64,000 nucleotides of DNA from Planctomycetota bacterium (GTDB taxonomy: Bacteria > Planctomycetota > Planctomycetia > Pirellulales > Thermoguttaceae). Each line of letters starts with the position of its first letter. Positions within the stretch are counted from its first letter, which is position 1. Positions 1 to 64,000 of this stretch are shown here, piece by piece. Location of the stretch: assembly GCA_029550925.1 (NCBI GenBank), contig JAKPGL010000064.1, forward strand, positions 1 to 64,000, given 5' to 3'. The translations under genes were made by a program, and so were the position numbers. Below the pieces are notes generated by a model. The model was not told the DNA's origin. It saw nothing but the letters and a program-made list of their open reading frames with translations, and did not search any database.

Positions 1-708
1 AATGACTGGGACGAATACTTCGGGATATTCACGGTTACCGACGGCCGGGTCACCATCACGCCGCAGCCGGAAGCCGGGGCCAAAATCTGCTTCATGCAGG
101 CCGCCTCGGTCATCCAGCCACAAATCGCCATCAACTTCGAAGGCACCGGCGCCAACGCCCACAATAACCCCCTGCCGCCCAATTACCTGATCGACGACGG
201 CGCGGCGTTCGGCGATCGGGGCAACGGCTACAAGTACGGCTGGGTCGATCCAAGCACCGGCGATCCCTTGGGCAACCAAGCCAACGGCCGAAATCGCAAT
301 AGTTCCGCCTCCCCCGATGAACGCTACGACACCTTCAACCACCTCTGGAACGGCGGCACCCAGCACTACAACTGGGAGATCGAACTGCCGAACGGCAATT
401 ACTTTGTGCTGGCCATGTTCGGAGAACCAGCGCCTTCAAACATTGGCGGTGTCGCTCATGACAATGTGTGGATCGAAAATGTCCGGTTCTATGATCCGGA
501 TCCTGGCAAAAGCGAGGAATGGGACCTCTTTATGGGCGTAGTGGCCGTCAGCGACGGCCGGCTGACGATTCGAGACATTGGGCAATCGGTGCCGGCCAAG
601 TTGGCCTTTATTGAAATTACGGCGGTGCCGGAGCCGACCAGTTGGCTGCTATTGGCCATCGGCATGTGCCTGAGCCTGGGCCTGTGGCGGCGGACACGTA
701 GGGCTTAG
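1..708 (+). CDS. PEP-CTERM surface protein with malectin-like domain, 5' end outside window
   Basis: The reading frame is open from base 1, so the gene begins upstream of the window; 235 residues are visible. The C-terminus carries a PEP-CTERM sorting tag: VPEP, a hydrophobic stretch, then the basic tail WRRTRRA. In exosortase systems such a tag directs export and covalent handling at the cell envelope. The body (from about residue 40) resembles a malectin-like carbohydrate-binding fold, with the motif INFEGTGA at its start and an ending of the type WDLFMGVVAVSDGRLTI. The first 35 visible residues (WDEYFGIFTVTDGRVTI) look like the end of an earlier copy of the same domain, so the protein probably has tandem repeats. 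The tag call is firm; the malectin assignment is an inference. Confidence 0.72.
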   Translation, partial: NDWDEYFGIFTVTDGRVTITPQPEAGAKICFMQAASVIQPQIAINFEGTGANAHNNPLPPNYLIDDGAAFGDRGNGYKYGWVDPSTGDPLGNQANGRNRNSSASPDERYDTFNHLWNGGTQHYNWEIELPNGNYFVLAMFGEPAPSNIGGVAHDNVWIENVRFYDPDPGKSEEWDLFMGVVAVSDGRLTIRDIGQSVPAKLAFIEITAVPEPTSWLLLAIGMCLSLGLWRRTRRA

Positions 709-851
709 GTCCCGCCTACGCCGGAATATATTCTGAATCCATGGGAATAACCGGCCGAGGAGAATCCGAGCGAGGGCGGGGACCCGGCCGGGCGAGGAAT
801 TCGGCTGGGGCGGTGCTCCCGGCCCTACAGGATTTACGGAGGAAATACTAA

Positions 852-1274
852 ATGGTTACCAATGCGAAAGGATGGATCAAGCTTGTGGCTTTGGGCTTGT
901 GGGTGGTGGGTTGTTTGGGTTGTGGGAAATCCAGCGGTCGGCAGGCGGTAACCGGCGTAGTAACGGTGGACGGCAAACCGCTGGCCAGCGGGTCGATCAA
1001 TTTCCAGCCGGCACCCGGGCTCAAAGCCCCCAGCGCCGGCGCAGCGATCGAAAACGGACGCTTCAGCATCCCCGCCGATCAAGGCCTCCTGCCGGGCGAG
1101 TACCAGGTTACCATTATCGGCATGCAGGAGACCGGCCGAATGGTCCAGGACGAACAAAAAGGCCAGGTCGCCGAATTGGCCCCCATCCGCTTCCGAGAAG
1201 CCGGCGCCTTGAAAGCCAAAGTCGAACCGGGCAAAAAGGCCCACTTCGAGTTCCAACTGACAAGTGTAAAATGA
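852..1274 (+). CDS. Small planctomycete lipoprotein, carboxypeptidase-regulatory-like fold
   Basis: A 140-residue protein. A basic and hydrophobic N-terminus leads to a lipobox VVGC at Cys21, so it should be exported and lipid-anchored. The mature part begins TGVVTVDGKPLASGSINF, the signature of the small beta-sandwich lipoproteins that planctomycetes encode in large numbers, often beside DUF1559 genes, as here (the next gene is one). A Shine-Dalgarno GGAGGA at 838-843 supports the ATG. No catalytic residues are visible, and its biological role is unknown. Confidence 0.75.
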   Translation: MVTNAKGWIKLVALGLWVVGCLGCGKSSGRQAVTGVVTVDGKPLASGSINFQPAPGLKAPSAGAAIENGRFSIPADQGLLPGEYQVTIIGMQETGRMVQDEQKGQVAELAPIRFREAGALKAKVEPGKKAHFEFQLTSVK

Positions 1275-1280
1275 TTTGGA

Positions 1281-1487
1281 ATATTTCAGCCGAATGCAGA
1301 GACCTGTTCTGGAGAAACTTTTCGTGTCATCCCCGCGAAAGCGGGGATCCAGGTTACTGTGAAGCGACTACTTGGTTATTCAGGTCCACAGAAGCAGCCA
1401 CACCAAGAACCCTGGACTACCGCTTGCGCGGCAGTGACCCTTTAGGGCCTTCCCCAAAAATAGGTCTCCGCTCGGGTGAACTGTTAC
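1281..1487. repeat. Inverted A-B / B'-A' intergenic element, copy I
   Basis: Four modules occur in order. A is TTTCAGCCGAATGCAG (1284-1299). B is the hairpin GTCATCCCCGCGAAAGCGGG and flank (1326-1352). B' is a degenerate reverse copy of B (1411-1438). A' is a reverse copy of A (1466-1487; read on minus GTAACAGTTCACCCGAGCGG). The whole looks like a small non-autonomous element with imperfect terminal inverted repeats. It fills most of the 295-base spacer between the lipoprotein and the DUF1559 gene and encodes no convincing protein. Confidence 0.6.
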
Positions 1488-1568
1488 AACGATTTGTACT
1501 CTCGTCCGTTCTGGGCGGGCTTTTTTCTGGCCGTCTAGGCGATTTCCTCTCTGGCAAGGAGGTTTCTC

Positions 1569-2714
1569 ATGGTGACAGGGCGATCGAGTTCCCTTGAGCG
1601 TGGGCCTATTGCGGAGATTTTCCAGAGGAGGCGGAGAAAACCTGCCGGCAACTCTATTGGTTGGATTCGGCTCTCCGGGGCACGAAAAACTGCGTTTTCC
1701 CCTGGGCGGAAGTATAACACCTTCCGTCCGGTGCTCCATGGTTTCACCCTGGTGGAACTTTTGGTCGTTATTGCCATTATTGGCATTTTGATTGCGCTAT
1801 TGTTGCCGGCGGTGCAGGCGGCCCGAGAAGCAGCCCGCCGGATGCAGTGCACCAACAACCTGAAACAGATCGGCCTGGCCTTCCATAACTACCATAGTGC
1901 GTTCAACACGTTTCCGTTGGGCTATGGGCCGATGGTGGTCCCGTATGGGTCCGGTCAGTCGCAGCCGCCCGGCTGCGGCGGCGGCGAATGGGCCTGGCCC
2001 CTGAGGCTTTGGCCCTATATGGAACAGGCAGCCCTTGCCCAAAACATCCCCTGGCATATCAATTACGCCGGCCATCCTAATCCGGATTACCGACACATTG
2101 CCGGGGCTCAAATCGCCACTTTCCAGTGCCCTTCCGATCCGGGCGCTTCACGCCCCTGGAATGACGACGGTAGTTGCTACACGGCCGACACCAATTGGAA
2201 AAATGGCCGGATCTCTTACGGCGGCAACTTCGGTATCGGACCGCAGGAAGGACCGATCGTTTCGGCCTCCAAGCTTACCACCCGCACCCCCGACCAGAGG
2301 ATCCGCGGCGTGTTGAGCTACAACTGGGGCGCCCGATTCCAGGATATTACCGACGGCACGTCCAATACCCTGCTGATGAGCGAACTGATCGTGGGCGTCG
2401 GCTGCACCATCCGGGGCGTGCATACCTACGACGAAGGTCCCCTGTACATGCACGACTATACGCCCAACGACCGCACACCGGATCAAGTGCGCTGGTGCAG
2501 CAACCAGGACAAGGTCTCCCAACGTGCCCCGTGCATTCAGATCTCCAAGCAGAACATGATGCTGCACACGTCGCGCAGCTACCATCCGGGTGGGGTGAAC
2601 GCATGTCTCTGCGACGGCAGCGTCCGCTTTATTTCGGAAAATATCGCTCTTCTCACATGGCAATACCTGGGTACGCCCGACGGCGGCGAGGTGATCCCCA
2701 CCGGCGATTTCTAA
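1569..2714 (+). CDS. DUF1559 prepilin-like H-X9-DG protein
   Basis: A 381-residue member of the DUF1559 family, which is greatly expanded in planctomycetes. The type IV prepilin-like motif GFTLVELLVVIAIIG begins at Gly58/Phe59; prepilin peptidase would cut between these two. The conserved NNLKQIGLAFHNYH segment follows. The C-terminal processing-associated motif H-X9-DG is exact (His339, then CDG at 348-350). The start is well fixed by AAGGAGG at 1557-1563, which leaves an unusually long 58-residue basic leader; most pseudopilins have 5-20. The likely role is a minor pseudopilin or surface protein; the substrate is unknown. Confidence 0.88.
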   Translation: MVTGRSSSLERGPIAEIFQRRRRKPAGNSIGWIRLSGARKTAFSPGRKYNTFRPVLHGFTLVELLVVIAIIGILIALLLPAVQAAREAARRMQCTNNLKQIGLAFHNYHSAFNTFPLGYGPMVVPYGSGQSQPPGCGGGEWAWPLRLWPYMEQAALAQNIPWHINYAGHPNPDYRHIAGAQIATFQCPSDPGASRPWNDDGSCYTADTNWKNGRISYGGNFGIGPQEGPIVSASKLTTRTPDQRIRGVLSYNWGARFQDITDGTSNTLLMSELIVGVGCTIRGVHTYDEGPLYMHDYTPNDRTPDQVRWCSNQDKVSQRAPCIQISKQNMMLHTSRSYHPGGVNACLCDGSVRFISENIALLTWQYLGTPDGGEVIPTGDF

Positions 2715-2762
2715 GCCCTGGACTGAATCTCTAAGGTCTTGAGGAGATTTTCTACGCCCCTG

Positions 2763-2793
2763 CCTGGGAAAGGTCAGTCCTTTCCTGGCTTTT
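2763..2793 (+). terminator. Intrinsic terminator after DUF1559 gene
   Basis: CCTGGGAAAGG pairs with CCTTTCCTGG around a TCAGT loop, with one mismatch or bulge. CTTTTCT follows. It lies about 50 bases after the DUF1559 stop codon. Confidence 0.5.
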
Positions 2794-2825
2794 CTGGAAC
2801 ACTTCAGCCGAGCGGAAAACAATTC

Positions 2826-2880
2826 GCCTCTCCCCAGGCTGTCGAGAGGCCGGCCTGCGCAGTAGGCTGGGTGAGGGGGA
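2826..2880. repeat. Palindromic repeat C (REP-like), spacer copy
   Basis: The sequence pairs CCTCTCCCC with GGGTGAGGGGG around the block GGCCTGCGCAGTAGGC. The same block in the form GGCCTGCGAAGCAGGC, with the same flanking CCTCTCCCC and GGGTGAGGGGG, occurs inside the GntP gene at 37974-38025. Here it lies between copy I-type module A (2798-2815) and element copy II. It is non-coding. Confidence 0.6.
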
Positions 2881-2899
2881 CAAAAAGCCTGCTTGTTTC

Positions 2900-3072
2900 G
2901 TAACATTCCGGCCGAATGCAGTACCTTGTCACTGCTGCGGAAGCCGCCGTCCAGGCTTGTTCTCGCACAAGCGGCACTCCAGATTCTGGACGAATCGAGC
3001 TAGTGGATCTTTTTCTGGATCCCGCCTTCGCGGAGATGAGAAGAAAGATCGCTCCATTCCGTTGAAATGGGA
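2900..3072. repeat. Inverted A-B / B'-A' intergenic element, copy II
   Basis: Module A is GTAACATTCCGGCCGAATGC (2900-2919). It is followed by TACCTTGTCA and a diverged B hairpin (about 2922-2955), then a second B-like stretch (2959-2985). A reverse B' occurs at 3013-3041 (TCTGGATCCCGCCTTCGCGG) and a reverse A' at 3051-3072. The order matches copy I (1281-1487) and copy III (19821-20012). It occupies the spacer before rdgB. Confidence 0.55.
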
Positions 3073-3201
3073 CGAGGTTTGAGATATTGTGAGGGTTTTT
3101 CTGTCTATAGCCAACTTACCCGGTAGGAGCTAGGATAATAGGGAAGAAGCTCGGATAACAGGAAAGATCTACTCACGGGAGAATTCCTAGGGGAGAGTGC
3201 T

Positions 3202-3813
3202 TTGGTGTTGGTGCTGGGCACGTTCAACCGGAAGAAGGGCGAAGAATTGGCGGGGCTGTTGGAGTTGCCTGGGATGCGGATCGGTACTTTGGCCGATTTT
3301 CCCGGCGCCCAGCCGGTGGAAGAAGATGGCCAAACGTTTGCGGAAAACGCCCGGCTCAAGGCGGCCGGCTATGCCCGGCAGATCGGCCAGTGGGTCTTGG
3401 CCGACGATAGCGGATTGGTGGTCGATGCCCTGCAAGGTCGGCCTGGGGTGCAGTCGGCCCGATATGCCGGGCCTACCGCCGACGATGCAGCCAACCGGCG
3501 CAAGCTTTTGGCCGAACTGGCCGACGTGCCGCTGGAAAAACGTACCGCTCGTTTTGAATGTCACCTGACCTTGGCCAACCCGGAAGGCGTCATCCGAGCC
3601 GAAGCTGTCGGCCGATGCCGGGGCCGAATTACCTTTGCCGAACGGGGCGGTCAGGGTTTCGGCTACGATCCGCTGTTTGAGATTTTGGAGTATCATCGGA
3701 CCTTTGGGGAACTGGGACCGGTGGCCAAGGGCCGGCTGAGCCATCGGGGCCGAGCCATCGAACAGATCCGTCCTGTGTTGCTCCGGATCTTTGCCGAACA
3801 GAAGGCTATCTGA
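3202..3813 (+). CDS. rdgB: RdgB/HAM1 non-canonical purine NTP pyrophosphatase
   Basis: A 203-residue cytosolic house-cleaning enzyme. It hydrolyses dITP, XTP and ITP to the monophosphate plus pyrophosphate and so keeps deaminated purines out of nucleic acids. Family marks are the N-terminal GTFNRKKGEEL (substrate-binding T/S-x-N-x-x-K), FAENARLKA, the catalytic LADDSGLVVDAL, SARYAG, the later GFGYDPLF and the closing LSHRGRA. Length is normal for the family. The start is a TTG at 3202 preceded by GGGGAGA at 3190-3196; a GTG one codon later is an alternative. It is followed by an unrelated exported protein gene. Confidence 0.93.
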   Translation: MVLVLGTFNRKKGEELAGLLELPGMRIGTLADFPGAQPVEEDGQTFAENARLKAAGYARQIGQWVLADDSGLVVDALQGRPGVQSARYAGPTADDAANRRKLLAELADVPLEKRTARFECHLTLANPEGVIRAEAVGRCRGRITFAERGGQGFGYDPLFEILEYHRTFGELGPVAKGRLSHRGRAIEQIRPVLLRIFAEQKAI

Positions 3814-3838
3814 GCGGAAACGTTGGCGGGCGGAAAAT

Positions 3839-5089
3839 ATGAACTTCAAATCACGTCTCCAAAGAGCGAACCTTGCCTACGTTGCCCAGGCAAGGAGCGG
3901 CGCCAGATCGCCCCAGCGGGCAGAGCCACATCCAGCCCCCCAAAGCCTCCGGCAGAAAGCCGGCAGCTTCCGTTCAGCCCAATCCAGCCCGCTTTTGCCA
4001 TCCCTTTCTCGCATCGGCACTGGCTGGCTTCGATGGGCGGCGCGGGTTCTAGCCGTGATCAGCCTGGCCGGTGGGATCGGGTTTGATTGGGGGCTGAGCA
4101 GATGCTGGTCCGCTGAACCGTCTTCGCCGATCGAAACCCGACTGCTGGCCGACTGGATCCGTTCCGGCACTATTCAGGTGCATCTGGTCCGAGGCCGAGT
4201 GGAATGGGCGGCCAAGGGACATCCCGGAAGAGGCTTCGGAAGAAGCTCGAGTACCATCACTTCTGCGGGGGGACGATGGTCGGAGAGAATATCGGTCGCC
4301 GGGGGAGCGGAGAACCTCAGCCTCAGCTATGAACTGGAAAACCAGCAACAAAAGTATTCCATCTCGGTGGACCTCCAGCGATCCTTTCAGATCCAATGGC
4401 AGTCGTTGGACCCCCAATCCCCTTGGAAAATCGAACTGAGTCAAAGGCCCCGAGAGCCGGTAGCGCTGAAAGTAACCGGCGCTGCACCGGAGCGGGTCTG
4501 GAAGGCGAGCAGCTTGTGGCATTTGGCGTTTGAAGAGCCTGGAACGGTTCAAAAGTATGTTATTCCTTTGTTCGGTTCTTTCCTGCCGTCCGTATCCTTG
4601 CTGGGCCAGACAGAACAGATCCAACAGGAAATGCTGCGTCTGGCCGCGTTGCCTCGGTCGCCGGACCGGCCGCGATGGGAGGCCCTGGTAGCCCAATTGG
4701 CCGATGAGCAGTACAGCCGCCGAGAAGCCGCCGACCGGGCGCTGCGCCAGCAAGGTTCCGCCCTCGTACCTTTTTTGCGAAGTTTAGATTGGCGTCTTCT
4801 GGACGCCGAACAGCGATTCCGCATCCGGCGGATCCTCCGAGAACTAGAGCCGCCGGGGGACGAAGATTCGCTGACCAAAGCGGCCCATTGGCTGGTGGAT
4901 GACCCGGAAATCTGGTGGATTCTTTTGGATCGGCCGGACGTGGAGACCCGACGCATCGCCGCCCAACGATTGGCCGCTCTCCTGGGAGGGCCGATCGACT
5001 TTGATCCGGAAGCTCCGCCTGAAATTCGTCAAGCCCGGCGCGCCCAACTGGAACCGAAAGTCCGCCCCAGACTGCCCGCTCCCCGCTAA
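3839..5089 (+). CDS. Unknown exported or membrane-anchored protein with HEAT-like C-terminus
   Basis: A 416-residue protein that I do not recognise. A basic N-terminal stretch of about 60 residues precedes one hydrophobic segment (about 63-85, RWAARVLAVISLAGGIG) ending near CWSAEP, so it is probably exported or anchored. The middle is beta-rich. The last 150 residues hold charged helical pairs such as RREAADRALRQQGSALVPFL and ETRRIAAQRLAALLG, like HEAT repeats seen in many planctomycete surface proteins. An ATG at 3791 would overlap rdgB; the ATG at 3839, with GGCGGA upstream, is preferred. The protein ends in a proline- and arginine-rich tail. Confidence 0.55.
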   Translation: MNFKSRLQRANLAYVAQARSGARSPQRAEPHPAPQSLRQKAGSFRSAQSSPLLPSLSRIGTGWLRWAARVLAVISLAGGIGFDWGLSRCWSAEPSSPIETRLLADWIRSGTIQVHLVRGRVEWAAKGHPGRGFGRSSSTITSAGGRWSERISVAGGAENLSLSYELENQQQKYSISVDLQRSFQIQWQSLDPQSPWKIELSQRPREPVALKVTGAAPERVWKASSLWHLAFEEPGTVQKYVIPLFGSFLPSVSLLGQTEQIQQEMLRLAALPRSPDRPRWEALVAQLADEQYSRREAADRALRQQGSALVPFLRSLDWRLLDAEQRFRIRRILRELEPPGDEDSLTKAAHWLVDDPEIWWILLDRPDVETRRIAAQRLAALLGGPIDFDPEAPPEIRQARRAQLEPKVRPRLPAPR

Positions 5090-5115
5090 AGCCCACGGTT
5101 TTTCTTGAGGCCCTC

Positions 5116-5145
5116 TTGACTTTTTTTAACGAGCTCCAGTAATAT
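5116..5145 (+). promoter_or_regulatory. Sigma-70 type promoter of the arsenic operon
   Basis: A -35 box TTGACT (5116-5121) and a -10 box TAATAT (5140-5145) are separated by 18 bases. The promoter sits directly upstream of the operator palindrome and of arsR. Confidence 0.72.
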
Positions 5146-5169
5146 TTCGATATATGGCGAATTATCGAA
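5146..5169. promoter_or_regulatory. ArsR operator, inverted repeat
   Basis: TTCGATA (5146-5152) and TATCGAA (5163-5169) form a perfect 7-base inverted repeat with a 10-base spacer. It overlaps the start of transcription and abuts the ribosome site GAAGGAGA. Position and sequence fit autoregulation by the ArsR encoded next. Confidence 0.65.
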
Positions 5170-5179
5170 GGAGATTTCG

Positions 5180-5569
5180 GTGCGTACGCTGATTCACGCC
5201 CTAAAAGCGATAGCTGATCCGAATCGGCTGCGGATTTTGTTGGCCCTTCGGGACCGGTCGCTGTGCGTCTGCCAGATGGTGGCCCTTCTGGAACTGGCGC
5301 CTTCGACCGTTTCGAAGCACTTGGCCGTTTTGGATCACGCCGGATTTATCCAGGCTCAAAAAGAAGGCCGATGGATTTTCTACCGACGGGTCGGTCGAGA
5401 GGCCCCCGTGGAGGTGCGTCGGCTGACCGCGCTAATGGATCGGTTGGCCTCAGCCAGCCTCCAGACGGCCAAAGACCAAAAGCGGTTGGCCAAACTGCTC
5501 CAAAGTAAACGCGAAGATCTCTGCGGCCGATATTATGCTTCTAAAGCCGCCACCGTTTCTTCTTTGTAA
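5180..5569 (+). CDS. arsR: ArsR-family arsenic-responsive repressor
   Basis: A 129-residue winged-helix dimeric repressor. The metal-binding motif is visible as LCVC (Cys29, Cys31) at the start of the DNA-recognition region, followed by the recognition helix [16 protein letters not shown] and the wing [10 protein letters not shown]. In classical ArsR proteins, As(III) or Sb(III) bound at these cysteines releases the operator. The start is GTG at 5180 with GAAGGAGA just upstream. It is followed after 34 bases by the ACR3 efflux gene, so the pair forms an inducible arsenite-resistance operon. The C-terminal tail after about residue 95 is longer than the minimal fold. Confidence 0.92.
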
Positions 5570-5603
5570 CCGGAAACTCTTTCCAGCGGAGGAGACCAGA
5601 CAC

Positions 5604-6680
5604 ATGACCGATGGAGTCGCCAAACGATTGTCGCTATTGGATCGGTTTTTGACGTTATGGATTTTTTTGGCTATGGCCGCCGGAGTCCTTTTGGGTTATC
5701 TTTGGCCGGGCATTGGCCAGTTCATGGAAAACTACCTCCAGGTGGGGACCACCAATATCCCGATCGCCGTGGGCTTGATCCTGATGATGTATCCGCCGCT
5801 GGCCAAGGTGCGGTATGAGGAGACGGGGCGGGTATTGGGCGAACGTCGGCTGCTGGGGATTTCGCTCCTTTTGAATTGGGTGGTGGGGCCGATTTTTATG
5901 ACGGGGCTAGCCATCCTGTTTTTGCACAATTATCCGGAGTATATGATTGGGGTGATTTTGGTGGGGCTTGCCCGTTGCATTGCGATGGTCATTGTCTGGA
6001 ACGAATTAGCCGGCGGCGATCGGGAATTGGCCGTCGGCCTGGTGGCCTTCAATGCGGTTTTTCAAGTGCTTTTCTATGCGGTATATATCTATTTGTTCAT
6101 TACTCTGCTGCTCAACGCCTTGGGACTGGTCGAGGGGCTGGACATTCATGTGTCGATTTGGGAGGCGGCCCAGACGGTGTTCATTTATTTGGGCATTCCC
6201 TTTTTGGGCGGATTGATTACCCGGGGCGTGTTGTTGCCGATGCGGGGGCGGGAGTGGTATGAGCAAAAGTTTATTCCGAAAATCAGCCCCATCACCCTCG
6301 TCGCTCTTCTGTTCACCATCATTGTCATGTTCTCCTCCAAAGGCAACGAAATCATCCAATCGCCGTGGGAAGTTGCCCTGGTGGCCGTGCCGCTGGTGAT
6401 CTACTTCTTTGTCATGTGGTTTGTCGCCTTTGCCATCGGATACGCCTTGGGCGCAGGCTATGAAAAGACGACAGCCATGGCGTTTACGGCGGCCAGCAAC
6501 GACTTTGAGTTGGCCATCGCCGTGGCCGTGGCCATCTTCAGCATCAGCTCCAAACAGGCATTTGCCACGGTGATCGGCCCCCTGCTGGAAGTGCCCGTGC
6601 TGATCTGTCTGGTAAATGTCGCCCTCTACTTCCGCCGCCGATTCTTCGAACCCACCGCAAAGGCCGGAAAAACGCAGTAA
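5604..6680 (+). CDS. acr3: ACR3-type arsenite efflux permease
   Basis: A 358-residue polytopic inner-membrane protein with about ten hydrophobic segments. It belongs to the ACR3 (bile/arsenite/riboflavin transporter) family, not the ArsB antiporter family. The diagnostic segment [19 protein letters not shown] contains the conserved cysteine needed for arsenite extrusion in characterised ACR3 proteins. The later segment [20 protein letters not shown] is also typical. An in-frame ATG lies upstream at 5535, inside arsR, but the ATG at 5604 has GGAGGAG at 5588-5594 and is preferred. No arsenate reductase (arsC) lies nearby, so arsenate reduction must be encoded elsewhere. Confidence 0.93.
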
Positions 6681-6736
6681 TATCCCCAGCCAAACGGGGA
6701 CGTGCTATGCTCCTGTGCAAACAGCGGCGGCGTTAC

Positions 6737-6809
6737 GTAACTTAGGCTGTCCAGCCGTAACTTAGGCTGTCCAGCCTGAGCAATCCGCCGCCTAACAGGC
6801 GGCGTTACG
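6737..6809. repeat. Dispersed palindromic repeat D with internal tandem copy
   Basis: CGTAACTTAGGCTGTCCAGC occurs twice in tandem (6736-6755 and 6756-6775), followed by the hairpin CCGCCGCCTAACAGGCGGCG and TTACG. A single related copy is at 39115-39168. It lies between the convergent ends of acr3 and the pre-peptidase-domain gene. Confidence 0.6.
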
Positions 6810-6845
6810 ACCGATCGCCGGTTTGACAGTCGATGGTCCGGCGAT

Positions 6846-9230
6846 TTACTGCCGAATGATTTCAAACGGAATGGCCGGCAGTCGAAGCCCTTGCGGTTGG
6901 CGAATGGGAATTTTCGCCTGTTTGGGTCGTTGAAATCTCGGCACGAGAGAAATCGTCAGGTTTCCTTTTTGGCCGGGTTTGGCTTTGGCCGGGTCGGTCG
7001 CCAGCACTACCTCGGTGGTGTAACCGTTCTGGGTGGTCTCTTTGACGCTGATGCCTTCCGGCGCATCTTCCAGTTGCCAATCGATCCGTTCAAACATCGG
7101 TGCGGGCGGCATTTGAATCTGGACCTTGGCCAATCCGCCGACCGGGATTTGGATCGGTCCTGGAGTAACGATCTTCACCATGTTCTGGAGCCATTCCCGG
7201 CCGATGACCGCTGCCGAGAGTTCCCCGGCGGGCGTCAGGTGGTGATAGGCGAATGCCTGCATCCGATCCTCAGCGGGCGTTACCGGCCGGACTACCTCCT
7301 GGCCCTCCACCGTAGCATACCCTTCCAACTGCAAGGAGTAGGGTTTGTCGGCGCCGAACAGCGGGGCGGCAAGCGTGAGCTTCGCCTGATCCTGCCCGGC
7401 CGGGATCGCGCCGCCGGTAAGCCGAAATCCGGTCGGAGCGTCTTTCAGCCGAAGTTTGATCTCGCCCCTAAAGCCATCTTTGCGTAGGGCATAGACGGTG
7501 CACGTTACGCTGCCGCCCGGTCGGACATTGATCGCCGAAGGCACAAGCCGCAGCTCAAAATCCGGCCGGGGCGGACTGATCCGCAACCGGTAGGCGTATT
7601 CCGGACCGCCGCGATGCTGAGCGTCCCGAAGATGCACGTAGTACACGCCATCGGTCGGCAGGTCGGCCTCGATACGCGAATCGGCGTAATGCGTCAGCCA
7701 GCCGCAGCTTGGGTCTTCGATATCGTCGCTAGAGGCCAAGAGGTTTCCTTGGGCGTCGGTCAGTTTCAGTAAGGAGTCCAACGGCGAGCCGACCCGCCGG
7801 GCGATCACCTCCAGGACGACTTTTTGCCCCGCTTTGCCCTGAAAATGGAACACATCTTCATCATCGGCTGCTTGGATACGGCCGTTGACAATCTGGGGTA
7901 TAACCAGCGGCTGGGCGTGGGCGGCGGCGCCGTTCGGTTCTTTTTCCAGGGTCTCCGGCAGAGTATCGACGGCAAACCGCACCGGCGCCGGCGCAGGCCA
8001 ATCCTTCTGGAGCCAATAGGTATAGATACCGGGGGCGGTCTCTTTCGGAGTAAAGGTCCATTTTTGCACCGGCAGGTTCCATCCGCTCAGTTCGAGGGTG
8101 ATTGCTTTCCCGGCCGGGCCGCCCAGCGGAAAGATGTCCGTCACCCAAGGAATCTCGCCCAGGATGATCCGATAGACAAAATCCTCTCGGCCCCGATAGA
8201 CGGCGTCTTTGATCTCCAGCAGATACACGCCGTCGGCTGGGATTTCGCAGTAAAGAACCGGATCGGGCTGAAAACGGAAGTCATCCACATAGGCCAACTC
8301 TTTTCCCCGCTTGTCGTAGAGGGCCACGGCGGCCTGGAACCAGCCAGGCACCGCATCGGCAATGTAGGGAATCAGATCTCTGGCCTGCACGATGGCTACC
8401 ACACGCTGGCCTTTTTTGGCCGTAAATTGATACCGATCCACCTCCCCAGGCAGGATTTGACCGTTGATGACACAGGGCGTAGTAACCTCGATGGGCTGTC
8501 TCGGCTCTTGCAGCCGGATGGCCGCCGTACCGGCCACGGCACTTCGCTGTTCCGGGATCTGTTTGACGGCGGGTTCAGAATACTCGGCCAGTCGCCCCAC
8601 ATAGAACGGCAGCGGATTGGAGACGCCGCCGGCCGTGGTAAGCCGAAGCTCCCGCGGCCCCGGCGGAGCGTCCGGCGCAATGGTCATCCGAGCAATCACC
8701 AGCTCGCTGATAGCCGGCGTAGCAGGCCGACGCATTCCCATACCAAGCTTCCGTCGCAATTCCATCAACCGGCGTTCGTCTTCTCGGGTCCATGTAGCAC
8801 CGGCGTATTTTCGCTTCAACTGTTCGATGCGTTCATCCATGTCGGCCGAGTCTTTGGGAAGCGTCTTGGCCTTCTGGAAAGAGCGGAATTGTTCCAGGGC
8901 GCGATAGTCTTTCGTCACGACAGCCCGCTTGGCCATCAACTCGTCGATCTGGATGCGTAGATCGTTGATCTCCCGACCGGTCATGGGGCGGACCATTTCG
9001 GTAATGGTCGCCTGCACGCCGGGGCCGGAAACAAGGATTTTGTCCGCCCCGGCCAAAAACTGCCCGGCCACCACCACCTCAAAGGTGCTCCCTTGTTGCC
9101 CGCCCGCCGGATAGACATACCCGATCTGAAACGTCCGCTGGGCCTGGGCCGGTGCGGCCAGGCTGAATAGAACAAAACTTCCCCATCCCATCAGGAACAA
9201 ACGGTTCGCATAATCCCTGATGTGCTTCAT
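6846..9230 (-). CDS. Exported protein with pre-peptidase (PPC) domains, planctomycete type
   Basis: A 794-residue protein with a signal peptide (LFLMGWGSFVLFSLAAPAQA), ending AQA before QRTFQIGYVYPAGGQQGS. After an Ig-like opening and a helical charged stretch (about 90-150), two beta-sandwich domains of the bacterial pre-peptidase C-terminal type are visible. Marks are INGQILPGEVDRYQFTAKKG and then VNGRIQAADDEDVFHFQGKA with SRIEADLPTDGVYYVHLRDA. The C-terminal third is beta-rich and unassigned. The ATG at 9230 has AGGAGA at 9238-9243; a longer start at 9299 lacks a signal peptide at its front. It is the third gene of a DUF1553-DUF1501-PPC operon, a common planctomycete arrangement without a proven biochemical role. 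Confidence 0.78.
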   Translation of the reverse strand: MKHIRDYANRLFLMGWGSFVLFSLAAPAQAQRTFQIGYVYPAGGQQGSTFEVVVAGQFLAGADKILVSGPGVQATITEMVRPMTGREINDLRIQIDELMAKRAVVTKDYRALEQFRSFQKAKTLPKDSADMDERIEQLKRKYAGATWTREDERRLMELRRKLGMGMRRPATPAISELVIARMTIAPDAPPGPRELRLTTAGGVSNPLPFYVGRLAEYSEPAVKQIPEQRSAVAGTAAIRLQEPRQPIEVTTPCVINGQILPGEVDRYQFTAKKGQRVVAIVQARDLIPYIADAVPGWFQAAVALYDKRGKELAYVDDFRFQPDPVLYCEIPADGVYLLEIKDAVYRGREDFVYRIILGEIPWVTDIFPLGGPAGKAITLELSGWNLPVQKWTFTPKETAPGIYTYWLQKDWPAPAPVRFAVDTLPETLEKEPNGAAAHAQPLVIPQIVNGRIQAADDEDVFHFQGKAGQKVVLEVIARRVGSPLDSLLKLTDAQGNLLASSDDIEDPSCGWLTHYADSRIEADLPTDGVYYVHLRDAQHRGGPEYAYRLRISPPRPDFELRLVPSAINVRPGGSVTCTVYALRKDGFRGEIKLRLKDAPTGFRLTGGAIPAGQDQAKLTLAAPLFGADKPYSLQLEGYATVEGQEVVRPVTPAEDRMQAFAYHHLTPAGELSAAVIGREWLQNMVKIVTPGPIQIPVGGLAKVQIQMPPAPMFERIDWQLEDAPEGISVKETTQNGYTTEVVLATDPAKAKPGQKGNLTISLVPRFQRPKQAKIPIRQPQGLRLPAIPFEIIRQ

Positions 9231-9324
9231 CGCTCTATCTCCTAACCGGACGCCTTCGCCGAACCGGAAGAATCCTCCAGCGAGGTGTTCTTTCCCCATT
9301 CGTCGATATTCAAGAAAGCAAAGC

Positions 9325-10683
9325 TTACATAATCTCTTTCAGCAGGCCGCCGCTTCGGACATTTTCCGACTTGGCCGGCAACACCGGCGCCGATTCTCCC
9401 AACGGATGCGGCAGTTTGGCCGCCGAGTCGATCCCCAACAGCTCATACATACTACCCAAAAGGTCCACCGGATATACAGGTCGGTCTTTGACTTCTTCGC
9501 CTTTTTCGGTGGAAGAGCCGACCACACAGCCGCCCCGGAACCCGCCGCCGGCAACCAGCACGGAAAACACTCGGCCATAGTGATCTCGTCCGCCATTCCA
9601 GGGCGGCGCCCAATTGATTTTCGGCGTTCGGCCAAACTCGCCGCAGCACCAGACAATCGTGCTTTCTAGGAGGCCCCGCTGCGACAAATCCTCCAGCAGG
9701 CTGGACAACCCCTTGTCCAGTTCGGGTAGTTTTCGCTGCATGGCTTGGAAATGGGCCTTGTGGGTATCCCAACCGCCGTAGTTGATGGTTACATAGGGCA
9801 CGCCCTTTTCCACCAGGCGACGGGCCAACAGGCAGGACTGGCCGAAGGTCGTCCGACCGTATTTCTCCCGGAGTTCGTCTTTTTCTTGGGTTAGATCGAA
9901 GACCTTGCCCGCATCGCCCAGAATCAGGTCATAGGCTTCTTTGTCGGCCTGTTGGAGGGCGGTCATCTGCGGATCATGGGGCAAGGACTGGCGGAGCGGA
10001 TCGAGTTTTTCCAAAAGTTCCCGTCGGTTTTTCTGCCGCTCCTGGGAGACGCCCTGGGCCACCACGCCTTCCACGACAAAGGGCGTTCGGGCCGGGTCGC
10101 CGCCGGTGGCAAACGGTTTATATCGGTTGCCCAGAAAACCGGCCTCGGAAAATCGGCCCTGCGGCTGAGTAACCACAATATAGGGCGGAATCAGTCCCTT
10201 ATAACCCGCCCCATAGCCGCGGAAAAACGAAACCACCGCCCCAACGCACGGATGGACATCCCTCTCCCCGGCTGGCCAACCCGTCTGCACCATATAGGCG
10301 GCCGTCTCGTGGCCGTTGTTGCCGTGGGTCATGCTGCGGATCAGCGAGTATTTATCTGCCTGCTTGGCCAGCAGCGGCAAAAGTTCGCAGATTCGGATCC
10401 CGTCCACGTTCGTGGCAATGGGGTTTTTCAGCGGGCCGGTGTAGTCGTCGCCGGCGCCAGGTTTGGGATCGAAGGTGTCCAGATGGCATGCCCCGCCCCA
10501 AAGCCAGACCTGAATGACGGATTTTGCCTTCGCTTTGGACGCCGGGGCGCCGGCCAGCCCATACGCCGATACCCGCCCACTTAAAACAAGTCCCAACCCG
10601 GCGGCAAGGCCGCGCGTTAACGCTTGCCGGCGGGAAATCTTGCCGTCCACACTCTCCAGCAACCGACGCCACACACGGTCCAT
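9325..10683 (-). CDS. DUF1501 protein, Tat-exported
   Basis: A 452-residue protein of the DUF1501 family, which is related in fold to alkaline phosphatase/sulfatase-type hydrolases. The N-terminus has a twin-arginine signal, SRRQALTRGLAAGLGLVLSG. Conserved stretches are VIQVWLWGGACHLDTFDPKP, SMTHGNNGHETAAYM, YVTINYGGWDTH and CCGEFGRTPKIN, which supply the metal-ligand-like Asp and His residues typical of this family. The ATG at 10683 has AAGGTGG upstream and leaves a sensible Tat signal; an upstream ATG at 10725 is less likely. It lies between the DUF1549/DUF1553 gene (122-base gap) and the PPC-domain gene (94-base gap). Export of folded protein through Tat fits a cofactor-bearing enzyme; the substrate is unknown. 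Confidence 0.9.
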   Translation of the reverse strand: MDRVWRRLLESVDGKISRRQALTRGLAAGLGLVLSGRVSAYGLAGAPASKAKAKSVIQVWLWGGACHLDTFDPKPGAGDDYTGPLKNPIATNVDGIRICELLPLLAKQADKYSLIRSMTHGNNGHETAAYMVQTGWPAGERDVHPCVGAVVSFFRGYGAGYKGLIPPYIVVTQPQGRFSEAGFLGNRYKPFATGGDPARTPFVVEGVVAQGVSQERQKNRRELLEKLDPLRQSLPHDPQMTALQQADKEAYDLILGDAGKVFDLTQEKDELREKYGRTTFGQSCLLARRLVEKGVPYVTINYGGWDTHKAHFQAMQRKLPELDKGLSSLLEDLSQRGLLESTIVWCCGEFGRTPKINWAPPWNGGRDHYGRVFSVLVAGGGFRGGCVVGSSTEKGEEVKDRPVYPVDLLGSMYELLGIDSAAKLPHPLGESAPVLPAKSENVRSGGLLKEIM

Positions 10684-10805
10684 AGGCCCACCTTTCGCTA
10701 CAAATCCTGTTGGAATTGAATTCATCCGAGCAAAAAAAGGACCTCCAAGGCTCTGCCAATTATCATTTCTGTTTACGCAGGAATGGCAACCTTCGCTGGC
10801 TGGCT

Positions 10806-12683
10806 TTAGTGCCGATACAAAAACTCCGAACTATTCACCAAGGCCCACACCACATCGAAAAAGGCCTCTCGTTTCACCGCGGCTTTTTGAACGTACTCGG
10901 CTATAGTCGTCTTTTCCTTCGGCGTGGGCCGACGGGAAAGGATCGTCAGATACAATTCGGTCAGGACGTTCTCGGCGGTTTGGCTTTCGGCGGCGGCCTG
11001 GGCAGACCGAAGCGCATCCCGTGCTCGGCCGGCTGGAGTTTTTCGGCCTGTGAGCGGGGTGGGTTTAGCCTTGGGCCGAACGCTAAGCGATTGCAATAGG
11101 GCCAGCAATTTCGGCCCTTCCTGAATCTTCCGCTGAATGTGCGTGGAATTTAAAAGGTGCAATCGTTGGTTGGCCGTGATCCGGTTGTTACGTTCGGCTT
11201 CCAGGCCGCTGTCGCGGGGCGGTCGGCCAAACTGCTCCAAAAATGCGCTGGTGATGCTGCCGTCCGGCAAGGCCACGGCCCGGTAGCCCAACGGGATGTA
11301 CGTAAACGGCTCCGGAATCATGCTGCTGTATTGTTCCGTAGTGCCGGTGATCTGATTCAAGGCGTCGATCAACACCTCAGCCTCCAAACGCCGAACCGGA
11401 TAATAGGCAAACTGGGCGGCGGCCTCCGGATGGCTGCTCCGCGCAATCGACGAAAGCTGATACGTCTTCGAGGTCAAAATCAACCGATATATGCGCCGAA
11501 GGTTATAGCCGGAATCCATCAACTCTTTCTCCAAAAAGGCCAATAGCTCCGGGTTGCTGGGCGGGTTATCGGGCCGGATGTCGTCTGGTTCATGAATAAT
11601 CCCCCGACCCAAAAGCCAGGCCCAAATCCGGTTGACAATGTTCTTGGCAAACCAGGGATTTTTGGGCTGGATGAGCCAATCGGCAAAGACCATCCGGGGG
11701 TCCTGATCCGGCCGGATGCGGACCGTTGTGCCATCGGGAAACGTGGCGACCAAAGTTTCGGCTTTCGGGCGGCCCGGCTGGGCAGGGGAAGGGCCCCCAG
11801 AACCCGACGTGGCCGGCTTGGCAGAAGGTGCAGGCGGAGGCGGAGCAGCCGTGGAGCTAGCCGCAGAGACGGTCCCGGGCAACGTAGGCGGTTGGGCCGG
11901 CGCAATCAGCTTTTCCGGGTCAAAAGCGACGATTTCTTCTTTCCATTCGCCGGTCGGCTTGTAAGAGATGCGGCTAAAGAAGACAGCCATGCCGGCCAGT
12001 TGTTCCTTGGGCCATTTGTCCGCCCGGGTCCCCATAAAGGTCAGGGCCACTGCCTGGGCAATGGTCTGAGGGTCTTTACTCTGGACGGCCCGGTAGAAAT
12101 TGACCTGCGGCACCCGGAAATTGCTCCCATTGGCCGTCAAAAGCTCCCGCACAAACCGGTCGTAGGGCATATTATCCCGGATAGCGGCCCGAACCCACCG
12201 GTGATACGCCTGGGCGGCATTGGGCCAAAGATTGATCGGAAACTCTGCTTTGATGCGCAGCAGATCGCCCCATTTCATCGCCCAATAGTCGGCGAATTCT
12301 TCCCGCTCCAGAAGCCGATCGATCAGGGCCTCCCGTTTCCGTGGGTTCGGATCGTCCAAAAATTGCTTGGCTTCTTCGGCCGTCGGAAGGGTCCCGATCA
12401 CATCGAGATAGACCCGGCGCAGAAACACTTCGTCCGAACAGAGCCGGGCCGGCTGGATGCCCATTTGCTTCAGTTTGGTAAAGACGATCTTGTCGATCGG
12501 GTGCTCACTGGTAAGCGGCACGGCCGTTTCAAACGGCGCCGCCGGGCCATCGGGCGCCGAGGCGAGGGACGTCTTATTGGCCGAGGCGACCGGCAAATCG
12601 GCCCCAGAAGAAGCTGGGCTGGCAATCCCCCCCGCATCCGCTCCCCAAAGGACTCCTATCACGGCCAGAAGCAATCCGCTCAT
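10806..12683 (-). CDS. DUF1549 / DUF1553 protein
   Basis: A 625-residue exported protein with a short hydrophobic N-terminus (MSGLLLAVIGVLWGADAGG). DUF1549 occupies about residues 60-235 (FLRRVYLDVIGTLPTAEEAK, EEFADYWAMKWGDLLRIKAE, YDRFVRELLTANG). A proline/alanine-rich linker follows at about 265-310. DUF1553 then occupies about 325-620 (NPWFAKNIVNRIWAWLLGRG, RRIYRLILTSKTYQLSS, ELYLTILSRRPTPKE). No cytochrome c CXXCH site is present, unlike many longer relatives. The start at 12683 has GGGGAGGAG close upstream. These proteins nearly always pair with DUF1501 proteins, as here; the pathway remains unproven. Confidence 0.9.
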   Translation of the reverse strand: MSGLLLAVIGVLWGADAGGIASPASSGADLPVASANKTSLASAPDGPAAPFETAVPLTSEHPIDKIVFTKLKQMGIQPARLCSDEVFLRRVYLDVIGTLPTAEEAKQFLDDPNPRKREALIDRLLEREEFADYWAMKWGDLLRIKAEFPINLWPNAAQAYHRWVRAAIRDNMPYDRFVRELLTANGSNFRVPQVNFYRAVQSKDPQTIAQAVALTFMGTRADKWPKEQLAGMAVFFSRISYKPTGEWKEEIVAFDPEKLIAPAQPPTLPGTVSAASSTAAPPPPAPSAKPATSGSGGPSPAQPGRPKAETLVATFPDGTTVRIRPDQDPRMVFADWLIQPKNPWFAKNIVNRIWAWLLGRGIIHEPDDIRPDNPPSNPELLAFLEKELMDSGYNLRRIYRLILTSKTYQLSSIARSSHPEAAAQFAYYPVRRLEAEVLIDALNQITGTTEQYSSMIPEPFTYIPLGYRAVALPDGSITSAFLEQFGRPPRDSGLEAERNNRITANQRLHLLNSTHIQRKIQEGPKLLALLQSLSVRPKAKPTPLTGRKTPAGRARDALRSAQAAAESQTAENVLTELYLTILSRRPTPKEKTTIAEYVQKAAVKREAFFDVVWALVNSSEFLYRH

Positions 12684-12956
12684 AACGCTCCTCCCCTTTC
12701 ATGAAGGCGGCGGGCATCCACACCGGCAGGACAATCGGCCAGGCAGGACTTGACCGAATGAAGGAAGGTTTTCCAGACAGTTCAAACCCCGAAGGCGCCC
12801 GAAGGTTTCGGCTTCTAAAAAATATTCTATCGGATTTCTGGAAAAGGAAAAATGCCGTCTGAGTTCTGCAGGAGGAACTTGTTTCGTGGGGATTTGGGAA
12901 ATCCCCTCTAAAGATTTGGGCAATATACCACAAAAAGAGGGGGCGCAGAGATAATG
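12684..12956. other. Spacer upstream of the DUF1549/DUF1553 operon
   Basis: I see no gene here. On the minus strand an extended -10-like TGGTATATT (around 12924-12932) and an A/T-rich stretch with TAGAAT (around 12825-12832) are candidate promoter parts for the operon beginning at 12683. Neither has a convincing -35 box. Confidence 0.3.
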
Positions 12957-12986
12957 AAAAACCCCAGAAAGTTCCCTCTCTGGGGT
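12957..12986 (-). terminator. Intrinsic terminator of the LamG PEP-CTERM gene
   Basis: Perfect 8-base arms ACCCCAGA (12961-12968) and TCTGGGGT (12979-12986) with a 10-base loop. Read on the minus strand, the stem is followed by a T run (12957-12960). It lies 76 bases after the stop codon of the gene at 13062-14147. Confidence 0.8.
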
Positions 12987-13061
12987 AAGTGATATGCTGA
13001 AATGGCGGTAAAAACCCTGTCGGAGGGAGAGAGAAAAACCAACCCGCCGGAGGCAATTTTT

Positions 13062-14147
13062 TTAAGGGATCCGATCGATGTTCGGTTCCATCGTCGATGA
13101 TTTCTGGTTCGACCGCAGATAGCCCAGGCCCACGAGGGCCGCCAACCCCGCCAGGGCCAAGGCCCAGGTGCTCGGCTCGGGCAGGTCGCGGACGCCGAGC
13201 CAACCGCCGGCGCCGTCGGATTGAAAGATAATATACCGAACGGTGTCCGTGCCGATGTAATGCATTCCGGCGCTGAGAGAGCCGCCGCCCATAGGGGGTG
13301 CGAACTGATTGGTGTACATCCAGGCTCTTGGCCCAGCCTCCGCCGTGGCCCCCAAGATATTCAGCGAGGCGACCGCAGCCACTCCAGGATCATTCAACGA
13401 GACGCCGAACCAGTCGGCCAGGGCGGCGATGGTGGCGGGCCATGCAGGTCCCTTTGGATCATCCCAAATGGCGATATCATCCAACAGGCCGACATATTCC
13501 CCATCGTTATTCTGACCGAAAATATAGAGCGGCCTGGTGTTCGAAAGGCCATCCCCATGTTTGTAGGTTCCGGAAGTAGATAACTTCCCATCTACATATT
13601 CCCAATACTGGCCGTTCGACAACGTATAAAACACATGGTGCCATTGGCCGTCGAAAGCGGCTGTCCCTCCCATAGCGATATTCTGGTTGTATTGGCCGCC
13701 GGCGCCGGCCACCGTGTCCACCCGTACGTTCACGTCGGATGTATTCGAGTAGCGGTTTACCAGCCAAGTTCTGTCGTCGTTGCCCTCGGTACCGTGCTGA
13801 AAGATGCGGACCCAGTTGTTATTGTCAGACGCATTGGACTTCATCCAAAACGAAATGCTCAGATGATCGTCGATGGCTTCCAAGGTGGCCGAAGTGGGCA
13901 CGGCGATGACCCGCGTCGGATCGCCGCCGCTGGGATTGCTCGATGTGCCCGGTGCCAAGCCGCTGCCAAACGGTGTGTCCGTGGTAAAGAAAATATTGAT
14001 TCCCACGGTCCCGTGATTGCTGTTGCCGGAAAGGTCCGTCGCCGTACTATCGTCGAAATTGTATCGCAACACCAAACCGGCATCGGCTGTGGATACCAAC
14101 AACCCTGCCGCCACCCCGAAGGCCAATGATCGGGTAAGCAATGTCAT
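13062..14147 (-). CDS. LamG-domain PEP-CTERM protein
   Basis: A 361-residue secreted protein. The signal peptide is MTLLTRSLAFGVAAGLLVST, cut near ADAG. A concanavalin-like LamG domain spans about 25-250, with marks YNFDDSTATDLSGNSNHGTV, the strand DDHLSISFWMKSN, FDGQWHHVFYTL and YVGLLDDIAIWDD. A linker leads to the PEP-CTERM tag LPEPSTWALALAGLAALVG and a tail with Arg, Lys and acidic residues. The basic tail is longer than usual. The ATG at 14147 has AAGGATAG upstream; a longer start at 14216 would overlap the preceding gene. It lies 37 bases after the 972-residue PEP-CTERM gene, so the two are probably co-transcribed and end at the terminator at 12957-12986. Confidence 0.85.
   Translation of the reverse strand: MTLLTRSLAFGVAAGLLVSTADAGLVLRYNFDDSTATDLSGNSNHGTVGINIFFTTDTPFGSGLAPGTSSNPSGGDPTRVIAVPTSATLEAIDDHLSISFWMKSNASDNNNWVRIFQHGTEGNDDRTWLVNRYSNTSDVNVRVDTVAGAGGQYNQNIAMGGTAAFDGQWHHVFYTLSNGQYWEYVDGKLSTSGTYKHGDGLSNTRPLYIFGQNNDGEYVGLLDDIAIWDDPKGPAWPATIAALADWFGVSLNDPGVAAVASLNILGATAEAGPRAWMYTNQFAPPMGGGSLSAGMHYIGTDTVRYIIFQSDGAGGWLGVRDLPEPSTWALALAGLAALVGLGYLRSNQKSSTMEPNIDRIP
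13135..13185. repeat. 51-base PEP-CTERM tag segment, copy 1
   Basis: These 51 bases are identical to 14231-14281 in the neighbouring gene. They encode the PEPSTWALALAGLAAL part of the sorting tag. Identity at every base, wobble positions included, implies recent duplication or gene conversion. Confidence 0.9.
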
Positions 14148-14184
14148 ATTCTCTATCCTTGTCAACAAAGGATTACTTTGGTTG

Positions 14185-17103
14185 CTATTGGCCTCTACAA
14201 CGACGGGAGGAGGCAAAATGCCATCCGGCCAGGGCCGCCAACCCCGCCAGGGCCAAGGCCCAGGTGCTCGGCTCGGGCAGGGCCGCCTGGAGTTGCAAAA
14301 TCTGGCCGCCGCCGGGCGCGTCCAGGACGTTCAAGAGCCAACGGCTGTTGATCGGCGGGTCGCCCGTTACCGTCAGACCGGTGATGTCGATCGTGCCCGT
14401 AGCCGAAAGAATATTAAATCCTTCGCCCAAGCCGGGGCTGTAGCTCCCCCAAAGATCTACCAGCACTTGGCCGGCCAGCACCGCATTGCCTTGCACCGAA
14501 ACCGTATCGAAGCTGGAGAGGCTTTCGATGTCGATTTCCAGGATACCGGCGGCGGTTTGGGTGTAGTTGCCCAAAATAGCGGTTGTCCCGATGGCCGTGT
14601 CGGCCGGAGCCAGGATGCCGCCGGCATTGGTCAGGTCGAACTGGACCTGCTGGGCGTCGAGCCGACCGCCGGTGAAGTTAAACTGGCCACTAGAACCTTT
14701 CCGGAGCACATTGACATGGAGCGTGCCGCCCTGCAGGTTATAGACGCCCGGCCCATACCGGCCGATCATGATGCTGAAATCGTCCGGCGATGCCTCCACC
14801 GCCAAGGCGTTGACCACACCGCCGGTTTGGGTGAAGGTGCCCAGTTCACTTCGGCCTACCTCCATTCGCTGGCTTAAGGTGAGCGTGCCTGCGTTCATCG
14901 TGTAGGTAGAACCGGCCGAGCCGCCAAACTCCGAGATAAACAGCCGTTTGAGGTTGACCGTGCCGCCGTTTTGGACGAAATAGCCGTCGTCGCCCCGGCC
15001 AACCACCGTATGTGTGCCGTTGACGGTGAGCGTGCCGGCGTTCATCTGATAGGTGCTGCCGCCGGGAGCACCACCTCCGCCTTGCTTGTTGGCAATATAC
15101 ACGTCGCTTGCTGCCGTTACGGAACCGCCGTTTTGGATAAACCAGCCCACATCCGTGCGGCCTACTTCCATCACATCGCTGGTGGTCAGGACGCCGGCAT
15201 TCAGGGTATAGGTGGAGCCGGCCGAGCCGGTATTCTCGGCAATGTATAGGCGCCGGAGGTTGACCGTGCCGCCGTTTTGCTCCACCTGTCCAAGGCCGCC
15301 CCGGCCGATGACCGTGTATAGGCCATTGACTTGCAATCGGGCATTGTCGCCGATGGTTACCGCGCCGCTTGCGCCGGCGCCGTTAGCGACGTAGAAATCG
15401 CCGCTGGAGGCCACGCGAGCATTGCCGCTCAGGATCAGCCGGCCTTGGGTGCCGGCAGCGCCGGCCACCTGGATGCTGCTGGCGTTCAGGCCGCCAGAGC
15501 CGGTTACCGTGAGGCTGCCAGTCCCCTGCAGGTTGACCGCTCCGGTGGCTACCCCCACATCGATGACGGCATGGTCGTTGCCGCTGGGCAGAATACCATT
15601 AGTCCACAAAGAAGCGGTATTGTAATCGCCGGTAATGCCCCGCCAATGGAACGGATCGGTAGGCTCGGACACAGGGTTCAACCAGCGGACCACGATGTTA
15701 TCCAGGTCGAAGTTGGTATTGAGGCCGCCGGTTCGAGCGCCGAAGGCCACCCGGCTTTCATAGGGTGTCATGCCGGGGATGAAATAGTTAGTAAAAATCG
15801 GCGTGCCGCCGATGGTAAGCGAGACATTGGCCCCGCCGCTGACGAACTCAATCACCGCCGAGGCATGCCGGAATGCCGATCCCCGGTAATCATAGCCACT
15901 GTATTCGACCACCTGCTGGCCGTCCCAGTTGAGCGAAATATCCGAGATATTAGGATACACATCAAATCCGATGCTAAACCCGGTGGTAAACCGAGGTTCT
16001 TCCCAAGCCGGGCTGGGATTGGACACCGGACCGGTGATCCCCTCCCAGCCGGTGTTCAGCAGGGCAAAGGCGCCGCCATCGGCCCCAGCCAGAATCGAAA
16101 AATCCCACTCCGCCTCGATCCGCTGATAGAACCCCTGGGCCACCCGATCAAAGGCGATCTGGTTCGCCTGGCTGTTGGTCTGCTGGATCAGGCGAAGGTA
16201 ATTGGATGGTCTTTCGGAACCGGAAGGCGGCAAGACCTGCGGCCCTGGGGCCGAGCTATACTGATTGGCTACAAAATGGGTAGTGCCTAAGTTGTCGAAA
16301 TCTTGCATCAGAGTATTGGACGGCGGGGAGACCGTTCCCGGTGGGCTGGCTATAGGATTGGAATAGCTTACCTGGATGTTATCCAGATTGACATCCATAT
16401 TGGCCCCGCCGGTGCGGCCGGAAAATTGCACTCGGTTTTCAAACCCCGACGGCCCGTAGAAGTACTTGTCGAAAACGGTTACCGTCTGAGGTGTGCCGTT
16501 GACATCGCCGATAAGTTCCAGTTTCACATTGCCGCCCGGACCGATGGAGTTAACGGTCAACTTGGCTTGGTTCCATGTGCCGGTGGCAAAGTTCACCTTA
16601 GCCGGGTCCACATAATACCGGACAATTTCCCGGTTATCCCAATGGACGCTTAGGTGGTTGGTCCCGCTCGGATACACCCAAAAGCCGATGCCGAACACGC
16701 CAGGGGCATTGGCCGATTCCGATAGGACGGGCCCAGCCCCTGAGGTGCCATACAAGCTGGTAGGCAAAAAGGAGAACGAAAATCCATCGGCCGCTTGGTC
16801 GGCGCTATAGCCAGCAAAATCAAACTGGGCTACTATCGTGCTGTACCAGCCTGTGTCTGTGCGATCGTAGCTGTAGTGGTTCCGTTGGTTGTTGACCCCA
16901 TCGTTAATCAGGCGAAGGTACTGTCCGCTCGGCCCGCCGGAAAGGACCTGCGGCCCCGGCGCACTGCCCGATTGAGTGGCAGTAACATTGGAATTGGGCG
17001 GATCGAAATTGTCAATCAGCCCGCCGTAGGCCGATCCGACCGCCCATAATGCCACAGTAAATCCCATCCCCACTGCCAACCAGTGCAAGCGAGTGCCCAG
17101 CAT
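14185..17103 (-). CDS. Large mosaic PEP-CTERM protein with beta-helix repeats
   Basis: A 972-residue secreted protein. A signal peptide (about 1-27, ending SAYGG) is followed by two homologous lectin-like halves. Each opens with a copy of SAPGPQVL followed by YLRLI (about 45-65 and 285-310), so an internal duplication is clear. From about residue 480 there is a run of short beta-helix repeats of the passenger/autotransporter-repeat kind. GSTYTMNAGTLT-like units recur three times and GRxxxGxFxQNGG-like units at least four times. The tag LPEPSTWALALAGLAALAG with tail SSRRCRGQ closes the protein. It is likely a surface or extracellular-matrix adhesin; no catalytic motif is visible. The adjoining LamG gene shares its tag DNA. 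Confidence 0.85.
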   Translation of the reverse strand: MLGTRLHWLAVGMGFTVALWAVGSAYGGLIDNFDPPNSNVTATQSGSAPGPQVLSGGPSGQYLRLINDGVNNQRNHYSYDRTDTGWYSTIVAQFDFAGYSADQAADGFSFSFLPTSLYGTSGAGPVLSESANAPGVFGIGFWVYPSGTNHLSVHWDNREIVRYYVDPAKVNFATGTWNQAKLTVNSIGPGGNVKLELIGDVNGTPQTVTVFDKYFYGPSGFENRVQFSGRTGGANMDVNLDNIQVSYSNPIASPPGTVSPPSNTLMQDFDNLGTTHFVANQYSSAPGPQVLPPSGSERPSNYLRLIQQTNSQANQIAFDRVAQGFYQRIEAEWDFSILAGADGGAFALLNTGWEGITGPVSNPSPAWEEPRFTTGFSIGFDVYPNISDISLNWDGQQVVEYSGYDYRGSAFRHASAVIEFVSGGANVSLTIGGTPIFTNYFIPGMTPYESRVAFGARTGGLNTNFDLDNIVVRWLNPVSEPTDPFHWRGITGDYNTASLWTNGILPSGNDHAVIDVGVATGAVNLQGTGSLTVTGSGGLNASSIQVAGAAGTQGRLILSGNARVASSGDFYVANGAGASGAVTIGDNARLQVNGLYTVIGRGGLGQVEQNGGTVNLRRLYIAENTGSAGSTYTLNAGVLTTSDVMEVGRTDVGWFIQNGGSVTAASDVYIANKQGGGGAPGGSTYQMNAGTLTVNGTHTVVGRGDDGYFVQNGGTVNLKRLFISEFGGSAGSTYTMNAGTLTLSQRMEVGRSELGTFTQTGGVVNALAVEASPDDFSIMIGRYGPGVYNLQGGTLHVNVLRKGSSGQFNFTGGRLDAQQVQFDLTNAGGILAPADTAIGTTAILGNYTQTAAGILEIDIESLSSFDTVSVQGNAVLAGQVLVDLWGSYSPGLGEGFNILSATGTIDITGLTVTGDPPINSRWLLNVLDAPGGGQILQLQAALPEPSTWALALAGLAALAGWHFASSRRCRGQ
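14231..14281. repeat. 51-base PEP-CTERM tag segment, copy 2
   Basis: This is the identical partner of 13135-13185. The flanks diverge at once on both sides: the upstream protein tails differ (GWHFASSRR against GLGYLRSNQ). Confidence 0.9.
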
Positions 17104-17567
17104 TGTCGTAGTCCTCCTCGAAAGTTAATTCGTAGAATGGCTAAAATGAACCCCTCTCGTTAAAAGCGTCCAACCCTTCCACCGAAAATACAGAAGACAA
17201 AATAGCTCCCTTTTCGGTAGGAATCGCTTTTTTCCCTGATTCGTGCCAGGCGGGAGATATCGGCAGGCGACTACCAATATCTGGCGTCTTAGGAATCCCC
17301 CTTTTTTCCCCCCACTTTTCAACTATCTATGATGCTTTGACTGTTCGGGAAAGTCAAACGATTTGTCAAGGATTTCCAAATAGCCCCATCGAAAGGGGCA
17401 CATTCACCCCCCTCCAAAAAAGGAGGGGAAGCCATTTTTTCGGCTCCGGGAGGCCTCACAGAATCGCCGAAAGCTCTCCATCCAGAGCAGCCAACCCCAT
17501 CTCCGCCAAAGACCGAGAGTTTCGGCGGAACCTGCCGAAGAAGCAAGCTCGGGGAAGAAGCGGGGGG
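17104..17567. other. Spacer with short hairpins, no gene seen
   Basis: Two small hairpins stand out: GCCCC/GGGGC at 17383-17399, and CCCCTCC/GGAGGGG at 17409-17428 around a six-A loop. Read on the minus strand they lie 140-190 bases after the propeller gene and might slow or end its transcription, but no clean T run follows. The A/T-rich part next to 17103 would hold the promoter of the large PEP-CTERM gene; I cannot fix the boxes. Confidence 0.35.
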
Positions 17568-18857
17568 CTACGATTTCCCCGACGTCGGTTTGGGCTTGAT
17601 CAAAATCACCTCGGACCGGTCGATCCAGCCGGTGCGTAGATCGGCCCGGAACCAGCCGTCGGCGTTTTTGCGGTTGAACCGGACCGGCGAGCGTTTGCCC
17701 AGCTCTTTCAGGTCATATTCGGTCCAGGTCCGGCCCATATCCGGCGAAAAGATGATCCCGCAGGTAAAGGGCGAGGCGGTGGCATAATGGGCGGCCAGGA
17801 TCACCCCGTCCTGAATGATCATATTCGCGCATTCGTACTTGGGGTTAAAGAGCATCGTATGCGCTTTGGGATCAGGAATGTCTTCCGGCCGGCAGCAAAA
17901 CACGCCGCGGTCGTGCGGCAACGGGCCGTTGGCGTCGCTGATCCAGTAGGCTTTGCCATCCACAAAATTGATCCCGCCGCATTTGTAACGGGTGTTCAGA
18001 CTGGCCGAGACGATCACCTTCCAATCCCACCGGTCCTTTTGCGCGTCATAGACGCCCCGGAGCCAATGGCACTCAAAGCCTTCCGGCCGGTTGGCATCGC
18101 CGGTCGAGGCGTAGAAGGCCCGTTCGGCTGGATTATAGGCCACACAGTGGACATGCCGGCAGATGACTTTATTATCAGGGTTTCCCAGCAAGGTCCCGGT
18201 GGAGCCGCCGCCGGGCGTGCCGTTATCGCGGAAATAGGGGTTCTGGCCGAAGGCGTAGGCAATTTTGACGGTCTGGCCGCCGTCGGCAGAGTAATAGATG
18301 TTTACCGGCGTGGCGCCGCCTCGCACATTGCCGTAATTGCCCCAGACGACCATCTCCCGGCCATCCACCTCCCAGGTGTGTACGCCAGTTAAGCTCAAAA
18401 AATACCAGCCGGGCTGCTCAGGATTTTGCGGCGTGTGCGGCAGGTAGTCGGCGCCGTCCGGGTTCTTCACCCGAATCTCCGCCAGCCGATCCAGTTTGTC
18501 GGTGGTCCGATAAAGCCGATTCTCCGTGGCAAAAAGGATCACCCCGTTTTTCAGGATGCAACTGAAGGTGATATGGCCGGCCAGCTCAAAGGGTCGGCGA
18601 TGGGGCCAGGACTGCCCGTTATCCTCCGATACCCAGATCGCATCCTCGGTAAAGCCGAAGGCTTTGTTTTCGCGTTGGCTATCCAGATACGGCCCATCGG
18701 TAGGCGCCCGATACCAGAAGTGTTCTGTTTGGCCCATCTTTGGCTCCTCAGCCCATGTGCTGGCCTGTCCGATTGGTAGGCCTGCGACGGCCAAACCGGC
18801 CGTCGCCCCGGTGTGAGCTAAAAACTTCCGCCGCGTCCACCCAGATGGTCTTTTCAT
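17568..18857 (-). CDS. Tat-exported sialidase-like (BNR) propeller protein
   Basis: A 429-residue protein. The N-terminus holds a twin-arginine signal, TRRKFLAHTGATAGLAVAG. The body has Asp-box-like motifs of beta-propellers: VSEDNGQSWPHRRP, YSADGGQTVKIAY and FSPDMGRTWTEYDL. Further marks are HVHCVAYNPAERAFYASTGD and KCGGINFVDGKAYWISDANG. The fold is predicted to be a six- or seven-bladed propeller of the sialidase/glycosidase type, but I cannot identify the sialidase arginine triad, so the enzyme activity is open. The ATG at 18857 directly precedes the Tat signal; an ATG at 18905 would bury it. surE lies 111 bases upstream and is probably functionally unrelated. Confidence 0.72.
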   Translation of the reverse strand: MKRPSGWTRRKFLAHTGATAGLAVAGLPIGQASTWAEEPKMGQTEHFWYRAPTDGPYLDSQRENKAFGFTEDAIWVSEDNGQSWPHRRPFELAGHITFSCILKNGVILFATENRLYRTTDKLDRLAEIRVKNPDGADYLPHTPQNPEQPGWYFLSLTGVHTWEVDGREMVVWGNYGNVRGGATPVNIYYSADGGQTVKIAYAFGQNPYFRDNGTPGGGSTGTLLGNPDNKVICRHVHCVAYNPAERAFYASTGDANRPEGFECHWLRGVYDAQKDRWDWKVIVSASLNTRYKCGGINFVDGKAYWISDANGPLPHDRGVFCCRPEDIPDPKAHTMLFNPKYECANMIIQDGVILAAHYATASPFTCGIIFSPDMGRTWTEYDLKELGKRSPVRFNRKNADGWFRADLRTGWIDRSEVILIKPKPTSGKS

Positions 18858-18968
18858 GGTCAGGCCCTTTTCGGAAAAGAACGGTTTGGGGTTCACTTGG
18901 GACATGGCCTATTCTTAGGCGGCAGAGACGCCATCGCTCGACCGCTTGCCGTCAGGACTGTTTGCCGG

Positions 18969-19787
18969 TTATTGGAGCCGAGGGATAGGAAAATCTCCGC
19001 GCTGGCTGGGAGGCGGGTCTTGCGACGAAAGTTCAAAGCGCCAACCGGCCATCCGCTCCAGTTCCGCTTGTTTGGTCAAATCGTATTCCAAGGGACTGAG
19101 CGTCATCAAACCCTTCGCCAGGGCCGACAAGTCGGTTTCTTTCTCTGTCGAGGGTGCTAGCGGCTGACCAATGATCCAATAGTAGGGCCGGCCCCAGGGC
19201 GTCAGCCGACGTTCAAACCGGTCGCCGTGCGTGGCCACATCCATCGGTACAATCCGAACTTCCGGCCGATCGGCCCGCAAAGCCGCCGTAGGAATGTTCA
19301 GATTATACAGCTCCGGCGTCGGTCCCTTCTGTCGGAGGAGTTGTTGGATCACCTGCACCGCCAAACCGGCCGCCTTGTCGAAGTCGGCGTGTTCATCGTA
19401 CTCTAACGAGACGGCGATGCTGGTAATTCCGTAGAAGGCCCCTTCGATGGCCGCCGCCACCGTGCCGGAATAGAGCACATTGATCCCGGCATTCAGGCCC
19501 AGGTTGATGCCGCTCACCACCAGATCGGGCCGACGCGGACAAAACTGATCCACGCCGATCTTCACGCAGTCGGCCGGGCTGCCGTCCACCGCCCACCCCC
19601 ACCGCTCGGAACCGTGATAAACCTCTTTGACCGTAAGCGGTTTGAGATACGTAATGGCATGGCCCACGCCGCTTTGTTCTGTGGCCGGCGCCGCCACATA
19701 CACCTCGCCCAACCGGCGCAATTGCCGACAGAGCGCCGCTAACCCCGGCGCATAAATGCCATCGTCATTGGTCAATAAAATCAACAC
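18969..19787 (-). CDS. surE: SurE 5'-nucleotidase
   Basis: A 272-residue metal-dependent survival-protein phosphatase acting on nucleoside 5'-monophosphates. The N-terminal metal site is LTNDDGIYAPGL (family motif TNDDG). Then come APATEQSGVGHAIT, the typical DGSPADCVKIGV, and the metal/phosphate loop SGINLGLNAGINVLYSGTVA with AAIEGAFYGI. The start is GTG at 19787 with AGGTGG upstream. Length is close to the family norm with a short C-terminal extension. It would act in the cytoplasm in stress-related nucleotide housekeeping. Confidence 0.95.
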   Translation of the reverse strand: MLILLTNDDGIYAPGLAALCRQLRRLGEVYVAAPATEQSGVGHAITYLKPLTVKEVYHGSERWGWAVDGSPADCVKIGVDQFCPRRPDLVVSGINLGLNAGINVLYSGTVAAAIEGAFYGITSIAVSLEYDEHADFDKAAGLAVQVIQQLLRQKGPTPELYNLNIPTAALRADRPEVRIVPMDVATHGDRFERRLTPWGRPYYWIIGQPLAPSTEKETDLSALAKGLMTLSPLEYDLTKQAELERMAGWRFELSSQDPPPSQRGDFPIPRLQ

Positions 19788-19820
19788 GGCCTATCCACCT
19801 GCAATCCAAAAAACTCCCGC

Positions 19821-20012
19821 AACATTTTAGCCGAATGCAATACCTTGTCATTCCCCCGGAAAAGGGAATCTAGGCTTCTTGCAGCCTCTACTTGGGAGGA
19901 ATAACAAAGGAGCCGCCTCACAGGACCCAGGATTGAGAGCTTTCGCGGGGATGACAATTCCGGGCAATTTCCGCCATAAAATCAGCCCTCCTCTGCATTC
20001 GGCTAAAATGTT
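19821..20012. repeat. Inverted A-B / B'-A' intergenic element, copy III (best copy)
   Basis: Perfect 19-base terminal inverted repeats are present: AACATTTTAGCCGAATGCA at 19821-19839 and its reverse complement at 19994-20012. Inside each end lies a B module in inverted orientation: TTGTCATTCCCCCGGAAAAG (from 19845), and on the other strand TTGTCATCCCCGCGAAAGC (about 19938-19962). The 192-base element has the form of a miniature inverted-repeat element. It fills the spacer between surE and the oxidoreductase gene and carries no coding sequence. Confidence 0.72.
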
Positions 20013-20192
20013 ACAAACTCCCTTGGTTCATCCCACGCCGCTCGCATCGGTGCTGGAAGTTCCTATTCTATCATTTTCTGGGGCGGATAGGAGAAGGGTT
20101 TCTCCCTACGGGAGCAAAAAACTTCCCGTTTCCCTGAACAGGCCCCTGGGAGGAAGACAATCCGGACGAGCAAGCCCGGTTGTTCCACCGGC

Positions 20193-21509
20193 CTACTCCA
20201 CCAGGCCGCTCAGGTCCAGCGGCAGTTTCCGTTTCTCGGCCAATAGTTCCGCCATGGTTACTCGTCGGCCGCGCAGGCAAGCCTCCCGGCCTAAGATGCA
20301 CGTCAAGCAGCCGGAGACCGCTCGTTCCACGGTCGAGTTCTCATACGGGCCTTCTAGGATCGCCTTATAGAAGGCGGCGATATTCCGCACCGCCCCGGCT
20401 TCGTAGAGGTTTTCCACGGCGGCTTCTACCCGCTTTTGCCCCCGGATTTCGTAGGCCGAGTTGCCCCAGTAGTTGATCACCGCATGGCCGGTGTAGCTGA
20501 ATGCCTTCATGCTGATTTCGCCCGGCGTGCGGTTGGGCAGGTGCTGGCTCCAATGGTCATGCAGCAGCCCGTCTTCGTACTCGAAGATGACCGAAAAGAC
20601 ATCGGGGCTATCGCCGCCGCGGGGTTCCGGTCGGGCAATTCGAGAAGCTCCTATGGCTGCTATAGGCCGCCGACCTAAAACCCACACGGCCACGTCAATC
20701 GCATGAATATCGAACGACACGATAAACCCGCCGCCCAACGGAATGTCGTTGTCCCAAATCAGGCCGCGCAATCGGCTGGCAATGGTCTGGGTTTTTGGTG
20801 GATCATTATGCCCGCCGCTAATGCCGACCGTGCTGATCCGGGTCAGCGGCCCCAACCCGCCGCTGCGGATCAGCTCGGCCACCTTCTGATTGACCGGATC
20901 GGTCGGCATCTGGTAATCGACCCAAAAGATGCGGTTTTTCCGGTTTGCCTGCCGACCGGCCTCCTGGATAGCCAAACAGCCAGGCACATCCACGGCAATG
21001 GGCTTGGCCATATACACATGTACTCCGGCTTCCACCGCCGCCTTCGCATGTTCGGGGAAAAAGCAGGGCGGCGTCTTCAGCACGATGGCCTCCACGCCAG
21101 AGTCGATCACCTTCTGATAGCCTTTCAGGCCGGAAAACCGATATTTCTTTTCGACGCCGAACTCCTGGCCGGCTTGGTCAGCCACTTCCGGAAAGTAATC
21201 GGCCACGGCGGTGATTTGATATCCGCCGTGTTTTTGGAACAATCGAGCGATCCACCGGCCCCGACCACCCTGGCCCACCAGGCCGAGCTTAATCTTCCGC
21301 CCGCCAACCGGTCCGGCCGGCTCAGCGGGCATCCCTTCCACCGACTTCGCCCCTTCCGTCGGTGCACCGGCCGCCAATTTGGCCGCTTCCCCCGCCAGCA
21401 ACCGGCCCGCGCCCATCCCACTGCCTGCCATCCCCAGGCCAACGGCCATCGCCTCCAAAAACCGCCGCCGATCAAAAATGAACTCTTCCCGCTGTTTTTT
21501 CGCACCCAT
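20193..21509 (-). CDS. Gfo/Idh/MocA-family oxidoreductase, Tat-exported
   Basis: A 438-residue NAD(P)-dependent sugar dehydrogenase-like protein. A Tat-type signal DRRRFLEAMAVGLGMAGSG is followed by a spacer and the Rossmann start IKLGLVGQGGRGRWIARLF. The family motif with the catalytic lysine position appears as VHVYMAKPIAVDVPG (usual form EKP; here AKP). GGGFIVSFDIHAIDVAVWVL is the typical C-terminal-domain helix with the His/Asp pair. The glutamate before Lys-Pro in most members is alanine here. The ATG at 21509 has GGAG eight bases upstream; starts further upstream spoil the Tat signal. Tat-exported members of this family are numerous in planctomycetes and mostly uncharacterised. Confidence 0.88.
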   Translation of the reverse strand: MGAKKQREEFIFDRRRFLEAMAVGLGMAGSGMGAGRLLAGEAAKLAAGAPTEGAKSVEGMPAEPAGPVGGRKIKLGLVGQGGRGRWIARLFQKHGGYQITAVADYFPEVADQAGQEFGVEKKYRFSGLKGYQKVIDSGVEAIVLKTPPCFFPEHAKAAVEAGVHVYMAKPIAVDVPGCLAIQEAGRQANRKNRIFWVDYQMPTDPVNQKVAELIRSGGLGPLTRISTVGISGGHNDPPKTQTIASRLRGLIWDNDIPLGGGFIVSFDIHAIDVAVWVLGRRPIAAIGASRIARPEPRGGDSPDVFSVIFEYEDGLLHDHWSQHLPNRTPGEISMKAFSYTGHAVINYWGNSAYEIRGQKRVEAAVENLYEAGAVRNIAAFYKAILEGPYENSTVERAVSGCLTCILGREACLRGRRVTMAELLAEKRKLPLDLSGLVE

Positions 21510-21680
21510 TGGAGAGCTCCTTGAAAGATAGAAAACATCGACAGTCTCTACCACCATTCGGCGGGCATGGTAGAGAACGGCTTTATGGTCTTCCCCAGAC
21601 AGGAAGACCTTTACCATTTTAGGGGATGTGCTTATGAGGACAAATAGGTTGAAGGGGGATTCAGCCCGGTGGAGGGAGAA

Positions 21681-22049
21681 TCATGGACACGCGTTTATCA
21701 AATCCTCGGCAGTGGTGATAGCAGTGGAGGTCTTGATATTCAGATCACCCACCACATCGTCATAATCACACTGGTGACGCCATTGCAACAGCTCTTCGAG
21801 CTTCTCTGCCCGTTGATCCCAAGGATTTCCCAGCTTTCTCAGATGTTTTCTCAACAGGGCATGATCTTCTCCGGTGCGTTTTCGTTGCAAGCCCAGGTGG
21901 GTTTCGGCGTAATTGCGGAGATAACAGAAGGCGGCATAATACGCGCGGCTGACGGCAACTCGTTGGGCAGCTTCCGTAGAATACGTAGGATGGGGAGATT
22001 GTTGGAGTGCCTTCGCCAATGCTAAAAACTCACGCCAGTCGAAGGACAT
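21681..22049 (-). CDS. HEPN-domain protein, third gene of the low-GC operon
   Basis: A 122-residue all-helical protein. The HEPN hallmark is the second helix, RVAVSRAYYAAFCYLRNYAE, then GEDHALLRKHL, and the last helix LEELLQWRHQCDYDDVV. The terminal RHQCDYDD takes the place of the RNxADYDD motif of MNT/HEPN-type antitoxin-like proteins. It does not give a clear R-x4-6-H ribonuclease motif, so RNase activity is doubtful. The ATG at 22049 lies 5 bases after the previous stop codon; GGAG in the end of that gene sits 8 bases upstream. HEPN proteins of this type commonly act in toxin-antitoxin or defence pairs. Here the partner is not a recognisable nucleotidyltransferase. Confidence 0.75.
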   Translation of the reverse strand: MSFDWREFLALAKALQQSPHPTYSTEAAQRVAVSRAYYAAFCYLRNYAETHLGLQRKRTGEDHALLRKHLRKLGNPWDQRAEKLEELLQWRHQCDYDDVVGDLNIKTSTAITTAEDLINACP

Positions 22050-22054
22050 TCTCC

Positions 22055-22648
22055 TTACTCCGGTGGTCGAAAGTCCGTAGTTAAGAGAAGCCAGCATGAT
22101 GTATTTTTGAACAAGGGTCTATATTTATCTCTCACCGCCCGGATACGTTCTATGGTGGTTTCGTCGTAGGATGCAAATCGGGCATAAAGCACTAGGTACT
22201 GATCGTCGATCTCCGGATTGTGATAGACTTGCAAAGTCAGTTGGGCTTCCGGTAGCATTTTGGCGGCCAGTCGCACTACCGCATCCACCACCGAAATCAG
22301 TTCGGGAAATCGGACGAGATACTCGACCACTTCTGCCGGGTCTGGAATCCGCACCCCTAATCGCTCTAATCTGATCAGTTTTTCCCGGATTCCTTGGGTA
22401 AAAGAACTTCTTCCCCAGAAGGGAAGTACTCCCCAAAGCCGAGGCGAGTGCTCCTTCGGGCGTGTTTGCGGACTACGAGAAATTCGGCGAAGGATTAGCC
22501 TCTCCGGCCACCAATTTTCCTGTCCAGTTTTGGAAGCAGCGAATTCCGACACTCCCAAACCGGAGGCTTTCTGGGTTCTCAGCACACAGATCCGATGGGA
22601 AGGAACCCATAATGGCGCCGAGGAGAGAAAAGCAGAACGTTGCCGCAT
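22055..22648 (-). CDS. Unknown protein between TIGR04255 and HEPN genes
   Basis: A 197-residue protein of unidentified family. The C-terminal half looks like a real folded domain: an amphipathic helix IREKLIRLERLGV, EVVEYLVRFPELISVVDAVV, then strands around LTLQVYHNPEIDD and YLVLYARFASYDE. It ends with a helix and WLLLTTDFRPPE, where the gene stops. The first 85 residues are basic, of low complexity in structure and less convincing, although the start is well supported (ATG at 22648, TAGGAGA six bases upstream overlapping the stop of the previous gene). A diverged N-terminus or an old frameshift is possible. It is strictly coupled to both neighbours, with gaps of 10 and 5 bases. Confidence 0.6.
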   Translation of the reverse strand: MRQRSAFLSSAPLWVPSHRICVLRTQKASGLGVSEFAASKTGQENWWPERLILRRISRSPQTRPKEHSPRLWGVLPFWGRSSFTQGIREKLIRLERLGVRIPDPAEVVEYLVRFPELISVVDAVVRLAAKMLPEAQLTLQVYHNPEIDDQYLVLYARFASYDETTIERIRAVRDKYRPLFKNTSCWLLLTTDFRPPE

Positions 22649-22658
22649 ATTAGGTCTC

Positions 22659-23384
22659 CTAAGGCCCGAACTGTTTCCTTAACTCCTCCGTGATACATCC
22701 TTCGAAAATTTCTTCCACCCGACTATGGGCCTCCTCCACCCATCTGAGAGCTATTGTTGGAGGGATGGAATCCGCTTGCGCAAGGAAGTAGTCGATTTGT
22801 AGGAAGAAGCTCCGAGGATTATTCACTGCACTGTTGAGGGCTATGATACCCCGATCCCGCCCCTCCGCATAGATGGATTCCACTGCTACCATAAAGTTGG
22901 CTATATCTTGGGGAAGGCGATCCCCTACAAATGGATAAAAATTCAAATAACCCTTTAGAGTTGCCTCTGCAGAGGGCAAATCGATCTTATTAATGTAGCT
23001 GAGGGCTATCGTATCTAAACCCTGGATTTCCGTGATCTCAGTCAGGCATTCCCATGCCTTAGCAATTTTCGGCTTGAAGACCGACCAACCGGGATAGGAG
23101 CGAAGGACATGGACGGCCAAGAGCCGACGGCCTAACGCCACCATCACATTTTTCTCTTCTGTGAAAAAAACCGCCCGCTGCTCTCTGGGGGACTTTCTTC
23201 TTTTACGTCCCCTCAAAGAAGCAATTTTCCACTCTTCCACCACGCGATCTTCCCGAAGAGGGAACTCCTGCTGGAGTTTTTCATAGAGGAGTCCCGGTAC
23301 AGTAATATCCCAGGGCGTTTTCCGGCTCAATCGGAATTCGCAAACAGCCTCCAGGATAGGGGGATTAGCGTATTTTCGGCCCAC
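22659..23384 (-). CDS. TIGR04255-family protein
   Basis: A 241-residue protein. The N-terminus KYANPPILEAVCEFRLSRKT matches the hallmark opening (Y-x-NPPIxEAVCEFRF) of the sporadically distributed TIGR04255 family, whose function is not established. The following beta-rich half and the later SYINKIDLP and FFLQIDYFLAQA fit the family as I remember it. The start is GTG at 23384 with a very strong GAGGAGG at 23395-23401. Base composition is unlike the neighbours: 22921-22980 has 24 G+C of 60 and 22981-23040 has 25 of 60, which suggests acquisition by transfer. It is the first gene of a tight three-gene unit ending in a HEPN protein. Confidence 0.75.
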   Translation of the reverse strand: MGRKYANPPILEAVCEFRLSRKTPWDITVPGLLYEKLQQEFPLREDRVVEEWKIASLRGRKRRKSPREQRAVFFTEEKNVMVALGRRLLAVHVLRSYPGWSVFKPKIAKAWECLTEITEIQGLDTIALSYINKIDLPSAEATLKGYLNFYPFVGDRLPQDIANFMVAVESIYAEGRDRGIIALNSAVNNPRSFFLQIDYFLAQADSIPPTIALRWVEEAHSRVEEIFEGCITEELRKQFGP

Positions 23385-23484
23385 GATCAGATACCTCCTC
23401 TTTCGTTGGTCTTCTTCGTTAATTCTATCATTCTCTTCCGAACGGTTTCACCACCCCCCTCTGAAGTGGAGTCTCGAAAATTTC

Positions 23485-24459
23485 CTAGGCGGGGAAGACG
23501 GCTACGGGCAGGCCGGTCGTTTGGCGCACGAGGGCAGCGATGGCTTGAAGCTCCTGGGTCGCTAGGGCGGAGACGATCGGTTCGGCGGGCGGCCGGGCAA
23601 TCGTGTAAATTTGAACCAGCTTAATTTGTCCACCGGCCTCTACGATCTCTTTAAGCCGGCGACAATAGGCGGCCTGTTCGTCCGGCGATGGTCCACAGCC
23701 AGCAATCCGCATGAAAAGCGATTGGATGACCACCGGCCAGCGGCGGGCCGCCTGCTGAATATTCCGGAGGATCCGCTCGAACGGCACTGGGCTGCGGGCC
23801 ACCTGCCGAAAATACTCTTCCGTGCCGGCGTCCAGTTTGGCCCAAATCTCGCCGTTGTTTTGAGCCAGAAGGTCCAGCCCCTCTTGCACATACGGCTGAT
23901 CCAGCAGGCTGGCGTTGGTAATCAGCACCAGTTTCAGGTCCTCCAGCCGATGCCGGCGGCGAACCTCAGCACAGCAAGCAACGATTTCCGGAAAGTTTCG
24001 ATAGAGCGTCGGTTCGCCGTCGCCGCTAAGGGCGATGTCGTTCAGTCGGCGAAGCTGCGGCGGCAGATCCGAAAACGGTCGGATGGTAAACAGCCGACCG
24101 GATTGCCACATCTGGAAGACCGATTCCAACTCCGCAGCCAATCGGTCCAGGTCGATGAATCGGTTTTGGCCGCCCTGCGCAGCCGGGCAGGATTCGCCGG
24201 CAGAAGGTTCCCCAGAAAGGGCAACCGACGAGGTGGGCCTGTCGGCGGCAGAGGCTTGCGTGGGCAAATCGGTTCGCTGCACCTGGCAATAGATACAATG
24301 GAAGTTGCACCGTTGATCCAGGTTCAAGTTGACGCCCAGGGAAATACCGCCGGCCCGTCGGCTGACGACCGGATAGACATACCGGAAATCCGCAAACGAT
24401 CGCGGATGGGCCGAAAAATACGGCGCCCGATTTCTCTCCGAAGAACTACGCTCATCCAT
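23485..24459 (-). CDS. Radical SAM protein
   Basis: A 324-residue radical S-adenosylmethionine enzyme. The cluster motif is CNFHCIYC (Cys-x3-Cys-x2-Cys, about residues 51-58). The SAM-binding strand follows as LNDIALSGDGEPTLYRNF, with LKLVLITNASLLDQPYV and EIWAKLDAGTEEYF later. This set of motifs matches the COG0731-like group (relatives of TYW1 and of archaeal Fe-S oxidoreductases). The substrate is unknown. An insertion of about 45 residues rich in Ser and Pro follows the cluster motif. The ATG at 24459 has AGGTGA upstream. It is a single gene between the HEPN operon and infA. Confidence 0.88.
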   Translation of the reverse strand: MDERSSSERNRAPYFSAHPRSFADFRYVYPVVSRRAGGISLGVNLNLDQRCNFHCIYCQVQRTDLPTQASAADRPTSSVALSGEPSAGESCPAAQGGQNRFIDLDRLAAELESVFQMWQSGRLFTIRPFSDLPPQLRRLNDIALSGDGEPTLYRNFPEIVACCAEVRRRHRLEDLKLVLITNASLLDQPYVQEGLDLLAQNNGEIWAKLDAGTEEYFRQVARSPVPFERILRNIQQAARRWPVVIQSLFMRIAGCGPSPDEQAAYCRRLKEIVEAGGQIKLVQIYTIARPPAEPIVSALATQELQAIAALVRQTTGLPVAVFPA

Positions 24460-24557
24460 CGAAGTTCACCTATTGTCTGATCAGAGGTCGCCCCGCGTCT
24501 GGCGAAGCGGTTGCGAGGCGCTCCGATTGTTTGAATCCCTAACCAAAAAGGATTTTC

Positions 24558-24766
24558 TCACGAACATTCGGCCTGTGGAAGCCGTGGGCGCTCTTTGCTC
24601 GCTTCTCTTGGCAACGCTTCTTGATAAGGAGACCTTCCCCTCACGAAGAACCGTTCCTTCGTCTCACCCGAAAGCAGGGCCCAGTCTTGCCGCCGCGAAC
24701 GCGAGGAACCCGTTGGAGAAAAACGAGGATCCGTCTGGACTATCGCTTCCGCAGGCGTTCCCCGAC
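24558..24766. repeat. Decayed A-B / B' intergenic element
   Basis: A diverged module A (GAACATTCGGCC, from 24560), a diverged forward B (CACCCGAAAGCAGGGCCCAG, about 24665-24684) and a reverse B' (GTCTGGACTATCGCTTCCGC, 24733-24752) follow in the same order as copies I-III. The terminal A' is not recognisable. The match is weak, and the call rests on order and spacing. Confidence 0.35.
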
Positions 24767-24781
24767 CACCGACAATCTGCT

Positions 24782-24825
24782 GAAAACAGGCCGACATTCC
24801 TTGCGGGCCTGTTTTCGGTTTTATC
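24782..24825 (+). terminator. Strong intrinsic terminator without an obvious gene in front
   Basis: Perfect 11-base arms GAAAACAGGCC (24782-24792) and GGCCTGTTTTC (24806-24816) enclose a 13-base loop; GGTTTTATC follows on the plus strand. No plus-strand gene precedes it within the 320-base spacer after the radical SAM gene. It may therefore end a small RNA, or belong to a decayed gene. Another hairpin, ACGAAG/CTTCGT, lies at 24643-24662. Confidence 0.55.
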
Positions 24826-25042
24826 GGTTCCTTCTGGCTGTGGGTGCGCCCTGCGGCTGATTAGCCGTAATGAAACATTTCGTCCCCTCTACTGCTCGTC
24901 TTCTTTGCCGTCGAAATTTTCCAACGAGTGGGTCCTACTAGACGCCCCGCTCGAAAAATTTTAGTATATTAGGAGAAGCTGCGGCCAACGAGGCTGGACG
25001 AAAGGTCGATCGTACGACGGGGTTTTGGGCTGGGAACTGTTT

Positions 25043-25264
25043 ATGACGAAAAAAGAAGAAGGCATTGAAGTAGAAGGTGTGGTAACCGAAGCATTAGCCA
25101 ATACGCGATTTCGGGTGCAGGTAGAAGGCGGCCACATGGTCATCGCCCATTTGGCGGGCCGACTCCGAAAAAACTTTATCCGTATTGTGCCCGGCGACCG
25201 CGTCCGCGTGGAACTGTCGCCCTATGATCTGACCAAGGGCCGAATCGTGTACCGAGAACGCTAA
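25043..25264 (+). CDS. infA: Translation initiation factor IF-1
   Basis: A 73-residue single OB-fold protein that binds the 30S A site with IF-2 and IF-3 during initiation. Family marks are [20 protein letters not shown], the following [19 protein letters not shown], and [20 protein letters not shown], all canonical. The ATG at 25043 gives the normal length; an in-frame upstream start at 25025 is less likely. It stands alone here, away from the usual ribosomal protein cluster. The A/T-rich TAGTATATT at 24962-24970 may supply a -10 box, but no -35 box is clear. Confidence 0.96.
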
Positions 25265-25360
25265 CCCCCAGGCCCCACTGCTCCTCTCTTCCCACTGGCT
25301 TTTTCTTGTTTCTCTTTCTGTCTCAGCCCGAAAATTGCTCTTTCTTCCGTTCTGGGATTG

Positions 25361-26317
25361 CTAGCCAGATTCTTCGGTATCCCAGACGATCTGGTGGGCG
25401 TCGAAGATCGGTCCTTCCGCGCAGGCCCGCCGATAATCCCAGCCGCCCGACTCGTCTCGAACCCGCACCACACAACTAAAACAGACGCCCAGTCCGCAGG
25501 CCATCGGTCTTTCCAACGAAACAAGGCACGGCAACCCCAACCGACGGGCTATCTGGGCCGTAGCGGCCATCATCGGTTCCGGCCCGCAGCAAACGATCCG
25601 GCAAGGCAGTCCTGTTTGGGCGACGACCGGTTCGATCAGTTCGGTTACCAGACCCTGACGGCCGCGGGAACCGTCTTCGGTGCTGATATGGACTTCGATC
25701 CCCGTCTGCTGGAACTCGTCCAACGGGGCCAGAAATGCCGCAGTACTTTCTCCATAGCAAAAACTCACCTTTTCCGCCCAAGGGGCCGACCGGGCAGGTG
25801 TACCGTATTGGCGTCGGCCCAGTGCCTCCTGTCCCAGGGCCAAAAAGGGAGTAAATCCAATGCCGCCGGCCACCATCACCAGATGCGGGACCGGATCGGC
25901 CGGGAACCCGTTGCCCAACGGCCCCCACACCTCCAACCGATCCCCAGGCGCCTTTTGTGCTAATATCCCGGTAACCCGGCCCACCACCCGATAGACCAAT
26001 TGAACCCCCACGGCCAGCCCGGCTTGGTCTCGGACCAGATCGTACAGGGCCAACGCCCGACCAAACAGCGGATCGACCGATCCGGGAAGCCGAACCATCA
26101 CAAACTGGCCCGGCGTAATCCGCCTCGCTATCGGCGGGCAAAGAAACTGGAGTCGATAGGTCTGCAGGGCGATTCGCTCGTTGGAGAGAATTTCTACCGC
26201 GCCGTGCCAGACCCGGTTGGCATCCCGCGCAGCCTCCAACGATGGACACGTTCCCGCCGACGGGGAGCGATCCTTCTGTCGGTGGTCGAATCCTTCGGAA
26301 AACGTCTCATTGCCCAA
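25361..26317 (-). CDS. PyrK-like dihydroorotate dehydrogenase electron-transfer subunit
   Basis: A 318-residue FAD and 2Fe-2S protein that passes electrons from dihydroorotate dehydrogenase to NAD. The FAD domain has PGQFVMVRLPGSVDPLFGRA. The NAD site is MVAGGIGFTPFLALGQEAL with IVCCGPEPMMAATAQIARRL. The C-terminal cluster loop is MACGLGVCFSCVVRV with a later Cys in RRACAEGPIF: four cysteines in the C-x4-C-x2-C-xn-C form of PyrK. The start is a TTG at 26317 with GAGGA upstream; about 35 N-terminal residues precede the conserved domain, so a later start is possible. No pyrD lies beside it. It follows pdxJ and an rluB-type gene on the same strand. Confidence 0.87.
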   Translation of the reverse strand: MGNETFSEGFDHRQKDRSPSAGTCPSLEAARDANRVWHGAVEILSNERIALQTYRLQFLCPPIARRITPGQFVMVRLPGSVDPLFGRALALYDLVRDQAGLAVGVQLVYRVVGRVTGILAQKAPGDRLEVWGPLGNGFPADPVPHLVMVAGGIGFTPFLALGQEALGRRQYGTPARSAPWAEKVSFCYGESTAAFLAPLDEFQQTGIEVHISTEDGSRGRQGLVTELIEPVVAQTGLPCRIVCCGPEPMMAATAQIARRLGLPCLVSLERPMACGLGVCFSCVVRVRDESGGWDYRRACAEGPIFDAHQIVWDTEESG

Positions 26318-26422
26318 GATGGTCCTCTCCTCGACGAGAAATATCGCTCATCTTTTCCAATGGGAAACGGGATGATTGGTCGGTGCGAACAGAGGTTATT
26401 TTCGATGGTTTGCCTTGGCGGA

Positions 26423-27379
26423 TCAATGCCGCCTTTTGCCGCCGGATTTGCGTTTGGGGCCGCCGGGGCTGTTCAGACCGGTCGCCTCATACAGGGCTTC
26501 GATTTCTTCGGCGGTCAACGGGCGGGATTGGCCCGGTTTTAATTTCCCCAACCGGATCGGTCCCACGGACAGGCGGGTGAGTTGGAGCACCTTATGGCCC
26601 ACCCGAGCCAACATCCGGCGGATTTGCCGATTTCGGCCCTCGGCCAAGACCATTTCGAGGAAAGTGCTTTGTTTATGTTTGCCGAGGACTTTGATCCGCT
26701 CGGCTTTGAGTTTTCCTTCGGAGGACCAGACGCCTTGTTGAAGTTTGGCTAGCACCTCGGTCGTAGGCTGGCCGGCTACCTGGACCCGATAGGTCTTTTC
26801 TACGCCATACCGGGGATGGGTCAACCGATTGGCCAACTCGCCGTCGTTGGTGAGCAGGATCAACCCTTCGCTGTGCAGGTCCAGTCGGCCTACCGGGAAG
26901 AGCCGTTCTCCTTCCGTAGGTACCAGGTCGATCACTCGTCGTCGGCCCGAAGGGTCTCGGTGGGTGCAGACGACGCCGGAAGGTTTATTCACTGCATAAT
27001 AGGCCAGGCGATGAAGCCGAATCCGCTCGCCATCCACCCGTATCTCCTGCCGAAGGGGATCGACCCGCACCCCAAGTTCGGCGGCTACCTGACCATCGAC
27101 CTCCACTCGGCCGGCCAGGATGAGTTCTTCGCATTGGCGTCGGCTTCCTAGTCCGGCGGAAGCCAATACCTTTTGCAACCGAACGCCGGCGGCGGTTTTC
27201 TGCCCGATCGGCGGCATGGAGGCCCCGCCTTTTTTCCCGGAAGTTCTCCGAGACGGAGGCGTCCCGCCTTCCGACGGGGCGCCCCCCAAGGGACTGTCCG
27301 CCTGCTTAGGGTCTAGGGCGTCAGAAGGGCGTCCGGGACCGGAGAACTCGTCTTTTCTTTTAGAACCTTGTTGGGGCAT
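26423..27379 (-). CDS. RluB/RsuA-family pseudouridine synthase
   Basis: A 318-residue rRNA pseudouridine synthase. A basic, low-complexity leader (about 1-65) precedes an S4 RNA-binding domain (VRLQKVLASAGLGSRRQCEE, then GRVEVDG). The catalytic domain follows, with the active Asp in PVGRLDLHSEGLILLTNDGE, and GRNRQIRRMLARVGHKVLQL near the end. The tail KRKSGGKRRH is strongly basic. This layout is that of RluB (U2605 of 23S rRNA in E. coli) or its relatives RsuA and RluE; the target base cannot be read from sequence alone. The start at 27379 lacks a good ribosome site, so the leader length is uncertain. Confidence 0.9.
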   Translation of the reverse strand: MPQQGSKRKDEFSGPGRPSDALDPKQADSPLGGAPSEGGTPPSRRTSGKKGGASMPPIGQKTAAGVRLQKVLASAGLGSRRQCEELILAGRVEVDGQVAAELGVRVDPLRQEIRVDGERIRLHRLAYYAVNKPSGVVCTHRDPSGRRRVIDLVPTEGERLFPVGRLDLHSEGLILLTNDGELANRLTHPRYGVEKTYRVQVAGQPTTEVLAKLQQGVWSSEGKLKAERIKVLGKHKQSTFLEMVLAEGRNRQIRRMLARVGHKVLQLTRLSVGPIRLGKLKPGQSRPLTAEEIEALYEATGLNSPGGPKRKSGGKRRH

Positions 27380-27417
27380 GGAGATACTTTCGGTCGAACG
27401 GTTGCAAGCGGACGGCG

Positions 27418-28131
27418 TTAGCTGACGAGCGACTTCATTTCACGCACCGCCTCGACAAGACCAACCATGATCGCGCGGGCGATGATGCTGTGGCCGATAT
27501 TGAGCTCCTCGAGGCCCTCGAGGCGGGCGACAGGCTGGACATTAGTATATGTCAACCCGTGTCCCGCATGAAGCACCAAGCCCAACTGGCGCACCTGCCG
27601 AGCCGCCGCCGCTAACACCCGAAGTTCCTCCTCCCGTTTCGGTCCCGGCGGCGCCAGGGCGTATTGGCCCGTGTGCAATTCCACTGCATCGGCCCCCACC
27701 GCCTTGGCCGCCTCGATCTGCCGAGCGTCCGGATCCAAAAACAGGCTGACCACAATTCCCGCATCCTGAAGACGGCGCACGACCTCGGCCACGCGATCCT
27801 GTTGGCCCACCACATCCAAACCGCCCTCGGTCGTAATTTCTTCCCGCCGTTCGGGTACCAGGGTGGCCTGATCCGGACGGGTCTGGCAGGCAATCCGCAC
27901 GATCTCGTCGCTACAGGCCATCTCCAGGTTCAGTTTCACCGTTACCGTTTCCCGCAGCAGGCGGAGGTCCCGGTCTTGGATGTGCCGACGGTCTTCTCGT
28001 AAATGGATAGTAATGCCGTCGGCCCCGCCCAATTGGGCCAAGGCCGCCGCCCACACCGGGTCCGGCTCATTCGTGCGCCGGGCCTGCCGAACTGTCGCTA
28101 CATGATCCACATTCACGCCTAGCTTCGCCAT
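27418..28131 (-). CDS. pdxJ: Pyridoxine 5'-phosphate synthase PdxJ
   Basis: A 237-residue TIM-barrel enzyme that condenses 1-deoxyxylulose 5-phosphate with 3-amino-2-oxopropyl phosphate to make pyridoxine 5'-phosphate, the last ring-closing step of the DXP-dependent vitamin B6 route. Marks are [88 protein letters not shown] and the phosphate loop [15 protein letters not shown]. The ATG at 28131 gives the usual N-terminus; an earlier in-frame start at 28146 is unlikely. It is 38 bases upstream of the pseudouridine synthase gene. Confidence 0.96.
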
Positions 28132-28240
28132 GATAGGAACCCCCAAACTGCCTAAACGACCTTTGGACGCCGGTAAACTCTCACCGATTCCTTTTTATTT
28201 TTATTGTAACCGGTTAGGAGGGTCTGAGTTGGGCGCTGGG

Positions 28241-29851
28241 CTACGGACCCGAAGGAATTTTCACTTCCAGGGCGATCTTTTCAGAGGGGAAGGTCTGCTC
28301 GCCGAGCTTAAGCACCAACCAGAAGTCGGCCTTCGGCGTGAAGGCGTCGCCGCGCATCCGATAGATCGGCGAATAGGGCGGATGGGCGTGATTTTCCCAA
28401 TCCCACACGAGGAAACGTTTGCCGGCCTGATAGTCGGCCCGCCAGGTTTTATGTCGATCCGCCAACACCTCCTGGAGCGGCCAACGGAAAAACTCCTGTT
28501 TTTCTCCGGGGGCCAAACGGACCGTTGGGATGGTCGGTTTCTGTCGGCTCCGATCCCAATAGGCGCTTGCAGCGGGATGTTCTTCCGCCTTGGCCCAAAG
28601 CAGTACCTGTTCGCTGTCGTAACCGGCCGGGACCTCCACCGTCTTGTCGGAGAGATTCTCCACCAGTCCCACCAGCACCCCGTCCGGTTTGGTCGGGTCG
28701 TATTGCCGGACCGTGCATTCCAGCCGGACTTTCAGCCCTTTTGCCGCCGGGCCGGGCGACTGAGCGGCTGAAGTCGGCGGGCTGGAAGATGCGGTCGGTT
28801 TGGGCTGTCCGGATGGTTTGGACTCGCCGGTAGCCCCGGCCAGGATTTTGCATTCGGGCAGCGCTGTTTGTAATCGGGCGGCGCCCTCGGCGGTTACACG
28901 GGTGTTGGTCAGATGGAGGGTTTTGAGTTGTTTCAACCCCGCCAGCGGGCCAAGCCCGGCGTCGGTAATCTGGGTCCGCCCCAGATGGAGAAACTCCAGA
29001 TTTTTTAGCCCCTGCAATTTCGGCAACCCGGCATCGGTAACTTGGGTATTATCCAGATTAAGCCAGACAAGCTGGGCCATCTGGGCCAGGTGCTCCAACC
29101 CAGCGTCGGTAATCGGCGTGGTATAGAGGTTCAAGCGGGTCAGTTTCGGCAACTTTGTCAAGACGGCCAACGAAGCGTCGTCCACGCCGGTCCGACTGAC
29201 ATCCAATTCCATCAGTTCCTGCAAGCCGGCGAGCTTGGCCAATCCGGAACCGGTGATCTTCGTCTCGCTCAGCCGGAGCCGACGCACTCGGCCCATCTGG
29301 CCTATGTGTTCCAGACCAGCGTCGGTGATCTGGGTTTTCGCCAAATAAAGCTCTTCTAATCGGGATAACTTTTTGAGCCGGGCCAATCCGGCATCGCTCA
29401 GCCGGGTCTCGTCCAGTTTCAGCACGGTTAGTTTCGGTAAGCCCGCCAGCACCTCGGCCGTCGCATCGGTAACCTGCTGTCCGGTCCAACGGAGGCTTTT
29501 CAGTTCCGGCAAGTCGGCCAGACGTTTGGCGGCCTCGTCGCTGGCCTTGCCGCCTGCCAGATCGACCAGAACCACTCGCCCCTGGGCGTTGGTTTTGATC
29601 GCTGCGCCCAGGTTGCGCAAGAAGGCGACCGCCTCTTTCTCCCCGCTCTGCTCCGTGCAGGCCGAAGCGCCTGACGATTGAGACTCGGAAGACGGTTGGG
29701 CCGCTGCGGGCGACGGTTCTGCCTTTTCTGCGGCGGCAACGGCCTCTGCCAAACCGACCTCCCTCTTGGGATCGCCCCAAATTGCAGTACAACCCCAAAA
29801 AACCAGGCACCATATTCCTACACGTTTTAGGCTTCGCAGTCGGCAGTACAT
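28241..29851 (-). CDS. Leucine-rich-repeat exported protein
   Basis: A 536-residue protein. The N-terminal hydrophobic segment (VGIWCLVFWGCTAIWG) marks export, possibly as a lipoprotein at the Cys of WGC. An Ala/Ser-rich linker follows. Then about nine tandem 24-residue leucine-rich repeats (about 100-340) carry the unit L..L.L..T.ITDAGL..L, of the cysteine-containing/ribonuclease-inhibitor-like bacterial class common in planctomycetes. A second linker rich in Pro, Ser and Ala leads to a beta-rich C-terminal domain (from about 390) opening LKVRLECTVRQYDP. The ATG at 29851 has GGGAGA upstream. It is a likely protein-binding surface protein with no catalytic motif. Confidence 0.82.
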   Translation of the reverse strand: MYCRLRSLKRVGIWCLVFWGCTAIWGDPKREVGLAEAVAAAEKAEPSPAAAQPSSESQSSGASACTEQSGEKEAVAFLRNLGAAIKTNAQGRVVLVDLAGGKASDEAAKRLADLPELKSLRWTGQQVTDATAEVLAGLPKLTVLKLDETRLSDAGLARLKKLSRLEELYLAKTQITDAGLEHIGQMGRVRRLRLSETKITGSGLAKLAGLQELMELDVSRTGVDDASLAVLTKLPKLTRLNLYTTPITDAGLEHLAQMAQLVWLNLDNTQVTDAGLPKLQGLKNLEFLHLGRTQITDAGLGPLAGLKQLKTLHLTNTRVTAEGAARLQTALPECKILAGATGESKPSGQPKPTASSSPPTSAAQSPGPAAKGLKVRLECTVRQYDPTKPDGVLVGLVENLSDKTVEVPAGYDSEQVLLWAKAEEHPAASAYWDRSRQKPTIPTVRLAPGEKQEFFRWPLQEVLADRHKTWRADYQAGKRFLVWDWENHAHPPYSPIYRMRGDAFTPKADFWLVLKLGEQTFPSEKIALEVKIPSGP

Positions 29852-29995
29852 AGGGTTCTCCCTTTCTTCAGGTTTTCGAGCGTTTTCGCATGGAAGGTAT
29901 ATAGACCAGTGTAGCATCTCCTACGACGGCAAAAAATCACCTCTGCCTCGTTACGGGAAGGAGAGACGCCTGTAGGTTCGCCGCCGACTGGGAGA

Positions 29996-31228
29996 TTAGA
30001 AGATAAGCCCAGCCTGTTGGAACCTCTGTTCAGCCAGGGCCATGAGGGCGTCTTCTGCCGCCTCGTCGGGGGCTTCGTAAGTAACCGAGAACCGCAAGAA
30101 CGGCCCGGCGTCATCCCAGGGAACCGTAACAATGGAAAGCTCGTGGATCAACCAGTGGCAGGCTTCTTCTGCGCTGGCAAAGCGCGGGCCGCCTTGCACT
30201 CCTTTCGGCGCTGGCGCATAGACAAAATACGTGCCGCCGGGCATCCGGCATTGGAAACCGCATCGCCGGAGCATCACCACGAGCTTTTCCAATCGGCGAT
30301 GGTACTTGGCCCGCGTGCGGCGTGGGATTTCTGGATTATCCAGCGCCGCAATGGCCGCCTTCTGGATCGCAATAAATTGGCCGGAATCTGTATTGTCCTT
30401 CACATCGGCAAAGGCCCGGACAATCCGTGGATGGCCGCACACCCAGCCCATCCGCCAGCCGATCATGTTCCAGCCCTTCGACAGCGAATGCACCTCCACG
30501 CCCACCTCTTTCGCCCCTGGTATCTGTAAAAAACTCAAAGGCGGCCCATCAAAACTCAGCATCAGATGGGCGGCGTCCTGAACAACCACAATCTCGTTTT
30601 CCAGAGCAAAACGGATCACCCGCTCGTAAAACTCCCGGGTGGCTGTCTTGCCCGTGGGGCTGTTCGGATAATTGATCACCAGCAGTTTGGCCCGTCGGCG
30701 GACCTCGGCCGGGATGCTGTCCAGATCGGGGAAGAAATCGTTTTCCGGCAAAAGGGGCAGTTTATATACCTGACCGCCGTAGTATTCCGTATGCGTGCCC
30801 GCCACCGGATAGCCGGGGACCGTCATCAGGGTAATGTCGCCCGGATTGATGAAGCAGGCCGGCAGCATGGCCAAGGCCGGTTTGGTACCGATCGCATGGT
30901 TGATTTCGGTCTCCGGGTCGAGTTCAACGCCGAACTCCCGCTTCATGAACCGGGCCGCCGCTTCTTTGAAGGCAAAGATGCCGTTGTCCGCATAGCCGCG
31001 GTTCTCTGGACGGTTGATTTCCTCGGCCATGACGCGTCGGACGGACTCGTCGGCCATGTCGTCGTTTTCGCCGATGCCGAAATCCACCAGTGCTCGTTCC
31101 GGGTGCTCGGCCAAGACGCGGCGTTTGGCCCGCTTAATCTTCTCGAACTTATAGATTTTCTGCTCTTTTCCGTAATTGGGACCGCCGATTCGGTCGGCAA
31201 ACAGACGTTGGAAATACGGTTCGCTCAT
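29996..31228 (-). CDS. dapL: LL-diaminopimelate aminotransferase
   Basis: A 410-residue PLP enzyme that converts tetrahydrodipicolinate directly to LL-diaminopimelate, bypassing the DapD/DapC/DapE steps of lysine and cell-wall precursor synthesis. The N-terminus YFQRLFADRIGGPNYGKEQK and DFGIGENDDMADESVRRVM match the DapL type. The PLP lysine lies in EVHSLSKGWNMIGWRMGWVC. NYPNSPTGKTATREFYE holds the conserved Asn, and RFSVTYEAPDE near the C-terminus supplies the carboxylate-binding Arg. The ATG at 31228 begins the conserved N-terminus; its ribosome site is weak, and 31 more residues could be read from 31321. Planctomycetes are known to use this route. Confidence 0.93.
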   Translation of the reverse strand: MSEPYFQRLFADRIGGPNYGKEQKIYKFEKIKRAKRRVLAEHPERALVDFGIGENDDMADESVRRVMAEEINRPENRGYADNGIFAFKEAAARFMKREFGVELDPETEINHAIGTKPALAMLPACFINPGDITLMTVPGYPVAGTHTEYYGGQVYKLPLLPENDFFPDLDSIPAEVRRRAKLLVINYPNSPTGKTATREFYERVIRFALENEIVVVQDAAHLMLSFDGPPLSFLQIPGAKEVGVEVHSLSKGWNMIGWRMGWVCGHPRIVRAFADVKDNTDSGQFIAIQKAAIAALDNPEIPRRTRAKYHRRLEKLVVMLRRCGFQCRMPGGTYFVYAPAPKGVQGGPRFASAEEACHWLIHELSIVTVPWDDAGPFLRFSVTYEAPDEAAEDALMALAEQRFQQAGLIF

Positions 31229-31963
31229 CGCCAAGGCTCGCTTGAGGCCAACGTTTCTGTTTTGTTTTCGGCTTATACCTACCCCCTGGCGGGGGTGGCT
31301 CGGAACAGGTAGTCGCTCCACCGGGGACCCTCATCCGAAAATTGGCAGGAAACAGACTGCCGGGGGTTTCCACCGCTCCCTCAGTGGGGGCGGTGTCGGT
31401 TCGTAAAACGAGCCGAGAAAAAACAATCGGAAAAAAAGGCCGATCCCGGCCCCGGAGAAGTCGTCGTACTAAACTTTATACCCTAATTCATTTGGAAAGT
31501 AACTTCAAGTGGGGTCGGTAAACTCTGTGTATTTTTTGTATTTTCTCCATTTTCTCTGTTAGTCTTACCAATAGGTATCTTTTCCCAATTTCCCGCTTCC
31601 ACGGAATCGGGTATATTTTTGGTTCCATTTTTGGGAGTTTCGTCGGGAAAAAAACAAGGCGTTCGGGCCAGTCCCCCAGGCTTTCAGAGAGAGTCCCTAA
31701 TTTTTAGGGAAAGCATTTCCCCACCGGCTGGGGATGCCGTAGAATAGGTAGATATAGAAAGTTTTGTAACATTCCGCCGAGTGAAGGAATTTTCGTAATT
31801 AGTACCATTTCAGCCGAATGCCGTGGGCCTATCCTTATCCCTCGTCGAGAGGCTAGGGCGAAGGCGGATGGGGTTTCCTCCTCGGCGCTACCGACTTGTG
31901 TAGATACCAATGGCCAAAGGGGCGAGCTGGCCCCAAAAATGAACTAGGAACGTTGTACTCGCT
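31229..31963. other. Divergent spacer between dapL and the signal peptidase gene
   Basis: No gene is convincing in these 735 bases. The stretch 31470-31650 is A/T-rich and would hold the promoters for both directions. On the minus strand TATAAA (31475-31480) is the best -10-like box for dapL, but its -35 partner is unclear. Nearer the signal peptidase gene lie two copies of repeat module A (31766-31786 and 31805-31822). Confidence 0.4.
31766..31822. repeat. Tandem repeat module A copies
   Basis: TGTAACATTCCGCCGAGTG (31766-31783) and ACCATTTCAGCCGAATGCCG (31804-31823) are two same-strand copies of the terminal module of the A-B family, without a recognisable B hairpin. A stretch partly like palindromic repeat C follows (31833-31870). 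Confidence 0.45.
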
Positions 31964-33721
31964 ATGGGATCGAAAAAGACTGTCGGCGTAAAACCTGTTT
32001 TCCCTCAGAAGGAAAAGGCTTCAGGAACATCTCCCGCGGCGGAGGTGCAGCCGGAGGGGTTGGCCAAGCATCTGCCCTCTGGCGCTGCGGTGCGGGAGAT
32101 TGTCGAATCGGTGGTGATTGCCTTTGTGCTAGCGTTTTTGTTTCGCACCTTTGAAGCCGAGGCCTTTGTCATCCCTACCGGTTCGATGGCCCCGACGTTG
32201 ATGGGCCGACATAAAGATTTAACCTGTCCGAATTGCGGCTATAGTTTTCAGGCGTCGGCCAGCGATGAGGTAACCAGTACGGGCAGTTATCGGGGGCCGG
32301 CCTTTGACGTGGTGGCCTGCACCTGTCCGATGTGTCGATATCCTGTGGAGGCCGGTCCGGACAAACACCGGTCGTTCAAGGGAGATCGGATTATCGTAAA
32401 TAAGTTTGCGTATCAGTTTTCCGATCCCCAGCGGTGGGATGTGGCCGTCTTCAAGTATCCCGGGGCAGCCGCCACCAACTACATCAAACGGATCATCGGC
32501 CTGCCGGGTGAAACGATCCGCATCTGGCATGGGGACGTGTATGTACGGCGGTCGGAAGAAACAGAGTTTCAGATCGCTCGGAAGCCGCCCGATAAGGTGC
32601 TGGCCATGTTGCAACCGGTCTATGACAACGACTACATCGTCCCGGAGATGATCGCCCAGGGTTGGCCGCCCCGCTGGCAGAACTGGTCCGGTTCGTCGGG
32701 CGTTCTGCGGGGCGGCTGGCAAGCAAGCGACGATTTCCGTTCCTATCGGACCGACGGCAGCCGGGAGGGCGAGGTTTGGCTCCGTTATCAGCATCTCGTG
32801 CCCAGCTATCAAGATTGGCAGCAGATGGGCCGAACCAAACCCGCCCCCAAACCGCAACTGATCTCCGATTTCGCCGCCTATAATACCAACCGCGATCGAA
32901 GCGCCTACCGGCAGCATCCTGGGCCGGAGATTGAAAATCTCGGCCTCCATTGGGTGGGCGATCTGGCTGTGGAGTGTGAGGTGGAGGTGGAAAGTCCCGG
33001 TGGTCGGCTGGTGTTGGAATTGGTCGAAGGCGGCTGGCGCATGCAATGCCATCTGGAGTTGGCCAGCGGCGACGCCGCGATCCGCATCGACGGCCTTCCG
33101 GACTTCCAACCCCGAGGGAAAACTCCGGTGCGCGGACCGGGCAAGTATCGGCTTCGTTTCGCCAATATCGACGATCAATTGCTGCTTTGGGTGAACGGCC
33201 GATTGATCTCGTTCGACGCTCCGACCGCCTATCCGGAACTGAACAATCGTCGTCCCCAGGAGGCCGACTTGGCGCCGGTCGGCGTTGCCGCCGCCGACGG
33301 CGCCGTGTTGACCGTCCGGCATTTGAAGATATTCCGGGATGTCTATTACATCGCCGAGCGCGGCCAAACCGGACCGGCCATCTCCGATTTCGAGCCTTGG
33401 CGCAGCCCCTATCGACCGGCAACGGCGGAAACCGTCGTGGAGTTTCTTTCCTCGCCCCAACAGTGGGACGCCTTTTTGTATCTCCGCCAAGTCGAGTTCC
33501 GTTTGGACAAAGACCAATTTTTGGTTCTGGGCGATAATAGTCCCCGAAGCCGAGATAGCCGACTCTGGGAACAAGACGGCTTTGAATACTATGTGAGCCG
33601 AGACCTCCTGCTGGGCAAGGCCCTGCTGATCTATTGGCCGCACGCCTGGGATCGCATCCCGGGAACCAATATCCCGTTTCCGCTGTTTCCCAACTTCGGT
33701 CGAATGCGGTTGATCCGATAG
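31964..33721 (+). CDS. lepB: Signal peptidase I with zinc-ribbon and large beta insertion
   Basis: A 585-residue type I signal peptidase, more than twice the usual size. A cytoplasmic basic leader precedes one membrane segment (about 43-62, REIVESVVIAFVLAFLFRTF). The catalytic Ser74 is in IPTGSMAPTLMG and the catalytic Lys175 in YIKRIIGLPGETI. Box E, GDNSPRSRDSRLW, begins at Gly523. A two-half zinc ribbon (CPNCG from Cys88, then CPMCRYP) is inserted between Ser and Lys. Between Lys and box E lie about 330 extra residues, including a beta-sandwich-like stretch (DLAVECEVEVESPGGRLVLE and on). Known planctomycete LepB proteins can be long, but the function of the insert is not known. Start ATG 31964, TAGGAACG upstream. 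Confidence 0.92.
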   Translation: MGSKKTVGVKPVFPQKEKASGTSPAAEVQPEGLAKHLPSGAAVREIVESVVIAFVLAFLFRTFEAEAFVIPTGSMAPTLMGRHKDLTCPNCGYSFQASASDEVTSTGSYRGPAFDVVACTCPMCRYPVEAGPDKHRSFKGDRIIVNKFAYQFSDPQRWDVAVFKYPGAAATNYIKRIIGLPGETIRIWHGDVYVRRSEETEFQIARKPPDKVLAMLQPVYDNDYIVPEMIAQGWPPRWQNWSGSSGVLRGGWQASDDFRSYRTDGSREGEVWLRYQHLVPSYQDWQQMGRTKPAPKPQLISDFAAYNTNRDRSAYRQHPGPEIENLGLHWVGDLAVECEVEVESPGGRLVLELVEGGWRMQCHLELASGDAAIRIDGLPDFQPRGKTPVRGPGKYRLRFANIDDQLLLWVNGRLISFDAPTAYPELNNRRPQEADLAPVGVAAADGAVLTVRHLKIFRDVYYIAERGQTGPAISDFEPWRSPYRPATAETVVEFLSSPQQWDAFLYLRQVEFRLDKDQFLVLGDNSPRSRDSRLWEQDGFEYYVSRDLLLGKALLIYWPHAWDRIPGTNIPFPLFPNFGRMRLIR

Positions 33722-33787
33722 TCGCTGGTCTAGGGGCAAAATCCATCCCCAAGGAGTTGTTGTTCTTCTTGCACGGAAGCCGTTGCC

Positions 33788-34666
33788 ATGCCGATCTTAG
33801 AAGTCCAAGGTCTGGTAAAAATCTACGGAAGCCGACGGGTCGTCGATGGTGTGGATTTCTGCGTCGATCGGGGAGAAATTGTCGGTCTTTTGGGCCCCAA
33901 CGGCGCTGGGAAAACCACCAGCTTCCGGATGACCTGCGGCCTGATCGAGCCGAACGCTGGCCGGGTGTTCCTGGACGGCGTGGAGGTAACCGATTGGCCC
34001 ATGTACCGCCGGGCGAGGGAAGGCGGCATGGGCTACCTGCCGCAAGAGATGAGCATCTTCCGAAAACTCACCGTGGAGCAAAACCTGCTGGGCGTGATGG
34101 AACTGTTGGGCATGGACCGCCGCACCCGCCGACGCCGCTGCGAAGAGCTGCTAGAAATGTTCGACATCGCCCGGCTGCGAAAAAGTTACGCCGGCTCGCT
34201 TTCCGGCGGTGAAAAGCGACGGTTGGAAATCGCCCGCGCCTTGGTCTCTAATCCGAAAATCATCATGCTTGATGAGCCGTTCAGCGGCATCGACCCGGTT
34301 ACCGTGGCCAGCATCCAGCAAATCATCCGGCAATTGCGATCCGGCGGCATTGCCATCCTGATTACCGACCACCAGGTGCGGGAAACGCTTCAGATCACCG
34401 ACCGCAGTTATGTGATCCGGGCCGGGAAAGTGCTTTGTGCCGGGACGCCAGCCGAGGTGCTGGCCAACCCGGAAGCCCGCCAGTGCTATTTTGGGGAAAA
34501 TATGGACATCGGCCCGATGGTCCCCAGCCAGGCCAATGGCGCCGGCGCGGTTTCCTCTGCAAATGACCTTTCAAACAACCAGGCAATCCCTTCAGCCAGG
34601 CCGCCCTCGCCGCATCTTCCCGCCGAAACGTCCCCTGGAAAAATCGTGCCCACCCGCTGGAGTTGA
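33788..34666 (+). CDS. lptB: LptB-type ABC transporter ATPase
   Basis: A 292-residue ATP-binding subunit that powers lipopolysaccharide extraction with LptF, LptG and LptC. Walker A is GLLGPNGAGKTTSF, the Q-loop GYLPQEMSIFRKLTVEQNLL, the signature SLSGGEKRRLEIARAL, Walker B KIIMLDEPFSGIDPVTVASI, and the switch His ITDHQVRETL. The PQEMSIFRKLTVEQN and DHQVRETL blocks separate LptB from amino-acid ABC ATPases. About 45 extra residues follow the conserved end (CYFGENMDIGP), rich in Ser, Pro and Ala. The gene starts 66 bases after lepB on the same strand; the ATG at 33788 has GGAAG 8 bases upstream. Confidence 0.94.
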   Translation: MPILEVQGLVKIYGSRRVVDGVDFCVDRGEIVGLLGPNGAGKTTSFRMTCGLIEPNAGRVFLDGVEVTDWPMYRRAREGGMGYLPQEMSIFRKLTVEQNLLGVMELLGMDRRTRRRRCEELLEMFDIARLRKSYAGSLSGGEKRRLEIARALVSNPKIIMLDEPFSGIDPVTVASIQQIIRQLRSGGIAILITDHQVRETLQITDRSYVIRAGKVLCAGTPAEVLANPEARQCYFGENMDIGPMVPSQANGAGAVSSANDLSNNQAIPSARPPSPHLPAETSPGKIVPTRWS

Positions 34667-34754
34667 CCCAGGGGGCGTTCGCAAGGAACCACGGGGGGCC
34701 GCCAAATCAGCTTTTGCGGGAGGCCCTTTCCAAACCAAACGCCGTCCGCCCCGG

Positions 34755-36671
34755 CTAACCGGTTTCCTGTTCTTGGAAGCTGCTGTGCGCCTTTTTGCGC
34801 CAGATAAGCCCGACCAATCCTGCCAAGGCCAACAGGGCCAAACTGCCTGTAGCCGGTTCCGGCACATATTGCTGGGCGCCAAACAGGAGATAGCTTTCCG
34901 GATCGGTCATCAGCAGCCAATTGGCCCGGATCCAGGCCGGCGACCGCGCCAGGTCCGAAATCCGAAACTCGTCAAACGTGCCCGCCACCCAACCGTAGCC
35001 GCTTTCCCAGGTCCCCACGTAATAATCATTACTGGAAGCCAATGTTTTGGTAACGTCCATCGCCGGGCTTATCAGTTGTCCGTCCAGATACAGATACATC
35101 TTCTGCTGGCTGGCGTCATAGACCTGGACCATATAGTGCCATTTGCCGTCAGCCACGTTTAAAGATGGACTGGTATTCCACTCGCCAGAAGTGCCGTCGG
35201 AATACCGCCAGATGAAGCCAAAGCGGGGACTGCCGCTGATCATGCTCCGAACGGCTGCCCGGAAGCTAATCGCAAAGGGATACTGATTTTGGTTGCTATC
35301 GTCGTCGATGATTTTGGCCCAGCCTTCGATGGTCAGGCTACTGGTGCCGGGGACCGAATCGCCGGTTGCCCGGAGATATTGCGGGTTGGCGTACCCGCCC
35401 AGGCTTACCGCCTGGTAAAAGACGCCAGGATCCCCGGCCGTTGCGCCGTTGGGGGCGGTCATATTGCGGTTTCGGCTGGTCGAGTCGGTAAACGTAGTGG
35501 CGCCGGCCGACTCTTCCATGTGCTGAACAATGCGGAAGTTGGTGTCCCAAGTCTCTTTGTAGCTAAGGTTTACTTTGCCGGGGCCGCCGTAGTACATGTA
35601 AATCGTGGTATCCTCCGTGCTGGACAAATTGGTTTTGACCCAGGCGTAAAGTTGTTCAGAACCCGGCTCTTTGCTGAAGTATTCCAGTTCAAACGGTAGA
35701 ACTGTTTTGCCATCGGCCGCCGTAAACACAATATCATATCCTTGTGGCGACTGACTCATCGCAAACACTTTGTTGCTCGGATCAGTCAACTTAATCGGTA
35801 CAGGAAACCCGGTCAGGTTTGTCTGGGCGGCGTCTTTTTTAATGACGATCGGCTGCCGATACCCCCAGCCTTCCAACCAGTCCTGCCGAATCGACCGATA
35901 GTGCATCATCGTCAGCGGACTCAGCTCGCCGGAGGCAATCGCCTTGACATGCACCTCCTGCAATGCCTCGTTGAAAATGGCCGTCTCGTCGATCCGACCC
36001 TGGTAATTGTACTCATAGCCCCGCCCAATATAGGCCGGCAGGTTGTCTGCTGCGGCTGGATTATAAGACGCCGTAACAGTAGCAGTACGCACGCCATTGA
36101 CGTACCAACGGATCTGATTGTTGGTCAAATCCCGAACCACGGCGATATGGTTCCACTGATTTGGCGTAAGTGCTGTGCCTGATCCTACTCCTTGGTAGGG
36201 AGATGCATTTCCGCCTGCGGTACCGTAGTAGTACGTTATCTGGCCGGAAGTCTCCTGGGTCAGTGTGCCCGAGCCGCCATAGGCTTTGGCATACGGGTTC
36301 CGTCTCACAGAAAAGTCGGTCGGATAAACCCACATGGAGATCGTCTGATCACCGGTGATCGTAAGATCCAACAAATTGCCCAAATACACATGGGGCGAGT
36401 TAGGGTCATTTCGCACGGGGCTTCCGGTAAACTGCAGGGCGTAGTCGCCCGGTCGGCCGCTGTGGCCTGCAACCCACTGGGGTAGGGTGGTCCCGGACAA
36501 TGTACCGTTGTTGCCCCGGCCGGAGTTGTCTGTGAGCGTCGTGCCGGTGCCATCGTCGAAGGTCCAATAGGCCATTAAGGCGGCCTGGGCCTCCGTGGAG
36601 CAAATCACCCCCATCCCCAACACCATACCCACCAGCATGACCGGCCTGACAGCGTGGATAATAGCTTGCAT
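34755..36671 (-). CDS. LamG / DUF2341 / LamG PEP-CTERM protein
   Basis: A 638-residue secreted protein. The signal peptide ends near STEAQA. LamG domain 1 (about 28-235) opens YWTFDDGTGTTLTDNSGRGN and holds NQWNHIAVVRDLTNNQIRWY. A DUF2341 domain (about 255-365) has GWGYRQPIVIKKDAAQTNLT and DTTIYMYYGGPGKVNLSYKE. LamG domain 2 (about 370-600) has SLTIEGWAKIIDD, GKWHYMVQVYDASQQKMYLY and FDEFRISDLARSPAWIRANW. The tag VPEPATGSLALLALAGLVGL with RKK follows. The ATG at 36671 has GGAGGGG upstream. The DUF2341-LamG pair is typical of large bacterial surface proteins that bind glycans; no enzyme motif is seen. Its end faces lptB. Confidence 0.87.
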   Translation of the reverse strand: MQAIIHAVRPVMLVGMVLGMGVICSTEAQAALMAYWTFDDGTGTTLTDNSGRGNNGTLSGTTLPQWVAGHSGRPGDYALQFTGSPVRNDPNSPHVYLGNLLDLTITGDQTISMWVYPTDFSVRRNPYAKAYGGSGTLTQETSGQITYYYGTAGGNASPYQGVGSGTALTPNQWNHIAVVRDLTNNQIRWYVNGVRTATVTASYNPAAADNLPAYIGRGYEYNYQGRIDETAIFNEALQEVHVKAIASGELSPLTMMHYRSIRQDWLEGWGYRQPIVIKKDAAQTNLTGFPVPIKLTDPSNKVFAMSQSPQGYDIVFTAADGKTVLPFELEYFSKEPGSEQLYAWVKTNLSSTEDTTIYMYYGGPGKVNLSYKETWDTNFRIVQHMEESAGATTFTDSTSRNRNMTAPNGATAGDPGVFYQAVSLGGYANPQYLRATGDSVPGTSSLTIEGWAKIIDDDSNQNQYPFAISFRAAVRSMISGSPRFGFIWRYSDGTSGEWNTSPSLNVADGKWHYMVQVYDASQQKMYLYLDGQLISPAMDVTKTLASSNDYYVGTWESGYGWVAGTFDEFRISDLARSPAWIRANWLLMTDPESYLLFGAQQYVPEPATGSLALLALAGLVGLIWRKKAHSSFQEQETG

Positions 36672-37127
36672 GGCAAACCCCTCCGAAAGACTAACCTTTA
36701 GTTTACAGGTGGAACGGCCCCCCTCCTCTTTTCTCAACCACAGCGACTGCGCTTTGGATCCGGAAAATTTCTTTGGCACTGGTTTCATTGGTACTGAATC
36801 GCTATTGAAGAAGCGTAGTGAAGACAGAGAAACCCTTGGAATGGTTAAGAAAACCCCTGTTGCTACCAACCAGCCCTTTTTTCCAGTTTTTATAGTATGG
36901 TTAAGCCTTCCGGGGAAGTCAAGGATTTAGCATTAGATTTAGCAATAGTCCGGCCATGCCCCTCTTTTAGAGGGGGCAAATGGTCCTTAAAAGTCTTCCG
37001 AGCTTTCTAGGGCCCTTTTGCTAGCAGAAGCCAGACTTGCCAGCAAGCAGTTGGTGGGAGAAAATGGGCCTTCAACAGGCGCTACCGGCGGGACATCTTC
37101 GCTTGAGGCGGAAGAGGGGAGCAACTG
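36672..37127. other. Spacer before the GntP permease gene
   Basis: No gene is supported in these 456 bases. One hairpin, GCCCCTC/GAGGGGGC, lies at 36958-36977 without a T run. The A/T-rich region 36890-36945 is where promoters for the two divergent genes would be expected; I cannot define the boxes. Confidence 0.3.
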
Positions 37128-38705
37128 ATGGCGATTTCTCCTTGGCTGATTTTGGCCGTCGGATTGGCTACGGTGTTGGGCCTGATGGTGTTGGGCCGGG
37201 TTCATGCGTTTGCCGCCCTGATTATCTCGGCGATGGTGGTAAGCCTCCTGGCTCCTGGGGCCACCGCGGAAAAGATGACCCGGGTGGCCGAGGCCTTCGG
37301 CACGACAGCGGCCAAGATCGGCATTGTGATTGCTATGGCCGCCTTGGTCGGAAAAGCGATGCTCGAAAGCGGTGCGGCCGACCAGATCGTGCGAAGCGCC
37401 CTTCGGCTTTTCGGCCCCAATCGGGCGGCGGCTGCCTTATGTGCCAGCGGTTTTATCCTGGCCGTTCCGGTCTTTTTCGATACCGTGTTTTATCTTCTGG
37501 TGCCGTTGGCGTATTCCTTGTGGCGGCAGACGCGGAAAAACTACCTTTTATATCTGACGGCCATTGCCGCCGGCGGCGTGATCACCCATACCCTAGTTCC
37601 GCCTACGCCTGGGCCGTTGTACATGGCGCCGTGCTTAAAGATTGATCTAGGCGTTATGATCCTGGTGGGCGTGATTTTGGGCATTCCGGTGGCGGTGCTG
37701 GCGATGCGGGTCTGCCATCTGATGAATCGGTGGATGCCGATCCCCATGCGGATTTTGGCCGAGGAGCCGTCGGCCGGGCAACAACCGCCGGAGCGATTGC
37801 CGCCGCTGTGGCTAGCCCTATTGCCGGTGCTTTTGCCGGTGGTACTTATTTCTACGCAGACGGCAGCCAACCTGTGGGCCGGGGCCCAGAAGGTTTCCGT
37901 TCTCCAGCCCCCTCACCCGGCTTCGCCTTCCGCTCAGCCGGCCTCTCCCGCCAGGGGAGAGGCGAATATCCACCCTCTCCCCTCTGCGGGAGAGGGTGGC
38001 CTGCGAAGCAGGCCGGGTGAGGGGGCCTCCACCCCTCTCCCCCTTGCGGGAGAGGCAAATGGCCTCCAATCGGTTCAGCAGCCAGAAACACCGCCACAAA
38101 CTTTTGCCGACCAAGTTTCTCAACTGGCCAAACTGATCGGCGATGCCAATTTTGCCCTGCTCGTGTCGGCGGTAATTGCCCTGGGCACGGTGATGGTGTA
38201 TCGGGGCTGGAGCCTTCGGCAAGTGGCCGGCGCCTGTGAAGAGGCCCTGACCAGCGCCGGGGTGATTATTCTGATTACCAGTGCGGGCGGGGCGTTTGGG
38301 GCCATGCTGGGCCAAAGCGGCCTGAAAGAAGCCGTCCAACAGCTCTTCCCCCACGGCACGCTGCCTCCTACCGGCACGCTGGCCGTGGCCTTTCTGACCG
38401 CATCGCTGCTGAAAATCGCTCAGGGGTCCAGCACCGTGGCGATCATGACCACGGCCAACATGTTCGCCGCTCTGGGCGCTAGCGCCGAGACGCTAGGGTT
38501 TCATCCGGTCTATTTGGCCGCCACGATTGCTTCTGGCTCGCTCGTAGGGTCTTGGATGAACGACAGCGGTTTTTGGATTTTTACGAAGATGGGCGGCCTG
38601 ACCGAGGGGGAAAGCCTACGCACCTGGACCGTGCTTTTAGCCGTCATTGGGACAAGCGGGTTCCTGGTGAGCCTACTGGCCTGCTGGCTTGTGCCGTTGG
38701 TATAG
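37128..38705 (+). CDS. GntP-family permease with in-frame repeat insertion
   Basis: A 525-residue polytopic permease of the gluconate:H+ symporter family. Marks are VGKAMLESGAADQIVRSALR, FDTVFYLLVPLAYSL, THTLVPPTPGPLYMA, GGAFGAMLGQSGLKEAV, FLTASLLKIAQGSSTVAIMT and GSWMNDSGFWIFTKMGGLTE, all typical of GntP. The substrate is probably gluconate or a related hydroxy acid or polyol acid. It is about 75 residues longer than usual: residues about 261-311 are encoded by palindromic repeat C (see 37908-38060), which leaves a Pro/Ala/Gly-rich extra loop between membrane segments. No kinase or dehydrogenase for gluconate lies nearby. Confidence 0.9.
   Translation: MAISPWLILAVGLATVLGLMVLGRVHAFAALIISAMVVSLLAPGATAEKMTRVAEAFGTTAAKIGIVIAMAALVGKAMLESGAADQIVRSALRLFGPNRAAAALCASGFILAVPVFFDTVFYLLVPLAYSLWRQTRKNYLLYLTAIAAGGVITHTLVPPTPGPLYMAPCLKIDLGVMILVGVILGIPVAVLAMRVCHLMNRWMPIPMRILAEEPSAGQQPPERLPPLWLALLPVLLPVVLISTQTAANLWAGAQKVSVLQPPHPASPSAQPASPARGEANIHPLPSAGEGGLRSRPGEGASTPLPLAGEANGLQSVQQPETPPQTFADQVSQLAKLIGDANFALLVSAVIALGTVMVYRGWSLRQVAGACEEALTSAGVIILITSAGGAFGAMLGQSGLKEAVQQLFPHGTLPPTGTLAVAFLTASLLKIAQGSSTVAIMTTANMFAALGASAETLGFHPVYLAATIASGSLVGSWMNDSGFWIFTKMGGLTEGESLRTWTVLLAVIGTSGFLVSLLACWLVPLV
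37908..38060. repeat. Palindromic repeat C array inside the GntP coding region
   Basis: Three GC-rich inverted units are present: CCTCTCCCGCCAGGGGAGAG, CCCTCTCCCCTCTGCGGGAG with its partner GAGGG, and CCTCTCCCCCTTGCGGGAGA. GGCCTGCGAAGCAGGC lies between the last two. The array reads in frame as PASPARGE, PLPSAGEGG and PLPLAGEA. A related intergenic copy is at 2826-2880. Confidence 0.8.
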
Positions 38706-38804
38706 TGAGTAATAAGGTTTTGGCCGTTTGGCCGGGGTAGGGCGTCCAGAACAAAGAGATCCCGCCGGGACCCCGCTAGACCGGCTGTTGGAGACGGTGT
38801 TACC

Positions 38805-39104
38805 ATGGGAGAGCTTGAGCCTCAGCCCCATTTGCCGGAGCGATGGGAGATATATTACGAGGGGCACGTGCAGGGGGTGGGGTTTCGATATACGACCCGG
38901 CGGATCGCCGCCCAATTTGCCGTAACTGGCTATGTGCGCAACCTGCCCGATGGCCGAGTGCAGGTCGTCCTGGAAGGGCTGCCGGAAGAAATGGACCGAA
39001 TGCTTCAGGCGATCCAATCGGTCATGGGCCGGCATATTGGAAGAATCACACGAAAGCGGACGGCTGCTACCGGAGAATTCCAGGGGTTTGAAATCCGGTT
39101 TTAA
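38805..39104 (+). CDS. acyP: Acylphosphatase
   Basis: A 99-residue enzyme that hydrolyses acyl phosphates. The active-site loop is GHVQGVGFRYTTRRIAAQF, with the catalytic Arg in GVGFR. The second hallmark is GYVRNLPDGRVQVVLEG, with the catalytic Asn in RNLPDG. The N-terminus is about 12 residues longer than the minimal enzyme. ATG at 38805; GGAG at 38790-38793 is the likely ribosome site. The gene follows the GntP gene by 100 bases, and a repeat element starts just after its stop codon. Confidence 0.94.
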   Translation: MGELEPQPHLPERWEIYYEGHVQGVGFRYTTRRIAAQFAVTGYVRNLPDGRVQVVLEGLPEEMDRMLQAIQSVMGRHIGRITRKRTAATGEFQGFEIRF

Positions 39105-39114
39105 TCCTGAAGAC

Positions 39115-39168
39115 CGTAACTTAGGCTGTCTAGCCTGAGCTACCGCCGGCTTGACAGTCGGTGTTACG
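39115..39168. repeat. Dispersed palindromic repeat D, single copy
   Basis: CGTAACTTAGGCTGTCTAGC with CTGAGC, CCGCCGG, TTGACAGTCGG and TGTTACG repeats the layout of 6737-6809 with one copy of the first unit. It lies directly after the acylphosphatase stop codon. Confidence 0.55.
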
Positions 39169-39299
39169 CGGGAGATTAGCATCCGCCCCGGCGCAGAATT
39201 GGCGCCATAAACGCCCAATTTATGAATTTTCGGGAACCAAAAACTCCATTTTTAGGCGTTGCTGGTTCTTTGGGGAGGCATGATTATACTACAAAGCAT

Positions 39300-39386
39300 G
39301 TAACATTTTAGCCGAATGCCAAGGAGGCTTATTTTAGGGCGCAATGTGCCCAGAATTGTCATTCCCGCGTAAGCGGGAATCATGGC
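39300..39386. repeat. Half copy of the A-B intergenic element
   Basis: Module A, GTAACATTTTAGCCGAATGC, is intact at 39300-39319. Module B, TTGTCATTCCCGCGTAAGCG with its pairing half GGGAATC, lies at 39357-39382. No inverted B'-A' half follows. Together with repeat D this accounts for most of the 450-base spacer before the ABC-2 permease gene; the rest (39387-39554) shows nothing definite. Confidence 0.6.
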
Positions 39387-39554
39387 CTGACGAGAGGCGG
39401 GCCCCCCTTTGGCCCAGACTTCTGAACTCCATGGGATACTTTTCCGTAGGATAAAATATCCCCAAAAGGGGATAGGTTTTCCAATTCAACAATACTCCCA
39501 GCTCCTATGCAGTGGGTTGCCCCCCCGAGAAGGGTACTCTGAGGATTACGTGCG

Positions 39555-40502
39555 ATGAGCGAAAGTTGGTTTCAGCCGATCTTCGACAGGTTACCCACCT
39601 GGATGCAACCGTTATGGTTGGTGGTCTTGGGCGGTGCTGCCGTGGCCGTGGTCTTCTGGGCGCTGAACCTGCTAGTGCGCTGGACTATGCCGAAGATTTG
39701 GGCCGTTGCCCGGACCACCGCTAAAGAAGTGCTCCATCAGCCGGTCTTTTTGGTCCTGCTTCTGATCGGGGCCTTTGGCATCGTGCTGTTTCCCTTTATT
39801 CCATACAACACGTTCGGCGAAGACGTGAAGATGCTCAAAGACAGCGGACTGACGCTGATTCGGGTGCTGGCGATCATCCTGGTCCTTTGGAGCGCTAGCG
39901 TCTCCATTGCCTCGGAAATCGAAAGCCGAACCGCCCTGACCTTGCTCTCCAAGCCGATTGGCCGTCGGCAGGTGATCATCGGCAAATTCTTAGGCATTTT
40001 ATGGTTGGGGATGCTCTTTTTCCTGCTTCTGGGGATGATGTTTTTGGCCAGCGTCTCGTACAAGGTGCAATACGACGCCCGGGAGACCGCCAAACCGGAA
40101 CCCAAATGGACCGAATGCCGCGACGAAATGCTCCAAGCCTCGCCGGGACTAGTCTTGGGGCTTTTGGAGACGGCCATTTTGGCGGCCATTTCGACGGCCA
40201 TTTCGACCCGGCTGTCGATGGTGCCGAACATGATGATCTGCACGGCCATCTATATGCTGGGCCATCTGACGCCGCTTTTGGCGGTCTCGGCGGTCGGCAA
40301 ATTGGAGATCGTCGTGTTTGTAGCGAACTTGTTATCCGCAGTGCTGCCGGTGTTGGAAAACTTCACGATGGAGGGGGCCATCTCCACCGGCCAAACAGTG
40401 CCGGTTGTTTATCTGCTCTTGGCGGGCGTCTATAGTCTGATCTACTGCACGGCCGCGATGCTGCTGGCGCTGCTTCTGTTCGAAGATCGGGACCTAGCGT
40501 AG
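39555..40502 (+). CDS. ABC-2 type permease subunit
   Basis: A 315-residue membrane protein with about six hydrophobic segments. The arrangement IASEIESRTALTLLSKPIGR followed by RQVIIGKFLGILWLG is the typical amphipathic elbow and second membrane helix of ABC-2 permeases such as those of the NosY/CcmB/GldF type. A periplasmic or cytoplasmic loop with KPEPKWTECRDEM lies in the middle. The last gene before it on this strand is an acylphosphatase gene 450 bases upstream and no ATPase gene adjoins it, so its ATP-binding partner must be elsewhere. ATG at 39555 with GAGG upstream. The substrate is unknown. Confidence 0.8.
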   Translation: MSESWFQPIFDRLPTWMQPLWLVVLGGAAVAVVFWALNLLVRWTMPKIWAVARTTAKEVLHQPVFLVLLLIGAFGIVLFPFIPYNTFGEDVKMLKDSGLTLIRVLAIILVLWSASVSIASEIESRTALTLLSKPIGRRQVIIGKFLGILWLGMLFFLLLGMMFLASVSYKVQYDARETAKPEPKWTECRDEMLQASPGLVLGLLETAILAAISTAISTRLSMVPNMMICTAIYMLGHLTPLLAVSAVGKLEIVVFVANLLSAVLPVLENFTMEGAISTGQTVPVVYLLLAGVYSLIYCTAAMLLALLLFEDRDLA

Positions 40503-40526
40503 AGAGGGCCTTGGGGCTTTCGAAGT

Positions 40527-41030
40527 TCAAGAAGCTGGCGGCGGAGATGCGACAGGATGTTGAGCGGCAGGAGTGCCGTGGTGTCCGTTGCAATGTTCCA
40601 GACGCTGAATTTTTTCTAACCGACGCGCATGTCGGCCCCCTTCAAACTCCGTCTTGATCCATACTTCCACCAAGGCATCGACCAACCGGTCCCCTAGCAT
40701 ATCGCCGGAAAGGCAGAGGATATTGGTATCGTTATGGCGTCGGCTGATTTCGGCGGTCAATAGATCATGGCAGGGCGCAGCCCGGACGCCGGGGAATTTG
40801 TTGGCTACGATCGCCATCCCCAGTCCGGTACCGCAGATCAAGATTCCTCGCTCCACCTCGCCGCGGGCGACTCTACTAGCCACTTCCGCAGCCACATCGG
40901 GATAATCGACCGGAGGATCGTCGCTTCGAGTACCGACGTCGATCGTCTCCAGCCCCATGGTGTGGAGGAGCTCTAAAATCTTCTCCCGCAGATGCACCCC
41001 TCGGTGATCGCTTCCGACCGCAATCCGCAT
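40527..41030 (-). CDS. rpiB: Ribose 5-phosphate isomerase B
   Basis: A 167-residue RpiB/LacAB-family isomerase that interconverts ribulose 5-phosphate and ribose 5-phosphate in the pentose phosphate pathway. Marks are IAVGSDHRGVHLREKI, VDYPDVAAEVASRVARGE, the active-site Cys loop GILICGTGLGMAIVANKFPG and RAAPCHDLLTAEISRRHNDT with the catalytic region, then NILCLSGDMLG. The core is normal length; about 20 extra C-terminal residues end in a Pro/Ala/Ser tail. ATG at 41030 with AAGGAGG 10 bases upstream. It is convergent with the ABC-2 permease gene. Confidence 0.95.
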   Translation of the reverse strand: MRIAVGSDHRGVHLREKILELLHTMGLETIDVGTRSDDPPVDYPDVAAEVASRVARGEVERGILICGTGLGMAIVANKFPGVRAAPCHDLLTAEISRRHNDTNILCLSGDMLGDRLVDALVEVWIKTEFEGGRHARRLEKIQRLEHCNGHHGTPAAQHPVASPPPAS

Positions 41031-41723
41031 CGAAACACATCCTCCTTTGTTGATTGATTTCCGGATTAGCCGAGGCAGGAAAGATTCCCCTGTATCCCAG
41101 CAACCCTTTGTTTTTTTTCTTCCCGTGGCGGCAGACGCTACGTACCTTCTGCCTTGCCCAATCGCCCCGCCCTCCGGAAGGCAAAAAAATAAATTCTCCA
41201 GGTGCTTGCGGAGATGGAGGCCCCCGCCTCCTCCGTGGAAACCAAGATTCCTATGACTGCCCTGGAGAAAAGCTCCGCAGAGGTGGGTATTCGCTTTTCG
41301 CTCGGGTTTTATCTTTTATGAGTGTCAACTTTAATATAGGTTTTTTGAGTCTCCAAGGCAACCCGATCCAAACGAAAGAGGGGAATTTTTCCCCCCGAAC
41401 CACCCATAAGTGGAGGCATAAATACCCTAATTTAATGTCTTACGGAGTCCAACACGCCCAAAAAACAGTAGTTTCGAGAGATTCAATCCCCCCTCTAAGG
41501 CGGCATCCATGCTCTTCAACAAAAACAGCCGATACCTTGCAGTACCGGCCGTTTGGGTAGAAAACCGCTTCCGCATAAAAAGGCGATAGCCTGGAAGTTG
41601 CCACCCGGCATCGCCTGGCAGCCCTGGGAATCCCCCCTAGGCCCCTTGGGGGACATGCCCCCAGCCCTTCATGGGCGATTGGTGGTTCCCTGGGGATTGG
41701 CCCTGGGGATTGGCCCAGAGGAT
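41031..41723. other. Spacer between htrA and rpiB, no gene seen
   Basis: Open frames exist in this 693-base stretch but none has family features, sensible composition or a ribosome site, so I read it as non-coding. It would contain the 3' end of the htrA transcript and the rpiB promoter. The part 41580-41720 is rich in CCCC/GGGG and short direct repeats (GGGGATTGGCCC occurs twice, 41691-41717). Confidence 0.35.
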
Positions 41724-43310
41724 TTATCGGGCGCCGGAAGCGGACTTTAGGACCACAAAGCGGGCGCCGCGGGCTGTTCGCACCAAGAGCAACACGCCCT
41801 TGTCCAAAGGAGATTTTTCCAGAGCTTTCCGGAAGTCCTCCATCGTCTTTACAGGGAGTCGGTTCACCTGGACGATGACTTCGCCGGTTTCCAGACCAGC
41901 CAAGGCAGCCACACTATTGGGGTGAACCTGGGTAATCACGAGGCCCTCCGTAAAATCCAGCCCTAATTGTCGGGCCACTTCAGGCCGGAGGGGTTCTAAC
42001 TGCAACCCGAGGTCTTCGACCGAGCCGCCGCGATCCGGCCCTGGACCAGGCGTGCGGAGCCGGCCGCGGGTAAGACCGAACTCTTCCGGTTGTTCGCGGA
42101 CGGTAACCTGCAGAGGGATTCGTTTCCCGTCGCGCAGGACGGTCATCGTCTGTTGACTGTTGATGGGGCATCGTTCGACAATCTCTTGGAGTTCGGCTGG
42201 TTTGGAGACTTTGGTACCGGCAAACTCCAGGATGACATCGCCCGGTTTGAGTCCTGCGGCTTCGCCGGGCGTATTGGGGAAAACGTCGGTAACGACCACT
42301 CCTTCCTGGACTTGGAGGCCGAACTGCTCGGCCAATGGAGGAGTCAACATTTGAATAGCCACCCCCAAATAGGCCCGTTCGACTTTACCTTTCTGGATCA
42401 ACTGGTGGGCGACCCATTTGGCCAGGTTGATCGGCACGGCAAACCCTACGCCTTGATATCCGCCGGACCGGGTAGTAATGGCCGTGTTGATTCCCACCAC
42501 TTCGCCGTTCAAATTCACCAGCGGACCGCCGCTATTGCCGGGATTGATGGCGGCGTCCGTTTGCAGGAAGTTTTCCCGCGGGGCAATGCCCAAGCCCCGG
42601 CCCTTCGCGCTGATGATGCCGGCGGTTACGGTCCCTTCCAAACCGAAAGGCTGTCCAAGGGCCAACACCCAATCGCCCACTTGGACCTTCTCGCTATCGC
42701 CTAGCGGAGCGGCGGGGAGATTTTTCGCTTCGATCCGGACAATAGCCAGGTCGGTTTTCGGATCGCGTTTGACCTCCTTGGCCTCAAACTCGCGACCGTC
42801 ATGGAGTCGGACCAAGATTTTGCCGGCCTCTCGAACCACATGATTATTGGTCAGGATGAGGCCCGCCGGATCAATGATCACGCCGCTCCCTACGCCCTCG
42901 GGCATCGGTTGAGGAATCATGGGCGTCTGGGGCATGTCCCGGAAGAAACGACGCAGTTCCGGGTGCATTCGGAATAGATCGCCAAAGGGTCCCTCCTCGT
43001 CGTCAAAGGGCAATTCCTCCCCCATATCCGGCGGCATCCGCCGGCGGGCAGGCGGCTGTTCCGCTGGCAACGTCCGGATCATCACCACGGCGGGAAGGCT
43101 CTTTTCCGCAGCTTCTCGAAACGCCCGGGAAAGACTTTCCGCGTAATTCGACCCTTCTCGCGCCGAGGGCGCTTGCAAGGCCAACCCGGTCGGCTCAGCC
43201 CCCGCATGATGCCAGCCAACCAGTCCCCAAACCAAAAGACCAACAAACCCCAAGGTTCCCAAAACACCACCCCACGCTTTAGGGGTTTTAGGTAGTGCCT
43301 TCAGCCTCAT
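41724..43310 (-). CDS. HtrA/DegP-type periplasmic serine protease
   Basis: A 528-residue protease and chaperone of the envelope. An N-terminal hydrophobic segment (VLGTLGFVGLLVWGLVGWHH) exports or anchors it. The trypsin-like domain carries His in LTNNHVVREA, Asp in DPKTDLAIVRIEA and Ser in INPGNSGGPLVNLNG. Two PDZ domains follow: ERAYLGVAIQMLTPPLAEQF with VFPNTPGEAAGLKPGDVILE, and DLGLQLEPLRPEVARQL with GLETGEVIVQVN. A Met/Pro-rich insertion with acidic residues (about 90-140) lies before the protease core. ATG at 43310 with AAGGAGGTGG upstream, one of the strongest ribosome sites here. The family acts in degrading or refolding misfolded envelope proteins. Confidence 0.95.
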   Translation of the reverse strand: MRLKALPKTPKAWGGVLGTLGFVGLLVWGLVGWHHAGAEPTGLALQAPSAREGSNYAESLSRAFREAAEKSLPAVVMIRTLPAEQPPARRRMPPDMGEELPFDDEEGPFGDLFRMHPELRRFFRDMPQTPMIPQPMPEGVGSGVIIDPAGLILTNNHVVREAGKILVRLHDGREFEAKEVKRDPKTDLAIVRIEAKNLPAAPLGDSEKVQVGDWVLALGQPFGLEGTVTAGIISAKGRGLGIAPRENFLQTDAAINPGNSGGPLVNLNGEVVGINTAITTRSGGYQGVGFAVPINLAKWVAHQLIQKGKVERAYLGVAIQMLTPPLAEQFGLQVQEGVVVTDVFPNTPGEAAGLKPGDVILEFAGTKVSKPAELQEIVERCPINSQQTMTVLRDGKRIPLQVTVREQPEEFGLTRGRLRTPGPGPDRGGSVEDLGLQLEPLRPEVARQLGLDFTEGLVITQVHPNSVAALAGLETGEVIVQVNRLPVKTMEDFRKALEKSPLDKGVLLLVRTARGARFVVLKSASGAR

Positions 43311-43903
43311 CGATCCACCTCCTTCAAAGAAAGGTAAAGATAGGCAGGAATCGGCTCCCTCTGTTACTCCGTTGCTATCCGTTTACGTATTTTCTCCAGA
43401 GGGGGTTCTCACATTTCCGCTTGCGCGAATGGGACAAAAACCTCGGCCTTGGAGGACCGAAATAGGTACGTACCCCTTTTGTAGGTAGCACCGTCTGTCA
43501 GACGGTAGGTTTCTGGTCCCTGGACGCTCAAGCCAGTCTAAAAGACGGGGTTACTACACGGTATGCTTAACAGGTTTACGGCCCTTCTTCCATAATGTTG
43601 CCGAAATCCCCAAAGATGTTACACAATAGGTTATTCAAGGTTATTAAAATGGGAAAAATGAGCACTCTAGGAAGAAAATAAGTACCAAAAATCCTTCTCC
43701 GAACCGGTTCAAACAGAGAGCAGGTACCACCGGCGATCCGGCTTTTCTCAAGAAAAATCCTTCTCCCCCTATAGGCAAACGAGCCATTTTGAAAAATAAT
43801 AAAGGTTTTCTGTGCCCAAGGGGTACCGGACAGGTTTTGAGCAGCTTTTAGATTTTCCCTACCAAGATGGCAAACAAAATACCTCAGAAGGAGGGATCAG
43901 CCA
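43311..43903. other. Divergent spacer between htrA and tpiA
   Basis: There is no gene in this 593-base stretch. A near-perfect palindrome ACCGTCTG-T-CAGACGGT lies at 43490-43506 and AGTCTAAAAGACGGG just after (43534-43548). A reverse B-like module (TTTCCGCTTGCGCGAATGGG, 43411-43430) is a weak match to the A-B repeat family. The region 43610-43690 is A/T-rich and probably promoter-bearing. Confidence 0.4.
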
Positions 43904-44683
43904 ATGCGACGTCCATTCATTGCCGGCAATTGGAAGATGCATCTCACTCGGGCCGAGGCAATCGCTCTGGCCGAGGCAGTGGCTCAAAAAGCCGAGAATT
44001 TTCCCCACGTGGATATAGCGGTGTGTCCGCCGTTTGTCTATTTGGAGGCGGTGGGGCGGGCAATTGCCGGGTCTAGGGTGGCCTTGGGCGCCCAGAACAT
44101 GTATCCCGAATCCAGCGGGGCGTTTACGGGCGAAATCAGCCCGCCCATGCTTAGCGATTTAGGATGTCGGTATGTGATTTTGGGCCATAGCGAACGTCGG
44201 CAATGGTTTGGGGAAAAGGACGAGTTTATCAATAAAAAGGTCCATGCGGCGTTCAAGGCAGGTTTACGTCCGATTGTGTGTGTAGGGGAACAGTTGGCCG
44301 AACGGGAGGCGGGGCAAACCCTGCAAGTCATCCGTCGGCAATTTGAAGGTTCGTTGGCCGACCTGACGGCCGAGCAGATGCAGCAGACGGTCATTGCCTA
44401 TGAGCCGGTCTGGGCCATCGGAACGGGGAAGGTTGCTACCCCCCATCAGGCGGAAGAGGTCCATCTTGAACTTCGCAAATTGATCGCCCAACGATACAAT
44501 ACAGAGATTAGCCAACAGGTGGTGATCCAATACGGCGGGAGTGTAAAGCCCGACAATGCCGGAGAACTTTTCAGCCAGCCGGATATCGACGGCGCCCTGG
44601 TCGGCGGCGCCAGCCTGAAGGCCGACCAATTCCTGGCCATCATCGCCGGGATGAAAAAAGGCCAGCCCAGCGGAGGAAGGTAA
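43904..44683 (+). CDS. tpiA: Triose-phosphate isomerase
   Basis: A 259-residue TIM barrel that interconverts dihydroxyacetone phosphate and glyceraldehyde 3-phosphate in glycolysis and gluconeogenesis. Marks are FIAGNWKMHLT (catalytic Asn and Lys), YVILGHSERRQWFGE (catalytic His), VIAYEPVWAIGTGKVATPHQ (catalytic Glu and flexible loop 6), and the phosphate loop IQYGGSVKPDNAGEL with GALVGGASLKADQF. ATG at 43904 with AAGGAGGG 8 bases upstream. It heads a tpiA-secG pair (3-base gap), an order found in many bacteria. Confidence 0.98.
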   Translation: MRRPFIAGNWKMHLTRAEAIALAEAVAQKAENFPHVDIAVCPPFVYLEAVGRAIAGSRVALGAQNMYPESSGAFTGEISPPMLSDLGCRYVILGHSERRQWFGEKDEFINKKVHAAFKAGLRPIVCVGEQLAEREAGQTLQVIRRQFEGSLADLTAEQMQQTVIAYEPVWAIGTGKVATPHQAEEVHLELRKLIAQRYNTEISQQVVIQYGGSVKPDNAGELFSQPDIDGALVGGASLKADQFLAIIAGMKKGQPSGGR

Positions 44684-44686
44684 CCC

Positions 44687-45070
44687 ATGGTCGAAGCACT
44701 GCTGAGCTTCTTGCTGTTTGTAACCGCCATTTTTTTGATTTTGCTGATTTTGGTCCAGCGAGGACGGGGTGGGGGATTGGCTGGGGTGTTTGGCGGCCCC
44801 GGCGGCCAAAGCGCTTTCGGCGCCAAAGCCGGCGACCTGTTCACGCGAATTACCATCGGCGTGGTCGCCTTTTGGATTGTGCTGTGTCTGGTGTCTATTC
44901 GGGTCCTGGGTACCCAGGAAGAACTCTTAGGAGAGACGGGCGCAAGCAACCAGACGCAATCGACCCAACAAGAGGGAACGCCTTCTCCGAGCGGTTCCCA
45001 AGAGAGTGGGCAACCGGATTCGTCCACTCCTGGTTCTAGCGGCGGAGAGTCTTCCCCAGCAGCCCGATAA
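44687..45070 (+). CDS. secG: Protein translocase subunit SecG
   Basis: A 127-residue small membrane subunit of the SecYEG translocon. Two hydrophobic segments (LLSFLLFVTAIFLILLILV and TRITIGVVAFWIVLCLVSI) flank the conserved cytoplasmic loop QRGRGGGLAGVFGGPGGQSA, then FGAKAGD. The C-terminal 50 residues form a Ser/Gly/Gln-rich tail that most short SecG proteins lack. The start lies 3 bases after the tpiA stop codon, with GGAGG in the tpiA end as ribosome site, so translation of the two is coupled. Confidence 0.95.
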   Translation: MVEALLSFLLFVTAIFLILLILVQRGRGGGLAGVFGGPGGQSAFGAKAGDLFTRITIGVVAFWIVLCLVSIRVLGTQEELLGETGASNQTQSTQQEGTPSPSGSQESGQPDSSTPGSSGGESSPAAR

Positions 45071-45150
45071 GCGGGGATTTTCAAGGGGAGCGATGTTTTC
45101 TGGTTCCGCCGCACGGGAAAGAGACTGTTTTTTATAGGAGGGTGGCGGCT

Positions 45151-46047
45151 TTGTTGTTGAGTATGACGGGTTTTGGCCAGACGTACCGCCACCTGGATCG
45201 GCTGAGCATTGCGGTGGAAGTCCGCAGTGTGAACCATCGTTACTTAAAGATTCAGTTGCGGACCTCGGACGGATACAGCGGTTTGGAACCTCTGGTGGAA
45301 TCGGTGGTTCGGCGGCGTATCCGTCGGGGGACCGTGTATGTGGATTTGCGGATCCAGCAGCGGGCGGCGTCGGAAAGGTATCGTATCGACCTCAAGGTGT
45401 TAGACTCGTATCGTCGGCAGTTGGAGGCCGTCCGGACGGCCTGGAACCAGCCAGAACCGATTTCGTTCAGCGTTTTGCTGGGGCTGCCCGGGGTGATCTA
45501 CGAAGAACTCAACGAACAGGAGTCGCTGAACCACGATTGGCCTATGATCCGCGAAGCGCTGGAGGAGGCGCTGGACCGATTGGATCGGATGCGGGCCGAA
45601 GAAGGGCGTGCGATGGGCCAGGACCTTCGGCTTCAGGCGCAGCAACTTCGGGAGGCGGTGGAGCGGATTGCCCAACGCGCCCCTCTGGTCGTAGATCAGT
45701 ATCGCTGTCGGCTTCAGGAGCGGATAGAGAACTTGCTCCAGGAGTATCAGATAACCCTCCAGCCGGGGGACTTGGTACGCGAAACGGCCCTTTTTGCCGA
45801 GCGAAGCGATATTGCCGAAGAACTCGTGCGGCTCCGCAGTCATATTGACCAACTGGTCCAGTGCGTCGAACATCCGGAGGCGCATCCGGAAGGGGTGGGC
45901 CGAAAGCTCGATTTCCTCACCCAGGAGATGTTTCGAGAAGCCAACACCATCGGCTCCAAGGCCAACGACGTACAGATCGTCAACGACGTGATCTATCTGA
46001 AAGGCGCCATCGAACGGATTCGAGAGATGGTGCAGAACCTTCAGTGA
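45151..46047 (+). CDS. yicC: YicC-family endoribonuclease-like protein
   Basis: A protein of about 298 residues of the YicC/YloC family (domains YicC_N and DUF1732), reported in E. coli as an RNase acting on small RNAs. Marks are SMTGFGQTY at the very start, VEVRSVNHRYLKIQLR, FSVLLGLPGVIYEEL, RETALFAERSDIAEELVRLR with the following SHI, and GRKLDFLTQEMFREANTIGS with KANDV near the C-terminus. A GTG at 45142 lies right on the ribosome site AGGAGG; a TTG at 45151 (spacing 9) giving MLLSMTGFG is preferred. It precedes gmk, an order conserved across bacteria. Confidence 0.95.
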   Translation: MLLSMTGFGQTYRHLDRLSIAVEVRSVNHRYLKIQLRTSDGYSGLEPLVESVVRRRIRRGTVYVDLRIQQRAASERYRIDLKVLDSYRRQLEAVRTAWNQPEPISFSVLLGLPGVIYEELNEQESLNHDWPMIREALEEALDRLDRMRAEEGRAMGQDLRLQAQQLREAVERIAQRAPLVVDQYRCRLQERIENLLQEYQITLQPGDLVRETALFAERSDIAEELVRLRSHIDQLVQCVEHPEAHPEGVGRKLDFLTQEMFREANTIGSKANDVQIVNDVIYLKGAIERIREMVQNLQ

Positions 46048-46178
46048 TCCCACCGGGAGGATCGGAGAGCGGCCCTCCACGGATACCGAGGATCGGAGTC
46101 GCCGGCCTCTGGAAGGGAAGTCGGCGGGAGCAAAAGAACGAAAAAGCCCAGGGCGGCAAGAGCGATTCGGATGAGAAA

Positions 46179-46748
46179 ATGCCTGGCGGGAGATTGGTGA
46201 TCATTTCCGGGCCGTCTGGGGTAGGGAAGAACACGGTGGTGGACCGGCTGGTGCAGGCTGCTCCGGGGCGGGTCGAGCGGAGTGTAACCGCCACCACCCG
46301 CCCCCCCCGACCAGGGGAAAAAGATGGGGTCGATTATTACTTTCTGCACCCCGAGGAGTTTGCCCGTCGGCGGGCCGAAGGGGCTTTCTTAGAGTGTTTT
46401 CAGGTATTTGCCACGGGCCATTGGTATGGCACGTTGGCCGCGGATGTGGCCGAACGATTGAAAAAGGATGGTTGGGTCCTGTTGGCCATCGACGTGCAAG
46501 GGGCCATGACCCTGGCGGAACGATTTCCGGAGGCGGTTACCATTTTCCTTTTACCGCCGTCGGAGGAGGAATTAGAACGTCGGCTTCGGCGGCGGGGCAC
46601 CGAAACCGAACGATCCATCCAAGAGCGCTTAGCGCGGGCGAAGGAGGAGTTGGCCTTGGCCAGTCGGTATCGTTATCGGGTGGTCAATGACGATCCCGAC
46701 CGCGCCGCCCAGGAGATACTGGAGATATTAAACCAGAATGTCCGCTGA
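46179..46748 (+). CDS. gmk: Guanylate kinase
   Basis: A 189-residue enzyme that phosphorylates GMP to GDP with ATP. The P-loop is ISGPSGVGKNTVVDRL, with Asn where Ser or Gly is usual before Thr. Then come SVTATTRPPRPGEKDGVDYY (GMP-binding Arg and Tyr), GAFLECFQVFATGHWYGT, VLLAIDVQGAMTLAERF, and the lid Arg region RRLRRRGTETERSIQERLA. An in-frame upstream extension from 45861 would overlap yicC in another frame and has unnatural composition, so the ATG at 46179 is chosen although its ribosome site is modest. It lies between yicC and rpoZ as in many genomes. Confidence 0.95.
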   Translation: MPGGRLVIISGPSGVGKNTVVDRLVQAAPGRVERSVTATTRPPRPGEKDGVDYYFLHPEEFARRRAEGAFLECFQVFATGHWYGTLAADVAERLKKDGWVLLAIDVQGAMTLAERFPEAVTIFLLPPSEEELERRLRRRGTETERSIQERLARAKEELALASRYRYRVVNDDPDRAAQEILEILNQNVR

Positions 46749-46783
46749 ATCGCTTGCTTGTCGAGTCGCGGAGACTTTTGGGA

Positions 46784-46801
46784 TATAATAGGGGATATAA
46801 T
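46784..46801 (+). promoter_or_regulatory. Two TATAAT boxes upstream of rpoZ
   Basis: TATAAT occurs at 46784-46789 and again at 46796-46801, as the tandem GGATATAATAGGGGATATAA. No good -35 box stands 16-18 bases before either. They may serve as an internal promoter of the gmk-rpoZ-coaC run, 60-77 bases before the rpoZ start. Confidence 0.4.
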
Positions 46802-46860
46802 AAAAAATACGTCTGGCGTGGAATTTCCGGTTTTCGCTCAGTAACCTTGCAAGGGGTGAA

Positions 46861-47178
46861 ATGGCTATGTTAGAAGAGTTGATGGACGACGAAATTATCA
46901 AAAAAGTGGGAGGGCGGTTTAAGCTTTCCACCTTGATGCAAAAGCGGATGGTGGCGCTGATGAACGGTGCTCGTCCCTTGGTGGATGTAGGGCCTTCGGA
47001 TCAGACGAAAGAATCGCCTCCTGACCGAACGAAGCCGGAAAGCACCGAACGGATGATGAAAATCGTGATTCAAGAGATACTCCAGGACAAAATTTATCTG
47101 GACATGGAACAAAACGTCCGAATACGGACGCCTGAGGAACCGTTCGGTCCTCCGGAGTTGGGATTTGACCAGATTTAA
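46861..47178 (+). CDS. rpoZ: RNA polymerase omega subunit
   Basis: A 105-residue small subunit that supports assembly of the beta' subunit of RNA polymerase. The core [20 protein letters not shown] is diagnostic, followed by a helix [20 protein letters not shown] that matches the C-terminal part of planctomycete omega proteins. The start is either ATG 46861 or ATG 46867; AAGGGG lies 5 or 11 bases upstream. It is flanked by gmk and coaC, the usual neighbourhood. Confidence 0.88.
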
Positions 47179-47259
47179 CCAACGGGAACATCTCTCCCGA
47201 ATCCCATGCGCCCTCCCGGCGCGTGCGGGAAGGCCCCTTCCTCTTCCCCAGGGGAAATC

Positions 47260-47826
47260 ATGCTACAAGGCCGAGAAATCCTCATCGGTGTGAGCGGCGG
47301 GATTGCCGCTTATAAGACAGCGGCTTTGGTCAGTCGGCTCGTCCAGGCTGGCGCCGGCGTTTCGGTCATTATGACCCGATCCGCAACCCAACTGGTCGCA
47401 CCGAAGACGTTCGAAGCCCTCACGGGTCGGAGGGTCCGGTGGAAACTGTTCGGTCCCGGCTCGCATCCGCATCTGGACTCGGCCAACCAGGCGGAACTAT
47501 TGTGCATTGCCCCCGCCACCGCGAACGTACTGGCCAAGGCGGCTTGGGGATTGGCCGATGACCTGCTCAGCACGGTCCTGTTGGCCTTTGAAGGCCCGGT
47601 GATTTTAGCGCCGGCGATGAACGAACGGATGTGGAAAAAACCGTCTGTCCAGCGGAACGTCCGCCAATTGGAGCAAGACGGCTTCCTCCTGATCGGGCCA
47701 GAACAGGGGTATCTCAGTTGCGGCATGGTTGGCATGGGCCGAATGGCCGATCCAGAGCGAATTTATGCCCTGATCGAAAAGACGCTGGCCGACCGGGCGC
47801 CCCCGCCGCCTTTGGGCCAGAAGTAA
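47260..47826 (+). CDS. coaC: Phosphopantothenoylcysteine decarboxylase (CoaC domain only)
   Basis: A 188-residue FMN flavoprotein that decarboxylates 4'-phosphopantothenoylcysteine in coenzyme A synthesis. Marks are ILIGVSGGIAAYKTAALVSR, the flavin-side ELLCIAPATANVLAKAAWG, LADDLLSTVLLAFEGPVILA, the substrate-recognition PAMNERMW, and the Cys/Met loop YLSCGMVGMGRMADPE. Bacteria usually fuse this domain to CoaB (Dfp); here the protein ends after the CoaC domain, so CoaB must be separate. The usual HI motif at the active His is in SHPHLDSANQAE. ATG at 47260 with AGGGGA upstream; an earlier start at 47206 is unlikely. Confidence 0.9.
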   Translation: MLQGREILIGVSGGIAAYKTAALVSRLVQAGAGVSVIMTRSATQLVAPKTFEALTGRRVRWKLFGPGSHPHLDSANQAELLCIAPATANVLAKAAWGLADDLLSTVLLAFEGPVILAPAMNERMWKKPSVQRNVRQLEQDGFLLIGPEQGYLSCGMVGMGRMADPERIYALIEKTLADRAPPPPLGQK

Positions 47827-47977
47827 TCCATCCGCTGCCTACGCCGCAGAAGATAGGAGGCGGATCCATTCCTCCGCTCGGTGGAAGTGCCATTCGTCAT
47901 CCTCAAGGGTCGTCGGATCGGCTGGGGCAGGCCGGGGCGAACGGTCGCAATCCGTTTCGGTGATTTGGGAGTGGGGG

Positions 47978-49744
47978 ATGTGGTGGAAGAAGGCGAAGAG
48001 CAACCAGTCGGCCAAAGAAGCAGAAGGCAAAGCGACGGCGCAGGCCAAGCCGACCGAGCCTCCGGAGGCTGATCTGCCGTCCCAAGTTCCGGCCCAAACC
48101 AAATGGGGCGGCCGATTGGTGCGGTGCGGTTGGTTGCTGGTAGGACTGCTTTGGGTGCTTCCCAGCCTGCTGCTGGCGGCGGCCGGTTCTTGGTGGTTGT
48201 GGCAGGAAGGTTGGCTTTGGCCGTGGTTAGGCTTGACCGGCGCCGTTTCGTTGGTGGGTTGGTTGTTGGCCCAATGGCTCCGCCAATCCAGCCGGGACAC
48301 CTGGGGAGTGCTCGTACGGCCCGATCCCCGATGGACCCCTCAAGATCAAGCGGCCTGGGAAAAAGTCGAACGTTTGGCGGCCCGGCTCCAACAAAGCAAT
48401 CTGCCCCTGGATCAACCCGAAGCGCTGCTCCAGGCCTTTTATGAAGTATTGGCCACCGTGGCCCAGCACTATCGGCCAGAATCGGATCGCCCGGAACTGG
48501 AAATCCCTGCTCCCCATGTGCTGCGGATTGTGGAACGGGTGGCGGCGGACCTCCGGCGGACCCTGCTCGAACGGGCGCCCGGCTCGCATTGGCTGACTCT
48601 GCACGACTTCTACAAACTAAGCCGACTGGCCGCCTGGTTCCAACGATTCTACCGTTGGTTCTACGGCGCCTATCGGGTCTCGCAACTGGCGACCAATCCG
48701 GCCGCTGCACTGGTCCGAGAGGTCCGGGACGCCGCCCTGGGCCAAGTCCAGACCTCGACGACCGAAGAGTTGAAGGAGGGGGTGATCAGTTTCTGTGTGC
48801 GGCAAACGGGACGATACGCCATCCAACTTTACAGCGGCAAGGTAATGTTGGAGGAAGAATCGGACCGGTTGCCGCCCAGCCGAGACGCACGCCGACAACT
48901 CCAGCAGGCCGCCCAAACCGCTCCTGGAGAAGAAGAACCTCTCCGGCTGTTGGTCCTCGGAGGAACCGGCGTCGGCAAAGGGCTGCTCATGGAAATTTTT
49001 GGGGGCCTGGCCGCCCCGGGAAAACAGAGTCTTTGGAAAAAACTTTTCTCCTCCCCGCCGATCTCCCGTAGAGTATGGCACGCCGAAGATCTGCCACCCC
49101 TGTTGGTAACCGATTGGCCGGAATACGATCCAACGACGCCACCCCCTGACAGACTGGCCCCCTTCGACAAAGAAGCCCTCCAAACGGATTTGGTTCTGCT
49201 GGTCTGCTCCGAAACGCCAGCGCGCTGGCCGACGGATCGGCAATGGCTGGACCGCCTCCGAGCCGTGTATCAACAACATCCCGAGCGGAATCCCCCGGCG
49301 GTGATGGCGGTGATTCTGGGCGGCGAGGAAGGAGCTTCGGAAAAAGCAGCCATCGAAGAAAGTTGGGAAAAGGCCTCGGTCAACGACGCTCCCTCGCCCG
49401 GCCTGTCCGATCGGTCGCTCGTCTGCCAACTCCGCCAGGGATTGGGCTTCACCGAAAAAGAGCCGGTGCTTATCCTCTGGCCGGATCCCGGCCAGCAAAC
49501 AGAAATCCGAGAAAAGATCATCGAAGCGATTCGCCAAGTGGCGCCGGAGGCGGAACGGGCAAGATACGCCCGCTATTATGCTGATTATCATCGACAGGAA
49601 CGTTGGCCCCGCCTCTGGCGACAACTCCGCCAGGCAGGCCCTCCGGTAGGTAAACTCCTCGCAGAACAAACGCCGAACCTCCTCAAGCAGGCGTCGAAGT
49701 CCCTCTGGCAAAAAGGAACCCGATGGTTCCGCAGAAAACAGTAA
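47978..49744 (+). CDS. Membrane-anchored P-loop protein with degenerate GTPase motifs
   Basis: A 588-residue protein of unidentified subfamily. A charged, Ala/Pro-rich N-terminus precedes two membrane segments (about 55-75, LLVGLLWVLPSLLLAAAGSW, and about 82-100, WPWLGLTGAVSLVGWLLAQW). A long helical region (about 120-290) leads to a P-loop LLVLGGTGVGKGLLMEIFGG, with LPPLLVTDWPEYD as a possible switch and TDLVLLVCSETPARW after it. A clear NKxD base-recognition motif is absent. Two-TM plus G-domain layout recalls the YcjX/YcjF and dynamin-like or YeeP-type proteins, but I cannot assign it. The GTG at 47960 could also start; the ATG at 47978 sits just after GGGAGTGGGGG. It follows coaC by 151 bases. 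Confidence 0.6.
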   Translation: MWWKKAKSNQSAKEAEGKATAQAKPTEPPEADLPSQVPAQTKWGGRLVRCGWLLVGLLWVLPSLLLAAAGSWWLWQEGWLWPWLGLTGAVSLVGWLLAQWLRQSSRDTWGVLVRPDPRWTPQDQAAWEKVERLAARLQQSNLPLDQPEALLQAFYEVLATVAQHYRPESDRPELEIPAPHVLRIVERVAADLRRTLLERAPGSHWLTLHDFYKLSRLAAWFQRFYRWFYGAYRVSQLATNPAAALVREVRDAALGQVQTSTTEELKEGVISFCVRQTGRYAIQLYSGKVMLEEESDRLPPSRDARRQLQQAAQTAPGEEEPLRLLVLGGTGVGKGLLMEIFGGLAAPGKQSLWKKLFSSPPISRRVWHAEDLPPLLVTDWPEYDPTTPPPDRLAPFDKEALQTDLVLLVCSETPARWPTDRQWLDRLRAVYQQHPERNPPAVMAVILGGEEGASEKAAIEESWEKASVNDAPSPGLSDRSLVCQLRQGLGFTEKEPVLILWPDPGQQTEIREKIIEAIRQVAPEAERARYARYYADYHRQERWPRLWRQLRQAGPPVGKLLAEQTPNLLKQASKSLWQKGTRWFRRKQ

Positions 49745-49828
49745 CAGAGACTCTTTCCACCGGAGGAAAGGGAACCAAGCCGCCGCGTCCAAAGCCCCGT
49801 CGGCCATCCCAACAAGGAGAGTGAAGGC

Positions 49829-51814
49829 TTACGGTTGGGACCGGCTCGGCCCGGCCGACTTCAGGGCCTGGAGCACCTGCCCTTGGGTGACCAGATCGGG
49901 CAAGATGATGGGGGGGCGGTTCGTGTCGGCTGGCCAGATCGCCAGCACCGGAATCGAATTATAACCCAACTCGTTGAGGGCCTTTTTGATCACCGGCGAT
50001 TCATCCGTCCAATCGGCCAAAAGCGGCGCCACGCCGTTCTCGGCGATCCACTGCCGGACTTCGGCGGTATCAATGGCCCATTTCAGATTGAACTTGCACG
50101 TTAAGCACCAATTGGCCGTGAAATAGACCATGACGGTTTTCCCCTCCGAGCGAAGTTGGGCCAACCTTTCCGAGGAGAACGGTTGCCAGGGAACGCTCGA
50201 TAAAGGGGCCGTCGCCGAAGAACCGGGGTTAGACTGCGCAGGTTCCAGCGGCCCAGAGAGGGTCGGTTCGTAGGCCAGCACCGAAAAGGCCAGCCAACCG
50301 ATCAGGGCGGCTACCGCCGGGCCTCCCAGCCAAGCCGCCCATTTCGACGCCAGACTCGCTGTCAACGAAGTCCGTCCGATCCACCAGCAGGCCAACCAGA
50401 GTCCTATCAACAAGGTCAAGGTAGGCACAAAATAACGATGGTGCATGGTAGAAAACAAAAACACCACCGTACCCAGCAGGAAAAAGCCCATTAGCTCTTT
50501 TAGCGTCTCCATCCAATCGCCCGGTTTGGGGAGAAACCGGATCAACTCCGGGAAGGCCCCGAGCACGAGATAGGGAGCGGCCATTCCCAACCCGACCGCT
50601 CCGAAAATCACAAACACCACCAGGGCCGATTGGCCCAACAAAAAACCAAATAACGCCCCCAAAAACGGCCCGCTGCACGGGGTGGCCAGGATAGTGGCAA
50701 AGACCCCTTTGAAAAACGCCCCCGCCGGTCCTTCCTTCTGTTGAAGTTGGACCGACGTGCTGCCGCCGGCAAACCCCGGGATCGGTATCTCCCAAACGCC
50801 CAGAAAACTTAGCGCCATGACGAACACCAGGGCCGTCAACGCAATTTTGAACCACGCCAGCGTGAACTGTTCGCCCCAGGCGTGGCCCAACCCGGCCGTC
50901 AACGCCGCCAACACAAAAAACACCGCCATCAACCCCGCCGTGTACCAGAGGTTCAAGACCATAATGCGGGATCGGCTCTCGCCGGCCTGCTGGAGAAAAG
51001 AGAATAACTTCAAACTGATGACCGGCAACACGCAGGGCATCAGGTTCAAGATCAACCCGCCCAAAAAGGCCAGCCCCACTTTGACCGCCAAACCGCCCGG
51101 AGCCAAACTCCCGCCAACCACGGCGTCCGAAGGGCCGGTCGGTTCGGTTGAGCTTCCTGGCGGAACTGCTTGCGGCTCGGGCGGGGCCGACGGCTCAGAA
51201 GACGTTGAGGAACCGGCCAACCCAGATAAAAGGTCCGCAGCCACCTCCCCGGCTTCCCACCGGGCAATAAACGGAAAATTTTGCGGAGAAAGACACCGGG
51301 TGGCAGTGCAAGGCTGCGCACGCAGTCGGCCTTGTATCACCACGTCCTGCGGATTCACCCCCTCGGCCAGCCGGACCAGAGCACGCCAGGTTACCTTGCC
51401 TGGATGTTTCTCGATCCAAACATTTCCCAACACCGGGTCTTGCGTCCGTTCGGGAGGGCGATCCGGTTGGAAAGGACCTTCTATCCGGTAGGCGTCCGAG
51501 GGGTCCAGTTGGATTCGGCTTGGCGTGGTAGGGCCTGGTTGCTGAGTCAGAGAATAGATATACCAACCGGACTCCATCGTTGCGGTGATTCGGAGTTCCG
51601 CCTGCCGACCCTCCGGAGGCCCCACTAACACCGCCGACACTCGCACCGGCTGGGCCTCCGACATCAGACCTTTCCAAACACCTCCGCCTTCAAGTCCACT
51701 GGGCAGCCCCGGCCCTTCTCCAGCGGCGAACGCCTGGGCCATGAGGAAAAAACAGAGCCATCCCCAAGACAAAACCAATATCGTAATCTTCCCTGAGGTC
51801 AACGATCGCCGCAT
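49829..51814 (-). CDS. dsbD: DsbD-like thiol:disulfide interchange protein
   Basis: A 661-residue inner-membrane reductant conveyor from the cytoplasm to the periplasm. A signal peptide (MRRSLTSGKITILVLSWGW and on) precedes an immunoglobulin-like N-terminal domain (about 40-195) with its own Cys pair in QPCTATRCLSPQNF. The eight-helix core carries the redox cysteines in LNLMPCVLPVISLKL and LATPCSGPFLGALFG. The C-terminal thioredoxin-like domain has the CXXC motif ANWCLTCKFNL. All three redox stations are therefore intact. A Pro/Ser/Glu linker (about 200-235) is longer than usual. Starts at 51886 (GTG) and 51877 are possible; the ATG at 51814 gives a clean signal peptide, with AGGAG 12 bases upstream. 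Confidence 0.92.
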   Translation of the reverse strand: MRRSLTSGKITILVLSWGWLCFFLMAQAFAAGEGPGLPSGLEGGGVWKGLMSEAQPVRVSAVLVGPPEGRQAELRITATMESGWYIYSLTQQPGPTTPSRIQLDPSDAYRIEGPFQPDRPPERTQDPVLGNVWIEKHPGKVTWRALVRLAEGVNPQDVVIQGRLRAQPCTATRCLSPQNFPFIARWEAGEVAADLLSGLAGSSTSSEPSAPPEPQAVPPGSSTEPTGPSDAVVGGSLAPGGLAVKVGLAFLGGLILNLMPCVLPVISLKLFSFLQQAGESRSRIMVLNLWYTAGLMAVFFVLAALTAGLGHAWGEQFTLAWFKIALTALVFVMALSFLGVWEIPIPGFAGGSTSVQLQQKEGPAGAFFKGVFATILATPCSGPFLGALFGFLLGQSALVVFVIFGAVGLGMAAPYLVLGAFPELIRFLPKPGDWMETLKELMGFFLLGTVVFLFSTMHHRYFVPTLTLLIGLWLACWWIGRTSLTASLASKWAAWLGGPAVAALIGWLAFSVLAYEPTLSGPLEPAQSNPGSSATAPLSSVPWQPFSSERLAQLRSEGKTVMVYFTANWCLTCKFNLKWAIDTAEVRQWIAENGVAPLLADWTDESPVIKKALNELGYNSIPVLAIWPADTNRPPIILPDLVTQGQVLQALKSAGPSRSQP

Positions 51815-52009
51815 ACGACTGTTCCACTCCTGGAAAGAGGACAGACTGGGATTTTTGGCAAAGGAACCTTTACCCATTATTTCCACAGGGGAAAGCCTAG
51901 GGAATACCGAAAGGGGAATTCTGCCGGGAGCGAGGAAGCAATTAAGATAGGCAGTTTAAGTCGAAGGGAAAGTCTAAGAAATATAAACAGAATGGGAGTT
52001 TTAGGAAAA

Positions 52010-52984
52010 TCAAGGCGTCCTGGAAGCCTGGATCAATTGATCCGCCCCTTGGGCAAGCAGCAGATCGGCCAACCGACGGCCTAAATCGACCGCTTTTTGA
52101 AAGACCTCTGCCTCTAATGGGGCAGAGCTCGCTTGGTCCACAGAGATTTCAACGCTTTCGGTGAGTTGCAGCATCTGTTGACCCGTCGAATGGAGAACCC
52201 GACCGGTGAGGAGTAATTGGTTCTGTTCCATCCGTGCCCAGGCGGCCACAGGGGCAAGACACCCTCCATGAAGATGGGCCAACATCGCCCGCTCCGCCGC
52301 CGCTGCAAGATGGCTAGGCGGATGGTCTAATTGCCGAACGAAGGAGGCCGTCTCCGAATCATCGGCTCGAATCTCAACGCCCAACGCCCCTTGGCCCACC
52401 GCGGGTAACAGCACCGCAGGAAAAAGCCGTTCCGTCCACTCCGATTCGGAAATGCCCAACCGACTCAGCCCCGCCTCGGCCAACACAATGCCGTCGTATT
52501 GGCCGGCCTGGAGTTTGCGGATTCGGGTATCGACATTGCCCCGGACAGAGACGATCTGCAAATCTGGCCGGGCATGGAGCAGTTGGGCCTGCCGACGGAG
52601 GCTGCCGGTGCCGAGGACTGCACCGGGGGGCATGTCCGCCAAGCGGATACCCCCTCGGGAGATGAGCACATCGCCGACCGGTCCCCGCCGCGGTACTGCC
52701 GCCAAAATTAAACCGTCCACCGGTTGGGTAGGCAAGTCTTTCAGGCTATGGACGGCTATATCGACCTGATTTTCCAGCAGGGCTTTTTGGATTTCCCGGG
52801 TGAAGACGCCTCGGCTGGTCCAGGCGTCGGCCTGGAGGTCTTGCCGACGGTCCCCCTCGGTAACCATTGGAACCAGTTCCACCGTGGCTCCCAGGGACTG
52901 AAGTTGTTCAGCGACCCAGACGGCTTGCCATTGGGCCAACGCACTTCTCCGCGTACCGATCCGAAAGGTCCGTCTGTTACCCAC
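52010..52984 (-). CDS. hemC: Porphobilinogen deaminase (hydroxymethylbilane synthase)
   Basis: A 324-residue enzyme that joins four porphobilinogen units into hydroxymethylbilane for heme and corrinoid synthesis. Marks are FRIGTRRSALAQWQAVWVAE, GVFTREIQKALLENQVDIAV with HSLKDLPT, GTGSLRRQAQLLHARPDLQI, RGNVDTRIRKL, LPAVGQGALGVEIRADD, and the dipyrromethane-cofactor cysteine in HLHGGCLAPVAAWA. The start is GTG at 52984 with AAGGA 9 bases upstream. It lies between dsbD and the DUF502 gene on the same strand. Confidence 0.97.
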   Translation of the reverse strand: MGNRRTFRIGTRRSALAQWQAVWVAEQLQSLGATVELVPMVTEGDRRQDLQADAWTSRGVFTREIQKALLENQVDIAVHSLKDLPTQPVDGLILAAVPRRGPVGDVLISRGGIRLADMPPGAVLGTGSLRRQAQLLHARPDLQIVSVRGNVDTRIRKLQAGQYDGIVLAEAGLSRLGISESEWTERLFPAVLLPAVGQGALGVEIRADDSETASFVRQLDHPPSHLAAAAERAMLAHLHGGCLAPVAAWARMEQNQLLLTGRVLHSTGQQMLQLTESVEISVDQASSAPLEAEVFQKAVDLGRRLADLLLAQGADQLIQASRTP

Positions 52985-53154
52985 ACCCTGTTTCCTTAAC
53001 CAAGGGTCATTTGCCGGGGGATAGGTGCATCTGCCGGAGCCATCCGAATCCTCTGGTGGAGGAAAGTTTCCTTCTCTGAGGAACCACGTCCGATCTGCTC
53101 CAGACTCAAAAGCGCGCCGAAGACACCTCTGGCCTTTTTCTCATGGGACGAACT

Positions 53155-54159
53155 TCAAGAGGTTTTCGCAGAGGCCGGCGGGCTACTCCCCACAGGCGGA
53201 GAACCCCCTGGAGCCGGGCGGTCGGTTTCGGCCAAAGGGGGAGATTTCCAGACGCGTTTTCTTTCTTCCGGAGGGAGCATGTCCGGCTTTTGATGCAAGG
53301 GGAGGACCACGCCGCAACTGATGATATATTCGAGGGCTTGTTCGATGGTGATGTTCAGATCGACCACCTCGCTTCGGCGCACCAGGACGGTAAAGCCGGT
53401 CATCGGGGCCGGCGAAGTCGGCACCAAGACCGAAAGCACCGGTTCATTGGCCGCCGCCTGCACATCCCGAAAACCTTCTCCCGTAACAAACCCGAGGGAC
53501 CAGATGCCTTTGCGCGGATACTCCAACACCACGACCCGTTTGAATTCCACGGCGCGTTGGCCGAAGAAGAAATCGCTCACCTGTTTGGCGGCCGCATAGA
53601 CATTTCGCACCAAGGGGAGTCGGAAAACGAATCGCTCAAAATAACTGTACAAAAATCCGCCCATTCTGGCGGTGATCAATTTCCCCAATAAATACAAAAA
53701 CAGGATAAATCCCAAAAGAAATGTCGGCACAACCAACCAGGGCCGAAGAAACCGATGTTCTACATATCGGTGATAATATCCGAGGCCTGTTTGCGGCATC
53801 GGCTCGGCCCGCTGATACGACCGGACATCCTCCCACACCTCGAAGGGGATATACGTATGGTCTTCGATCCGGCAATAGATTCGGCCATCGATATTCACCC
53901 TCGATTCTCGAGGCGACGGAACGTCCTTTTCGGAGCGGATGTCCTTGATCATCCAGACCAACGTATTGCGGGCCGACGCAGAAACCGGTTCCAGCAGGTA
54001 ATTATTGATCGTGCTCCAGGCCCATAGGAGGATGACTACCGTGACCAGCGGCGGCAACAGGATCGCCAGTCCGTGCAAGACGGCTGTTCGGAACGGTCGG
54101 GGGGAGGGCGGCGTCCCCGGCGGTGAAGGATTCGGTTCGACCGAGGGAATCTGGCTCAT
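53155..54159 (-). CDS. DUF502 membrane protein
   Basis: A 334-residue membrane protein of the DUF502 family, of unknown function and widespread in bacteria and plants (the LIKE-COV proteins). Two hydrophobic segments are clear: LHGLAILLPPLVTVVILLWA (about 28-50) and LVVPTFLLGFILFLYLLGKL (about 142-162). The family core follows: LPLVRNVYAAAKQVSDFFFG, VVLEYPRKGIWSLGFVTGEG, VLVPTSPAPMTGFTVLVRRS, then EQALEYIISCGVVLP. Compared with minimal DUF502 proteins, there is an insertion of about 70 residues between the membrane segments and a proline-rich tail. ATG at 54159. Confidence 0.88.
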   Translation of the reverse strand: MSQIPSVEPNPSPPGTPPSPRPFRTAVLHGLAILLPPLVTVVILLWAWSTINNYLLEPVSASARNTLVWMIKDIRSEKDVPSPRESRVNIDGRIYCRIEDHTYIPFEVWEDVRSYQRAEPMPQTGLGYYHRYVEHRFLRPWLVVPTFLLGFILFLYLLGKLITARMGGFLYSYFERFVFRLPLVRNVYAAAKQVSDFFFGQRAVEFKRVVVLEYPRKGIWSLGFVTGEGFRDVQAAANEPVLSVLVPTSPAPMTGFTVLVRRSEVVDLNITIEQALEYIISCGVVLPLHQKPDMLPPEERKRVWKSPPLAETDRPAPGGSPPVGSSPPASAKTS

Positions 54160-54519
54160 AACAAATACCTAATCAAGGCCTTTCGCGTGGAGGTTCTTCC
54201 GCGACCTCCCGCATCCATCCACCGCTTCTTCTTACGCCTTCGAATTAGGGCGAGGCTTTTTCGTCTGGCCTTTATCTTGACGAAGCGATCTTCTTCTCTT
54301 GTAACAAAATAGCTTACCGTTGCCAAGCATGATTGGAAAGATTCTGTCTGCCGCCGCTCAGGCCAGCGCGGCGGGAGCAGAATCAACGAACATATCAAAA
54401 ATGCCGGGAATTCCTCTGCCCGGGAGTTTCTTTGGGAAGGCGGCGAGGGCCTTCTGGAGGGAAATCCGGCGGCGTTTGCCGACCCGGCTGGGGGCGTTTG
54501 CCTTCCGAGAGACCCACAG
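54160..54519. other. Spacer between comF and the DUF502 gene, no gene seen
   Basis: Open frames here overlap the comF end in other frames and show no family features. The stretch 54240-54330 is comparatively A/T-rich and may hold a promoter for the DUF502 gene on the minus strand. I see no convincing -35/-10 pair and no terminator after comF. Confidence 0.3.
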
Positions 54520-55292
54520 TTACCGCGAGGTGCGCGGCGGGGTGCGGGCCAACACGGCGGCCCAGACGGCCGAGGCCCCGGCTTGTTTAAGCATCTTGGC
54601 GATCTCCCCGGCGGTAGCGCCGGTCGTAAGCACGTCGTCCACCAGAAGCACTCGGGCGCCCTGAAGCTGGGCGCTGGTGCGCACGCGGAACGCCCCCTGC
54701 ACATTGGTCTTTCGCGCCGTAGGCGACAGTTCCGTTTGAAGGCGGGTGCGGCGGTGCGTAATCACCAGCCGATCCTCCACCGAAACGCCTAGGCGTCGGC
54801 CTAACGCCCGGGCCAAAATTTCTGGACTGTTGACGCCCCGCACCCAGCGACGTCGCCAGTGCATCGGCGTTGGCACTAGCAGGCTGGGTTGCCAGGGAGC
54901 AACGATCGGCTGAATGTGCCGGGCAAACAGGTGAGCGATCGCTTGGCTTAACGGGGTGTGCCGTCGTTGTTTCATCCGGAGGATGACTTCCCGCAGGGGA
55001 CTTTCATACCAGCCTAGCGCCGTGACGCCGTCCAGACTGCGGGGTAGTCGCCGACAAAAGGGCAGCGAACCGCCGCCTCCCTGCCGCCTCGAACCGGCGC
55101 CGCACATCGAGGACACGCACGCCGATCGGCCGGAAAGAGTTCCCGCCGACATGGCGGGCAAATGCACACTCCATCCGCCGGTTCCGCCTCCGCACCGCAG
55201 ACCAAACACCTAGGGGGAAAAAGGAGGTCCAAGACGGCCCGGCCCGCCGCCAGGCCAATCCGCTTCCACCAGGGGAGCTGTTCTGAAGTCAT
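54520..55292 (-). CDS. comF: ComF-family amidophosphoribosyltransferase-like protein, split by a -1 frameshift
   Basis: The ComF architecture is complete but lies in two frames. The first frame (55292 to 55014; 92 residues) holds the N-terminal zinc finger: RCLVCGAEAE, VCICPPCRREL and RACPRCAAPV. The second frame (ending 54520) holds the rest: LPFCRRLPRSLDGVTALGWY, then SPLREVILRMKQRRH, VPTPMHWRRRWVRGVNSPEI and the phosphoribosyltransferase signature VLLVDDVLTTGATAGEIAKM. A -1 shift at CCCTTTT (55062 down to 55056) joins them as RCPFCRRLP, giving about 257 residues, a normal ComF length with the fourth Cys pair restored. ATG at 55292 has GGGAG 8 bases upstream. ComF acts in DNA uptake or fork maintenance. 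It is either a recoded gene or a frameshifted one; see the findings. Confidence 0.85.
55056..55082 (-). promoter_or_regulatory. Candidate programmed -1 frameshift site in comF
   Basis: On the minus strand the heptamer C CCT TTT (55062-55056) lies exactly in the X XXY YYZ register of the upstream comF frame. AGGGAGG (55082-55076), a Shine-Dalgarno-like stimulator, ends 13 bases before it. Downstream, CCCGCAG (55043-55037) can pair with CTGCGGG (54996-54990). This is the element set of bacterial -1 recoding sites such as dnaX. Confidence 0.5.
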
Positions 55293-55437
55293 GGCATTCT
55301 CCCGAAACGTCTCCCTGCTCCAAGAGAAAAGAACTATTCGAGTTGCGTTGTGGCGTAAGCGTCTCCACTTAGGGCCGCCCAAAAATTCTCCTGGAGATCA
55401 AAATTGCCGTTTTCATAGGAATACCACCGTGGGAGAG

Positions 55438-56775
55438 TTATTCTATTTGATCGGCGGCCTCAGCCAGAAGTTCCTGGACGATTCCCAGGTCGGGCAGGAG
55501 CGGCAGAAGTCGCGGATGGCCGAACACCCGGACCCGCTTTACATAGTCGTCGAATTGTTCCGGGGCCAGGGCCTGAGCCACCGGCGAGATCGTGCTGAGC
55601 GGCTGATACTGCTGCTCTTTGCGGCGCCAAACATCAATCAGTAACGGGGTTTCTTTTTTCACGGGCGGGGCGTCCAGTAGGATTTCATGGGGTTGGACGA
55701 TGCGACGGAGGCGTTGGCTGAGCAGGTCGGCCAATTTTTCCGCACAAGCCACCTGCCAGGAGTACGGCCGATGGGCCAGTCGTTGGTACAACGGCCGAGC
55801 GTCTAAAAAGCTCACCTGAGCCAACCGCTTGTAAAGCCGACGCCTCGGCCCGAACAATCCCGCCAACAATTCGCCGGCCGGCCCGTCTCCCGCCGCCGCT
55901 TGCAACTGCTGGATCATTTCGGTCTCGGTCAGGCGAAACAGTCGATCCAAATCCAATTGGTGGTACAAGAGAAAAAAGGCCCGTTGCACCATGGCCGTCG
56001 CCGACCGGACCCCATGATGCCAATAGACCTCGCTGAACATGACATAGCGGGCAAAGACGAGCATTTCCGCGGCGGTTTTGCCCTTGTCGGTAATGGCCAG
56101 GCCGTCCCCGGCCGCATTCAGGCAGAGGCTGCCGATCAGACGTTGTTGATCGTAGTTTCGGCCGTAAGGCACGCCGGCATGGAGACTGTCGCGGAACAGA
56201 TAATCCATCTTGTCGATGTCGATCGGTCCGGAGAGGATGCTGGCCAAAAGGCGTCGGCCCGGTTCCACGGGACGCCCGCTCAAAAGAGCGACTATGTCCC
56301 GAGGATTCAGCCGCCACTCCTGCCGCAGCACATCGGCCAACTCGCTCTCCAGGAGGAAACTATTGGCAAACAGCTCGTGCCTCGGGGCGCCCGGCAGGCG
56401 CATTTCTTCGATCGGATGGCAGAAAGGCCAATGGCCGATGTCGTGCAATAGCGCCGCCGCAATGAGCAGTTCCGCGTCTTCAGCCGAAACCAATTGGGTG
56501 AATCGGCTGTGGTAGGCCAACTGTTTCAAAAGCAGCAGCGCCAGCCGATACACCCCCAACGAATGCTCAAACCGTGTGTGCAAGGCCGCCGGATAGACCA
56601 ACGAGACCAACCCCAATTGGCTGATACGGGCCAGCCGACGGAACTCGGCCGTGTCGATCACAGCCCGCACCCGGTCCGTCAGCGGTACATCCAGTTCCGG
56701 CGGGATCCGAACCAGGCCGCTTTTGGCGTCCAAACCGGCCACCTCGGGAATCGCTAAAATTTCATGGCCGGACAT
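55438..56775 (-). CDS. HD-domain phosphohydrolase (COG1078 / SAMHD1-like)
   Basis: A 445-residue metal-dependent phosphohydrolase of the HD superfamily. The metal site is seen as His in HTRFEHSLGVYRLA, the HD pair in AALLHDIGHWPFCHPIEE, and the late Asp in SGPIDIDKMDYLFRDSLHAG. The region VPLTDRVRAVIDTAEFRRLA with RISQLG is the standard start of the COG1078 group, which is related to dGTP triphosphohydrolases and SAMHD1. The substrate is therefore probably a deoxynucleoside triphosphate, but this is inference. ATG at 56775 with AGGAG 11 bases upstream; an in-frame start at 56811 is less likely. comF follows 146 bases downstream on the same strand. Confidence 0.88.
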   Translation of the reverse strand: MSGHEILAIPEVAGLDAKSGLVRIPPELDVPLTDRVRAVIDTAEFRRLARISQLGLVSLVYPAALHTRFEHSLGVYRLALLLLKQLAYHSRFTQLVSAEDAELLIAAALLHDIGHWPFCHPIEEMRLPGAPRHELFANSFLLESELADVLRQEWRLNPRDIVALLSGRPVEPGRRLLASILSGPIDIDKMDYLFRDSLHAGVPYGRNYDQQRLIGSLCLNAAGDGLAITDKGKTAAEMLVFARYVMFSEVYWHHGVRSATAMVQRAFFLLYHQLDLDRLFRLTETEMIQQLQAAAGDGPAGELLAGLFGPRRRLYKRLAQVSFLDARPLYQRLAHRPYSWQVACAEKLADLLSQRLRRIVQPHEILLDAPPVKKETPLLIDVWRRKEQQYQPLSTISPVAQALAPEQFDDYVKRVRVFGHPRLLPLLPDLGIVQELLAEAADQIE

Positions 56776-57034
56776 GCTTCGGCAATCTCCTATTGCTGTT
56801 TGAATGACCAATGAACCCCTTCCCGGCCCGGCAAATCCTGGTTTTTTCGGTTTTCTGCGGGAAACAGTTTCATCGGTTATTCAAAGCTCCGTAGAAACGC
56901 CCAGGCGACGGCTGGCCTGTTCCGCGGGGTTGGGCGAGTGAAGGTGCGGCGCCCTTTTCAGAGGCCCAAGCCCAGACCCTGAGAACGCCCCTGCCAGGAG
57001 TAGGGCGTCCCCTCTCCGGTGGGAATCCTGTTTT

Positions 57035-57727
57035 TTACATAGGCAGAGGGTTATCCAACCAAATCCAGCCCAGCCCAGCCAGCCAGCGGAGCACAATCGT
57101 GGTAATCACGTAAAAGCCATACAAAAAGACCGCATTCCCCATGTCCAGGTCCAAACAGGCGAATGCAGCGAGTCCTCCCAGAACCAAAAATGGCGGCGCC
57201 AGGAAAAACCAATTCCATATTTCGCCCGTCAGCACCCGAGGGCTGATGTGTCCATAGAAGGCCCACAAACTGGCAAACGCCGCCCCGCACACCAAAACCC
57301 GAATATAAAGCCCCCAGCCGCGATAGGGTTCGGATTCTTCATCATATAAAGCCAAGTATCCCCCCAGGACCAACGGCGGCGAAATCACCAAAAGTCCGAT
57401 CGCCTGAGCAATCCAGGACTTAAACACCCCCAGCCAACCCAACAGAGCGGTTACGACGACCACTCCAAGCGCAGCCGCGGCAATTCCCACCGCTATCACC
57501 GGATTCCACCGGGCGTACCGGCGGGTGATCGGCTTCAACACCAACTTGCCCGTCGTACTGCGTCCCCCAGAAGCGAACTCTTCGGGAACGTGAATCTTCA
57601 CCTCCGGGGATTTTTCCGGAATCTTAATCGTAGTTTTGCATTTCGGACAAGGGCCTGTTCGACCGGCAAATCGGTCGCTCACCTGAAATCGGGTCTTACA
57701 CCCCGGACATACCACCTGGATCGGCAT
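57035..57727 (-). CDS. Zinc-ribbon (MJ0042-type) membrane protein
   Basis: A 230-residue protein. The N-terminus is a zinc ribbon with two CXXC knuckles, VVCPGCKTRFQVSDRFAG and PCPKCKTTIKIP, which is the MJ0042/zinc-ribbon form that opens many planctomycete membrane and regulatory proteins. After a charged linker there are four to five hydrophobic segments (from about 75, PVIAVGIAAAALGVVVVTAL, to the C-terminus). No enzyme motif is visible. The ATG at 57727 begins the ribbon directly. The gene stands alone between the HD hydrolase gene and a long spacer. Confidence 0.72.
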   Translation of the reverse strand: MPIQVVCPGCKTRFQVSDRFAGRTGPCPKCKTTIKIPEKSPEVKIHVPEEFASGGRSTTGKLVLKPITRRYARWNPVIAVGIAAAALGVVVVTALLGWLGVFKSWIAQAIGLLVISPPLVLGGYLALYDEESEPYRGWGLYIRVLVCGAAFASLWAFYGHISPRVLTGEIWNWFFLAPPFLVLGGLAAFACLDLDMGNAVFLYGFYVITTIVLRWLAGLGWIWLDNPLPM

Positions 57728-58362
57728 AGCATTCCACTTGTAAAAAAGAAACCCAGTCGAAAGGGAGTGTTTCCCTAACAGGGATTTCCCTTTCTGAATA
57801 ATTCCTCCAGTTTGCCATCGGCTGTCAGATTGTCAAGCTGAGCATCCCACTGCCCGGCCTCCCTGTGCGAGCCGACGGCCCCCTCTCAATCGGGTTGGAA
57901 AGGAAACTCGGAGGGGGGAGAAAAACCGGGCGCCTTCCAAACAAGGACAAAGTACAGGCCCCCCAGGTTCCCCTTCGGTCTTATGGCCTCCTTTGCCGAC
58001 ATTCCTTCTAGGAAACTGGTAAAAAAGGAGTGTGGGAGAGAGGCCAGTGCTATAACCCAGTCGGTCAGACTGGCTTGGTTTCTGGGGGAATACCAACTTA
58101 CCGTTTCACAGACGCTGCTCCATGCAAGGCGGGGCCGGGAAATCCATCCGTTAGGTGGGTAACATGCCCCCTGGAAAAAGGACATCGAGAAAAATCCGTG
58201 CTTTTTTTTCGGAAATTGCAGCCCCCTCTCTGGTTTTCTCCCCCCACAAAGAGTATGATTCTAAAGGAATCAAGGGCGCAGCTCCTTCGACCGTAGTTAG
58301 CATCCGAGGTTCCGGCGGGAGGAGCTGGGTCGGTTTGTGTGCCGGAACGAAGAGGAGGTATT
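57728..58362. other. Divergent spacer before the second DUF1559 gene
   Basis: No gene is supported in these 635 bases. A short palindrome, CCAGTC/GACTGG (58056-58072, around GGTCA), is the only notable inverted repeat. The A/T-rich stretch 58196-58265 is a likely promoter region for the DUF1559 gene. I see no member of the A-B repeat family here. Confidence 0.35.
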
Positions 58363-59397
58363 ATGGCTTCTCGAGGTACTTCTTATCGGTTCTCTTGTCG
58401 TGCAAAAGGGTTTACGTTAGTTGAGCTGTTGGTGGTCATTACGATCATTGGGATATTGATCGCGCTACTGCTGCCAGCGGTGCAGTCGGCCCGTGAGGCA
58501 GCCAGGCGGACGCAATGTGTCAACAATCTCAAGCAGATCGCCCTGGCCGCCTTAAACCATGAATCCACCTTCCGCCAATTTCCCACGGGGGGATGGGGCA
58601 GCGCGTGGGTGGGCGACCCGGACCGAGGCCCCAGCGTGGATCAGCCTGGCGGCTTCTTCTACAACATCCTGCCGTTCGTGGAACAAGAGGCGGTGTATCG
58701 GCTTGGATCGGGATATACCGATTTCGGGACGGACCAAAAGAATTACGCCCAACAGGCCGCCCAAACGCCGATTGCCGCGTTCAGTTGTCCTTCGCGGCGT
58801 CGGCCGCAGGCCGTCGTGGTCTCCGGTTCCAAATCGCTTTGTAATCTGACGGTTTCCTCGGGAATGCGTTGGTTTCATTCAGACTACGCCGCCAATGCCG
58901 GCGATTACTATTACGAATGGGACGCAAACCAACCCTCTTCCTGCTCCTGGCCCACGACGGGAAGTATCTTCAATACCACGCTTACGGCCCAAGCCACCGG
59001 AATCAGTTTCCAGCAAAGTCGCATCGGGATTGACGATATAGCCGACGGGACGAGCAACACCTACATGGTGGGAGAAAAATATCTAGATTCCAATAGGTAC
59101 ACTACCGGCGACGATCCGGGCGACGACGACCCCTACACCAGCGGCGCTGCATTAGACACCCACCGCTGGACCTTCTATGACCCCAACGACGCCACGAATA
59201 GCGCCTATTATCAGCCCAGTCAAGATCGGAATAATATTCAATTGCCGCGGGCCTTTGGATCGGCGCATGCGTCGGGGTTTCATGTGGCCTTTTGCGACGG
59301 CTCCGCGCGGGCGATTAGTTATTCGATTGACCGCCTGGTCCATCGCTATTTAGGCAATCGGCGGGATCGGCAGCCCATCGACAGCAGCAAGTTCTAA
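58363..59397 (+). CDS. DUF1559 prepilin-like H-X9-DG protein
   Basis: A 344-residue second member of the DUF1559 family in the window. The prepilin-like motif GFTLVELLVVITIIG begins at about residue 16, a short basic leader of normal length (contrast the 58-residue leader of the gene at 1569). RTQCVNNLKQIALAALNHES follows. The C-terminal H-X9-DG motif is exact: HASGFHVAFCDGSARAISYS. ATG at 58363 with AGGAGGT at 58353-58359; an upstream start at 58339 is not needed. A strong terminator follows 26 bases after the stop codon, so it is a single-gene unit. Confidence 0.92.
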   Translation: MASRGTSYRFSCRAKGFTLVELLVVITIIGILIALLLPAVQSAREAARRTQCVNNLKQIALAALNHESTFRQFPTGGWGSAWVGDPDRGPSVDQPGGFFYNILPFVEQEAVYRLGSGYTDFGTDQKNYAQQAAQTPIAAFSCPSRRRPQAVVVSGSKSLCNLTVSSGMRWFHSDYAANAGDYYYEWDANQPSSCSWPTTGSIFNTTLTAQATGISFQQSRIGIDDIADGTSNTYMVGEKYLDSNRYTTGDDPGDDDPYTSGAALDTHRWTFYDPNDATNSAYYQPSQDRNNIQLPRAFGSAHASGFHVAFCDGSARAISYSIDRLVHRYLGNRRDRQPIDSSKF

Positions 59398-59423
59398 CCA
59401 GCGATTCACGCCGCATATTCCGC

Positions 59424-59464
59424 ACTCCCACCAGCGAGAAAGAAGAGCTGGTGGGAGTTTTTTT
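59424..59464 (+). terminator. Strong intrinsic terminator after the DUF1559 gene
   Basis: Perfect 12-base arms ACTCCCACCAGC (59424-59435) and GCTGGTGGGAGT (59447-59458) with an 11-base loop, followed by a run of seven T (59458-59464). Confidence 0.93.
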
Positions 59465-59665
59465 GCGCAGGACTCCTACCGCTCCGGTGTTCCGGGACAA
59501 TAGTCTAGCAGGCAAACGGGACAGTAGTCGAGCCGGCAAAACGCCGGCTGATGAGAATCGGCGCTCTCTATGGCAACCTGAGCGGACGAACAGTGAGGAG
59601 CACGCGGGGGCTTCCTCGCAACGGCTTGCTGCTTTGTGCCCAACAGCCGACCGGTCTTCGTGGGG

Positions 59666-61102
59666 TCAAAAGGCGTCGGTGGTTTCGAGTTCTTCGTGGG
59701 GCTGGGGGCTATGGGGAACAAACTTGGTGTATTGGGGCAACCAGGTAAGTTTGATGTCATCCGTGGGGCCGTTGCGTTGTTTGGCGACGATGACCTCGGC
59801 TACGCCTTTTATTCTATTGCCTTCTCTCTCCATGTCTTCCACTTCTTTGGGAGTGTAGTAGTATTCTTCGCGGTGGACAAACATGACCACATCGGCGTCT
59901 TGTTCGATGGCGCCGGATTCTCGGAGGTGGCTAAGCCGAGGACGATGAATTTCTCTACCCTGCTCCACCTGGCGGTTGAGTTGGGCCACGCAAAGCACGG
60001 GGACGTTGAGTTCGCGGGCCAGTCCTTTGAGGCGTCGGGCGATGCGGGCGACTTGTTCTTGGCGGGAGTCTTTGGGGTTGTCCGGCTCGATCAATTGCAG
60101 ATAGTCGATGATCAACAGGCCCAAGTTCTGTCGGCGTTTCAGACGCCGGGCCACGGCGGCGATTTCTGCGACGGTGCGGCTGGGGGTGTCGTCGATGAAA
60201 AGCGGCGTCTGACTTAATTCGTTCGAGGCTTTTACCAGCGCGGAGCGTTCCTGGGCGGAGATAAACCCGCTTCGGAACTTCCCGCTGTCGATCCTCCCAT
60301 GAGAACAGAGTATCCGTTGGACCAGCTCCATCCGGGACATCTCCAAGCTGACAAATAACGTGGGAATCTTGGAGATAATAGTCACATTTTCCGCGATGTT
60401 GCACGCCAGGGCGGTTTTGCCCATCGAGGGGCGGGCGGCCAAAATGATCAGTTCCGCCTCGTGCAACCCGCCCGTCAGTCGATCGAGGTCCGGGAAATGG
60501 GTTGGTATTCCCGTCGATTTTCCCTGAAGACGCTGATCGATGAGCGTAAACACCTCGCCCATCACCTCTTGCAGCGTATGGAGGCGGTTGAGCGTGCGGG
60601 AATCGTGGACCCGGAATATCTTCTCTTCTGCTTGGCCGATCAACTGTTGGGAGTCTTGACTGGGATCATACGCATCGCGGAGAATCTCGGCGGCGGCGTG
60701 GATCAGTTCTCGCAACGTGGCTTTGTCCCGCACCAGGTTGGCGTAATAGACGGCGTGAGCAGCCACCGGAACCGATTGGAGAATCTCGGCGATATACTGG
60801 GCGCCTCCCACAGCCTCCAAATCGCCGTTCTTGCGGAGCCGGTCCGTCAGAAGCATCACGTCGATCTGCTGGCCGTTGTCCCGCATCTCCAACAGGGTCC
60901 GATATAACCGCCGGTGCGCCTCCGAGTAGAAATCCTCCACCCGGAGGATCGGGATCACCTCGTCGCACATTTGCGGATCCAGCAGGATGCTTCCCAACAC
61001 GCCGCGCTCGGCCTCTAAATGGTGCGGCGGAAGCCGATCCAAAATCTCCGAACTCACCCGACCCGCTCGAACCGGCGTATCCGTCTGCGCCCCGGCAGCC
61101 AT
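59666..61102 (-). CDS. dnaB: Replicative DNA helicase DnaB
   Basis: A 478-residue hexameric helicase that unwinds DNA at the replication fork. The N-terminal primase-interaction domain (PPHHLEAERGVLGSILLDPQ) leads to a RecA-like core. The Walker A motif is AARPSMGKTALACNIAE. Then come FVSLEMSRMELVQRILCSHG, Walker B LGLLIIDYLQLIEPDN, ELNVPVLCVAQLNRQVE, SHLRESGAIEQDADVVMFVH, and AKQRNGPTDDIKLTWLPQYT. No intein is present. ATG at 61102 with AAGGAGA upstream. It is the last gene of the pth-rpsF-ssb-rplI-dnaB run on the minus strand. Confidence 0.98.
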   Translation of the reverse strand: MAAGAQTDTPVRAGRVSSEILDRLPPHHLEAERGVLGSILLDPQMCDEVIPILRVEDFYSEAHRRLYRTLLEMRDNGQQIDVMLLTDRLRKNGDLEAVGGAQYIAEILQSVPVAAHAVYYANLVRDKATLRELIHAAAEILRDAYDPSQDSQQLIGQAEEKIFRVHDSRTLNRLHTLQEVMGEVFTLIDQRLQGKSTGIPTHFPDLDRLTGGLHEAELIILAARPSMGKTALACNIAENVTIISKIPTLFVSLEMSRMELVQRILCSHGRIDSGKFRSGFISAQERSALVKASNELSQTPLFIDDTPSRTVAEIAAVARRLKRRQNLGLLIIDYLQLIEPDNPKDSRQEQVARIARRLKGLARELNVPVLCVAQLNRQVEQGREIHRPRLSHLRESGAIEQDADVVMFVHREEYYYTPKEVEDMEREGNRIKGVAEVIVAKQRNGPTDDIKLTWLPQYTKFVPHSPQPHEELETTDAF

Positions 61103-61258
61103 GTGTTGTCTCCTTAGCTATCCGCTTGAGTTCAGAAGGTCAGCCCAGCCTCCCCCAGAGAGAAACACCCCGCTCTTTCGAGACGGGGAGATCGCCGCAC
61201 TCGGCGGGGGCCTCCCCCCCGAACTCTTTTGGCCAATGCTTGGGAAAAATGCCAGCAA

Positions 61259-61873
61259 CTACTTCGAAGCGGATTTTTTGGGTTTGGGTTCCGCGGAGGG
61301 TTCAGAAGAGGACTTCGATGTTTCACTTTTTTCCGACTTCTCCGGCTTTTCTTCCCCCACGGTAGGCACCACCCATACTTTCAGATCGGCGTCGATCTCC
61401 TGGCCCAGATGCACTTGCACCGTATAAAGGCCCAATTCCTTCAGGGGACCTTTCAACCGCACTTGATCTTCGGTGATCGAAAAACCAACTTCTTTCAAGG
61501 CCGCCGCAATCTCATGCGACCCCACCGAGCCGTACAGGTGCCCTTCGTCATTCGCATTGGCTTCGATGGTGATGCTTTGTTTGGCCAATTGGGCGGCCAA
61601 GTTCCGAAGGCCCGCCAAGCGCCGTCGCTGGCTTTCGGCTAATCGGGCCTTATGTTTTTCGATCATCCGTTTGTGATGTTCTGTGGCAATGGTGGCCAAC
61701 CCCTGAGGGATCAGATAGTTGTACGCATACCCGGGTTTGACCGATACCACATCCCCTTGATTACCCAAATGCTCTACCGGCTGGATCAACAACAACTCCA
61801 CATGCCCAGACCGCTTCCGTAACCGCTTTTCTCGATACGGAGAAGGAATCTCGGAACTTTTCGACTTGCTCAT
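61259..61873 (-). CDS. rplI: 50S ribosomal protein L9
   Basis: A 204-residue ribosomal protein, longer than the usual 150. The conserved core starts at about residue 24 (VELLLIQPVEHLGNQGDVVS, VKPGYAYNYLIPQGLA), continues through the long connecting helix (HHKRMIEKHKARLAESQRRR), and ends with the C-terminal rRNA-binding domain (GHLYGSVGSHEIAAAL). A basic 23-residue leader and a 30-residue Lys/Ser/Glu tail are extra. ATG at 61873. It is 157 bases upstream of dnaB, the usual neighbour. Confidence 0.95.
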   Translation of the reverse strand: MSKSKSSEIPSPYREKRLRKRSGHVELLLIQPVEHLGNQGDVVSVKPGYAYNYLIPQGLATIATEHHKRMIEKHKARLAESQRRRLAGLRNLAAQLAKQSITIEANANDEGHLYGSVGSHEIAAALKEVGFSITEDQVRLKGPLKELGLYTVQVHLGQEIDADLKVWVVPTVGEEKPEKSEKSETSKSSSEPSAEPKPKKSASK

Positions 61874-62024
61874 CGGTTTTCCCTTTGTTCACCTGGTCCT
61901 TTCAGGAAGCATACCCTTCCTGAGAGGGTGCAAAACTTCTTACCTCAAAAAATTGTTTCCTATGGCCTACCGGAATACGCAAAACGCTCCCCGCCCCGAC
62001 AGCCCGACGGGACTGCGGCGGCCT

Positions 62025-62510
62025 TCAAAAAGGCGGTTCATCCGGAAAGGTCTCTTCCGACGCGGGCGCCTGATAGGGTTCCGGTTCCTCGACGGGTTCA
62101 TACGTGCGTTCCGGCGTCCCCCGGCTAGGGGCCTTTTTTCCCTCTTCTGGCGCGCGGGTCTGGCCGGGTTCCGTCCCTCCTCGGGTCCCTAACAGTTGCA
62201 TCCGTTCGCCCACCACGCGGAGCTTGGATCGCTTCTGCCCGTCGCTGGTGGTCCATGTATCCATTTTCAATCGCCCTTCGATCAGCACGGGAGAGCCTTT
62301 GGTTAGGTATTCGCTGGCGATTTCGGCTTGGCGTTGCCAAAGGGTAATATCGACAAAGACCGGCTCATCGACCCATTCGCCGGAAGAGGTCTGCCGACGG
62401 TTCGACACCGCCAGCCCAAACTCCACCACGGGAGTCCCGCTGGGGATATACCGCAATTCCGGGTCCCGAGTTAGATTGCCTATCAAAATCACACGGTTAT
62501 AACTGGCCAT
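62025..62510 (-). CDS. ssb: Single-stranded DNA-binding protein
   Basis: A 161-residue SSB. The OB fold begins with [20 protein letters not shown] and includes [31 protein letters not shown] and [20 protein letters not shown]. The C-terminus is a Pro/Glu-rich linker ending in an acidic tip (PDEPPF). This tip matches the usual DDxPF that recruits partner proteins and differs in one acidic position. ATG at 62510. It follows rpsF, and a promoter candidate lies at 62605-62633. Confidence 0.96.
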
Positions 62511-62604
62511 CCCAACGTCCTCCCACCACGCCTACTTCGACCCCTCCGGAAGGTCCCGCATCTATGGGCTCTTTTTGTGGGCCGGGCCGTTCAGCTCCCT
62601 TTTC

Positions 62605-62633
62605 ACGCTAGCACATTTGGCCCGGATGGGCAA
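62605..62633 (-). promoter_or_regulatory. Candidate promoter upstream of ssb
   Basis: On the minus strand TTGCCC (62633-62628) and TAGCGT (62610-62605) stand 17 bases apart, with TGTGC directly before the -10 box (extended -10-like). It lies about 95 bases before the ssb start in a 301-base spacer that otherwise shows no gene. Confidence 0.42.
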
Positions 62634-62811
62634 GCTGGGAGGGCGCCTGTCGCTTGACGCCCAACCACGGACGGGCCTACTCCCCATCCGCTCTCCCAAA
62701 GCCCCGCGGCAATAGGCAAACTTCCTCTCCTAGGGCGAAATGCCGCCGGACAGCCTCCCCAAAAAGGACCACAGAACTTCTCTATTCCCTGCCGACGGCT
62801 ATGTCGGAAGG

Positions 62812-63258
62812 CTACTCTTCGGACTCTTCTTCCAATTCCTCCAAATCAGAAAGGACATCAACTTCTGGGAATTCTTCGCTAGTCTTAACGGCCAAGGGGA
62901 CTTCTTCGGTCCGTTGCCGAGGTCCTCCCAATGCATGTTGGACCAACGTCTCTTCCAGTCGAGGATCCACTTTCAAAAACAGAAACCGCAAAATCGCTTC
63001 GTTCAATTGACCCGCACGATGCACCTCTTTGAGCCGGGATGAATCCAGCCGAAAGTACGTAAGCCAATAGGCTCCCTTCCGATGGCCCTTGATCGGATAG
63101 GCCAAGCGGCGCTCTTCCCACAATCGGCTCACCAAGACCTCGCCGCCAGCTTCTTCGATCATTTGAGCAACCTGGCGGGAAAGCGCATCCGGCTCCCGGG
63201 AATACCGGACCGGATCAAAAATAAATAACCCTTCATAGACATTCCGGGGCAAAACCAC
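62812..63258 (-). CDS. rpsF: 30S ribosomal protein S6
   Basis: A 148-residue S6 protein. The N-terminal strand NVYEGLFIFDPVRY, the helix with QVAQMIEEAGGEVLVSRLWE and the motif RRLAYPIKGHRKGAYWLTYF are typical (the KGxYxL part contacts S18). LNEAILRFLFLKVD closes the fold. The last 40 residues form a strongly acidic tail (LEELEEESEE), as in S6 of several bacteria, where such tails can be glutamylated. ATG at 63258. It lies 114 bases after pth. Confidence 0.95.
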   Translation of the reverse strand: MVLPRNVYEGLFIFDPVRYSREPDALSRQVAQMIEEAGGEVLVSRLWEERRLAYPIKGHRKGAYWLTYFRLDSSRLKEVHRAGQLNEAILRFLFLKVDPRLEETLVQHALGGPRQRTEEVPLAVKTSEEFPEVDVLSDLEELEEESEE

Positions 63259-63372
63259 ACTCCTTCCAAATAAAAGTCATAGATTCTTGGAACACTTCCG
63301 CCGTTGGAACGAACTTTTTTTGAAGTATCCGTCGGATATGCTCTTCTCCCAAGCCTCCCTCTGTTGAGGGGC

Positions 63373-63939
63373 CTAAGAAGGCGCGTTATAAAGACTCATG
63401 CACTTTTCAATCCCCTCCCGGGCCCAAACCACTACTGCATCGGCGGCCCGGCGGATCGCCTGGTGAACGATCGGCTCTTCTTCCGGCGTAAACCGACTCA
63501 GAACAAACCCGGTGGCGTCCCAGCCTTCCGGCACTGAGCCGATGCCGATCCGTAACCGGGCAACCTCCTCGCTACCAAGCTGTTGGATAATGTGTTGTAA
63601 GCCTTTTTGTCCTCCGGCCGAACCACTGGCCCGCACCCGCAGTCGCCCTAACGGAAGATGAAAATCGTCGCAAATGACCAAAACCTGATCCAACGGCAAT
63701 TTGTAAAAACCGACCGCCGCCTGCACGCTCGTCCCGCTACAGTTCATATAGGTGGTCGGTCGGAGCAGGAAGGCGCGAACCCCTTCGAGGTCCGCTTCCC
63801 TCCATAAACCGGAAAAACCGGACCTTTCCGTCCCTACCCCATACCGGCGTCCTAATTCCTCCACAACCATGAAACCTACATTGTGGCGGGTCCCTTCGTA
63901 CCTGGCGCCGGGATTGCCTAAACCCACAATCAACTTCAC
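63373..63939 (-). CDS. pth: Peptidyl-tRNA hydrolase
   Basis: A 188-residue enzyme that releases tRNA from stalled peptidyl-tRNA. Marks are KLIVGLGNPGARYEGTRHNV (with the catalytic His in TRHNVGF), LLRPTTYMNCSGTSVQAAVG, ICDDFHLPLGRLRVRASGSA with the catalytic Asp, and GGQKGLQHIIQQLGS. The start is GTG at 63939, directly before the conserved KLIVGLGNPG, with GAGG upstream. An ATG at 63972 would add 11 residues. In many planctomycetes a 50S L25-type gene precedes it, which would lie beyond the window end. It is the first visible gene of the pth-rpsF-ssb-rplI-dnaB run. Confidence 0.97.
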   Translation of the reverse strand: MKLIVGLGNPGARYEGTRHNVGFMVVEELGRRYGVGTERSGFSGLWREADLEGVRAFLLRPTTYMNCSGTSVQAAVGFYKLPLDQVLVICDDFHLPLGRLRVRASGSAGGQKGLQHIIQQLGSEEVARLRIGIGSVPEGWDATGFVLSRFTPEEEPIVHQAIRRAADAVVVWAREGIEKCMSLYNAPS

Positions 63940-64000
63940 GGAGCCGCCTCTTGAAAGTTCAGGGTTCCCCACCGGGCTAGGGCTCCCGCCGTTTGCCCCA

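Follow-up and report, generated by a model that had tools for sequence, protein, structure and literature searches.

Neighbouring genes for PEP-CTERM proteins in the genome studied here and in its sister species share tag DNA that has been copied as short tracts confined to the tag, a finding that suggests very short recombination as a way for bacteria to give surface proteins a new tag. One such case is a pair of genes in the window (the whole stretch of DNA that was analysed, 64 kb), whose tags, leaving the mechanism aside, were very probably exchanged recently. The features of this pair are as follows.

Positions 13062 to 14147, minus strand: gene 1, a 361-residue LamG protein with a PEP-CTERM tag and, judged by eye, a signal-peptide-like start (Pfam, open reading frame).
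Positions 13135 to 13185, minus strand: the gene 1 copy of a 51-base repeat, coding for L-PEPSTWALALAGLAA plus a portion of the L codon that follows.
Positions 14148 to 14184, minus strand: the gap of 37 bases from the gene 2 stop to the gene 1 start.
Positions 14185 to 17103, minus strand: gene 2, a 972-residue, probably secreted protein with repeats and a PEP-CTERM tag, beta-helix-like (Pfam, open reading frame).
Positions 14231 to 14281, minus strand: the gene 2 copy of the 51-base repeat (exact repeat comparison).

The start of gene 1 is probably the ATG with its first base at 14147, 37 bases past the gene 2 stop codon, and because this gap is so short the pair is probably co-transcribed. 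Pfam finds Laminin_G_3 and PEP-CTERM in gene 1 and PEP-CTERM only in gene 2, with PF07589 scores of 21.5 and 24.6 bits, respectively, both above the curated cut-off of 20.7; both genes also have hydrophobic N-terminal starts, judged by eye. The source assembly (G000; 4,903,335 bases in 233 contigs, 97.5% complete) contains a single match to the exosortase profile PF09721, at C173:107881-108633 (E 2.5e-56).

The first-pass annotation had claimed an identical 51-base tag in two genes whose bodies differ. The identity is exact: all 51 bases agree, with 0 bases of extension on either side and agreement of 12/30 and 9/30 in the 30 bases flanking the copies. The bodies do differ, Laminin_G_3 being present in gene 1 only and the best BLASTP match between them having E = 0.73. 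Read in one and the same frame, the repeat forms the front part of each gene's PEP-CTERM tag, spanning the PEP motif and the greater part of the membrane helix; it falls short of the whole tag, as the basic tails of the two genes differ. No exact direct repeat in the window is longer (the runner-up has 24 bases), and when the 51-mer was searched for genome-wide with up to three mismatches, as the annotation had proposed, it occurred in exactly two places, both in the window, and its reversed control in none. With two copies only, a tag spread throughout the genome is rejected. Were the two copies to cross over, gene 1 would be lost and gene 2 would run on into the tail of gene 1, the frame of this predicted fusion being preserved.

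Profile searches of the source genome with PF07589 and TIGR02595 gave 65 and 64 matches, from which 62 sites were read, the weakest matches being left out; 60 tags were used after removal of C4_451, whose tag is internal to its reading frame, and C158_27675, which has no tag. Anchored on PEP over 51 bases, these 60 tags have a mean pairwise identity of 0.555 (sd 0.083, 99th percentile 0.77), and the longest exact run in a pair averages 7.9 bases; the window pair has an identity of 0.98 and a run of 51. The annotation had also raised the prospect that all tags might be equally similar through codon constraint, and this is not what the genome contains: given equal residues, the probability that 16 codons agree is 1.4e-7 under the codon usage of the tags.

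Comparison of the three genomes of the genus (G000, G001 and G002) points to gene 2 as a gene whose tag has changed. The 3' end of gene 2 is present in both sister genomes. In G001 the last 133 body residues are about 92% (91.7%) identical and the tag reads VPEPSSLALAALGLLLLLISRSRRPAA; in G002, where the body of the gene is mostly missing, the tag reads VPEPSTWALAGLGLVLLLLSRRLRPATQN. The G001 and G002 tags are alike, and both are unlike the gene 2 tag of the window. Among 74 orthologue comparisons with body identity of at least 60%, which come from three genomes and hence are not independent, the gene 2 tag gives the two lowest ungapped identities (0.46 and 0.52; mean 0.73) and the two lowest gapped scores (5 and 7; mean 34, random-pair median 9), while the tags of G001 and G002 score a normal 30 against each other. 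In the comparison of tag with body that the annotation called for, made across the three species, the body of gene 2 follows its orthologues and the tag departs from them. Because the tag is the most aberrant of the 74 while the body is about 92% identical, the sequences indicate replacement of the gene 2 tag since the species separated. In a tag tree the tags of genes 1 and 2 unite, separately from those of G001 and G002, with a support of 99/100; five body-like clades were put to AU tests on 66 columns, and none was rejected (p 0.20-0.43).

For gene 1, neither G001 nor G002 yields a reciprocal best hit, the best matches there reaching 31-32%, and the donor would therefore be the gene 1 tag or a third source: gene 2 either received the tag of gene 1 or, as would gene 1 itself, acquired its tag from elsewhere. 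The relatives of gene 1 across GTDB genomes, just two distant loci, are of no use for dating. Of 97 tags having an orthologue, 60 have that orthologue as their nearest tag, 25 a tag from another genome and 12 a tag in their own genome that is not orthologous. In G001, the body of C81_19784 is 77% identical to that of C187_2290 in G002, yet its tag is only 0.625 identical to that orthologue and 0.875-0.896 identical to the C181 and C11 tags of G000; this looks like a further tag replacement, without known closeness of the genes.

Sharing of tags is concentrated among neighbours. Tags were compared within each genome (60 in G000, 44 in G001 and 41 in G002, with C26:9746 of G001 left out), and four of the five same-strand pairs at most 3 kb apart have a tag identity of at least 0.9 over 48 bases: the window pair on C22, C154_2593/4497, C181_2192/4322 and, in G001, C11_70447/71958. 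The fifth is a tandem duplicate with similar bodies and different tags. Only 2 of 3433 other pairs reach 0.9, namely C77/C49 and C181_2192/C11_11756, the latter repeating the C181 case; two near-copies at contig ends, C181_4322 and C300_17328 of G002, were left out of these non-neighbour counts. Fisher's test of neighbours against others gives p 1.3e-11, with the threshold set post hoc and the window pair included. The 90 bases before the tag are unrelated (0.21-0.37) in three of the four sharing pairs; in the remaining one C181_4322 is cut by the contig end, and its near-copy C11_11756 gives an upstream identity of 0.31. The similarity that C77 and C49 show after the tag was considered as a longer duplication and rejected: it is a dispersed repeat, a like stretch of which also occurs at C49:7220-7364 and beside other genes.

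In three of these pairs the copies within a genome are closer to each other than to the orthologues of the locus, a feature of gene conversion and concerted evolution: 0.93 against 0.46 and 0.52 for C22, 0.91 against 0.69 and 0.76 for C154, and 0.91 against 0.80 and 0.89 for C11 of G001. The tag of the conserved gene is normal relative to its orthologues (0.69-0.89) in C154, C49/C77 and C11 of G001, so that in these pairs the tag was probably copied from resident to newcomer; the window pair is the opposite case, in which the conserved gene, gene 2, had changed its tag. LamG is found in all four newcomers, yet 22 of the 60 tag genes of G000 match a home-made LamG profile, built partly from these same genes, and we therefore give the presence of LamG no weight.

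The boundaries of the shared tracts bear on how they arose. The tract begins between -5 and 0 from the first base of PEP in all six pairs and ends at or next to the stop codon in C154, C49/C77 and the G012 pair (described below), and in the helix or tail in the other pairs; the shared stretches measure 44-84 bases, where tags are 50-85 bases long. The edges coincide with the tag, the recipient's tag before the event being seen indirectly, from the gene 2 orthologues only. A recent recombination event confined to the tag would have copied tag DNA between unrelated neighbours, most likely by homology-limited conversion over a short tract, the direct repeats involved lying some 1.1 kb from each other. 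The step may have involved template switching or a similar process needing little RecA-type homology, which is favoured because two tags ordinarily have too little sequence in common for homologous recombination to work efficiently. Both proteins would then retain a tag suited to the single exosortase of the genome, judging from what is known of the family.

We hold it moderately likely that conversion between existing tags produced the shared tags. The tract always begins where the homology of any two tags begins, and the direction of copying differs among pairs, as conversion predicts; random fusion is disfavoured because part of the donor body would usually be carried along. Several observations weigh against conversion: tags outside the genus are mostly distinct, with 12 of 14 neighbouring pairs at 0.58-0.88; a mean longest run of 7.9 bases offers little to start it; the AU tests reject none of the body-like clades; and the lineage-specific partner in four of the five sister pairs is more directly explained by insertion.

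The figures from outside the genus derive from a sample of 84 loci, taken from best-scoring matches and nearly all from nine genomes of other genera. Of these best-scoring loci, 77 yielded 95 tags and 14 adjacent same-strand pairs, and clear sharing was seen in one, on C56 of G012, where the genes lie 827 bases apart and have 69/69 bases in common, from one base before the pre-PEP codon through the second base of the stop codon; one gene carries DUF4350 and the other has no Pfam body domain. A pair in G034 has tags at 0.92, but these lie within one reading frame and the bodies are partly similar (0.57 upstream); the remaining 12 pairs are those at 0.58-0.88. Tag sharing between neighbours is thus real outside the genus and is not the rule.

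A different account, which we regard as possible though the less probable course, is that a foreign or translocated gene recombined into the resident's tag or just downstream of it, leaving a direct repeat. It gains from the four of five pairs in which the sister genomes lack an orthologue, at the 60% level or above, for one of the partners, and loses from C181/C11, in which both partners have orthologues. The window tag also lies at a synteny break, the sequence after gene 2 in G001 and G002 mapping to C60 of G000 and the sequence after gene 1 in the window mapping to C45 of G001, and downstream similarity is kept in 0/7 comparisons of shared-tag residents against 10/22 and 7/18 of controls. 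Half or more of the control genes, however, equally lack downstream similarity, so that the break may be ordinary and the loss of synteny at the tag is weakened as special evidence. A random insertion would rarely begin exactly at PEP, and the tail of gene 1 with the sequence that follows is unlike the old tail of gene 2. A Campbell-like insertion was rejected on the same alignment, the old tail of gene 2 not being found behind gene 1, and a reciprocal tag swap by inversion is unsupported, as open reading frame lists show no PEP-CTERM gene at the breaks on C60 of G000 and C45 of G001. The broader notion that tags serve as ports of entry, with newcomer genes captured at a resident tag, both genes keeping the same tag as a direct repeat and the set of surface proteins growing and shrinking by tag-to-tag insertion and loop-out, seems to us somewhat more doubtful still.

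It is improbable that an entire gene with its tag was duplicated in tandem and that one of the two bodies was later replaced or diverged extremely. Such duplicates do exist (C91 of G001 and C5 of G034), and tags are alike within one array of G012, but the bodies of the five sister-genome pairs have no significant full-length similarity (best E 0.002 to 4.7, over short stretches), and identity ends abruptly at the tag edge without fading. An artefact of fragmented assembly is very improbable: although there are 233 contigs, with some tags at contig ends and 135 exact bases common to C181 and C11 at their ends, a single 84 kb contig contains both window tags, with open frames and four unrelated flanks, and the pattern recurs in the assemblies G001 and G012. 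Least credible is constraint on sequence or codons, by which function would make all tags alike, for although the tag is a conserved motif in which few codons dominate, the low mean identity and the codon probability given above reject it, and orthologous tags diverge to 0.73.

What survives of the proposal that sorting tags move as cassettes is the recent movement of a tag as a short tract; the making of new surface proteins by shuffling does not follow, as the data show copying between PEP-CTERM genes that already exist. Likewise, of the suggested gene conversion or short duplication the copying of the tag stands, and the data do not decide between gene conversion, template switching and insertion of a new gene. 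Few sets of proteins change as fast within their genomes as the PEP-CTERM proteins, and the spread of one genome's tag style over unrelated bodies has so far been ascribed to duplication and loss. If tags of 44-84 bases are copied between neighbours, tag trees do not trace the proteins that carry them, and one short event suffices to fit a foreign protein to the local exosortase.

Several known systems share part of this pattern. Conversion between babA and babB of Helicobacter likewise alters surface proteins by exchanging sequence among related loci within a genome; these are paralogues with long shared ends, unlike the present genes, which share just the 44-84 base tag and have unrelated bodies. 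In rhs genes variation lies at the C-terminal end, whereas in the present genes the C-terminal tag is what is shared. The C-terminal displacement described for rhs is, in the text available, likewise an exchange of modules at the C-termini of proteins that are secreted (PMC2935791). Hosts have been proposed to shuffle domains of acquired ice-binding proteins, with PEP C-terminal architectures compared, a case that in the available portion rests on domain architectures and gives no donor or recipient tag at the DNA level (PMC9957290); an ice-binding protein from a cyanobacterium, bearing a PEP-CTERM signal, was possibly acquired from a planctomycete, and the accessible part of that report does not mention the origin of the tag (PMC7783341). 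In the open literature we found no link between PEP-CTERM and gene conversion or concerted evolution and no description of tag copying between neighbouring genes. Among the closest systems is PEP-CTERM/exosortase (EpsH) sorting itself (TIGR02595/PF07589), in which, so far as the consulted sections go, the same tag and one exosortase serve many unrelated bodies with fast turnover. Haft et al. 2006 (PMC1569441) report, in the sections available, that PEP-CTERM tag trees form species-specific clades with rapid turnover, and put these clades down to the expansion of paralogues, with duplication and loss; neither recombination nor shuffling is mentioned as a word in the text. Here, in contrast to the account in those sections, DNA of the tag only is common to unrelated neighbours, and tag and body have different histories.

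The converse of tag sharing between unrelated neighbours is found in the sister genome G001 of the same genus, where two adjoining genes on contig C91 (at 37 and 1142; fetched locus L175) have bodies that are alike (0.87 over the ~78 bases preceding the tag) and PEP-CTERM tags that differ (identity 0.625). In the other sister genome, G002, gene 2 has shrunk to a 149-aa remnant that retains its tag and whose upstream neighbour is the one it has in the window (contig C5, L128 4182-4628). The same locus carries, between genes, an inverted repeat (CGACTTTTGCCATTTT ... AAAATGGCAAAAGTCG; L128 3183-3326), with additional half-copies at 4019 and 7920; it resembles a small palindromic mobile element.

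Beyond the genus, single reading frames of genome G034 hold several tags: two within a 617-aa frame on contig C126, and four, all in frame, within a 972-aa frame on contig C5 (from 30082 on; L260 / L292). After each of tags 1 and 2 of the latter come a stretch like a signal peptide and then a new body, and the frame resembles several tagged proteins strung into one chain.

All three sister genomes have, close to PEP-CTERM genes, a dispersed stretch of ~140 bases whose copies are 73-83% alike among themselves.

Copies of the dispersed ~140-base stretch (G000 is the window's own assembly; L248 is a fetched locus)
G000:C49:7220-7364, copy
G000:C77:33904-34032, copy
G000:C208:20744-20888, copy
L248 13455-13597, copy

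Follow-up and report, generated by a model that had tools for sequence, protein, structure and literature searches.

To our knowledge, well-supported −1 ribosomal frameshifting is rare in non-mobile bacterial chromosomal genes, the textbook case being E. coli dnaX, in which the motif A_AAA_AAG is combined with an SD-like sequence and a stem-loop. In prfB, the ribosome shifts by +1 at a stop codon; the SD spacing is 3 nt, and the shift is autoregulatory. Regarding −1 motifs, the class H_HH.U_UU.Y has been named among the most efficient, and C_CC.U_UU.U, which belongs to this class, shows >0.10 % frameshifting in E. coli when no stimulator is present; SD-like sequences located 6–17 nt upstream are given as experimentally stimulatory (PMC4066793).

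Here, we describe a split comF gene, i.e. a gene tied to DNA uptake or use, in a stretch of 64 000 nucleotides from a Planctomycetota bacterium (hereafter the window). Full-length ComF is probably made via programmed (or ‘corrective’) −1 ribosomal frameshifting, which would have become fixed before the species of the genus diverged and would be needed for the whole protein. No report on recoding in comF or the ComF family was found in the literature searched, and a search for CCCUUUU frameshifting yielded mainly eukaryotic and viral papers.

Layout of the split comF gene

In agreement with the sequence-only reading of this DNA, the zinc finger and the phosphoribosyltransferase (PRTase) part of comF were located in two frames of the minus strand (Table 1). 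Pfam profile searches matched the zero frame (ORF1) to PF18912 (DZR_2) with 45.7 bits (cut-off 27) and the −1 frame part to PF00156 with 34.2 bits. Among the NCBIfam models, the PRTase part alone scored 95.1 bits for TIGR00201 (comF) and 107.8 bits for NF008616 (GntX), both below the whole-protein cut-offs. Joining the frames raised the NF008616 score to 128.9 bits, covering model positions 6–226 of 227, and the TIGR00201 match then extended over positions 1–190 of 190, with the scores still under the curated cut-offs. The ComF/GntX architecture, i.e. an N-terminal zinc ribbon with CxxC pairs followed by a C-terminal PRTase, is found in the frame-joined product and in neither ORF alone.

The junction was also correctly read as falling on C_CCT_TTT in the proper X_XXY_YYZ register, with AGGGAGG 13 bases upstream. 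A −1 slip at this site would yield CPF/C (the slash marking the frame change), which is precisely the final CxxC pair of zinc ligands known from the family.

Table 1. Features of the comF locus (positions in the window)
Feature	Position	Strand	Details
comF zero frame, double zinc ribbon	55014..55292	−	ATG 55292, TAG stop ending 55014; 92 aa if unshifted
comF −1 frame, phosphoribosyltransferase part	54520..55056	−	First codon Cys TGT straight after the slip site; stop ending 54520
Slippery heptamer C_CCT_TTT	55056..55062	−	X_XXY_YYZ register; zero frame reads TGC CCT TTT
SD-like AGGGAGG	55076..55082	−	13 bases before the heptamer
Zero-frame tail beyond the slip site	55014..55055	−	13 aa in the window, 7 in G001, 10 in G002
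HD-domain (HD_assoc_2) gene	55438..56811	−	Upstream of comF

Conservation of the split and selection on both halves

The genus was represented by three genomes, i.e. the window genome, G001 and G002, which share 97.9–99.0 % 16S identity. The PRTase proteins of G001 and G002 are 69–71 % identical to that of the window, and dS between the comF sequences reaches 1.0–1.7, with silent sites near saturation; judged by sequence, the three genomes are separate species. In all of them, comF is split between the same frames, at the same heptamer and before the same next Cys codon, the junction residues being RCPF/CRRLPRSLDGV in the window, PCPF/CRRLPRSLDGV in G001 and SCPF/CQRMPRSLDGI in G002. The heptamer is identical in G001 (locus L009) and G002 (locus L008) and lies within an invariant run of 12 bases, TGCCCTTTTGTC. 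An HD-domain gene is located upstream of comF in each of the three genomes, for which reason we consider the three genes orthologues. The downstream neighbours vary: DUF502 and hemC follow in the window, and G001 and G002 have DUF1559 prepilin-like genes there. In the window, the PRTase frame is open for another 51 codons upstream of the junction (55056–55209, minus strand), resulting in a 229-aa ORF from GTG 55209. Since the same extension comprises just three codons in G002 and eight in G001, the upstream part of this ORF does not represent conserved coding sequence.

Outside the genus, comF was in one frame in all 38 genes inspected at the junction, and the last zinc-ribbon CxxC, which straddles the frame change in the genus, was read in a single frame in each of these intact genes. 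In a search of 60 relatives, the PRTase open frames measured just 187 and 182 aa in the two same-genus genomes and at least 250 aa in nearly all other genera. The same junction was not found elsewhere in a family-wide search (119 genomes), and, among the matches listed for an order-wide sample (396 genomes), none outside the genus had an open frame of the same junction length. Short comF frames in four further genomes (G116, G050, G094 and G277) were located at another position or close to contig ends. The comF matches of a contig scan were all distant (32–44 % identity) and included Planctomycetota/Pirellulales MAGs; together with the DUF1559 neighbours, these point to Planctomycetota, perhaps the order Pirellulales. 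In G116, which belongs to another genus (g34), the comF match was found in two pieces and two frames at a different place (contig C478, 346–829); this looks like a break or assembly error confined to one genome, because its two matched congeners have a long single frame.

The occurrence of such single-genome breaks within the compared set might suggest that the split itself is a sequencing or assembly error. However, the exact same break is present in three separate genomes whose PRTase proteins are about 70 % identical; these independent genomes refute the idea, to which we give practically no credence. With only three species carrying the split, its conservation probably reflects one common event followed by retention.

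Both halves of the gene were most variable at codon position 3 and contained no further stops or indels. With matched limits, dN/dS in the genus was 0.25–0.26 for the zinc ribbon and 0.13–0.16 for the PRTase, compared with 0.16–0.32 and 0.10–0.25, respectively, for pairs of intact comF genes taken from other genera; these pairs had dS values between about 0.3 and 2.2, those with a saturated or very small dS being excluded. The substitution pattern indicates purifying selection on both halves, similar to that on the intact controls, and because dN/dS is low and within the range of these controls, neither half has escaped selection. It should be considered that comF is dispensable in many bacteria, so that the three species might simply share an inactive gene by descent. 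Yet dN/dS is well under 1 in both halves at a dS above 1, with a constraint like that of intact comF, which refutes a pseudogene for most of the divergence and leaves very recent parallel decay as the residual case; we regard this explanation as highly improbable. The loss of one base, offered by the sequence-only reading as the simpler alternative to recoding, stands as the probable origin of the split, but neither as a recent mutation nor as an assembly error, given three diverged species and selected halves.

The zero-frame tail differs in both length and sequence between the three species, and the unshifted product is therefore unlikely to be the selected one. Off the junction, codons conserved at the amino acid level were rarely identical in all three species (3/17 two-fold and 13/40 four-fold codons of the same alignment). 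Compared with this, the invariance of the junction run in 3/3 species is suggestive; it does not constitute a formal test, as the Cys codons of both frames constrain part of the run.

Candidate recoding signals at the junction

GGAGG precedes the heptamer by 13 bases in the window and in G001 and by 7 bases in G002 (as GAGGAGG), i.e. the spacing is not constant, G002 being the exception, and lies within the 6–17 nt stimulator range in all three species. Based on the large open frames of the window, the chance of finding GGAGG 6–17 bases upstream of an in-phase position is 2.4 %. The 3′ end of the 16S rRNA is GGATCACCTCCTTTC in 3/3 genomes and contains the anti-SD CCTCC. The window genome carries tRNA-Pro(GGG), which reads CCU as well as CCC, and tRNA-Phe(GAA); according to base-pairing rules, the P- and A-site tRNAs would re-pair perfectly in the −1 frame. 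When 22 800 one-base deletions were simulated in the 38 intact comF genes, an in-phase slippery heptamer was within reach in 2.6 % of cases, and a heptamer plus GGAGG 6–17 bases upstream in 0.08 %; a site of this kind would seldom result from a one-base loss by chance. In-phase CCCTTTT did not occur in the 23 250 codons of the 58 window open frames of at least 250 aa, which is only suggestive of avoidance, a few occurrences being expected at most. Overall, the earlier suggestion of recoding, for which a comparison with close relatives had been proposed, is supported in that the split and the heptamer are kept across the genus, each time with GGAGG upstream.

The proposed downstream stem was not supported as a recoding signal. 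Segments of 51 and 65–66 nt folded no better than shuffled sequences in the window (z of −0.25 and +0.16) as well as in G001 and G002 (z from −0.97 to +0.08), and the predicted folds differed among the three species, none being conserved; the folding covered simple secondary structure.

Since the junction is a pyrimidine run, an in-frame message could also arise if RNA polymerase added a base at C3T4 in part of the mRNA. Realignment of this kind occurs in programmed form in dnaX and in IS elements, and the known sites usually consist of at least eight identical bases, according to a survey of frameshifted genes (PMC3711429). The longest homopolymer at the comF junction is four, and transcriptional slippage would give the SD-like sequence no role. 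Because the run is too short, we consider it very unlikely.

The strongest rival to frameshifting is separate initiation after gene fission, i.e. the second half would start alone at an NTG before the CCC, using GGAGG as its SD, and the two chains would act together or apart. An in-frame NTG is present as CTG in the window, GTG in G001 and TTG in G002, preceded by GGAGG at 10, 10 and 4 bases, respectively, so that the geometry would be usable for initiation in G001 and perhaps in G002. In the window, however, the start would be CTG, a very poor start codon, and the presence of NTG is uninformative about fission because the conserved Cys codon TGC in the other frame forces it. Furthermore, a zinc ribbon on a chain of its own would lack the eighth Cys, yet 3/3 species retain CP in the zero frame and C in the −1 frame, a ligand pair useful only to the joined protein. 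In H. pylori, ComFC activity depends on both domains, and mutation of two zinc-finger cysteines abolishes transformation (PMC9005727), which, by analogy, fits a need for the fused protein here. On balance, fission appears unlikely.

Proposed mechanism and comparison with known systems

A ribosome stepping back by one base is the most likely explanation, as the same slippery-site split is found in three species and both halves have been kept functional by selection. Most likely, the ancestor of the genus lost one base within a run of pyrimidines, and the loss itself created the slippery site; −1 frameshifting would then have kept ComF alive and the site would have been retained. The ribosome would translate the zinc ribbon up to Cys-CCU(Pro)-UUU(Phe), where the P-site tRNA-Pro(GGG) and the A-site tRNA-Phe(GAA) would slip one base back onto CCC-UUU, possibly assisted by a ribosomal pause at the GGAGG, before decoding resumes at UGU (Cys) and continues into the PRTase. 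The shifted product would comprise 257 aa in the window, with the complete ComF fold including all four of its CxxC pairs, whereas non-slipping ribosomes would release the 92-aa zinc-ribbon fragment with its unconserved end, which is probably discarded. From the sequence data, we infer that slippage takes place, how efficient it may be and what the SD-like sequence would contribute.

It is tempting to speculate that the frameshift is a regulated switch instead of a tolerated defect, with an efficiency responding to conditions such as the charging of proline or phenylalanine tRNAs or translation speed, thereby determining how much free zinc-ribbon fragment is made relative to full ComF and tuning DNA uptake or use throughout the genus; we hold this to be rather improbable.

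It appears that the whole genus relies on a slippery site for ComF, with the intact orthologues of related genera providing a ready control. The locus would clearly illustrate how a deleterious indel can reach fixation when it hits, and itself generates, a slippery site; annotation pipelines would call such a gene two genes or a pseudogene.

The comF junction resembles dnaX in possessing an in-register X_XXY_YYZ heptamer in a chromosomal, non-mobile gene, preceded at a distance of about 10 bases by an SD-like sequence. It differs in its motif, C_CCT_TTT, which stands without a supported stem-loop, and in that the shifted product would be the longer one, the full protein being obtained only through frameshifting. 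With prfB, comF shares the need for a frameshift beside an SD-like sequence to obtain the full-length product, but the prfB shift is +1 and not −1, takes place at a stop codon and has an SD spacing of 3 nt. The conserved frameshifted clusters of the GeneTack survey are alike in that the frame transition is conserved across species and coincides with a recoding motif; the main text of this survey names no comF, ComFC or phosphoribosyltransferase, and an earlier automatic listing in its supplements is possible (PMC3711429). Finally, as in corrective or compensatory frameshifting, translation would make up for an indel, and the product of unshifted reading probably has no use; most known cases of this kind are mitochondrial or from endosymbionts (PMC5009743), whereas the comF case would be one in free-living-type bacteria, fixed across a genus.
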